Source: Acidobacteriota bacterium
GTDB lineage: Bacteria > Acidobacteriota > UBA890 > WLXD01
DNA: 39,386 nucleotides
Assembly: GCA_029263335.1 (NCBI GenBank)
Contig: JAJCXS010000175.1
Location: 1-39,386 of the forward strand
Direction: 5' to 3'
The stretch's first letter is position 1. Each line of letters opens with the position of its first letter. The notes under the pieces were generated by a model. That model searched no databases and was not told the DNA's origin. It was given only the letters and a program-made list of their open reading frames with translations. Both the position numbers and the translations under genes were made by a program. This document shows, piece by piece, positions 1-39,386 of the stretch.

Positions 1-543
1 GTGCTGTCCGAGGGGCCAACCCACCACGGCTCGTCGTGGCGCATCGTGCCAGAGCAACACGAGATGTTCCGCGTTGCGATACGGGAGTGGCGCCAGCAGC
101 ACCGCTTGGACCACGCTGAAGACAGCCGTGCTGGCACCGACACCGACGGCCAGGGTGAGCACGACCAGTGCCGTATACCCACGCGCCTGCGCGAGCGAGC
201 GAACCGCATGGCGGAGGTCGCGCAGCGAACCCGCGAGCGCGGCCCTTCGTTCGGGGCGCGGGCCTGGCACGGCACCACGCGATGACCGGCGCAGGTCGCG
301 GCCGCGATCGAACACCCTCCGCCAGGCAAGAGTCGCCGGCACCCACGTGGCACACGCCAGCGTCTGGCGCCAGTACCACCACCGAGCTGCGCGCAAACCA
401 CGGCGGTCCGCGACTCGCTCAAAACGCTCCTGCAAATCACCAAGTTCCGCCTCGCGGGAACTGGCCGGGAAGACCAATCCCACCAGCCAGCAAGCAAGCT
501 GAGGCGGCGCGCCGACAGGCCGCTCGGATCGATTGCCAACCAT
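1..543 (-). CDS. ADOP-type ABC transporter permease, N-terminal part (truncated by window edge)
   Basis: An open frame of 181 codons begins with ATG at 543 and runs off the window at base 1, so only the N-terminus is visible. Residues about 25-60 form a charged segment (GDLQERFERVADRRG, then ARWWYWRQ) like the N-terminal extension of Acidobacterial Duplicated Orphan Permeases (ADOP). Then comes the MacB-type start SLRDLRHAVRSLAQARGYTA and a first membrane helix LVVLTLAVGVGASTAVFSVV followed by VLLAPLPYRNAEHLV, characteristic of FtsX/MacB-like permeases. It starts two bases after the PadR stop codon, the usual PadR-ADOP arrangement. By family, these are membrane permeases of MacB-like ABC exporters, often lacking an adjacent ATPase. 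Substrate unknown. The remaining ~600 residues lie outside the window. Confidence 0.85.
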   Translation of the reverse strand, partial: MVGNRSERPVGAPPQLACWLVGLVFPASSREAELGDLQERFERVADRRGLRAARWWYWRQTLACATWVPATLAWRRVFDRGRDLRRSSRGAVPGPRPERRAALAGSLRDLRHAVRSLAQARGYTALVVLTLAVGVGASTAVFSVVQAVLLAPLPYRNAEHLVLLWHDAPRRAVVGWPLGQH

Positions 544-545
544 GC

Positions 546-878
546 CTAGCCTCGCCCTGGCAGGTCGGGGTCGAGTCCCTTCCAGATGGAGAACAGCGCC
601 GCTGCTGAATCGCGGAGGCGCTCCTCCCCCGCTGTGGTCACGCGGAAGTAGCGTTTCGCGCGGCCACCGCGCACCGGTTCCGAGTCGCCGAGCCGTGACT
701 CTACGAGGCCCTTGCGCTCCAGGCGTTGCAGTACCAGATAAGCCCGCGCCTGCGACATCTCGCGACCCGTCTGGGTGGCAACCTCGTCGATGATTGCTAC
801 GCCATACCCGTCACCGCCTAGGCGCAGAACGGCCACAAGAACCAGGTGTTCTATCTCGCCGAGCGCGGTTCTCGTCAT
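546..878 (-). CDS. PadR family transcriptional regulator
   Basis: A 110-residue winged-helix protein. It begins TRTALGEIEHLVLVAVLRLG, followed by GYGVAIIDEV and a DNA-recognition region YLVLQRLERKGLVESRLG, then RGGRAKRYFRVTTAGEERL, the wing typical of PadR proteins. It is a short PadR of the class that accompanies ADOP permeases, and it sits two bases upstream of such a gene. The ATG at 878 has a GAGG ribosome-binding site. Probable role: local repressor of its own operon with the permease, released by a small ligand or envelope stress. The inducer cannot be inferred from the sequence. Confidence 0.88.
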   Translation of the reverse strand: MTRTALGEIEHLVLVAVLRLGGDGYGVAIIDEVATQTGREMSQARAYLVLQRLERKGLVESRLGDSEPVRGGRAKRYFRVTTAGEERLRDSAAALFSIWKGLDPDLPGRG

Positions 879-955
879 GCTTGGGCCTCAGCCGGGACGC
901 CGCTGCATCCGAGCCATCTGAACAGTGGGAAACGTTGTCTAGGTTGGGGTCGACA

Positions 956-983
956 AGAATACTCATCTTTGATGACTAAACAA
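956..983 (-). promoter_or_regulatory. Putative padR promoter with inverted-repeat operator
   Basis: On the minus strand, TTGTTT (978-983) and TATTCT (956-961) are spaced by 16 bases. The spacer is filled by an inverted repeat TAGTCATC-AAA-GATGAGTA (960-978) with one mismatch between arms. A dyad between -35 and -10 of a PadR gene suggests autoregulation. The match to sigma-70 boxes is only moderate. Confidence 0.4.
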
Positions 984-1037
984 GTCAAGTCCAGCCGAAG
1001 GTTGGCAAGCTGACAGCAGCCGCGGCGCGGCCGAAGC

Positions 1038-1913
1038 CTAGGCGTAGCGGCCCTCGATATAGTCGGCTGTCGTTTCGTGTCGGGGCGTCACGAAGATCTC
1101 GTCGGTCCTGGCGTGCTCGATGACCCTGCCCAGCAGCATGAAGACGCACTCGTCACTGGCGCGGCGTGCCTGCGCCATGTTGTGGGTGACCATGAGGAAC
1201 GTGTACTCGCCGCGCAGGCCCCAGATCAACTCCTCCACCGCCTCGGTACCTGCGGGGTCGAGGGCCGAACACGGTTCGTCCATCAGCAATACCGTCGGCT
1301 TGAGCGGCAGCAGCCGCGCGATACAGAGCTTCTGCTGTTCCTCCAGGGAGAGCGCGGTCGCGCGGCTGTTCAGACGGTCCTTCACTCCGTCCCAGAGCAG
1401 GACCGTCTTCAGCGCGTCCTCGACTACCGCGTCGAGTTCCCCGCGGCTCGCCTGGCGGGCGGCCGGTTCGTGAATCCGGTAGCCAAACAGGACGTTTTCA
1501 CGGATCGACAGCGGGAGCGGATTGGGACGCTGAAACACCATGCCCACGTGTCGGCGAACCTGGACGACCTCCACCTCCGGCGCGAGGATATCCCGGCCCA
1601 GGACCTCCACGGCTCCGGTGGTACGAACGTAGCCGAGGCGTTCGTTGATGCGGTTGACGGTGCGCAACAGCGTCGTCTTGCCGCAGCCCGACGGGCCGAT
1701 CATGCTCGTGATGATGCCCTGCTTGATGCGCAGGTCGACATCGAACAGTGCCTGGAAGTCGCCATACCAGAGGTTGAGCTGACGGGTCTCGATCGCGACC
1801 CCGCCGGCGACGTCGCCCGCGGCCTCGACCGGTCGGTCCGCCGCGGCGCCGACCTCGAAATCACTTGCCTCTCGCGGAGGTGTTGGCGTCCTATCCAAAG
1901 CGCCCCTCGACAT
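1038..1913 (-). CDS. pstB: Phosphate ABC transporter ATPase subunit, degenerate signature motif (PstB-like, first of pair)
   Basis: A 291-residue PstB-family ATPase, the last gene of the phosphate operon. Walker A is GPSGCGKTT (73-81), the Q-loop MVFQRPNP has Gln128, Walker B is VLLMDEP (208-214), the D-loop SALD is normal and the H-loop VTHNM has His244. The ABC signature, normally LSGGQQQRL, is LSLEEQQKL (188-196), so both signature glycines are gone. The partner gene immediately upstream has the opposite defects (intact signature, altered Q- and H-loops), which suggests an obligate heterodimer. The first ~40 residues are a low-complexity extension before the conserved core. The ATG at 1913 lies inside the end of the upstream pstB, a 23-base overlap implying translational coupling. 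Role: energises phosphate import through PstA/PstC at the inner membrane. Confidence 0.9.
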   Translation of the reverse strand: MSRGALDRTPTPPREASDFEVGAAADRPVEAAGDVAGGVAIETRQLNLWYGDFQALFDVDLRIKQGIITSMIGPSGCGKTTLLRTVNRINERLGYVRTTGAVEVLGRDILAPEVEVVQVRRHVGMVFQRPNPLPLSIRENVLFGYRIHEPAARQASRGELDAVVEDALKTVLLWDGVKDRLNSRATALSLEEQQKLCIARLLPLKPTVLLMDEPCSALDPAGTEAVEELIWGLRGEYTFLMVTHNMAQARRASDECVFMLLGRVIEHARTDEIFVTPRHETTADYIEGRYA

Positions 1914-2703
1914 ACTCTCGCGTTCGCGGGTCCTTTACCGTGCCAGTGAACATCGCCTCGGTATCGTTGACCTCGACGCACTCGCCCATCAGAAAGAAGG
2001 CCGTCCGGCTGGCGAGGCGCCGTGCCTGCTGCACCAGGTTCGTCACCAGCACGATCGTGATCTCGCGTCGCAACTCCTTCAACACATCTTCGATTCTCAT
2101 CGTCGTTACCGGATCAACCGCGATCGAAAACTCGTCCAGGAGCAACAGCTCGGGATCCTGTGACAAGGCGCGTGCGATCGTCAGCCGCTGCTGTTGCCCA
2201 CCCGAGAGCAAGCTGCCCAGCGACCCCAGGCGATCGCGCACCTCGTCCCACAGCGCCGCACGAGACAGGCATCTCTCGACAATGTCATCCAATTGCTGTT
2301 TCTTGCGGATGCCCGAGAGCCGCGGCGCCAGCGCGACGTTGTCGTAGATGCTCATGGGCAACCCGACGGGCAACGGAAACACGACGCCGATGCGGCGCCG
2401 CAGGGCATAGGCATTGCGCCACTCCCTGACGTCGCGCCCGTTGAAACGAATGGCGCCGTCGACGGTCATCGACTCGGTGAACTCGTCCATGCGGTTCAAG
2501 GCTCTGAGAAACGATGTCTTGCCGCTGTTTGCCGGGCCAATGATGCCGAAGATCTCGTGTTCGCGAATCTCCAGGCTGACGTTGCGGAGCGCCGACTTGC
2601 CCGCGTAGCCGATGCTCAGATTGCGCACGTCGATCTTCACATCGCCCGCCAGACCTTCGTCCGCGCTGCGCTGATGCTGGCCGGTATCGATCGCGGTCAC
2701 CAC
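1891..2703 (-). CDS. pstB: Phosphate ABC transporter ATPase subunit, degenerate Q- and H-loops (PstB-like, second of pair)
   Basis: A 270-residue PstB-family ATPase. Walker A is GPANSGKTS (56-64) and the signature LLSGGQQQRL is canonical (165-174), but the Q-loop reads VVFPLPVGLPMS with Pro110 where PstB has Gln. Walker B continues as DEFSIAVDP instead of DEPTSALDP, and the H-loop is LVTNLVQQA with Asn222 in place of the switch His. Walker B Asp190 and Glu191 remain. This subunit probably hydrolyses ATP poorly itself while donating a good signature to its partner. The start is GTG at 2703 or GTG at 2700; the latter overlaps the pstA stop as GTGA. A strong AGGAGGA ribosome-binding site lies just upstream. 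The gene lies between pstA and the other pstB. Confidence 0.9.
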   Translation of the reverse strand: MVTAIDTGQHQRSADEGLAGDVKIDVRNLSIGYAGKSALRNVSLEIREHEIFGIIGPANSGKTSFLRALNRMDEFTESMTVDGAIRFNGRDVREWRNAYALRRRIGVVFPLPVGLPMSIYDNVALAPRLSGIRKKQQLDDIVERCLSRAALWDEVRDRLGSLGSLLSGGQQQRLTIARALSQDPELLLLDEFSIAVDPVTTMRIEDVLKELRREITIVLVTNLVQQARRLASRTAFFLMGECVEVNDTEAMFTGTVKDPRTREYVEGRFG

Positions 2704-3566
2704 TTCCTCCTGCTCCGAAGCACCGTGCGGAAGCCGATCGAGATCGCGTTCATGCTCAGGATCAACCCGATGAGAACCAATGCGACGCCGTATGGGAGGG
2801 CTTCGGGCACGTCCGGCACGTTCATCGAGATGGTGTACAGATGGAGCGACAGCGCCATGGTTTGGTCGAACACACTTCGCGGTAACAGCGGCATGAACAT
2901 CGCCGCACCGGTGAACATGATCGGCGCCGTCTCGCCCGCAGTGCGCGACACCTCCAGAATCACACCGGTCAGGATGCCGCTGATCGAGTTAGGCAGTACG
3001 ACTCGCCAGATCGTCTGCCACCGCGTGGCGCCCATGTTCCAGCACGCTTCCCTGAAGGCATGCGGTACGGCGCGCAGCGACTCGAGCGTCGAGACGATCA
3101 CCACCGGCAGCGTCATGATCGCCAGGGTCAGGCTGGCCGCCAGGATACTGGTGCCGAAGCGGAAGAAATAGACGAAGGCGCCGACACCGAAGAGCGCGTG
3201 GACGATCGACGGCACGCCCGCCAGATTGATGATCGCCAGGTTGATGGCCCGAGTCAGTGCGTTCTGCGGCGCGTACTCGCTCAGGTAGATCGCCGCCGCA
3301 ACCCCGATCGGCACCGATGCCAACAGTGCCACGACGACCAGCCAGATGGTCCCCACCAATGCGGGAAGCACGCCCCCCGCGGTCATGCCGTTGGTGGGCT
3401 GCGTGAACAGGAACTCCCACGAGAGCACCGGACCGCCGCGGTAGAGCAAGACGCCGAGGATCAGCAGCACCGGCAGGATCAGCAGCAACGTCATCAGCAG
3501 GAAGAGCGCTTTCACCGCCCACTCCACCCGATTGTCCCTGAAGTTGAGTTCCGTTGCCTCGAACAT
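2697..3566 (-). CDS. pstA: Phosphate ABC transporter permease PstA
   Basis: A 289-residue integral membrane protein of the PstA family. A cytoplasmic N-terminus is followed by a first helix (ALFLLMTLLLILPVLLILGV), a periplasmic stretch containing SWEFLFTQPTNGMTAGGVLPALVGT, then further helices. The EAA-type loop AFREACWNMGATRWQTIWRVVLP, which docks the ATPase, is followed by VSRTAGETAPIMFTGAA, a PstA hallmark. It pairs with PstC to form the phosphate channel in the inner membrane. The ATG at 3566 follows the pstC stop by 11 bases with GGGGG upstream, and its stop overlaps the start of the next pstB. Length is normal for the family. Confidence 0.95.
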   Translation of the reverse strand: MFEATELNFRDNRVEWAVKALFLLMTLLLILPVLLILGVLLYRGGPVLSWEFLFTQPTNGMTAGGVLPALVGTIWLVVVALLASVPIGVAAAIYLSEYAPQNALTRAINLAIINLAGVPSIVHALFGVGAFVYFFRFGTSILAASLTLAIMTLPVVIVSTLESLRAVPHAFREACWNMGATRWQTIWRVVLPNSISGILTGVILEVSRTAGETAPIMFTGAAMFMPLLPRSVFDQTMALSLHLYTISMNVPDVPEALPYGVALVLIGLILSMNAISIGFRTVLRSRRKW

Positions 3567-3577
3567 CGTGCCCCCGA

Positions 3578-4555
3578 CTACCGATCACCTGTTCCGCGGA
3601 CGACGAGGTCGGCGGTGAGGTTGATCAGGAACGTGATGATGAACAAGAAGATGCCCAGCGTGAACAGCGCGCGGTAGTGCTCGGAGCCGACGGCGGTTTC
3701 CCCCAACTCCGCGGCAATCGTCGCGGTGAGAGCGCGTACCGAATCGAAAATGCTATCTGGGATATTGATCGAATGACCGGTAGCCATCAGCACGGCCATG
3801 GTCTCGCCGAAGCCGCGTCCAACGCCCAGCAATACCGCCGCCATGAGCCCGTTCTTGGAAGCCGGCAGCACCACGCGCCAGACCACCTGCCAGCGTGTGG
3901 CACCCATCGCCTCGGCCGCCTCCCGGTAGGTATCGGGCACGGCGCGCAGGGCATCCTCGGCGATCGTTGTCATGATCGGCGCCGCCATCAGCCCGAGAAT
4001 GATGCCCGCGTTGAGCACGTTGAGCCCGACGGGCACATCGAAGATTCGGACAATCAACGAGTTCATGATGCTCAGCCCGATGAAACCCCAGACCACGGAC
4101 GGAATTGCCGCAAGCAGCTCCACCAGCACCTTGAGGGTTTCGCGGGACCTGCCGGTGGCGAACTCACCGATATAGACAGCGGCTCCGAGCGAGAATGGCA
4201 CGGCCACGATCATCGCCAGCCCGGTCACGCTGGCGGTACCCAGGATCAGCGCTGCTGCTCCGTATGTCGGGTTCGACGACGATGTCGGCATCCAGCGAGG
4301 CGAGGTGAAGAATTCGACCAGGTCGAAGCCCTCGAAGAGGAAGCCGACTCCCTCGCGGGTAACGAAGATGAAAATGCCAAAGATGAAGATGATCGCCGAG
4401 ATGCCGCCTACGAAGACGATCAACTGCACCGCCTTGTCGACGTACCAGTCGAACCCACGCCGGTCGGCGTCGTCCCGCGCGCGGTGCGGCGCCGAGTCTG
4501 GCTGACGGGTACTGATGTCGGCTGGTCGAGACATGTCAGTCGGCGTCATCGCCAC
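3578..4555 (-). CDS. pstC: Phosphate ABC transporter permease PstC
   Basis: A membrane permease of up to 325 residues. After a charged N-terminus come a helix rich in Ile/Phe (AIIFIFGIFIFVTREG), the PstC segment FTSPRWMPTSSSNPTYGAAA, the helix pair around LLAAIPSVVWGFIGL, the ATPase-docking loop TYREAAEAMGATRWQVVWRVVLP, and GVGRGFGETMAVLMATGHS. All are characteristic of PstC. It forms the translocation path with PstA. Start choice is open: GTG 4555 and ATG 4549 overlap the upstream phoU end, while ATG 4534 starts one base after the phoU stop. No strong ribosome-binding site separates these, so translational coupling to phoU is likely whichever is used. Confidence 0.95.
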   Translation of the reverse strand: MAMTPTDMSRPADISTRQPDSAPHRARDDADRRGFDWYVDKAVQLIVFVGGISAIIFIFGIFIFVTREGVGFLFEGFDLVEFFTSPRWMPTSSSNPTYGAAALILGTASVTGLAMIVAVPFSLGAAVYIGEFATGRSRETLKVLVELLAAIPSVVWGFIGLSIMNSLIVRIFDVPVGLNVLNAGIILGLMAAPIMTTIAEDALRAVPDTYREAAEAMGATRWQVVWRVVLPASKNGLMAAVLLGVGRGFGETMAVLMATGHSINIPDSIFDSVRALTATIAAELGETAVGSEHYRALFTLGIFLFIITFLINLTADLVVRGTGDR

Positions 4556-5627
4556 GCAGCGCGATCACGAGGTCTTCGATCTCACCTGCGAGCTGTCGAT
4601 ACAGCTCCTCCAGGCGATCTTCGGCACCTTCCGCTTCGGCATCGCCGAGGTTGGCGCCGATCTCCCATTTGAGAAAGATCGTGTGTCCCCGAGCTTCCGG
4701 GATATGGTCGCGCACGTCGCCCTCGAGGCTCACGATGACGTGGTAGTCGTTCAGCTCGTGGGACGTGGCCACCAGGCTCGACGCCAGTGCGAGCTCCAAG
4801 GAATGTCCCTTGCGCTCCATGAACTCGACCAATGGGCCGGCGATCTCTTCGCCAGGTTCCCATCCCGCACTGGCGTACTCGGCGCTGCCGGGAAAAGCCT
4901 TGCGCGCGATCGCCTCCGCGATCTGGCTGGCGCCGACATTGCGCCGATCGACAAAGAGGATCTTGTACAACATCGGCCGCTTCGTCTCGCCCGTAACGGC
5001 GAACAGGGTGTCCTCGCAAATGTTCTCCGTCTGGTCCAGAACACGGCCCAGCCGCTGGTAGACCGTCACCAGCTCGAACAGGTCACTCAACGGCCGCGAA
5101 CCGTTCTCGCCTTCCGCAATCAGTTCGCCCGAGATGCGCTCGTAGGCTCTCTCGATCGCGTAGGCAGACTCCTTCGCGATGCGTGCCAGCTCAGCATCGT
5201 TGTCGAGGAAAGACCGGATCGCCTTGTTGAGCACCTCCCTGGTCTGGTCCGCCATGCGGTCGATGTCGCTGGCCACACTTTCCGGCGGCAGCTCCGACAG
5301 ACGCACCGCCACCCTGGCGATCGACACGGCATAGTCGCCAACGCGCTCGATTTCGACATCAAGTCGCAGCATCGACGAGATCCTGCGCAGATGGCGGGCA
5401 CTCGGCAAATGCCGTGCCACGAAAGCGTGGCACCGTCGGTCGATCCGATAGACGGCCCGATTGACTTCTTGGTCGCCGAGAATCACGGCGTAGGCTTTTT
5501 CCTCGTCGCCGCTCAGAAGCGCGTACACCGCGTCTTTGAGCGCTTGCTCGACCTTCTGTGCGACATCTGCGACGGCCTGATCGAGGCGTGTGAGATCGGC
5601 CTCGAGTCGCTCCTCATAGTGAGTCAT
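4536..5627 (-). CDS. phoU: PhoU fused to a catalytically dead LMW-phosphatase/ArsC-like domain
   Basis: A 363-residue protein; ATG 5627 was chosen because GGAGG stands 7 bases upstream. Residues 1 to ~215 contain two PhoU three-helix repeats, with the metal-binding signatures EIERVGDYA and VLDQTENICED. From residue 219 a second domain begins, MLYKILFVDRRNVGASQIAEA, clearly related to low-molecular-weight phosphatase/arsenate reductase folds (ILFVC-x5-R-S). The nucleophile Cys is Asp227, the P-loop Arg is Ala233, and the usual catalytic DP near the C-terminus is missing (LKWEIGANLGDA). The domain is therefore predicted to be inactive, perhaps a binding or sensor module. PhoU represses Pho signalling when PstSCAB senses enough phosphate. 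Its place between pstS and pstC is unusual. Confidence 0.9.
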   Translation of the reverse strand: MTHYEERLEADLTRLDQAVADVAQKVEQALKDAVYALLSGDEEKAYAVILGDQEVNRAVYRIDRRCHAFVARHLPSARHLRRISSMLRLDVEIERVGDYAVSIARVAVRLSELPPESVASDIDRMADQTREVLNKAIRSFLDNDAELARIAKESAYAIERAYERISGELIAEGENGSRPLSDLFELVTVYQRLGRVLDQTENICEDTLFAVTGETKRPMLYKILFVDRRNVGASQIAEAIARKAFPGSAEYASAGWEPGEEIAGPLVEFMERKGHSLELALASSLVATSHELNDYHVIVSLEGDVRDHIPEARGHTIFLKWEIGANLGDAEAEGAEDRLEELYRQLAGEIEDLVIALRGDDAD

Positions 5628-5679
5628 TCTTCGCCTCCGCCACACGCCCTGAATCGGCGCGCGTGTTCCCGGACCGGGC

Positions 5680-6546
5680 TCAGGAACACGCAACCTCCCG
5701 GGCTGGTGCGTACCCCTTGGACTGCAGGAGACACTGTCCTTCGTCGCCCAGTATCCAATCCAGGTACTTCTTGACGGCGCCCTGCGGCTCGCCGTTCGTA
5801 TACATGAACAGAGGACGCGCCACCGGGTAGCTGAAGTCGATCGCGGCGGCTACCGACGGCGCCACGCAGTCGCCTTCGTCGTCGGTACTCAGGCACGGCA
5901 TTTTGACATGCTCGGTGGCGTAGGCGAGGCCGCTGTAGCCGATCGCGCAGGGTGTATTCTCGACCAGTTCCACGACCTCAGAGGAACCCGCCATGTCGCG
6001 CGAGCCCAGCTTGAAGTCACGTTCTCCGAGGATCGCTTCCTTGAAGTACACGTACGTACCGGAGCTGTTCTGACGGCTCACCCGGACAATCTCATCGCTA
6101 TCGCACCCGGGCACGCTGATGCCGAGCTGCGACCAACTGTCCACGCTTCCATCCTCGCCGTAGATGGCGGCGAGCTGGGCGAACGTGAACGACTCCGCGG
6201 GGTTGTCGGGATGGATGAAGACGGCCAGGGCGTCGTAGCCCACCACCATCTGCTTGGGAGTGACGCCGTTGTTGCGAGCCAGGCTGATTTCGCCGGGCTT
6301 CATCTCGCGGCTGGAGTTGGCGATATCCACACTGCCATTGATGAGCGCCGAAATGCCTGTCCCCGAACCACCCCCGGTCACGGCGACGACGATGCTCGGG
6401 TCGACCTGTGCGTACTCCTCGGCCCAGCCCTGAGCCACGTTCACCAGAGTGTCCGAACCCTTGTTCTGGATCAGGGCGCGCGAGCCGCCCTCGCCGCCGC
6501 ACGCGGCAAGAGAAAGAACGACGAGTGATCCTACGATTCTGTTCAC
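5680..6546 (-). CDS. pstS: Phosphate-binding lipoprotein PstS
   Basis: A 288-residue periplasmic phosphate-binding protein, first gene of the operon. A short signal peptide ends in a lipobox LSLAAC-GG, so Cys16 is probably lipidated and the protein membrane-anchored. The mature part starts QNKGSDTLVNVAQGWAEEY and contains TGGGSGTGISALINGSVDIA and SREMKPGE, typical phosphate-pocket segments of PstS, then SRQNSSGTYVYFKEAIL and a C-terminal GYAPAREVACS. The start is GTG at 6546 with AGGAG about 9 bases upstream. Acidic, cysteine-containing loops (CDSDE, CLSTDDEGDC) may form disulfides. It delivers phosphate to PstC/PstA. The PHO-box-like repeats upstream indicate induction by phosphate starvation. 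Confidence 0.95.
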   Translation of the reverse strand: MNRIVGSLVVLSLAACGGEGGSRALIQNKGSDTLVNVAQGWAEEYAQVDPSIVVAVTGGGSGTGISALINGSVDIANSSREMKPGEISLARNNGVTPKQMVVGYDALAVFIHPDNPAESFTFAQLAAIYGEDGSVDSWSQLGISVPGCDSDEIVRVSRQNSSGTYVYFKEAILGERDFKLGSRDMAGSSEVVELVENTPCAIGYSGLAYATEHVKMPCLSTDDEGDCVAPSVAAAIDFSYPVARPLFMYTNGEPQGAVKKYLDWILGDEGQCLLQSKGYAPAREVACS

Positions 6547-6695
6547 CGGAGCGGACTCCTATGCCCTCGATCCAAAGGTCGCAGCCAACCTATCCGGCGA
6601 GGCGCACTGTTCTTTTGGCCAAACCCACAAGAGACCTGATGCGCTCCTGTGATCCTCGGGCAGGAGTCTCACATCCGCTGACGACCGGCGGGGGC

Positions 6696-6744
6696 ATTAT
6701 CCGGTTAAGGCTCCGTGAAGCGTCCGTAAAGGGCCTTTAAACGC
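6696..6744 (-). promoter_or_regulatory. PHO-box-like operator (four 11-bp repeats) and -10 of the pst operon
   Basis: Reading the minus strand there are four contiguous 11-mers: GCGTTTAAAGG (6744-6734), CCCTTTACGGA (6733-6723), CGCTTCACGGA (6722-6712) and GCCTTAACCGG (6711-6701). They share CnTTnACGG. An 11-bp period (7-bp element plus 4-bp spacer) is the geometry of PhoB/PhoP binding sites. A GATAAT -10 element (6701-6696) follows directly and no good -35 is present, as expected for an activated Pho promoter. The leader to pstS would be ~140 bases. Confidence 0.75.
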
Positions 6745-6804
6745 TGAACGCACGCCGGATCGCACCGGTAGCGCGCGATCGCGGGCTACTGCTCGGGCTC
6801 GGCG

Positions 6805-7443
6805 CTAGGTACCCGGCGTGCGCTCGCTATCGCGGTCGCGCATCAGTGCAGCCACGCCATGATCGGCCGGACAGGCCGACGACTCGAGCTGTCGGACGAT
6901 GTTGCCGTGGTCCGCCGGGTTGCGATCCTGACTGAGCTTGAAGGACCCTTCCAGGCGGACGATCCGGAGCTCGAACCCGACGATGCCTCGCAGCTCCCTA
7001 TCGAGAACCTCCGCCGGCAATGACGCAACCGTGTAGCTGCTCTCGGGAGCCCTCTCGTACCGCTCCACCTGTCGGGTAACGAGCCTCAGCAGTGCTTCGC
7101 GGTCCTCGATGAGCCGCGCTTCGCAGTGAGCGTGGACGGCCACGTAGTTCCAGGTTGGGACGTTCACATGGTCGTACCACTGCGGCGAGACATACGCATC
7201 CGGACCGCTGAAGATCGCCACCACCTGCGCGGCTTTCTGCAGATCCCGCCACTGCGCGTTGGCCTTGGCGAGATGGCCCACCAGAACCGGGTCGGTCCCC
7301 GCGTCCATCAGATCGAGCGGCACATGGCTGACCTGCATGCGACCGTCGGCCTGTGAACTGACCAGAGCGCCAAACCCGCGCTCGGCGATCATGGCCAGCA
7401 GCGCGTTGCGGTCTGGCTCCTGGAACTTCTTCGGCGTGTACAT
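6805..7443 (-). CDS. PaiB-like FMN-binding protein
   Basis: A 212-residue protein of the PaiB family ('FMN-binding negative transcriptional regulator'). Hallmarks are the start MYTPKKFQEPD, the flavin-fold core GFGALVSS...VSHVPLDL, the motif YVSPQWYDHVNVPTWNYVAVHAHC, and REALLRLVTRQVERYE. The fold is the split beta-barrel seen in pyridoxamine-phosphate oxidase-like proteins. PaiB in Bacillus was described as a regulator of sporulation and degradative enzymes, but many homologues may be flavin-dependent enzymes instead. It is the last gene of the ridA operon, starting two bases after the stop of the RraA-like gene. No DNA-binding motif is recognisable in it. Confidence 0.85.
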   Translation of the reverse strand: MYTPKKFQEPDRNALLAMIAERGFGALVSSQADGRMQVSHVPLDLMDAGTDPVLVGHLAKANAQWRDLQKAAQVVAIFSGPDAYVSPQWYDHVNVPTWNYVAVHAHCEARLIEDREALLRLVTRQVERYERAPESSYTVASLPAEVLDRELRGIVGFELRIVRLEGSFKLSQDRNPADHGNIVRQLESSACPADHGVAALMRDRDSERTPGT

Positions 7444-7445
7444 GC

Positions 7446-8153
7446 TCAGGTCTCGATGGCGCCGTCGATCATCTTTAGATGTTCGCGGAAGGTATACGCT
7501 GCGTCCGCCTCGCGCCGCCTCATGTACACGTCGAAGTCGAGCTGTTGGCGAAGGTTGGTCCCGGCGCGCACCCGTTCCATCTGCTCGCGCTCGACCCTAT
7601 CGATCTCGGCGGCTGCCGCAACAAGGTCGCTGACGGTCTCCTGGGCAGCAAAGAGCACGCCGTCATCGTCGGCAAAGACGAAGTCCTCGCGGGTGACGCC
7701 GAAGTCATCGAAGCACGCTCGTTCGAAACTACCTGCATCCCACGGCTCTGCCTTCGTCGGCCCGAAGCTCGCGCGACCATAGCTGAAGACCGAGGGAGCG
7801 AGCGGGCGCAGGGCCATCGTGTCCCGATGCGCACCCCAAACGACGATCGCCACCACGCCCGCAACTTCGGCCTCGAGAACGACCAGGTCGCCCAGGCACC
7901 CGTGATCGAGCTGCCCACCGTTGTCGACGACGAGAACATCGCCGGGATGGGTCGTTTCGAGCGCGGCCAGAAAGACGTCGACGCTGCCGCTATGCCGCAC
8001 CGGTCTAGCGGGGCCGGCAAAGAGCCCGCCGGACGTGTTGGGGCGAACTCCCGGTGGCGCCGCGCGCAGTTCGATGCCAAGCCGGACGGCGGCGTCCGCG
8101 ATCAGGGGTGTCGCCAGGCCGACGACGCTTGGGGACCTTTCTTGTGAACTCAT
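7446..8153 (-). CDS. RraA / HMG-aldolase family protein
   Basis: A 235-residue member of the RraA / 4-hydroxy-4-methyl-2-oxoglutarate aldolase superfamily. Core motifs: HPGDVLVVDNGGQLDHGCLGD (residues about 68-88) and GVVAIVVWGAHRDT, where the Arg-Asp pair matches the substrate-contacting Arg and metal-coordinating Asp of the aldolases. This favours an enzyme (retro-aldol cleavage or oxaloacetate decarboxylation) over an RNase E inhibitor. The C-terminal half is longer than in E. coli RraA and contains FVFADDDGVLFAA, also typical of the family. The ATG at 8153 overlaps the upstream stop as ATGA and has GGGGAGA as ribosome-binding site. Substrate unknown. Confidence 0.85.
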   Translation of the reverse strand: MSSQERSPSVVGLATPLIADAAVRLGIELRAAPPGVRPNTSGGLFAGPARPVRHSGSVDVFLAALETTHPGDVLVVDNGGQLDHGCLGDLVVLEAEVAGVVAIVVWGAHRDTMALRPLAPSVFSYGRASFGPTKAEPWDAGSFERACFDDFGVTREDFVFADDDGVLFAAQETVSDLVAAAAEIDRVEREQMERVRAGTNLRQQLDFDVYMRRREADAAYTFREHLKMIDGAIET

Positions 8154-10021
8154 TCGTCTCCCCGGGTCAGGCGAGTCAGCGAAAAGGGCTCAGCCGCCTG
8201 CAGCCATCTCTCGATGTTGTCTTTGCAGGTCGGCCAATCGGTGTCGATCATGGAGAACCAGGCGGTGTCGCGATTGCGCCCACGGATGATCATGTGCTTG
8301 CGGAACACTCCCTCGAACTGAAAGCCCAGACGCAGCGCGGCTGCCCGCGAACGGATGTTGAGGGCGTCACACTTCCATTCGACGCGGCGGTAACCGAGCT
8401 GCTCGAACGCTTCCCGCAACAGCAGATATACCGTCTCCGTATTCGCCCGCGTGCGTTGGTGTGATGGCAGGTACCAGATGTGCGCGACTTCCAGGCATCT
8501 TGACGCCGGTCGAATTCGCTGCATCGCGGCCATGCCCACACGCGCATCCGTGGTGTTGTCGGCCACCACGAAGAACAACGGATCCGTTGAGCCGCCCGCC
8601 TCGCTCAGCCAGTCGTGCATGGCGCTCTTGCTCGGGAACGGCCCGCGGGTCAGGTAGGTCCACAGCCTCTCCTTGTCGGCGTTCCCGTGCGAGCCCGTGT
8701 AGAGGTCGTCGATATCGCGCTCCGCCGACACGGGATGGAGAGAAACACCCTGCCCTGGCAGCGCCCGACTGCGCGGGGTCAGAGCCTCCCCCGACAAGGC
8801 AACACGTTCGCCAACCCGATCGACCGCCGTTCGAGAGCATTGCGGAGTCTGTGGCACTCGCTTGGCGGCCAGGCTCTCGAGCGCACGATCTATCTGCTGC
8901 TCCGTGTTGTACAGGTGCGGTGAGAAACGGATACGACCCTCGCGACGGCTGACGATGACCTTGCTCGCACGCAGCCGCTCAAAGGCCCTGTCAACGTCTC
9001 CCTCGCTCTCTCCGGCCAAGCACAAGAGGTTGGAGCGTCGCGACTCACTCAGGTCGCTCGCGACGTGGATCCTCGTCGGCAACCCGTCGATGAGTCGATC
9101 CTGAAGGGCTCGGACGTGCCGCTCGACGGCAGCGGGGCCAACCTCGTTGAGATAGCGCAGGGCGGCCGTACCGGCTGCGAGATTGAAGAAGTTGGCCGTT
9201 TCGTTGACATCGAAGCGGCTGGCGCCGGGCACCATCTTCAGTTCGCATTGACCCAGCCGGTTGAAGTCATGGGCGCCGTCGATGCTCATCCAGTTGATGT
9301 TCGCCAACTTCAGGCGCCACCCAAGCTCGGGATCAACGTAGGTGAATCCGAGCCCGTAGGGACCGAGCATCCACTTGTACCCGGAGCAAGCCAACAGATC
9401 ACAGGGAGTCTCGTTGAGATCAAACGGCAGACCGCCAATGCCTTGACTGCCATCGATGACGAAGATGACCCCACGGCGGCGGCACTCGCGCCCGATTTCG
9501 GCGACATCCAGCCGGCGCCCGAGCGAGTACGTTACCCAACTCAACGACACCACTCTGGTGCGCTCGCTGATCGCGTCGTCGAGCTGCTCCGCGATCGAGC
9601 GCTCAGACATCGGATCGATCTCGCACACCACCACGCCCTGGGCCTCCAACGACCTCCAGGGGAAGTGGTTGGAGGGGAACGCGCCCCGCAACAGGACCAC
9701 CTCATCACCCCGAGCCCAATCGAGACCGTTGACGACCAGCATGATGCCGTGAGTGGTGGAGTCGGCAATCACCACATCGATCGGAGCGCACCCGATCAGG
9801 CCGGCCACCTGCTCGCGATAGGCCTGGGGCACCGAGAAGAACATCTCCTCACTGATGAGGTGCGGGCGTTTCCTCTGCTCACCTGCTCGTTCCAGCGCCT
9901 GCGCAGCAATTCGAGGAAGCGGCCCCATATACGCGCAGTTGAGATACGCAACATCTTCGAAGTCGAAGAAGTCTTCGGTTCGCGCGCCCATCGTCGGTCT
10001 CTCCCGCAGACCTTCACTCAT
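8150..10021 (-). CDS. Class V PLP-dependent enzyme fused to a GNAT acetyltransferase
   Basis: A single 623-residue protein with two enzymatic parts. Residues ~10-400 are a class V aminotransferase-fold PLP enzyme (cysteine desulfurase / isopenicillin-epimerase-like): YLNCAYMGPLP, IADSTTHGIMLVVN, FVIDGSQGIGGLPFDL and the Schiff-base lysine in SGYKWMLGPYG (Lys216). Residues ~424-610 form a RimJ/RimL-type GNAT domain, beginning GVSLHPVSAERDIDDLY, with VAHIWYLPSHQRTRANTETV (acetyl-CoA loop region) and CDALNIRSRAAALRLGFQFEG. The frame is open throughout. ATG 10021 overlaps the upstream stop by 8 bases (ATGAGTGA). A PLP reaction followed by N-acetylation of the product is plausible but inferred. 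Genes for RidA, an oxidoreductase and an aldolase surround it. Confidence 0.85.
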   Translation of the reverse strand: MSEGLRERPTMGARTEDFFDFEDVAYLNCAYMGPLPRIAAQALERAGEQRKRPHLISEEMFFSVPQAYREQVAGLIGCAPIDVVIADSTTHGIMLVVNGLDWARGDEVVLLRGAFPSNHFPWRSLEAQGVVVCEIDPMSERSIAEQLDDAISERTRVVSLSWVTYSLGRRLDVAEIGRECRRRGVIFVIDGSQGIGGLPFDLNETPCDLLACSGYKWMLGPYGLGFTYVDPELGWRLKLANINWMSIDGAHDFNRLGQCELKMVPGASRFDVNETANFFNLAAGTAALRYLNEVGPAAVERHVRALQDRLIDGLPTRIHVASDLSESRRSNLLCLAGESEGDVDRAFERLRASKVIVSRREGRIRFSPHLYNTEQQIDRALESLAAKRVPQTPQCSRTAVDRVGERVALSGEALTPRSRALPGQGVSLHPVSAERDIDDLYTGSHGNADKERLWTYLTRGPFPSKSAMHDWLSEAGGSTDPLFFVVADNTTDARVGMAAMQRIRPASRCLEVAHIWYLPSHQRTRANTETVYLLLREAFEQLGYRRVEWKCDALNIRSRAAALRLGFQFEGVFRKHMIIRGRNRDTAWFSMIDTDWPTCKDNIERWLQAAEPFSLTRLTRGDE

Positions 10022-11054
10022 CGGCCAACGCCTCCGACTCCGACACCTGCTGTGGCACGTCCGCGGGCGGCAGCAGTAACGATCCGCCCCATGTTTCGCG
10101 AGCCTCGAGCGCACGATGCGCCGCCCCTGCCTCGTCGAGCCCGAAGCGGCGGCCGATGGTTGCCTGCAGGGCGCCGGCACGTAGGACCTCGAACAGCTCG
10201 TCGGTCGCACTTCGGCACTCCGCCGCCCGTCCCGGCGCGAGATAGGCGCTGAGTACCGAAGGTCGCGTTACCGCGAGGCCCCGCTCAGCCAGCCGCATGA
10301 GGTCGAAGGGTGCTACGGGCCCCGATGCGTTACCGAAACTGACCATCATGCCGCCATGCGACAGGCAGGCGAGCGAATCGTCGAAGGTAGCCTCGCCAAC
10401 GCCGTCGTAGACGGCCTGCACGCCCGCCCCATCGGTGCGCTCCAGCACCGCGGCAACCAGATCCTCCGATCGGTAACGAATCGCCAGGTCGCAGCCGGCG
10501 TCCGCGGCGAGCCGTTCCTTCGTCTGCGAGCCCACCGTTCCAATAACCGTCGCCCCCAGCGACTTGGCCCATTGGCACAGCAACAGGCCCACTCCACCCG
10601 CAACCGCGTGCACCAAAACCGTGTCCTGCGGGCCCACCCGATAGACCTGCCGCACGAGAAGATGCGCCGTCAGCCCCTTGAGCAGCATCGCGGCAGCGGT
10701 CTCGTTGTCGACATCATCGGGCAATCGCAGAAGAGAATCTGCCCGCACGACCCGGCGCTCCGCGTAGGCCCCGCGCTGGCCGACACAGCCGACTCGATCG
10801 CCCACGCGCACGCTCTGGACCTCCGCACCGACCGCCTCGACGATCCCCGCAGCCTCGACTCCCAGCACCGCTGGCAGCGTATCCACCGGATACAGGCCAC
10901 CCCGATGATAGGTATCGATAAAGTTCAACCCTATGGCCGTCTGCCGGACACGCGCGTCTTTGGGACCGAGCGGCGGGAGGTCCACGCGCTCCCATTGCAG
11001 GACCTCGGGGCCTCCGTAACGGTGGATTCTCTGGGCATAGGTGGTCTCGCTCAC
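10014..11054 (-). CDS. Quinone oxidoreductase-like, zinc-independent MDR protein
   Basis: A 346-residue medium-chain dehydrogenase/reductase of the zeta-crystallin/QOR type. The N-terminal GroES-like domain has HRYGGPEVLQWE, GLNFIDTYHRGGLYP, PAVLGVEAAGIVEAVG and VGDRVGCVGQRGAYAE. The nucleotide-binding domain has VLVHAVAGGVGLLLCQWAKSLGATVIGTVGS, the AxxGGVG motif for NADPH. Zinc ligands are absent, as in QOR. It reduces quinones or enones in the cytosol. GTG 11054 was chosen because homology begins at residue 7 and the upstream frame is the ridA tail in another register. It lies 46 bases after ridA and overlaps the PLP/GNAT gene by 8 bases. Confidence 0.9.
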   Translation of the reverse strand: MSETTYAQRIHRYGGPEVLQWERVDLPPLGPKDARVRQTAIGLNFIDTYHRGGLYPVDTLPAVLGVEAAGIVEAVGAEVQSVRVGDRVGCVGQRGAYAERRVVRADSLLRLPDDVDNETAAAMLLKGLTAHLLVRQVYRVGPQDTVLVHAVAGGVGLLLCQWAKSLGATVIGTVGSQTKERLAADAGCDLAIRYRSEDLVAAVLERTDGAGVQAVYDGVGEATFDDSLACLSHGGMMVSFGNASGPVAPFDLMRLAERGLAVTRPSVLSAYLAPGRAAECRSATDELFEVLRAGALQATIGRRFGLDEAGAAHRALEARETWGGSLLLPPADVPQQVSESEALADE

Positions 11055-11100
11055 GATTGCCCGCCCGCGGCCCGGCGCGCGGCCAACGGCAACGCCCCCA

Positions 11101-11508
11101 TCACCGGTCTCCACCCCGGTGTACCGCAATGGCGCTGGCCTCGACCCGAAATCCTTCGAGAGCCGCACCGACCACGGCTCGAGTGGGGTACGGAGAGTCG
11201 AACACCTCCGCAAAGACCCCGTTGACCTCGGCCCAGTCGCCGATGTCATCGAGATAGACGGTCACCGCAACAACGTCCTCGAGAGTCGCATCCGCGGCGA
11301 TCAGGGCCCTTTCCAGGTTTCCGAAGACCAGCAAGGCCTGCTCGCGGAAACCGGCATCGCCGTGCACTTTGCCGGTTGTCGGATCCTGGGGGATCTGCCC
11401 GGAAGTGAAGACCAGGCCTGCTGCAATTGCCGCAGGCGAAAAGTTGCCTACCGGCGGAGCAGCCTCAGGCGGCAACGCGGCCGCGCTCCATCGACGTCCG
11501 TCCTGCAT
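11101..11508 (-). CDS. RidA family enamine/imine deaminase
   Basis: A 135-residue RidA/YjgF/UK114 protein. ATG 11508 was selected for its strong AAAGGGGAG ribosome-binding site. Diagnostic segments are AAPPVGNFSPAAIAAGLVFTSGQIPQDPTTG, FGNLERALIAADATLEDVVAVTVYLDD and the C-terminal PYPTRAVVGAALEGFRVEASAIA, where the Arg of PTRAVVG binds the substrate carboxylate. In place of the usual VE-x-E-A-I-A it has RVEASAIA, a mild variation. RidA hydrolyses 2-aminoacrylate and other enamines released by PLP enzymes. It heads an operon with a PLP enzyme, so it may handle that enzyme's product. The promoter region is shared with the divergent marR. Confidence 0.9.
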   Translation of the reverse strand: MQDGRRWSAAALPPEAAPPVGNFSPAAIAAGLVFTSGQIPQDPTTGKVHGDAGFREQALLVFGNLERALIAADATLEDVVAVTVYLDDIGDWAEVNGVFAEVFDSPYPTRAVVGAALEGFRVEASAIAVHRGGDR

Positions 11509-11547
11509 GTTCTCTCCCCTTTCATTATGTTCTGGCAGTCGAATATT

Positions 11548-11625
11548 GAGGAGTATGCATCTATAATTAACGAACGGCAAGTTTGGTTTCGTCAGTTTTC
11601 TAAAATTGATGTATATTCATCCATT
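11548..11625. promoter_or_regulatory. Divergent ridA/marR promoter region with two MarR-type operators
   Basis: This AT-rich gap separates ridA (minus) from marR (plus). One near-palindrome GATGTATATTCATC lies at 11608-11621, extended by AAT and ATT arms to 11604-11625. A related site GAGGAGTATGCATC (10 of 14 matches) lies at 11548-11561. Candidate promoters: minus strand TTGCCG (11580-11575), 17 bases, CATACT (11557-11552); plus strand TCGTCA (11589-11594), 17 bases, TATATT (11612-11617). Each operator covers one -10 element, consistent with MarR repressing both directions. TATAAT at 11562-11567 is an alternative plus-strand -10. Confidence 0.5.
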
Positions 11626-11639
11626 AAAGGAGCGCGACA

Positions 11640-12113
11640 ATGACTAAACACACCACCGCATCGCCGCCCAAAGCCGGCGAGTGCGCCTGCACGATGCTGA
11701 AGAAGGCCTCCCGGGCCATGACGCGTTTCTACGAGGAGGCCATGGCACCCGCGGGTGTCACGGCCACCCAGTTCGCGATTCTCCGAGCGCTGGAGCGCAA
11801 CGGCCCGACCCCCCTGAGTCGGCTCGCCGAGGAGCTCGTCATGGACCGCACTTCGCTGTATCGCGCCCTGTCCCCTCTGCTGCGCGACGCGTTGCTTGTC
11901 ACCAAGGCGAGCAGCGTCGACCGCCGCGTGAAAGAGGCGGCGCTGTCGCGAGCGGGCCATCGGAGAATCGCTCGGGCCCTGCCCTACTGGCGAAGCGCCC
12001 AGGACGACTTCCTCGCAGACTTCGGCACACGCGACTGGTCCGGGACCGCTGGCTCGCTCGCCAAGTTGGTCGCGCTGGTTCCCAGCTCGCGCAAGTCCAC
12101 GCGCATACCGTAA
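11640..12113 (+). CDS. MarR family regulator with paired N-terminal cysteines
   Basis: A 157-residue winged-helix repressor. The sequence AGECACTMLKKASRAMTRFYEEAMAPAGVTATQFAIL is the dimerisation helix and entry to the DNA-binding domain. LSRLAEELVMDRTSLYRALSPLLRDALLV is the helix-turn-helix and SSVDRRVKEAALSRAGHRRI the wing with the conserved DxR. Cys15 and Cys17 near the N-terminus occupy the region where OhrR-like MarR proteins carry a redox Cys, so thiol or electrophile sensing is possible. Ribosome-binding site AAGGAG is 8 bases before ATG. It lies 30 bases upstream of the AhpD-like selenoprotein and divergent from the ridA operon. It is probably an autoregulator controlling both. Confidence 0.88.
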   Translation: MTKHTTASPPKAGECACTMLKKASRAMTRFYEEAMAPAGVTATQFAILRALERNGPTPLSRLAEELVMDRTSLYRALSPLLRDALLVTKASSVDRRVKEAALSRAGHRRIARALPYWRSAQDDFLADFGTRDWSGTAGSLAKLVALVPSSRKSTRIP

Positions 12114-12143
12114 CCAGCTCGCACACCATGACAGGAGGGTTCC

Positions 12144-12692
12144 GTGGGGCGTATTCGTCAGCTCGAGCGTGGTGAGATCGGCGCAGAATCGCAGGCCGTC
12201 TACGATTGGTTCGTCGCCGACAGGGGCGTGGTTCCCAATTCCTTCAGGACTTTCGCACACGCCGAGCCCCTGCTGAGCACGCTCGTCGGGCACTACAGAG
12301 CCCTGATCCGGGATGCCGAACTACCTGCTCCCCTGAAGCAGATGGTGCTGCTCAGGGTGTCGGCGCTCAACGCCTGCCACTATTGAATGGCTGGGCATAC
12401 TGCCTGGGCCAGGCAGATGGGATTCTCGAGCGCGCAGATCGACCGCTTGAGCTGCACGGCCGCGCCGGAGGACGAGCTAGCGGCGGGGACCGAATCAGAA
12501 GCGATCCAGGTCGCCCTGCGTTACGCGGCGACGGTCACGACGGACCCTCACGCGGTCTCCGACGCGGACTTCGAGGAACTACAGCGCCACTACACCGCCC
12601 CCCAGATCGTCGAGCTGACCTGCGTGGTGGGCATGTGCAACTACCTGAACCGCTTCACCAGTGCCCTGCAGATCGACCCCACGGGCAGTTAG
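12144..12692 (+). CDS. AhpD-like (carboxymuconolactone decarboxylase family) selenoprotein, UGA read as Sec81
   Basis: One 182-residue reading frame interrupted only by TGA at 12384-12386. Upstream it reads LPAPLKQMVLLRVSALNACHY and downstream MAGHTAWARQMGFSSAQID, in the same frame. Joined, they give C78-H-Y-U81-M-A-G-H85, the AhpD catalytic motif CxxCxxxH with TGA exactly at the second Cys. Homology is continuous on both sides and the downstream part is undamaged to its own stop, so a decayed gene is unlikely. A hairpin (12400-12416) sits at SECIS distance. AhpD-like proteins are thiol-disulfide oxidoreductases or peroxidase partners; selenium would replace the resolving or attacking thiol. 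The start is GTG 12144 with a strong AGGAGGG site. It is the second gene after marR. An automatic annotation would split it in two. Confidence 0.85.
12400..12416 (+). promoter_or_regulatory. Putative bacterial SECIS hairpin
   Basis: CTGCCT (12400-12405) pairs perfectly with AGGCAG (12411-12416) around a GGGCC apical loop. The loop starts 19 bases after the UGA, and its first bases are G, both as described for bacterial SECIS elements recognised by SelB. It lies within the coding sequence of the AhpD-like protein (codons for TAWARQ), so coding constraint and the RNA signal coincide. Confidence 0.6.
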
Positions 12693-13159
12693 GGCCTGGC
12701 CCGGGCCACACCGGTGTCGAAAGCAACCCTCCAGCCATCCTCGGTGAGCCGCCAGAACGTCAGATAGCGGCCCGCATCCAAGGAGGCACCACCGGCTCGA
12801 TTGCGCACTTCGTACGTTCCCGAGGTAAACCCGTGACGCCCGTCGTCAAACAGGTGCCCGCTCTCGGGCATCCAGGTGAGTAGCTGCTCTGCGCTGCTCA
12901 ACAGGGGTCCATCGAGAGCCCGAATCGCGGCATCGCCCGCCACGAAGTCGCTGCCGAAGATCGGCATCCGAGCCGCGTCCGCGGTCATGAACGACATCCA
13001 GCCGTCCAATCCGTCTGCGGCGGCGGCCTGCGCAAAGGCGCGATCGGCGGCAAGCAGCTCCTCGACCGTGCCGTTACCCCCGCTGGGTGAGGCGGCAGTC
13101 AACGCCAGGGCGAGCGCAGCGGCCCCGAAAACACCTATCACCAACACTGGGACGCGCAT
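12689..13159 (-). CDS. Secreted DUF4440 / SnoaL-like protein
   Basis: A 156-residue protein with an N-terminal signal peptide (MRVPVLVIGVFGAAALALAL, probable cleavage after TAA or so) followed by an NTF2-like DUF4440 domain: EELLAADRAFAQAAAADGLDGWMSFMTADAARMPIFG, then a central sheet and YLTFWRLTEDGWRVAFDTG. The fold is that of ketosteroid-isomerase/SnoaL cone proteins, whose members are variously enzymes or binding proteins; no catalytic residues can be assigned. Ribosome-binding site AAAGGGA is next to ATG 13159. It converges on the selenoprotein gene, the two stop codons overlapping by 4 bases. Confidence 0.75.
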   Translation of the reverse strand: MRVPVLVIGVFGAAALALALTAASPSGGNGTVEELLAADRAFAQAAAADGLDGWMSFMTADAARMPIFGSDFVAGDAAIRALDGPLLSSAEQLLTWMPESGHLFDDGRHGFTSGTYEVRNRAGGASLDAGRYLTFWRLTEDGWRVAFDTGVARARP

Positions 13160-13210
13160 TCCCTTTCACTCCGGCTGAGGATCTACCTGACAAGCCATGT
13201 CCGCGACAAG

Positions 13211-13239
13211 TTTACCGACTATGGGCCGGCTGTTACGAT
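13211..13239 (+). promoter_or_regulatory. Putative secA promoter
   Basis: TTTACC (13211-13216), a 17-base spacer and TACGAT (13234-13239) with an upstream TGT giving an extended -10. It lies ~80 bases before the secA start. The leader between is pyrimidine-rich. Confidence 0.5.
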
Positions 13240-13319
13240 GAACTCACCGCGCAGGAACGCTCGTTCTGTCCCCGTCACGAGTTCCTTGGCGCCCCTCTCC
13301 CCTCCTTCTCCCGGTTGCG

Positions 13320-15869
<2,550 letters not shown>

Positions 15870-15903
15870 CGGTGTGCTTGGCGCGGTCGCCGCGGGCGGC
15901 TAG

Positions 15904-17418
<1,515 letters not shown>

Positions 17419-17457
17419 CCGCGACTCGCGCGCTCTCCTGCCCGCCAGCTGGGCGGT

Positions 17458-17913
17458 TCAGGCCATCGCGTCAGTCGGCAACACATCGTCCACGCTGATC
17501 AGGCGCGTGTCGTGGGCATCGGGGTGATAGTCGATCTCCACCAGGATCGATGATCCCAGGTCCCAGCCGGCCTCCTCGAGTCGCTCGGCCCACTCGATCG
17601 CAACGATATGGCGCCGCCCGTAGAGTTCCTCCAGGCCGAGGTCCGGCAGATCCGTCGCGGCGATGCGGTACAGATCCACGTGGTACAGGGTCACCGCGCC
17701 GTGGTACTGGTTGATCAGCGCGTAGGACGGGCTCGAGACGACCGTCGGATCGTGCCCCAACGCAGTAGCCATGCCGCGGACGAACTGGGTCTTGCCGGCA
17801 CCCAGGGGTCCGAACAGAAGCACGACCTCTCCCCCGCGCAGGCTCTGGCCCAGCGCTCGACCGACTTCTTCGGTCTCCTCTGCGGTCTGGCAAACATGCT
17901 CCCGGCGACTCAT
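17458..17913 (-). CDS. tsaE: tRNA threonylcarbamoyladenosine biosynthesis ATPase TsaE
   Basis: A 151-residue TsaE (YjeE). It has the P-loop LFGPLGAGKTQFVRGMATALG (Lys41), then VSSPSYALINQYHG, LYHVDLYRI and HIVAIEWAERLE, all diagnostic. TsaE acts with TsaB and TsaD to install t6A at position 37 of ANN-decoding tRNAs. ATG 17913 overlaps the nnr stop as ATGA, so the two are translationally coupled, a very common bacterial pairing. It converges on guaB. Confidence 0.95.
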   Translation of the reverse strand: MSRREHVCQTAEETEEVGRALGQSLRGGEVVLLFGPLGAGKTQFVRGMATALGHDPTVVSSPSYALINQYHGAVTLYHVDLYRIAATDLPDLGLEELYGRRHIVAIEWAERLEEAGWDLGSSILVEIDYHPDAHDTRLISVDDVLPTDAMA

Positions 17914-19463
17914 CCGTGCTCCTCAACTGCGGCGAACGCCGCTGGAAGCCCGGCCGCCAGATCGCCGGCTGTCATGGAGATCTCCCCAACCTGTGCGGCC
18001 ACCGCGTCACCGGCAGCGCCGTGCAACCACGCTCCTACCCAGGCGGCCTGGAACGGATCCAGGCCCTGGCCCAACAGCGCGCCGATCACACCCGCCAAGA
18101 CGTCGCCCGTACCACCTGTCGCCATGCCCGGATTTCCCGTGGGATTGACCACCGTGGCCCGTCCGGGCGCGGCGATCAAGGATCGATACCCTTTCAGTAC
18201 CACGATCGCGCCGCTGCGGTCGGCAAGCTGCCGCGCCGCCGCGGGCCGATCGGCCTGCACGTGGCTCGTGTCGCAACCGAGAAGGCGGCCAGCTTCGCCC
18301 GGATGGGGGGTCAGAACTCTCACCGCGGTGGCTTCCGCCACAATCTCGAGTTCGCCCTCCAGAGTGTTGAGGCCATCCGCATCGACAACCAGCGGGAGCG
18401 CGGCACTCGTCACGAGTTCGCGCACCAGAGAGCCAACGTGCGCGCCAACGCCCAGGCCCGGGCCAATGACGGCCGCGGAGGCTGCCGTCATCAGTTCTGC
18501 CAGGTCCTGCGCGGTCGCGTGCAGCGTGCCGTCGGCGGCCGACGGCATCGGGTGTACGAGGGCCTCCACCGCTGCGGCGCCGATCAGCTCGTATGCAGAG
18601 ACCGGGCAGACCACGTCCACGAGGCCGGCCCCCGAGCGTAGGGCTCCACGGGCCGCCAGCGCCGCGGCTCCGGCCGTTCCCGGGGCCCCGCCGATAACGA
18701 GAACGCGGCCACAGGTTCCCTTGTGGGCCTCCGCCGCCCTCCAAGGCAGCGCCGCAGCCACATCGCCGGGTTCCGTCAGCAGCAGTCCGGCCTCCGCCTC
18801 GTCGATCAGCCGGGCCGGCAGAGATATGTCGGCCAGGCTGACGGCCCCGCAGTACTCACTCGCGGGAGCGAGCACATGACACGCCTTCAACGCCGCCAGG
18901 CTCACAGTCGCCGAAGCGCGAACGACTTCGCCGTCGACCGAGCCACTATCGGCCCGCAGTCCACTGGGCAGGTCGATGGCCACAATCGGCGTTGCCGACT
19001 CGTTCATCGCCGCGATCATGAGGGCGGCCGGACCCCGGACAGCACCCTGAATTCCTGTCCCGAGCAGAGCATCGACGATGAATTCGAACGGCGCCAACGT
19101 CGCGGCCATGGCGGGCAGGTCCTGATCTCCGACGTGGACGATCTGTACACCAAAGGCGGCGGCGATCTCGTAGTTCAGGCGCGCCTCACCGCTGAGCCTG
19201 TCGGCATCGCCGAGAAAGTACACGACGGCCTCGCGGCCCAGGTTGCACAGGTGACGGGCAACGACAAAACCGTCACCGCCGTTGTTGCCGCCTCCGCAGA
19301 CCACCGCCGTCGACAGCGGCGCGTCGCCACCATTGATCTCGTGGATCACGTCGAGAACCTGCAGCCCGGCGTTCTCCATAAGCACCGTGCCGGGGATGCG
19401 GTATTCTTCGATCGCTGTGCGGTCGCAGGCTTTCATCTGCGCCGCTCCCAATACCTTCATCAT
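17910..19463 (-). CDS. nnr: Bifunctional NAD(P)H-hydrate epimerase / ADP-dependent dehydratase
   Basis: A 517-residue Nnr (YjeF) repair enzyme that rescues hydrated NADH/NADPH. The N-terminal epimerase domain (to ~215) has VLGAAQMKACDRTAIEEY, VLMENAG, VVCGGGNNGGDGFVVARHL and DALLGTGIQGAVRGPAA. The C-terminal ribokinase-like dehydratase domain has HKGTCGRVLVIGGAPGTAGAA, VIGPGLGVG, LTPHPGEAGRLLG and NPTGNPGMATGGTGDVLAGV. Tandem ATG codons at 19463 and 19460 are preferred because the family starts here. An upstream GTG at 19493 would overlap the divergent aroC. Only 14 bases separate its start from that of aroC. Confidence 0.95.
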   Translation of the reverse strand: MMKVLGAAQMKACDRTAIEEYRIPGTVLMENAGLQVLDVIHEINGGDAPLSTAVVCGGGNNGGDGFVVARHLCNLGREAVVYFLGDADRLSGEARLNYEIAAAFGVQIVHVGDQDLPAMAATLAPFEFIVDALLGTGIQGAVRGPAALMIAAMNESATPIVAIDLPSGLRADSGSVDGEVVRASATVSLAALKACHVLAPASEYCGAVSLADISLPARLIDEAEAGLLLTEPGDVAAALPWRAAEAHKGTCGRVLVIGGAPGTAGAAALAARGALRSGAGLVDVVCPVSAYELIGAAAVEALVHPMPSAADGTLHATAQDLAELMTAASAAVIGPGLGVGAHVGSLVRELVTSAALPLVVDADGLNTLEGELEIVAEATAVRVLTPHPGEAGRLLGCDTSHVQADRPAAARQLADRSGAIVVLKGYRSLIAAPGRATVVNPTGNPGMATGGTGDVLAGVIGALLGQGLDPFQAAWVGAWLHGAAGDAVAAQVGEISMTAGDLAAGLPAAFAAVEEHG

Positions 19464-19477
19464 GACAGGGAAAGTAT

Positions 19478-20698
19478 ATGTCCCTCCGGACACTGCGATT
19501 CCTCACCGCTGGCGAGTCGCACGGGCCGATGCTGGTCGGCATCCTGGAAGGGCTGCCGGCAGGTGTACCGATCGACTGCGAACGTGTCGACGCCGACCTG
19601 AAGCGACGCATGGCCGGGTACGGGCGCGGCAAACGCATGAAGATCGAATCCGACGTCGCGCGCTTCGTCGGCGGGGTGCGGCTCGGCGAGACCATCGGCA
19701 GCCCAATTGCCTGGCTCATCGAGAACCGCGACTGGGTGAACTGGCAACAGGTCATGAGTTCGGCCCCCACCGAGAGCGGCGGCGTAGCGGAGAGCGGCAA
19801 CGCCCCCGGCACCGTGGAGGCGCGGCGAATCACTCGACCGCGTCCAGGCCATGCAGACCTCGCCGGTGGGCTCAAGTACGATCGCAAGGATCTGCGCGAC
19901 ATCCTGGAGCGAGCGTCGGCCCGGGAAACCGCCTCCAGAGTCGCCGCAGGCGCTGTTGCCCGGCAGTTCTTGGAGTGTCTCGGAATCAAGGTGGCAAGCC
20001 ACGTCACCCGCATCGGAGCGGCGGCCCGTGCAGAGTCGGCACCGCCGGTTTCGTTCGCGGCTGCCCTCGCCGTCGACGAATCACCCGTACGCTGTGCCGA
20101 CGCAGACGTCGCCGAGGCCATGGTCGCCGCCATCGACAGCGCCCACAATGACCTGGAGACCCTGGGCGGCACCTTCGAAATTATCGCTGCCGGCGTCCCG
20201 GTGGGCCTGGGCAGTCATGTGCAGTGGGACCGGCGACTCGAAGCACGGCTGGGACACGCCCTGCTGTCGATTCAGGCGCAGAAAGGAGTCGAGATCGGCC
20301 CCGCCGCCTGGTGCGCATCGCAACCCGGTTCGCGGGCCCACGACGCCATACTGCCCGGCGCGAGCGAACGGTTCGCCCGTCCCAGCAACAAGGCGGGAGG
20401 TACCGAGGGAGGTATGACCTACGGGGGCGAACTGCGATTGACCGTTTACATGAAACCGCTGGCGACCCTTCGCCAGCCGCTACCCTCGGTTGATATCGAG
20501 TCGGGCGAGCCGGTTGACGCGGTGGTCCAACGATCCGACGTGTGCGCGGTGCCCGCCGCGGCAGTGGTCGGTGAGGCCATGGTCGCGCTGGTGCTCGCCG
20601 ACGCTTGTCTGGAGAAGTTCGGCGGCGACAGTCTGCGCGAGACACGGCGCAACTACGAAGGCTATCTCCAACAGATGGCCAACTACCCCGAACGTTAG
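19478..20698 (+). CDS. aroC: Chorismate synthase
   Basis: A 406-residue chorismate synthase, converting EPSP to chorismate with reduced FMN as the last step of the shikimate pathway. Motifs: [97 protein letters not shown] and [26 protein letters not shown] stands upstream of ATG 19478. The length of ~400 fits the longer (Gram-positive/delta-type) branch. It is divergent from nnr, and its stop overlaps the stop of the convergent threonine aldolase gene by 4 bases. Confidence 0.98.
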
Positions 20699-21729
20699 GC
20701 CGGGTCGCCGCCTACCAGGAGCCGCCGCAGGCAGTCGATCGCCTTTCGTACCGCAGCATCGTCGATGTGCCGGTGGACGACGAGCCGCATGTAGCCGGTG
20801 GCGGTCTGGCCGCAAAGCACCCCGTGCTCGGCGGCTCGAGCAGCCAGTTCGGCCACACCCGCTCCGGGCACGTCGAGCACGACGATGTTCGAGTCGACAT
20901 GTCCGTACGCCAGGGTAGCGCCGGCTGTGCCCTCGATGCCCTCGGCGAGACTCTTGGCGCGGCGGTGGTCTTCAGCCAACCTGTCGATTTGCTGTTCGAG
21001 CCCGACAATGCCGGCCGCGGCCAGCACCCCGACCTGCCGCATGCCGCCGCCGAAAAGCCGGCGCACCCGGCGCCCCTCGCGCACGAACGCCCCCGAGCCC
21101 GCAAGCAATGATCCCGCCGGCGCTGACAGTCCCTTCGAGAGCGAGACCATCACTGAATCGAAGGGCGCTGCGAGTTCTGCCATCGAACAACCCGCAGCGA
21201 TGGCCGCGTTGGGCAATCGTGCGCCATCGAGGTGCACCGCCATACTTGCCGCGCGTGCGGCGGCCGCCGTGTCGGCCAACACGGTCGGCGGCCAGACCTT
21301 ACCTCCGGCCATGTTGTGAGTGTTCTCGAGAATCACCAGCGAGATCTTCGACTGCAGCTCCGACCGCGGCGTCAGCAGCGGCGCGAGTGCCGACGCGTCA
21401 ACAACGCCGGCGATGCCATCTACCGCGCGCAACTGCACTCCCGACAGGACCGCCGCGCCACCGTTCTCCCAATCGTGACTGTGCGCCAGGGTCTCGACCA
21501 CCGCCTCGTCGCCGGGCCGGCAATGAAGATGGATCGCCGCCTGGTTGGCCATGGTGCCGGTCGGAAAGAACAGCGCCGCCTGCTTGCCCAACATGTCGGC
21601 GGCCAGCTCCTCCAGTCGCCGTACGGTCGGATCTTCCTGGTAGACATCGTCGCCGACCTCGGCGCTCGCCATCGCCTGGCGCATGGCGGTGGTCGGCTGG
21701 GTAACCGTGTCGCTGCGCAAATCGATCAC
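20695..21729 (-). CDS. ltaE: Low-specificity L-threonine aldolase
   Basis: A 344-residue PLP enzyme of the fold-type I threonine aldolase family, which cleaves L-threonine or L-allo-threonine to glycine and acetaldehyde. Motifs: [80 protein letters not shown] and [16 protein letters not shown] with the PLP lysine, then [18 protein letters not shown]. The start is GTG 21729, overlapping the uvrA stop as GTGA, so translation is coupled to uvrA. It converges on aroC. Confidence 0.93.
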
Positions 21730-24557
21730 TCTTCGGCCTCCAGCGTCTCTTTCAGGTACCCGCCCGTGTGGGAATCACGATTCGCCACGATTTCCTCCGG
21801 AGTCCCCGCCGCCACGATCCGACCGCCACCGCTGCCGCCTTCCGGGCCAAGGTCTACCACCCAGTCGGCCGCCTTGATCAGATCCAGATTGTGTTCGATC
21901 ACGATGGCCGACGCTCCCGAGTCGATGAGACGATTGATCGCGAACAGGAGCTTCGAGATGTCATCGAAGTGCAATCCGGTGGTCGGTTCATCAAATAGAT
22001 ACAGCGTGCCCTTGCCACCGCCGTGCACCAGATGCGCCGCCAGCTTCACGCGCTGTGCTTCGCCTCCCGACAAGGTACTTGACGGTTGCCCCAACCGCAG
22101 GTACCCGAGCCCGACATCCTCGAGCACCTTGAGTCGCCCCTCGGCATGCGGCACGTCGGCGAAGAACCGCCGCGCCTCCGACACCGTCATGTCGAGAACC
22201 TCATTGATGTTGCGGCCACGATACCGAATGTCGAGCAGATCGCGACGATAGCGTGTGCCCCCGCACTCCTCGCACGGCAGCGTGACGTCCGGCAGGAACT
22301 GCATCTCAACCACGGTTTGCCCTGTCCCCTCGCATAGGTCGCAACGACCGCCCGCGACATTGAACGAGAAGTGGCCGGGCTTGTACCCGCGCGCCTTCGC
22401 CTCGCGAACACCGGCAAAACAGCGACGAATCGAGTCGAACGCCTTCACATAGGTGACCGGATTCGACCTCGCGCTGCGACCGATCGGCGCCTGATCGATG
22501 AGGATCACCTGACGCAATGCATCCAGTCCCTCGATGCTCTCGTGGTCTCCGACATTACCTTTCCACTCGCCGAGGTAACGCTGCGCAGCCGCGTAGATGA
22601 TGTCGTGCATCAGCGTGCTCTTGCCCGAACCCGAGACACCCGTGAGGCAGCAGAGAAGACCCAGCGGAATCTCGACATCGATGTCGCAGAGGTTGTGCTG
22701 GCGAGCACCGCGCACCACCAGTTGTCCCTGCGGCGGTCGCCGCAGAGCCGGGATCGCCACCCGACGCCGACCACCGAGGTACGCCGCGGTAACCGACTCG
22801 GCCGATGTCGGCAGATTCGCCGGCGGACCCGAATGCACCACACGACCGCCCAGCGCGCCGGCCCCGGGCCCCATATCGATGAGCCAATCCGCTGCCTCGA
22901 TCATCTGCCGATCGTGCTCCACCACGAGCACGGTGTTACCGAGGTCGCGCAGCCGCTCGAGAATCGCGATCAGACGATCGTTGTCGCGCGGATGCAGCCC
23001 AACGCTCGGCTCGTCGAGCACATACAGGGAACCCACGAGCGTTGATCCCAGGCAGGTGGCCAGACTGATCCGTTGCGCCTCGCCACCCGACAACGTGCCC
23101 GTCAGGCGTTCTAGCGTGAGGTAGTCGAGGCCCACCTCGACCAGATACTGCAGGCGTGTGCGAATCTCCTCCAGCACCGTATCGACCACCAGCGCCTCGT
23201 GGACTGGGAGCTCGAGTGTGGCAAAAAGCTGCGCCGCTTCGCCGATGCCCATCGCCACGACCTCGGGCAGCGTGCGACCCGCAACCTGCACCGCGAACGC
23301 GTCCGCGCGCAACCGCGACCCACGACATGACGAGCACGTCACATACCCTCGATAGCGTGCCAGTAGCACCCGAACGTGGAGCTTGTGCTGCTTCTTCTGC
23401 AAACGCTGAAAGAAGCCGTGTACGCCGGAGTAGCCCTTGCCGCCATCGAGGATCGCCCCCCGCTGCTCCACCGGAAGATCTCGCCAGGGCACATCGAGCG
23501 GTATGCCCTCGGCCTTGGCGAACTTACGCAACGCCGTCCGCTGGCGGCCGCGCGACTCCTTCGTCCACGGCACGATGGCCCCGTCCGCCAACGTGAGGCG
23601 CGGGTCGGGGATGACCTTGCCCAGATCGATCTCGATGGTGCTGCCAAACCCCCTGCATTCCGGACATGCGCCGAAAGGGTTGTTGAAGGAGAACATGCGC
23701 GGCTCCGGCCTGATGAAATCGCGGTCGCAGTCCGCACAGCGGTAGCGATCGTCGAAGGCGCGCGGGGTGAGTCCATCGCTCGACTCGATCCAGGCACGCA
23801 TTCGACCACCGCCCTCGCCAAGAGCGATCTCGACCGAATCGAGTAGCCGCTCGCGCTGGGCGGGACGCAGGCGGAGCCGATCCACCACGACGTCGATACC
23901 GCCGGCGGCGAGCTCGGCTGCTTGCTCCTGGTAGCGCCGAGGTTCGAGTTCAACGATCGTGCCGGCCACCAGCAGCCGACGAAATCCTTGCTGCAGCAGC
24001 TGCTTGATCTCCTCGACCCGCGCCGCGGTGCCGTCCTGCAGCTGCAACGGATACGTGATCAGCGCGCGCCGATCCGCAACGTGCTCGAGCAGTCCGTCCA
24101 CCACGTCGCCCGGAGTGTCGGCCCGCACGGGCTGGCCGCAACCCGGACAGATCGTCGTGCCGGCGCGTGCAAACAGCAGCCTGAGATAGTCCTGAATCTC
24201 CGTGGCAGTGCCCACGGTGGACCGTGAATTGCGCGGCGGCACCCGCTGCTGGATGGCGATGGCGGGGCAAATACCCTGCACATCGTCAACCTCAGGCTTG
24301 TCCATCCGGTCGAGGAACTGTCGCGCATAGGCAGACATCGACTCGACGTACCGTCGTTGGCCTTCCGCATAGACGGTATCGAATGCCAGGCTGGACTTTC
24401 CCGAGCCCGAGACACCCGTCACGACGACGAGTTTTCCGGCCGGAATGTCAACGTCCACGTTCTGCAGGTTGTGAACCCGTGCGCCACGCACAGCAATGGG
24501 TTCCGCCGCAGCAGCAACCGCGGCTTCCGCAGGCCGCGCCTTCCTGTCCGTTGGCAT
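21726..24557 (-). CDS. uvrA: Excinuclease ABC subunit A
   Basis: A 943-residue UvrA, the damage-recognising ATPase of nucleotide excision repair. ATG 24557 is chosen because homology starts ~20 residues later ([20 protein letters not shown]). First Walker [11 protein letters not shown] (Lys54); zinc-binding segments CADCDRDF...ACPECRGFG and TCSSCRG; first signature [12 protein letters not shown] with Walker [14 protein letters not shown]; second Walker [11 protein letters not shown] (Lys646); zinc finger [12 protein letters not shown]...[10 protein letters not shown]; second signature [12 protein letters not shown] and [15 protein letters not shown]. All catalytic motifs are intact. Upstream is a short divergent gap to the LMW phosphatase gene. 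Confidence 0.98.
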
Positions 24558-24683
24558 CGAAACCGTTCCGTGGTGTTGTCTACGTGGCCGAGAATTCGGA
24601 CGCGGGGGCAAGCGAATCATCCTAGCAGACGGTGTGGTGACGCGGTGCGGAACCTGCCATTCGGCCGGTGCTACCATGCGCCC

Positions 24684-25244
24684 ATGACAACTACTGGTGG
24701 CCGGATTCTGGTGATTTGTTATGGCAACCTGTGCCGCAGCCCGATGGCTGAAGGGCTCCTGCGCGCACGCCTTGGTCCGGAGTGGGAGGTATGTTCCGCG
24801 GGTACCAACGCCTACGGCGGCGATTCGCCGTCGCCGCTCGGCTGCGAAGCGATCCGACGCATCCACGGTGTCGACATCGCCGCCCAGACATCGACCCCCC
24901 TCACCGTGCAGGAGATCGAAGCCGCTGACCACGTCTTCGCCATGTCGGCCCAGCAGGCACAGATCGCGGCCGCGCTCGGCGACGCCGCCGACCGAGTGCG
25001 GCTGTTCGGCGCCTTCGCTCCGGGCACTGGCCAGGCCACCGACAGCGCCGACCCGGGCGGAACGGGCGCAAGTGCCTTCGAAGTGGTGGACCCCATGGGA
25101 GGCACCTACGAGGAATACGCTGTCTGCCTCGAGCGGCTGCATCAATGTTCAGAACGGTGCGCCGAATGGCTCGAAGGCGGCGCCCCGGAGACCAGCGGCC
25201 CGCCGTCCGTAGCGAGCCCGCGCTGGCGTTTTCAGACCGGCTGA
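24684..25244 (+). CDS. Low-molecular-weight protein phosphatase (active-site intact)
   Basis: A 186-residue LMW protein-tyrosine (or arginine) phosphatase. The P-loop VICYGNLCRSPMAEG has nucleophile Cys12 and Arg18, and the general acid lies in VVDPMGGTYEEY (Asp136). ATG 24684 precedes TTTGGRILVICYG, the family start. The C-terminal ~25 residues (PETSGPPSVASPRWRFQTG) are an unusual non-conserved tail. Substrates may be tyrosine kinases of capsule export or phospho-arginine; no such genes are nearby. The same fold occurs, inactivated, in the PhoU fusion at 4536-5627. Confidence 0.92.
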   Translation: MTTTGGRILVICYGNLCRSPMAEGLLRARLGPEWEVCSAGTNAYGGDSPSPLGCEAIRRIHGVDIAAQTSTPLTVQEIEAADHVFAMSAQQAQIAAALGDAADRVRLFGAFAPGTGQATDSADPGGTGASAFEVVDPMGGTYEEYAVCLERLHQCSERCAEWLEGGAPETSGPPSVASPRWRFQTG

Positions 25245-25298
25245 GAAAGCAACCGGCATCAGCTCGCTGATGACCGTCTCGAACGGGTGTGAAGAAAG

Positions 25299-25850
25299 AT
25301 GAACGACGACCCCTCGTTGTACGGACAGGACGAGTACTTCGAACGAATCGAACGGCAGTTCGGCCTGCGACGCGGTGGACCGCTCATGTTGTCGCCGCGC
25401 GACTGGCAACGTGTGGAAAGCTGGCAGAAGAAAGAGATCCCTCTCGAGGTGGTACTGCGGGGGATCAATCGAGCTTTCGATCACTTCGAGGCCACCGCGG
25501 ACAAGACCCGTCGGATCAACTCCTTGTCGTACTGCGAGCAGCATATCCGCGACGCCTGGGACCAGGCGTGCGAGCGCGCGGACGGCGGGGGAACGGCAGA
25601 CCCGGGCGATCCCACCGTGACCCATCTGCTCGAATGTGCGGCAGCCTGCCGACGCCATGTCGGCGAGCATGTAGGGGCCGCTCTCGAGACCGCCGCTACG
25701 GCGCTCGAACAGCTGGCGCGCGAGGCCGGCTCGCTCTCGGCGGCGGAGCTTGATGCTCGCGCTACGGAGATTCAGGACAGGCTGGCAAAGAACCTCGGCG
25801 CGGGACAGCGATCCGTGCCGCTTCCGCCCTTCAGTCCCTGGGCCGTGTAG
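25299..25850 (+). CDS. Conserved hypothetical protein
   Basis: A 183-residue soluble protein that I cannot assign to a function. The N-terminal half contains YFERIERQFGLRRGGPLMLSPRDWQRVESWQKKEIPLEVVLRGINRAFDHF and INSLSYCEQHI, a helical region that I recall in uncharacterised proteins of deltaproteobacteria and Acidobacteria. The C-terminal half is Ala-rich and helical with CAAACRRH, possibly coiled-coil. No membrane segment or signal peptide is evident. GAAGAAAG precedes ATG 25299. It follows the LMW phosphatase by 54 bases and overlaps the comEC frame. Confidence 0.7.
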   Translation: MNDDPSLYGQDEYFERIERQFGLRRGGPLMLSPRDWQRVESWQKKEIPLEVVLRGINRAFDHFEATADKTRRINSLSYCEQHIRDAWDQACERADGGGTADPGDPTVTHLLECAAACRRHVGEHVGAALETAATALEQLAREAGSLSAAELDARATEIQDRLAKNLGAGQRSVPLPPFSPWAV

Positions 25851-28272
25851 TTCTGCGGCGCCGTCGCCCCGAATCGAGGGCCTCGCCGGACCGCCAGTTC
25901 TGACGGCTATCGCCGTTGTCGCCGGCGCCTGGGCCGGCGCCGCGGGTCCCTCGGCCGCTGGCTACCGTGTCGAAGGGCCTGATCTTCTACTGCGCGCAGC
26001 GGCTGTCGCTTGCCTCTGGGGCGCGGCATTGCGTATCCGTGAGCCACTCGGGACCCACGCGGTGGCAGCGATCTGCACCGCGGGGCTAGTGCTGGGCTGG
26101 GCGTTCGCCATGTACGCGAGCAGGCCCGCACCCCTCACCCTGCTGCGAGACGCACCCGGGGGCCTGAACAACGCGCGCTGGCTGCGGGGAGCCGTAGCGC
26201 GCGAACCGGCAGGCGACGCGGACGGCAGTCGTGCGCTTGTCGACATCGACAGCGTGCTCCTCGAGGGACGCTGGCGCTCGCTGCCGGGGCGTGTCGAGAT
26301 TCGTGTCCCGGCACCCGCGCCTCGACCGAACTGGTACCGCGGAACCAGGGTAGAGCTGTTTGTCCGTCTCCAGGCCGACCGCCCGCTGGCAAACCCACAC
26401 ACCCCGCGGCGCGACCGCCTGCGCGCGCGGGGAATCGACCTCCGTGGAGCTCTGAAGGACTGGACTCAGGTGCGCTTGAGATCCCCGCCCAGAGCTGGCC
26501 TGGGAACCACCGCGGGGAGAATCCGCGATGCCGTTCGCCGGGCAATCGAGAAGCACCACGCAGAGAGCGGACTGGTGCGGGCGCTACTTCTCGGCGAGCG
26601 CGTCTCGTTGTCGGACACCTTCTGGCAGGACCTCGATCGCAGCGGACTTCTGCACCTGCTGGCCATCTCCGGATTACACGTCGGGCTACTGGTCGGCGCA
26701 GCGCAGCTCGGCTGCCGCGCGTTGGGGTTGTCACCGATCCTGGCGACAACCTCGGGGCTGCTGGTGGTCACCGCACTTCTCGTCCTGGTCGAACCGCGCG
26801 CGCCCGTGCAGCGTGCGGCGATCATGGCCGCCGCCTTCCTGGCCGCACGCCTGATCAGCGCGCGTGTGGCGCCGGCCGACAGCTTGGCAGCCGCGGTGGT
26901 GGTATTGGTAACGCTGGCGCCGCTCGATGTCGGCGAACTCGGCCTGCGGCTCAGCACGCTGGCCACGATCGGCCTGTTGGTCGGAAGCCATGCCGGCGCC
27001 CGCTGGGGAGCGCCTGTCGGTATCCTGAGCGCAGCCCTGCTGGCACAGATCGCGGTTGCGCCACTGCTGGCCTTGGAGCGCTGGCGCGTCCTGCCGCTCG
27101 GAGCCTTGTGGAATCTACCCGCCGTGCCGATCCTGACCGCCGCGCTCCCGAGCGCTGTTGTTTCCACCACCTCGGAGGTCATGGCCAACACAGCGCCCAG
27201 CGGAGCGCCGTCCGACGCTTTGAGGTGCTTCGCCAGCTGGATGGCCTCCGCCACCGACCAGTTGCTCGGCCTGTTCCGTGTGTTGTGCTCGGCCGGCGCT
27301 CGCCTCTCTCCGAGTCTCGCCATGCCGGCAATCACCTGGCCGCTGGCGTGGGGTTACTGGTGGGGCCTCGGGGCAGCGGCACTGAACCGTCGCCGCACAA
27401 TCAAGGTGCTGGGACTCTTGCTGGCAACGGGTTGCGGGTGGGCCGCGACGCGCTCCCCGGAGCAGACATCGACAACTATGGTGAGCTTCGATGTCGGCCA
27501 GGGCGACGCCATCCTCCTCCATACTTCGCGAGATTCGGTGCTCTATGATGCCGGCGGCTATCCTGGGCTGGACTACGACCTCGGCTATCATGTGCTGGCA
27601 CCGCAGCTGAGGCGCCGCGGCATCGCTCAACTCGGCGCGCTCGCCGTGAGCCACGCCCATGCAGATCACGCCGGCGGCGCCGCCGCCGTGTTGCGCGAGA
27701 TCGGAGCGACCGCGCTGTGGCTGGGCAGCTCGCCAGCGACCAGCCCACTGGTACGCGATCTGCTCGGCGCCGCCCGTGAAACTACGACTACCTCGCTAGC
27801 ACCCCACCACGGCCCCCTGCCGGTCGCCGGGTGCCAGTGGGGCGTGCTCTCGCCAGCGACAGCAACGCTACTGCGAGGATCCACCAGCGTCGAGAACGGA
27901 GCGTCGCTGGCTTTCGACGTTCATTGCTCCCGTCGGCGGATCGTGCTCGCTGGCGATGCCGACGCGGCCGCTGAACGCGACTGGATCGTTAACGGATTGA
28001 GCCCGGGCAACGGACCCGTAGTGCTCAAGGTTGGCCATCACGGCAGCGATACCAGCACGAGCGTCGCGCTACTGGATCACCTACGGCCACGGCACGCCCT
28101 GATCTCTGTCGGCTCTAGCAATCCCTGGGGTCTGCCCCGCGACAGTGTCGTGACCGAGCTGTACGCTCGTGCGATCAGCGTGTATCGCACCGATCGCGAC
28201 GGCGCTGTCACCATCACCCTAGGGCGCCGCCTCCGCGTACGCGGGGAACGATGGGTCCGAGGACCGCGATGA
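25753..28272 (+). CDS. comEC: ComEC/Rec2 DNA-uptake channel
   Basis: A ComEC/Rec2 family protein of up to 839 residues. The N-terminal hydrophobic region is followed by an OB-like soluble domain (DUF4131 type). The multi-helix competence domain has VRALLLGERVSLSDTFWQDLDRSGLLHLLAISGLHVGLLVG, the family hallmark, and VQRAAIMAAAFLAARLIS. The C-terminal metallo-beta-lactamase-like domain has VSFDVGQGDAILLHT, SHAHADHAGGAAAVL and VLKVGHHGSDTSTSVALLD. ComEC transports and degrades DNA at the inner membrane during transformation. The start is uncertain: ATG 25753 overlaps the upstream gene by 98 bases, and homology seems to start near residue 48 (PPVLTAIAVVAG), where no standard start codon is available. 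Confidence 0.9.
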   Translation: MLALRRFRTGWQRTSARDSDPCRFRPSVPGPCSSAAPSPRIEGLAGPPVLTAIAVVAGAWAGAAGPSAAGYRVEGPDLLLRAAAVACLWGAALRIREPLGTHAVAAICTAGLVLGWAFAMYASRPAPLTLLRDAPGGLNNARWLRGAVAREPAGDADGSRALVDIDSVLLEGRWRSLPGRVEIRVPAPAPRPNWYRGTRVELFVRLQADRPLANPHTPRRDRLRARGIDLRGALKDWTQVRLRSPPRAGLGTTAGRIRDAVRRAIEKHHAESGLVRALLLGERVSLSDTFWQDLDRSGLLHLLAISGLHVGLLVGAAQLGCRALGLSPILATTSGLLVVTALLVLVEPRAPVQRAAIMAAAFLAARLISARVAPADSLAAAVVVLVTLAPLDVGELGLRLSTLATIGLLVGSHAGARWGAPVGILSAALLAQIAVAPLLALERWRVLPLGALWNLPAVPILTAALPSAVVSTTSEVMANTAPSGAPSDALRCFASWMASATDQLLGLFRVLCSAGARLSPSLAMPAITWPLAWGYWWGLGAAALNRRRTIKVLGLLLATGCGWAATRSPEQTSTTMVSFDVGQGDAILLHTSRDSVLYDAGGYPGLDYDLGYHVLAPQLRRRGIAQLGALAVSHAHADHAGGAAAVLREIGATALWLGSSPATSPLVRDLLGAARETTTTSLAPHHGPLPVAGCQWGVLSPATATLLRGSTSVENGASLAFDVHCSRRRIVLAGDADAAAERDWIVNGLSPGNGPVVLKVGHHGSDTSTSVALLDHLRPRHALISVGSSNPWGLPRDSVVTELYARAISVYRTDRDGAVTITLGRRLRVRGERWVRGPR

Positions 28273-28274
28273 CC

Positions 28275-28292
28275 CTCGCCACACGCGGCGAG
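28275..28292. terminator. Possible bidirectional terminator hairpin
   Basis: CTCGCC-ACACGC-GGCGAG, a perfect 6-bp stem in the 24-base gap between the convergent stops of comEC and the thymidine kinase gene. There is no T-tract on either side, so termination strength is doubtful. Confidence 0.35.
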
Positions 28293-28296
28293 CGCG

Positions 28297-28878
28297 TTAC
28301 TCGCCGTTGCCCGGGTCGAAGCACCGGCGGCAGCGGGCTTCGTAGGCGTCCGAGGCGCCGACAACCACCCGCTCGCGGCTCTCGGTGAGCCGCTGCGAGA
28401 AGTTCGCCGGCTCGCCGCACTGCATGCAGATGGCCAGGGTCTTGGTGATGTACTCGGCCACCGCCAGCATCGCCGGCATGGGCTCGAATGGAGTGCCCCG
28501 GTAGTCCTTGTCGAGCCCGGCAACGATGACTCGGTGGCCGGTGGCCGCCAGCTGCTCACAGGCTTTCACCAACCCGTCGTCGAAGAACTGTGCCTCGTCG
28601 ATACCGACCACCTGCGTGTCCTGCTCGACGCGTTCCATGAGCACGACGGAGTCGGCAACACGCTGGCTCGGCAGTCGCTGCTGATTGTGCGAGACGATGT
28701 GGTCCTCGTCGTAGCGGTCATCGAGGCCTGGCTTGAAGACCTGCACGCGCTGACGCGCGATCTGGGCCCGCCGCAGGCGCCGGATGAGTTCTTCGCTCTT
28801 GCCCGAGAACATGCTGCCGCAGATCACCTCGATGGTGCCGAAGCTGTGATTCGTCTTGCGTGGTTCGAGTTGTGCCAT
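28297..28878 (-). CDS. tdk: Thymidine kinase (type II)
   Basis: A 193-residue thymidine kinase, phosphorylating thymidine with ATP in the salvage pathway. Walker A is [20 protein letters not shown] (Lys27), then [19 protein letters not shown], the Walker B/lid region [15 protein letters not shown], and the zinc-binding pairs CMQCGEPA and CRRCF with [27 protein letters not shown] 28878 is chosen because upstream residues overlap the divergent tatC leader and lack homology. It is convergent with comEC and divergent from tatC. Confidence 0.95.
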
Positions 28879-28984
28879 CGGATTCCACGAGTTGGCCAAA
28901 GGTGATGGCTTTGGCCCTGCTAACATGCGGAACGGGCTCCGTGCCCGCTGGAAATCAACGTCCGCAACGCCCGCGAGGCGCCCC

Positions 28985-29722
28985 GTGGAAGAAGCCCTCA
29001 ACGACGATTCTCCGCTGCGTGTTCTGCTCGCGGGCATCGAACGTGCCCGCAAGCTTACCGTCTGGACTGTGCTGGCGCTTGTCGCCGGCACCGGGGTGTC
29101 GTGGGCGTATGCGCGCGAGATCTACGCCTTCCTCGCGCTGCCACTGACCCGCGAACTGGCCGAACGCGGCCAGGATCCGCGGCTGGTCTTTACCGGCCTG
29201 TCCGATGCCTTCATTCTCTACTTCACGCTGTCGTTGCTGGGCGGTGTGATCGTTGCCACGCCAATCCTCAGCGCGCAGATCTACCTTCTCGTCGTCCCGA
29301 GAATCCGAGCTCGTTCGGCCGTCGCGCTGGCCGCTTTCGCCATCGCCGGCACCGCACTCTTCATCGGCGGCATGGCGTTCTGCTACTTCATTCTGCTGCC
29401 ATTCGCCATCGCCTACTTGCTCGACATCGCGGCGCAGTTCGAAACCGCGATCACGGTGCGCGACTTTTTGCGTTTTACCACTCGCCTACTGCTGGCCATG
29501 GGGCTCGGAGCACAGCTACCGCTGGTCTCGCTGGTCGCGGCCCGCGCCGGCATCGTGACGGCGCGCAGCCTGTGGAAGTGGTTCCCATACGCCGTGCTGA
29601 CCGCCTTTGTCCTCGCCGCATGGATCACCCCGCCCGACGGCATGAGCCAGCTGTTGGTAGCGATACCGCTGCTCGGGCTCTACCTCATCGGCATCGCGCT
29701 GGCGGCCCTGGTCGGGCGCTAG
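28985..29722 (+). CDS. tatC: TatC family translocase subunit, divergent
   Basis: A 245-residue membrane protein with six predicted helices and the TatC layout: [102 protein letters not shown] and [26 protein letters not shown]. TatC recognises twin-arginine signal peptides. Several conserved positions differ: the N-terminal HLxELR is not recognisable, the loop Glu before AF is Asp74, and the intramembrane F-E pair is A-Q (Gln177). GTG 28985 with GAGG is the preferred start; ATG 28925 would add 20 residues. No tatA/tatB is in the window. It may be a second, specialised TatC. Confidence 0.85.
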
Positions 29723-29748
29723 CCGATCCGGGCGGAGAACCTGGCCAG

Positions 29749-30585
29749 CTATCGTTCGAGTTGCTTGACGCGCTGCCATTCGGCGTCCATCGCCTCGGCC
29801 GTCGGTTCCACCTGTCCGGCACGTACCGAGGACTCCACTTCGCGAAAGCGGCGCTCGAACTTCGCCGATGCGGCGTTCGTCGCCACCTCGGCGGACAGGC
29901 CAAGATGCCGCGCCAGGCTGGTGAGGGCGAGCAGCAGGTCGCCAAGTTCCTCTTCGCTCGAGTCGCCGTCAGCGGCGGCCATCGCGTCGCCCAACTCGTC
30001 CACCTCCTCGCGAACCTTGGCGAGCACCGCGCCCGGGTCGGCCCAGTCAAAGCCCAGCTGCGCCGCCCGTCCGCCCAGCTTCTGTGCCCGCTGCAGGGCG
30101 GGCATGCTGCGCGGCACGTCATCGAGCAGCGACACCTGACCTTCTTCCGCGCGTTCATCCCGTTTGATCGCCTCCCAGTTACGCAACACCTCGTCGGCAT
30201 CGACGACGCCGAGCTCGCCAAAGACATGCGGATGACGCCGGATCATCTTGGCGTTGATCGAATCGATCGCGTCGTCGATACGAAAGCTGCCCTCTTCGAG
30301 CCCCAGCTGAGAAAGGAAGACGACCTGCAGCAGCAGATCCCCTAGTTCCCCCGCCAGAGCGCCACGATCACCATCGTCGATCGCCTGCACCACCTCATAT
30401 GCCTCTTCGAGCGTGAACCGGCGCAGACTTCGAAAGTCCTGCTCCCTGTCCCACGGACAGCCATCGGGCTGGCGCAGTCGCCGCATGATCGCTACCAGGT
30501 ACGCGAACTGCTCCCCGGCAAGGCGGTCCTCGGGAGTCGGGGCTACGGCATCTTCCGGGCGCAGGCGTTCTCGAGGCGTGTCCAT
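29749..30585 (-). CDS. mazG: Nucleoside triphosphate pyrophosphohydrolase MazG
   Basis: A 278-residue protein with two MazG repeats. The first has MRRLRQPDGCPWDREQDFRSLRRFTLEEAYEVVQAIDDGD and GELGDLLLQVVFLSQLG, with the EExxE...ExxD Mg-binding pattern. The second has LAKVREEVDELGDAM and EEELGDLLLALTSLARHL. It cleaves NTPs to NMP plus pyrophosphate, a house-cleaning role for aberrant nucleotides. ATG 30585 (MDTPRERLRPEDAV) is preferred to an upstream start that overlaps the divergent promoter. It is divergent from the DUF1844 gene. Confidence 0.95.
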   Translation of the reverse strand: MDTPRERLRPEDAVAPTPEDRLAGEQFAYLVAIMRRLRQPDGCPWDREQDFRSLRRFTLEEAYEVVQAIDDGDRGALAGELGDLLLQVVFLSQLGLEEGSFRIDDAIDSINAKMIRRHPHVFGELGVVDADEVLRNWEAIKRDERAEEGQVSLLDDVPRSMPALQRAQKLGGRAAQLGFDWADPGAVLAKVREEVDELGDAMAAADGDSSEEELGDLLLALTSLARHLGLSAEVATNAASAKFERRFREVESSVRAGQVEPTAEAMDAEWQRVKQLER

Positions 30586-30643
30586 GGCGGCGCAGTCTAG
30601 CTTGCGGCTACCCGCATGCAACTCCAGTTGCTAGCATGCCCCC

Positions 30644-31180
30644 ATGCATGATTCCGAATCTGACAGCGACGAGCCCCGGACGATCAAAGTCACCGACCGC
30701 AGGCTGTTCGATAGCGACGGCAACTTCCGCGACGGCATCGAGGTCGCAGAGTCTTCCTCGGAAACCACGGAGACGGCCGCCGAGGCGGCGCCGCCTCACG
30801 ATCAGCCAGACGCTGACGCTGCCCCGCAGCCCGCGACACCCGAGCGCCTCCCCGATCCCCCGACCGCCGCCGTCGAGGAGACCGCTCCGAAGGCTACCGA
30901 CGACGTGGCCCAGCCGATGGTGTTCGGCGAAGAAGCCCTCATGCGTTTCGTCGAAGAGCAGTACATCGGCGGTCTTCTGGCGCTGGGCGCCATGCCCGAG
31001 CCCCAGTCGGGGCAGCTCGTGGAAGATCTCGACCTGGCTCAGGTCCGCATCGAGGTGCTGGGAATGCTGCAGGAACGGGCCGGAGACAGCCTGCCGCCGG
31101 AGGCCCGTAAAGGCCTGGACGATGTGGTCTACCAGCTGCGAATGGCCTACCTGCAGAAGAGCAAGGTCGCCAAGCTATAA
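30644..31180 (+). CDS. DUF1844 domain protein
   Basis: A 178-residue cytosolic protein. Residues 1-85 are acidic, rich in Pro/Ala/Glu and probably disordered (TTETAAEAAPPHDQPDADAA), after a conserved head DEPRTIKVTDRRLFDSDGNF. Residues ~90-170 are the DUF1844 domain: ALMRFVEEQYIGGLLALGAMPEPQSGQ and DLAQVRIEVLGMLQERAGDSLPPEARKGLDDVVYQLRMAYL. The function of DUF1844 is unknown. It lies just upstream of the dnaK promoter, on the same strand, and is divergent from mazG. Confidence 0.85.
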   Translation: MHDSESDSDEPRTIKVTDRRLFDSDGNFRDGIEVAESSSETTETAAEAAPPHDQPDADAAPQPATPERLPDPPTAAVEETAPKATDDVAQPMVFGEEALMRFVEEQYIGGLLALGAMPEPQSGQLVEDLDLAQVRIEVLGMLQERAGDSLPPEARKGLDDVVYQLRMAYLQKSKVAKL

Positions 31181-31298
31181 GGCGCCAGCGGACTATCGCG
31201 GAGCGCCAGGGCGCTCGCGGTGACCTCGTCGCACCGGTGATCGCCGCAAACCGCCCATTGACAGAGCTTTGCAGGGATCTAGTGTTGGCCGAAACTGA

Positions 31299-31328
31299 CT
31301 TGATAGGTATCGACTAAGATTTTATACT
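31299..31328 (+). promoter_or_regulatory. dnaK operon promoter overlapped by a HAIR-like HspR operator
   Basis: TTGATA (31300-31305), exactly 17 bases and TATACT (31323-31328) form a strong sigma-70 promoter. The -35 and spacer carry CTTGAT (31299-31304) and ACTAAG (31313-31318), an imperfect version of the HspR inverted repeat CTTGAGT-N7-ACTCAAG. The hspR gene is in the operon downstream, which supports autorepression. The leader to dnaK is ~120 bases. The HAIR match is partial. Confidence 0.65.
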
Positions 31329-31453
31329 GTTGGCCATTCAACCGATTGATGCCGGCGGTGCTCGAACGGAGGCGCCGCCCAATGAAGCCAACGACAGCCG
31401 CGCCGACCCGCGAAACGACGCCCGGCGCAACCAACCTTTGGAGAGAAAGAACC

Positions 31454-33364
31454 ATGGCCAAGATCATCGGTATCGATCTAGGTACCACCAACTCCGTGGT
31501 AGCGGTAATGGAAGGCGGCGAACCCGTCGTGATTCCGAACGCCGAGGGCGGCCGCACCACCCCATCGGTGGTCGCCTTCAAGGAAGACGGTGAACGACTC
31601 GTTGGCCAGGTGGCCAAGCGCCAGGCAGTCACCAACCCCGACAACACGATCTTCTCGATCAAGCGATTCATGGGTCGCCGGCGCGACGAGGTGTCCGACG
31701 AGTTGAAGATGGTGCCGTTTACCGTCGAGGAAGAGGACGATGACGTGCGCATCGTCGCCGATGACAAGCGCTACTCGCCGCCCGAGATCTCGGCGATGAT
31801 CCTGCAGAAGCTCAGGCAGGCTGCTGAGGACTATCTCGGCGAGAAGATCGAGTCGGCGGTCATCACCGTGCCGGCCTATTTCAACGACTCGCAGCGCCAG
31901 GCAACCAAGGACGCCGGCCGCATCGCGGGACTCAAGGTCGAGCGCATCATCAACGAGCCCACCGCGGCGGCTCTCGCCTACGGGCTCGAGAAGAAGACCG
32001 ACGAGAAGATCGCCGTCTACGACTTCGGTGGCGGCACCTTCGACGTGTCGATCCTGGAGGTCGGCGATGGCGTCGTGGAGGTCAAGGCCACCAATGGTGA
32101 CTCGCACCTCGGCGGTGACAACCTCGACCAGCGCATCATGGACTGGATCATCGAGGAGTTTCGCAAGGATCAGGGCGTCGATCTCTCCGGAGACCGGATG
32201 GCGCTACAGCGGCTGCGCGAGGCGGCCGAGAAAGCCAAGATCGAACTGTCGAGCGTGGCGGAGACCGAGGTCAACTTGCCGTTTATCACGGCTGACCAGA
32301 ACGGCCCCAAGCACCTCACCCTGAAGCTGTCGCGAGCGAAGTTCGAGAGCCTCGTCGAGGCCGATCTCGCGCGTGCCGTTCAGCCGTGCAAGCAGGCTCT
32401 CTCTGACGCCGGCCTGAGCCCGAGCGACATCGACGAGGTGGTCCTGGTCGGTGGTTCGACTCGTGTCCCGGCCGTGCAGGCTCAGGTACGCGAGGTGTTC
32501 GGCAAGGCGCCCCATAAGGGTGTCAACCCGGACGAGGTCGTCGCGCTCGGCGCCGCGATCCAGGGCGGCGTGCTCGGCGGTGAGGTCAGCGACCTCCTGC
32601 TGCTCGATGTCTCTCCCCTCTCGCTGGGTATCGAGACGCTCGGCGGCGTGACCACGGTTCTGATCGAGCGCAACACGACCATCCCCACGCGTAAGAGCGA
32701 GGTCTTCACGACGGCGGCGGACAATCAGCCGTCGGTCGAGGTCCACGTGCTACAGGGCGAGCGCGAGATGGCCAAGGACAACCGCACGCTGGGCCGCTTT
32801 CACCTCGAAGGCATTCCGGCAGCGCCGAGAGGCGTTCCGCAGGTGGAGGTCACCTTCGACATCGATGCCAACGGCATCCTGCACGTGACCGCCAAGGATC
32901 TCGGCACCAACAAGGAGCAGAAGATCACCGTCACATCCTCCAGCGGACTGTCGGACAACGAGATCGAGGACATGGTCAGCGACGCCAAGTCGCACGCTGC
33001 CGAAGACCAGGGCCGGCGTGAACAGATCGAGGCCCGCAACCAACTCGACGGACTCGTCTACCAGACCGACAAGATGCTCAACGACAATCGCGAGAACCTC
33101 GACGCCGAGTCGATTTCGGCGGTCGAAGCGGCCGTTGCGGACGGACGCAAGGCACTCGAACAGGAAGACGCCGCGGCCGAGGATCTCAAGCAGGCCCACG
33201 AAGCGTTGCAGCATGCCTCGCATCAGCTGGCACAGACGATGTACCAGCAAGCAAGCGCCGCCGCGGACGCGGAGGCTGGCGCAAGCGCTGATGAGACTGC
33301 CGCCGAAGAAGATGGCGAGGTCATCGAGGCCGAGGTCGTGGAGGACGACTCCGACGCCTCCTGA
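31454..33364 (+). CDS. dnaK: Chaperone DnaK (Hsp70)
   Basis: A 636-residue DnaK. It has the ATPase phosphate loops [19 protein letters not shown] and [21 protein letters not shown], the connect region [17 protein letters not shown], the linker [22 protein letters not shown] and the substrate-binding domain. The C-terminal lid ends in an Ala/Glu-rich tail [19 protein letters not shown] (EEVD-like DnaK tail). The ATG at 31454 has GGAGAGAAAG upstream. It binds and refolds hydrophobic peptides with DnaJ and GrpE. It is followed by dnaJ and hspR but not grpE, which lies in the opposite-strand hrcA operon. Confidence 0.98.
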
Positions 33365-33378
33365 TCTGCCCGCACTCC

Positions 33379-33413
33379 GAGTGTCGGGGGTGGCACGAAC
33401 GCCCCCGACACTC
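33379..33413 (+). terminator. Strong intercistronic hairpin between dnaK and dnaJ
   Basis: A perfect 12-bp GC-rich stem, GAGTGTCGGGGG (33379-33390) with CCCCCGACACTC (33402-33413), around an 11-base loop, 14 bases after the dnaK stop. No T-tract follows. It could be a partial terminator or an mRNA-processing/stability element that lowers dnaJ and hspR expression relative to dnaK. Confidence 0.6.
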
Positions 33414-33445
33414 CACGTTCCTAGCAGCCCAGACCAGAGATCGAC

Positions 33446-34540
33446 ATGCTCGCCCGCGATCATTACGCCACCCTGGGAGTCCCGCCGAACGCCCTCGACG
33501 ATGAAATCGACGAGGCGTATCGGCACCTGAGTCGACGCTATCACCCGGACATCAATCCCGGTGATCCGCACGCCGCCATGGTCTACGAGCGTCTCGAGAC
33601 CGCCTACCGAGTCCTCTCAGACCCGGCCCGGCGGGCACGCTACGACGCCGAAGACTCCCCGGCCGCGATCGAGGCGGCATCCGGCCCGGATCTGAGCGTC
33701 CAACTGGTACCGGAGGCCGACGACAACACCTCCTACCAGGATCTGTTCCGCCTGCTGCGTGACCACGCGCGACGTGCCGGACCGCTACAGGGAGAGGATA
33801 TCCACGCCACTGTGGACGTCCCCCTTCTGCAGGCCGGACGCGGCCGCCGAGCCCGCATGACAGTACAGCGACGTAGCGAATGTCCCGACTGCCGCGGTCG
33901 CGGTCGGGTGCAGCTGCAGCGCTCGCGGCCGTGCGATGTGTGCGGCGGCAGCGGTGAGGAGAGTTTCGTCAAGGGGGCGTTGTCGGTTACCTGCGCCTGC
34001 GCCGGGTGCGCCGGTAGCGGGCTGGCGACCGGCCGGCGATGTGACCGGTGTCGCGGCAGCGGATCGATCTCCAGCTCGGAGACCGCGCTCGTTCGCGTGC
34101 CGGCAAGCACCACCGACGGGCAGCAGCTGCGCCTGCCCGGGGAGGGGCACCGCGGCCTTCGCGGCGGCAAGCCAGGCGATCTGGTGATTCAGGTGAGGGT
34201 CGTCCCCCTCCCCGGTTGGCACCGCGAAGGCGACAACCTGCATGGTCGTCTGGTGCTAAGCGCAGCCGAGGCAATCCTCGGCTGCAAGATCCGCATCGAT
34301 CTCCCCGACGGCGCTTCCACGTCGCTGCGGGTGCCGCCCAACACCCCGGCTGGATACCGGTTCAAGCTGCGCCGACGCGGCCTGGAGATGTCTGACGGAC
34401 GGCGAGGCGATATGCTTCTGCGCGCCGAGATCGTCCTCCCCGAGGTCCTCGACGAGGAGACACGGGAGCTGATCCGGGAATTCGCCAAGCGCCACCCCTA
34501 CAACCCGCGGACCGAGCCCATCAGGGAGTCGCGAGAATGA
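33446..34540 (+). CDS. dnaJ: DnaJ-type co-chaperone (HspR operon)
   Basis: A 364-residue type I J-protein. The J domain (1-70) contains YHPD (32-35) and the QKRAxYD-like end RRARYDAED. The usual Gly/Phe-rich linker is missing, replaced by an acidic linker (EADDNTSYQDLFRLLRDH). A zinc domain with four CxxCxGxG-type repeats follows (CPDCRGRG, CDVCGGSG, CAGCAGSG, CDRCRGSG), then two beta-barrel client domains with LPGEGHRGLRGGKPGDL. It stimulates DnaK ATP hydrolysis. It is co-transcribed with dnaK, and its stop overlaps hspR (ATGA). It differs from the canonical DnaJ at 36465-37586, which has a G/F region. Confidence 0.93.
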   Translation: MLARDHYATLGVPPNALDDEIDEAYRHLSRRYHPDINPGDPHAAMVYERLETAYRVLSDPARRARYDAEDSPAAIEAASGPDLSVQLVPEADDNTSYQDLFRLLRDHARRAGPLQGEDIHATVDVPLLQAGRGRRARMTVQRRSECPDCRGRGRVQLQRSRPCDVCGGSGEESFVKGALSVTCACAGCAGSGLATGRRCDRCRGSGSISSSETALVRVPASTTDGQQLRLPGEGHRGLRGGKPGDLVIQVRVVPLPGWHREGDNLHGRLVLSAAEAILGCKIRIDLPDGASTSLRVPPNTPAGYRFKLRRRGLEMSDGRRGDMLLRAEIVLPEVLDEETRELIREFAKRHPYNPRTEPIRESRE

Positions 34541-34944
34541 GCGACAGTGCCGACCGCAAGAAAGGCACATACATGATCAGCGCGGTCGCGGAGTTATACG
34601 ACATCCATCCGCAGACCCTGCGCATGTACGAGCGCGAGGGGTTACTGCAGCCATCGCGCTCGGGTGGCAACACGCGCCAATACACCGATGCGGACCTTCG
34701 CCGACTCGAGGTGGTGCTGTCGTTGACTCGCGACCTCGGAGTCAACCTGGCCGGAGTGGAGGTCATCATGAACATGCGGTCGAACATGGAGCGCTTGCAG
34801 CACGAGGTTGCCGACCTGATGTGCTTCGTGCGCGACGAACTACTGGCCGACCGCGACGACGTACCCGAGCGCGTCGTGCGAGCACTGGTGCGGTTGGAAC
34901 GTGGTGCGATCGTTGTCTCTCGCCGCCAGGAGGGGCAGGAATGA
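34537..34944 (+). CDS. hspR: HspR, MerR-family heat-shock repressor
   Basis: A 135-residue MerR-fold regulator. TYMISAVAELYDIHPQTLRMYEREGLLQPSRSGGNTRQYTDADLRRLE is the helix-turn-helix and wing, with the HPQTLRMYEREGL motif specific to HspR. LSLTRDLGVNLAGVEVIMNM and the following helix form the dimer/effector region. HspR represses dnaK operons by binding HAIR sites and uses DnaK as co-repressor. The ATG overlaps the dnaJ stop (ATGA), so it is translationally coupled. A HAIR-like repeat lies at the dnaK promoter. Confidence 0.93.
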   Translation: MSDSADRKKGTYMISAVAELYDIHPQTLRMYEREGLLQPSRSGGNTRQYTDADLRRLEVVLSLTRDLGVNLAGVEVIMNMRSNMERLQHEVADLMCFVRDELLADRDDVPERVVRALVRLERGAIVVSRRQEGQE

Positions 34945-35705
34945 GCGGCCCCGCAGATATCAACTGCCCCCAATGCGGCGGCACCGGCTGGACGGCCGCG
35001 AAAGGGTCGGATGGCGTGCACCGCTGCGAATGTTTCATGGGAGCGCGTGCGGGGAGACGCCTGGACCGCGCCGGCATCCCGCGACGTTATCGCCACTGCA
35101 CGCTCGCCAACTTCGACATCGGATTTCCGGGTTCGCACAAGGATCTGGAGTTCACCCACGGCTTGTGTTCCAACTACGTCGACGCCTTCGACCGCCTCGA
35201 GTACGGCCTGCTCTTCATGGGACCGGTTGGTACCGGCAAGACCCACCTGGCGGTTGGCGTGCTGCGGGCACTTATGGCAAAGCACGGAGTGACCGGTCTG
35301 TTCTGCGACTATCGCGATCTTCTGCGCGACATCCAGGACTCGTACAACTCGGTCTCGGAGACCTCCGAGCTGCAGGTCGCGCGGCCGCTCCTCGAAGTCG
35401 ACGTACTACTGCTTGACGAGCTCGGAGCCCGGCGGCCTTCGCCCTGGGTCTTCGATACGGTCAGTCATGTGTTGAACGAGCGCTACAACGCGGTCAAACC
35501 GACGCTCATCACCACCAACTATCTCGACGCACCGGTCTCGTCGCGCGAGCAGAAGAAGAATCTCGATGGGCCGCAGACAACGGGTGCGTTATTGGGTGAC
35601 CGGATCGGCGACCGCCTGCGCAGTCGTCTGTTCGAAATGTGTCGGCCGGCCCGAACCGCAGGCCCCGATTACCGCCGAGACGTCCGTGGAGCGAGCTACC
35701 GCTAG
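34941..35705 (+). CDS. DnaC/IstB-like AAA+ ATPase
   Basis: A 254-residue ATPase. A short N-terminal cysteine module (INCPQCGGTGW...HRCECF) is followed by RRLDRAGIPRRYRHCTLANF, Walker A FMGPVGTGKTHLAVGVLRAL (Lys100), FCDYRDLLRDIQDSYNS, Walker B EVDVLLLDELGARRPSPWV and sensor ITTNYLDAP, with the arginine-finger region LLGDRIGDRLRSRLFEMC. It resembles helicase loaders DnaC/DnaI; whether it loads a helicase here is unproven. ATG 34941 overlaps the hspR stop as ATGA, so a replication-type ATPase appears to be part of the heat-shock operon. Confidence 0.88.
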   Translation: MSGPADINCPQCGGTGWTAAKGSDGVHRCECFMGARAGRRLDRAGIPRRYRHCTLANFDIGFPGSHKDLEFTHGLCSNYVDAFDRLEYGLLFMGPVGTGKTHLAVGVLRALMAKHGVTGLFCDYRDLLRDIQDSYNSVSETSELQVARPLLEVDVLLLDELGARRPSPWVFDTVSHVLNERYNAVKPTLITTNYLDAPVSSREQKKNLDGPQTTGALLGDRIGDRLRSRLFEMCRPARTAGPDYRRDVRGASYR

Positions 35706-35727
35706 ATGCGGCCGCGAGCCCTTGGCC

Positions 35728-36468
35728 TCAGGCCAGATCTCCCCAGACCGCCTGCACGAGGGCCAATGCGGCGGGCCCGGCGCTGTCTGCGCGTAGGACG
35801 CGCGGCCCCAGGGCCACGGCAGCGCCCCCTTCCTCGTGTAGCAGGGACCGCTCGGCAGCGTCCCAGCCCCCCTCGGGGCCTACGAAGATCGCACAGCGCG
35901 TCTCCTGCGAAGATCGCAACGCGGCAGCCAGCGACCTCACCGCCGTGGGCTGCAACAGGAACCGTGACGTGGGCAGTTGCGTCCACCTGATCTCCGGCAG
36001 CGGCACGACGGGCGCGATACGCGGGACCACGGTCCGGCCGCATTGCTTGGCGGCCGATTCGGCGATTCGACGCCAGCGCTCCGCACGACGACCGAGCACC
36101 GCTGAGCCTCCAGCCGGCACCTGGCTGCGTGCGCCAACGACCGGAATGATCTCGCGGACGCCGAGCTCCGTGCACAGGCGAACCGTGGTATCGAGGCGCT
36201 GGATCTTCACCGGCACAGCCTGCACCAGCGTCACCGCGACCGGCGACTCCGCCGCGTCGACAACGGCGCCGACCACACGGACGCGAACGTGATCCGGAGC
36301 AACCTCCTCGAGCACGCCAAGCGCCCCATTGCCTTCCCCGTCGAACAGCTCCACCGTCGTGCCGGCCTGCAAACGCATGACACGAAGATGATGGTCCTCC
36401 TCCCGGGCGAGTTCGGCGAACTCGCCCGCCAGCGACCCGGGTTCCACGCGGAAGCGACGCGTACTCAC
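35728..36468 (-). CDS. rsmE: 16S rRNA m3U1498 methyltransferase
   Basis: A 246-residue SPOUT methyltransferase (RsmE) that methylates U1498 of 16S rRNA using S-adenosylmethionine. N-terminal PUA-like domain: [43 protein letters not shown]. Trefoil-knot domain: [57 protein letters not shown] and [17 protein letters not shown]. The start is GTG 36468, forming GTGA with the dnaJ stop, so it is coupled to the hrcA-grpE-dnaJ operon as in many bacteria. Confidence 0.95.
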
Positions 36469-37586
36469 TCGCCGAAAACGCTGGTGCGCAACCGATCCCA
36501 CCAGGACTGTTCGTCCCCGAGGTCGTCGGGGTCGCCTATCAGCTCACCGAGCTGCTGGAGTGCTTGCTCCTGCTCCTCGCTCAGGCGCCGCGGTGTCACC
36601 ACCTGAACCTCGACCTTCAGGTCTCCAGGTCTTCCGCCGTTCACCGACGGCATGCCCAGACCGCGCAGGTCGATCACCTGGCCAGATTGTGTGCCGGCCG
36701 GGACTTCCAAGCTCGCCACCTTGCCATCGACGGTCGAAACGTCGATCGCACCGCCGAGCGCGACGCGAGGAAAACTCGCCGGGGCGCGCGTATACAGATC
36801 CCGTCCGTGACGTACAAAGCGCTCGTGCTCGGCGACATCGAGCACGACCTCGAGATCGCCCGCGGGGCCACCGCGCAATCCACTTTCGCCCTCACCGCGC
36901 AGGCGCAGACGCATGCCCGTATCGACGCCAGCGGGTATCGCGACCTTGAGCTGCGCTCTTTCGGGCGCACGGCCCTCGCCGCGACAGGTCGTGCAGGGAT
37001 CGTCCACGATCGCCCCCGCACCACCGCAACGGCCACACGGCCGCGCGACAGTGAGGAACCCATGGCGCTGCTGAACCTGACCCACGCCAGCGCAGGCGAC
37101 ACAGGTCGTGCGCCCGGTACCACTCTCGGAGCCGCTGCCGTCACAGTCCGAACAAGTCCGCTGGCGCGGCACCGTGATCTCGACCTCGTCGCCCCCGAAC
37201 GCCTGTTCGAGGCTGATGCGCAGGCGATACTGCAGCGACGAACCGCGCGTCGGCCCGCTGCTCCGGCGACCGCCACCGAATCCGACGTTGAAGCCGAAGA
37301 AGCTCCCGAGAATGTCGGAAAAGTCGGCGAAGACGTCGGCATTGAAGTCGGGCTGGCCCCCTCCACGGACGCCCGCATGTCCGAACTGGTCGTACCGGGC
37401 GCGCTTATCCGCGTCGCCCAAGACGGCATACGCTTCCGCCGCCTGCTTGAATCGTTCCTCGGCCTCGGCGTCGCCGCGATTGCGGTCCGGATGGTCCCGC
37501 AACGCCGCCTTCCGATAGGCCTTCTTGATCTCGTCGGCGCTGGCTCCGCGCTCCACGCCCAGCAATTCGTAATAGTCGACAGCCAT
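36465..37586 (-). CDS. dnaJ: Chaperone DnaJ (canonical, hrcA operon)
   Basis: A 373-residue DnaJ. J domain [26 protein letters not shown] with HPD at 32-34, and [14 protein letters not shown]. It has a Gly/Phe-rich linker ([16 protein letters not shown]), four zinc motifs [25 protein letters not shown] and CTTCRGEG, and client-binding barrels with [19 protein letters not shown]. It delivers clients to DnaK and stimulates its ATPase. Ends are coupled: it starts two bases after the grpE stop and overlaps rsmE. This is the second dnaJ in the window. Confidence 0.97.
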
Positions 37587-37588
37587 GC

Positions 37589-38170
37589 TCAGTCGCCATC
37601 CTCGTCGGCCGGCGCGGCGGGCGGGCGGGCCACGCCGACCATCGCCGGGCGCAGCAACTTGCCGGCGTGGCTGTAGCCGGGCTGATAGACATGGGCAACG
37701 TGATGGACCGGCACCGCGTCGGTCTCACTGTGTTCGACCGCCTCGTGCAGGTGCGGGTCGAACGGGGCTCCGTGAGGGTCGATGCGCTCCACATCAGCAG
37801 CATCCAGGAACTCGTGCAACGACTTCAGGATGAGCTCGACGCCGTTGCGATAGGCCTCGGCATTCTCGGTCTCGGCACCAAGCGCCCGCTCGAAGTCGTC
37901 GATCACCGGCAGCAGGGCGCGCAGCAGTTGGCGGCGCGCTTCGGCACCCTGCTCATCCCGATCGCGTTCGATGCGACGCCTGAAATTGGCCATCTCGGCC
38001 TGCTGGCGCAGCAGCTGGTCGGTCAGCGTGGCTACCTGCGACTCCATCTCCGCCAGCTCCACATCGCCCTCCGGGGCGTCCGGCGCTTCGCCGGCAGCAT
38101 CATCGCCGCTGGCGTCCTCGGCGTCGGCCGCGGCCCATTTTTCTTCCAGACTCGTTGGCTTCTCGTTCAT
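37589..38170 (-). CDS. grpE: Nucleotide exchange factor GrpE
   Basis: A 193-residue GrpE, the DnaK ADP/ATP exchange factor. The acidic N-terminus is followed by the long dimerisation helix ([31 protein letters not shown]) and the conserved C-terminal beta-domain: [44 protein letters not shown] 38170 with GAGAGAA is preferred to the preceding TTG codon. It lies between hrcA and dnaJ, while its partner dnaK is in another operon with a different repressor. Confidence 0.97.
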
Positions 38171-38182
38171 CAATTCTCTCGA

Positions 38183-39247
38183 TTATTGTGCGTAGTCTTG
38201 CAGCGTCAGCCGGGCGAGAGCCGCCGTAGTGGCCGAGGCGATAGCGTCGACAAGGGCAATCGTGCGCGCATAATGCAGCCGGGTCGGTCCTAGAACCGCC
38301 AGTGTTCCGATCGGCCCGTCACCACCTCCGTAGGTGGCCGAGACCAGTGCGCAGTGTTCAAGCCCGGCGGGCAGGGGTTGGCAGCCAATCACAACACGAG
38401 GCCCGTCCGACAACTGGTCCTGCACGCGCAGCGCTCGCGCCAGCAGCCGGCGCTCCTCGATCACCTCGAAGACCATCCGCAGATCACCGATGGTCTCGAT
38501 ATCAGGTTGCGCCAACAAGCTAGCGGACCCCTCGATGAGCACGTCCTGCTCGTCGAGATCGGCGGTGATCGACGAGGCGCCGAGCGCGATCGCCTGGCGC
38601 TCGAAGTGTTCCAGTCGCTCGCCCGCCCCGGCGCGCAGTTCATGAATCCGTGCGGCGACCTCGCGTAGGCTGCGGCCGGCAAATCGGCGCACCAAGTACG
38701 CGGCTGCGTGATCAAGTTGTTCCTGACTCGTGGGCTCGGTCAAAGCCACCGTCCGGTTCTTCACCTGGCCGGCGCGCGAAACGATGATCGCCAGCACGCG
38801 GTTGCCGTCGAGGGCAACGAAGTCCACATGCTGGAAGGCGGTGTCGGCCAAAGGCGGGGCCGAAACCACGGCCACCAACTCGGAAAGGTCGGCCAGGACA
38901 TGGCACGTCCTGCGCAGCAGGTCGTCCATCTCGATAGGCTCTGATTCAAGGTGTTGCTGCAACCTTGCCGAATCGAGGGCGGCAAACTCGCCGTGCACCG
39001 GCAGCGCCGCAACGTAACGCCGGTAACCCCTTCGTGTCGGCATCCGCCCCGCCGAGGTGTGGGGCTGACCCAGATAGCCGAGGCGTTCCAGCTCCGCCAT
39101 GACGTTGCGGACCGTGGCCGGGCTGACGGGCTCGTCAAGCAGCTTCGCGATCGTCGTCGATCCCACCGGCTCGCCGGTCAGGATGTAACGCTCGACGATG
39201 GCGTCGAGAACCGCGGCATTGCGCGGATTCAACTCGGGTGCCGTCAT
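38183..39247 (-). CDS. hrcA: Heat-inducible repressor HrcA
   Basis: A 354-residue HrcA. The winged-helix N-terminus contains LNPRNAAVLDAIVERYILTGEPVGSTTIAKLLDEPVSPATVRNVMAELERLGYLGQPHTSAGRMPTRRGYRRYV, with the HTSAGRxPT motif diagnostic of the family. A GAF-like dimerisation domain and the C-terminal conserved GPTRLHYARTIALVD follow. It represses CIRCE-controlled operons and is kept active by GroEL. ATG 39247 is favoured because upstream codons cover the CIRCE element. It is the first gene of hrcA-grpE-dnaJ-rsmE. Confidence 0.97.
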   Translation of the reverse strand: MTAPELNPRNAAVLDAIVERYILTGEPVGSTTIAKLLDEPVSPATVRNVMAELERLGYLGQPHTSAGRMPTRRGYRRYVAALPVHGEFAALDSARLQQHLESEPIEMDDLLRRTCHVLADLSELVAVVSAPPLADTAFQHVDFVALDGNRVLAIIVSRAGQVKNRTVALTEPTSQEQLDHAAAYLVRRFAGRSLREVAARIHELRAGAGERLEHFERQAIALGASSITADLDEQDVLIEGSASLLAQPDIETIGDLRMVFEVIEERRLLARALRVQDQLSDGPRVVIGCQPLPAGLEHCALVSATYGGGDGPIGTLAVLGPTRLHYARTIALVDAIASATTAALARLTLQDYAQ

Positions 39248-39321
39248 GAATCGACCTTGAGACGCGTGCGCGCCGCGGAGGGCGGCGCGTAACAGGCGGG
39301 AATCGCATGCCATTTGGTGAC

Positions 39322-39348
39322 TTAGCACTCTCCCCAGATGAGTGCTAA
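39322..39348 (-). promoter_or_regulatory. CIRCE operator (perfect)
   Basis: TTAGCACTC - 9 bases - GAGTGCTAA, an exact match to the CIRCE consensus, about 75 bases upstream of hrcA and directly downstream of its promoter. It is the binding site for HrcA. Confidence 0.97.
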
Positions 39349-39352
39349 AGAC

Positions 39353-39381
39353 ATGAAACAATCCTGCGTCCGGGCTGTCAA
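39353..39381 (-). promoter_or_regulatory. hrcA operon sigma-70 promoter
   Basis: On the minus strand, TTGACA (39381-39376), 17 bases, TTTCAT (39358-39353). The -35 is perfect and the -10 matches 4 of 6. CIRCE begins 4 bases after the -10, so HrcA binding would block initiation. Confidence 0.75.
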
Positions 39382-39386
39382 GCGCC

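Follow-up and report, generated by a model that had tools for sequence, protein, structure and literature searches.

Does the TGA that cuts a small gene of an acidobacterium in two end a protein, or does it encode an amino acid? The DNA at issue, hereafter the window, is a stretch of 39,386 nucleotides corresponding to contig C175 (JAJCXS010000175.1) of a draft genome (GCA_029263335.1; 4.07 Mb, 310 contigs, 92.7% completeness). Two open reading frames abut there in one frame, 12144-12386 (80 aa) and 12387-12692 (101 aa), split by the TGA at 12384-12386; joined, they yield C-H-Y-[TGA]-M-A-G-H, that is C78-H-Y-U81-x-x-x-H85. A preliminary description had given this layout, together with a strong ribosome-binding site, and both are exact on re-reading, AGGAGG lying five bases before the GTG start (Table 1). 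Beside the TGA, no disruption is seen in the reading frame. Layout alone is nevertheless no evidence, since this GC-rich window holds 35 same-frame pairs of frames split by a TGA at a similar size cut; the CxxUxxxH motif occurs in one of the 35, the present gene. The case for selenocysteine (Sec) is comparative, and rests on a TGA kept in 20 other genomes, a covarying hairpin of the SECIS type and the presence of sel genes. Judged from such comparisons, the split gene is very probably intact, its stop being read as the active-site Sec of a small redox enzyme of the AhpD type.

Table 1. Features of the AhpD-like locus and its upstream neighbour, in window coordinates.
Feature	Position	Strand	Description and basis
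MarR-family regulator gene	11640..12113	+	Pfam MarR; ends 30 nt upstream of the AhpD-like CDS
Shine-Dalgarno AGGAGG	12133..12138	+	5 bases 5' of GTG 12144; direct sequence reading
CDS, predicted AhpD/CMD-fold selenoprotein	12144..12692	+	GTG start, TAG stop (12690-12692), 182 residues with U81; read-through translation
Gln66 at the AhpD Glu118 position	12339..12341	+	Glu in the other 29 family members (column table)
Cys78, CxxU partner residue, AhpD Cys130	12375..12377	+	Alignment
Putative Sec codon TGA (U81), AhpD Cys133 position	12384..12386	+	Among 30 close family members, one alignment column with TGA (21) or Cys (9)
His85, AhpD His137	12396..12398	+	Invariant in 30/30 family members
Putative bacterial SECIS hairpin CUGCCUG-GGC-CAGGCAG	12400..12416	+	7 bp, 3-nt loop 12407-12409, 20 nt after the TGA; hairpin scan, covariation

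A profile of the gene's nearest homologues was run against 396 genomes of the phylum to find relatives, some members coming from an earlier first search. Thirty close, high-scoring family members align at the critical place, a single column that holds TGA in 21 and a cysteine codon in nine, which is the alternation to be expected of a Sec/Cys family. The 21 TGA genomes are spread over many genera and families. Every one of them has selA, as against two of the nine Cys genomes (Fisher P=1.8e-5, a figure that ignores relatedness), the gene being missing from the other seven. Similarity extends across the TGA: the window protein and its relative in genome G136 share 38 of 80 residues before it and 47 of 95 after it, and dN is lower than dS downstream of the TGA in all nine pairs of Sec forms tested. 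In the other 20 TGA genomes the next codon is ACC, CTG, GTG, AAC or yet others, ATG included, so that the Met that follows the window TGA is incidental. Within the genus, the gene was not found in the two other genomes searched (G001 and G002), and a scan of a named-genome collection returned only relatives of about 28% identity.

Two further groups of sequences came to light in this survey. Four genomes of one family encode members (L092, L099, L100, L101) with a C-terminal extension of some 100-150 residues, GAF-type-like by eye. A separate CMD group (L067 in G002, L042 in G103, L078 in G130) contains a TGA within C-V/P-F-U-Q/L-D and is without the His at +4 after Sec; it is perhaps another group of selenoproteins.

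A changed genetic code, with TGA standing for Trp or another amino acid, would explain the open frame and nothing more. Many long genes of the window (SecA, DnaK, UvrA) end in TGA, and the column holds Cys, never Trp, in the nine homologues that lack the TGA; the probability that we grant to this reading is vanishingly small.

If the TGA is instead a Sec codon, a bacterial SECIS element should lie just downstream. A current model of these elements specifies a loop of 3-9 nt, a stem of 4-16 bp and a spacing of 16-37 nt, with a G in the first two loop positions and a minimum free energy (MFE) of at most -7.5 kcal/mol (PMC13188914). The hairpin of the window agrees with this model (MFE -10.8 kcal/mol for the hairpin alone), and it recurs in all 21 TGA genes with a spacing of exactly 20 nt and the loop GGC. 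Numbered from the T of TGA, its arms are columns 17-23 and 27-33. Over the 21 distinct TGA sequences, 99.3% of the cells are paired, and changes on both sides, hence compensatory, are found in six of the seven base pairs. The covariation score is 0.752, as against 0.273 after shuffling, with no shuffle equally high, and it drops to 0.176 or less when the partner column is slid by 1-3 positions. In the Cys genes the hairpin is absent, with 31.7% pairing, no better than shuffled. When the protein is kept and synonymous codons are drawn at random, the window gene reaches seven pairs in 0.035% of draws (P=0.00035). Furthermore, the codon before the GC of the loop specifies Leu, Gln or Trp, yet always ends in G; the residue changes while the final G of the codon is constant, which indicates that the loop is conserved as RNA.

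Energy tells a different story. Plain folding of the 47-nt stretch is not significant against shuffles (z=-0.81) and prefers another pairing, and this measure was dropped as evidence for a SECIS in favour of covariation and the coding-constrained null. The argument for a putative SECIS is thus one of covariation rather than of energy. An Rfam search of the window gave no match.

The hairpin bears directly on whether the TGA might be a genuine stop, the gene being a pseudogene or a pair of separate frames of which the second re-initiates at ATG 12387 or is a relic. The ATG placed directly after the TGA fits that account, as do the patchy presence of the gene within its genus and its long branch. 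But a relic would hardly share its TGA column with 20 other genomes in which the next codon varies, be free of any further disruption in frame and keep a hairpin through compensatory changes. We consider a true stop very improbable.

Can the organism make and insert selenocysteine at all? The preliminary proposal of an AhpD-like protein with Sec in place of a redox Cys calls for selA, selB, selC and selD, and all four are present in the source genome, so that an objection based on their absence fails. The tRNA-Sec (anticodon TCA) is on contig C250, selB on C299 (359.8 bits) and selA on C50 (538 bits). The tRNA-Sec model alone was distrusted, as in control runs it passes its cut-off in Caulobacter and Thermus too; ARAGORN and the selA and selB searches were therefore added. 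There are two copies of selD, one with its own in-frame TGA (context SGGUAAK) and thus itself a selenoprotein gene. These two genes, L019 on C289 and L020 on C257 (1001-1921), comprise one Sec-containing SelD; the copy without TGA is part of an open frame of 780 residues, possibly a fusion akin to the Ndh-SelD proteins (PMC2398784). Searching the source genome with the SECIS model gave the window site as the only strong match; a match of 23 bits at C246:3005 was rejected, being in no credible frame. The same genome also has two other AhpD-like genes with a TGA at the CHYU position, L074 (C170:3811-4173) and L075 (C55:3022-3390), which brings its AhpD-like selenoprotein candidates to three, the window gene included.

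A sequencing or assembly error that turned a Cys codon, TGC or TGT, into TGA would be in keeping with a draft assembly and with the Cys found at this site in other families. The same error would, however, have to recur in the assemblies of 20 other genomes, while the SECIS is found only where the TGA is present, in a genome that has the Sec genes; such an error is extremely improbable. The alternation of TGA and Cys, the covarying SECIS and the sel genes all agree with the proposal of a selenoprotein. We hold it nearly certain, on this comparative ground, that the locus is one gene for a selenoprotein, an oxidoreductase of the AhpD fold, its UGA at 12384-12386 being read as Sec by way of the SECIS.

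The gene upstream deserves a comment. The MarR gene is on the same strand as the AhpD-like gene and encodes a C-x-C pair close to the N-terminus, and in this genome the two genes possibly share a transcript. The preliminary description had taken this adjoining, cysteine-containing MarR as support. Adjacency and cysteine pair are there, but not the functional weight put on them: in the gene neighbourhoods of the relatives, where open reading frames were judged by eye without a profile search, no MarR gene was recognized. Three homologues of the window MarR, on plasmids, adjoin other genes; the record of a fourth carries no annotation. An operon link was rejected, as the pairing is not conserved beside the relatives and the plasmid homologues sit by other genes. 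Among regulators, the acidobacterial PadR family TIGR03433 counts 11 copies over its cut-off, versus none in 14 control genomes, which points to Acidobacteriota. Elsewhere in the window two DnaJ genes (33446-34540 and 36465-37586) lie in a dnaK-hrcA heat-shock region.

What the protein does is a separate matter. It matches Pfam CMD PF02627 (E=1.5e-10, 41.4 bits against a cut-off of 23) and passes the NCBIfam AhpD core domain TIGR00778 (39.8 against 27.8 bits). An AlphaFold2 model built from the 30-member alignment has a pLDDT of 93.2; Foldseek places it closest to AhpD-like antioxidant proteins (3c1l, 2prr, 2oyo and 6k40, TM 0.81-0.86, with 2oyo reaching up to 0.86), the debrominase Bmp8 coming next. 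Comparison supports the predicted coding unit, Sec column, SECIS, Sec machinery and fold. We infer actual Sec insertion, a catalytic cycle and a peroxidase role. SelB with Sec-tRNA would bind the hairpin, and the ribosome would decode the UGA as selenocysteine. The product would be an all-helical thiol/selenol oxidoreductase of the AhpD fold, in which U81, the counterpart of Cys133 in Mycobacterium tuberculosis AhpD, may attack a peroxide or a disulfide, to be resolved by C78 as an Se-S bond, with H85 and Y80 as presumed parts of a proton relay.

That relay consists in AhpD of Glu118, Cys130, His132/Tyr, Cys133 and His137, the Glu118 position not being strictly invariant, since one family member has His (PMC3141380). 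By alignment, Cys78, Tyr80 (the His132/Tyr50 position), Sec81 and His85 are all present, Gln66 occupying the Glu118 position. The loop that follows residue 102 carries six inserted residues, and in a maximum-likelihood tree no branch of the subfamily is longer than that of the window protein (1.23). The Gln, the insertion and the branch together suggest a possibly weakened or altered activity. A selenoprotein of the AhpD fold that is no peroxidase but, say, a thiol-disulfide enzyme or one like the reductive dehalogenases would differ in function only and is compatible with Sec. Bmp8 as the best PDB match by sequence and the replaced relay Glu lean that way, and no AhpC partner came to notice beside the gene, the better structural matches being AhpD-like antioxidant or peroxidase-related proteins that rank ahead of Bmp8; such an enzyme is conceivable, though rather unlikely. 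A peroxidase or adaptor role is likely, and a changed substrate is possible.

The family also appears to document the loss of selenium. In the maximum-likelihood tree a single clade (100/98) nested inside the Sec clade holds eight of the nine Cys forms, G277 being a separate Cys case outside it. Thr has likewise taken the place of the motif's first Cys in eight of the nine: T-x-x-C stands for C-x-x-U in L029, L093, L096, L104, L105, L107, L108 and L113, where partner Cys and Sec are both gone. In G393, which falls within the Cys clade, CxxC is preserved and selA is still in the genome; it looks like an intermediate on the way from Sec to Cys. A change in that direction is the simpler reading of a tree whose deep root is not fixed. 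We put at about an even chance the broader view that these AhpD-like selenoproteins form a clade of their own, as yet without a name, that extends over many families of one phylum, shares an unusually uniform SECIS and records selenium loss (Sec to Cys in G393 with selA; Thr for the partner Cys in the other Cys forms of the clade, in genomes without selA), the window copy, with Gln for the relay Glu and possibly another substrate, being a divergent member.

Standard gene calling would report two fragments in place of this enzyme or take its gene for a broken one. Moreover, the window protein falls below all NCBIfam full-length family cut-offs, and routine pipelines would probably miss this copy. 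In the clade, Sec and Cys enzymes from genomes that have or lack the Sec machinery form a clean natural series, useful for asking what Sec brings to an AhpD active site and which changes accompany its loss, here that of the partner Cys.

How does the protein compare with known ones? Its best full-length match is the peroxidase-related enzyme family TIGR01926, which all 30 family members match at E<=0.001, the window protein scoring 64.1 bits, below the cut-off of 81.8. NF053654 (GroundWater_YciW) and NF041238 (AhpD_rel_CFYUT), annotated as (seleno)proteins, belong to the same superfamily, but with 53.7 and 31.3 bits against cut-offs of 310 and 175 the window protein is a member of neither. With M. 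tuberculosis AhpD and Pseudomonas aeruginosa PA0269 it shares the two-helix core, C-x-x-C/U and a His at +4, Tyr80 standing at the His132/Tyr50 position; it differs in having Sec for Cys133 and Gln66 for Glu118 (Glu36 in PA0269). Bmp8 (6ohi), its best PDB match by sequence, has the AhpD fold with CxxC; identity is about 19% by structure alignment, and Bmp8 is without Sec. As the preliminary description correctly stated, AhpD-like selenoproteins have appeared in marine surveys: AhpD-like and CMD CxxU forms were described in 2005 from the Sargasso Sea (PMC1088965) and in 2008 from the Global Ocean Sampling (PMC2398784). A 2026 review lists TIGR01926, PF02627, NF041047 and NF041238 forms, with TIGR01926 as an AhpD-like CxxU family (PMC13188914). 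This kind of protein has therefore been known since 2005, and the window copy adds a member. The marine AhpD-like 1 (COG2128), AhpD-like 2 and CMD (PF02627) proteins share with it the place of CxxU in the AhpD/CMD fold, a bacterial SECIS just after the UGA and the existence of Cys homologues (PMC1088965, PMC2398784). Compared by description, those forms come from marine or aquatic metagenomes, whereas the window clade was traced in one phylum, probably Acidobacteriota, with the spacing fixed at 20 nt and a GGC loop.
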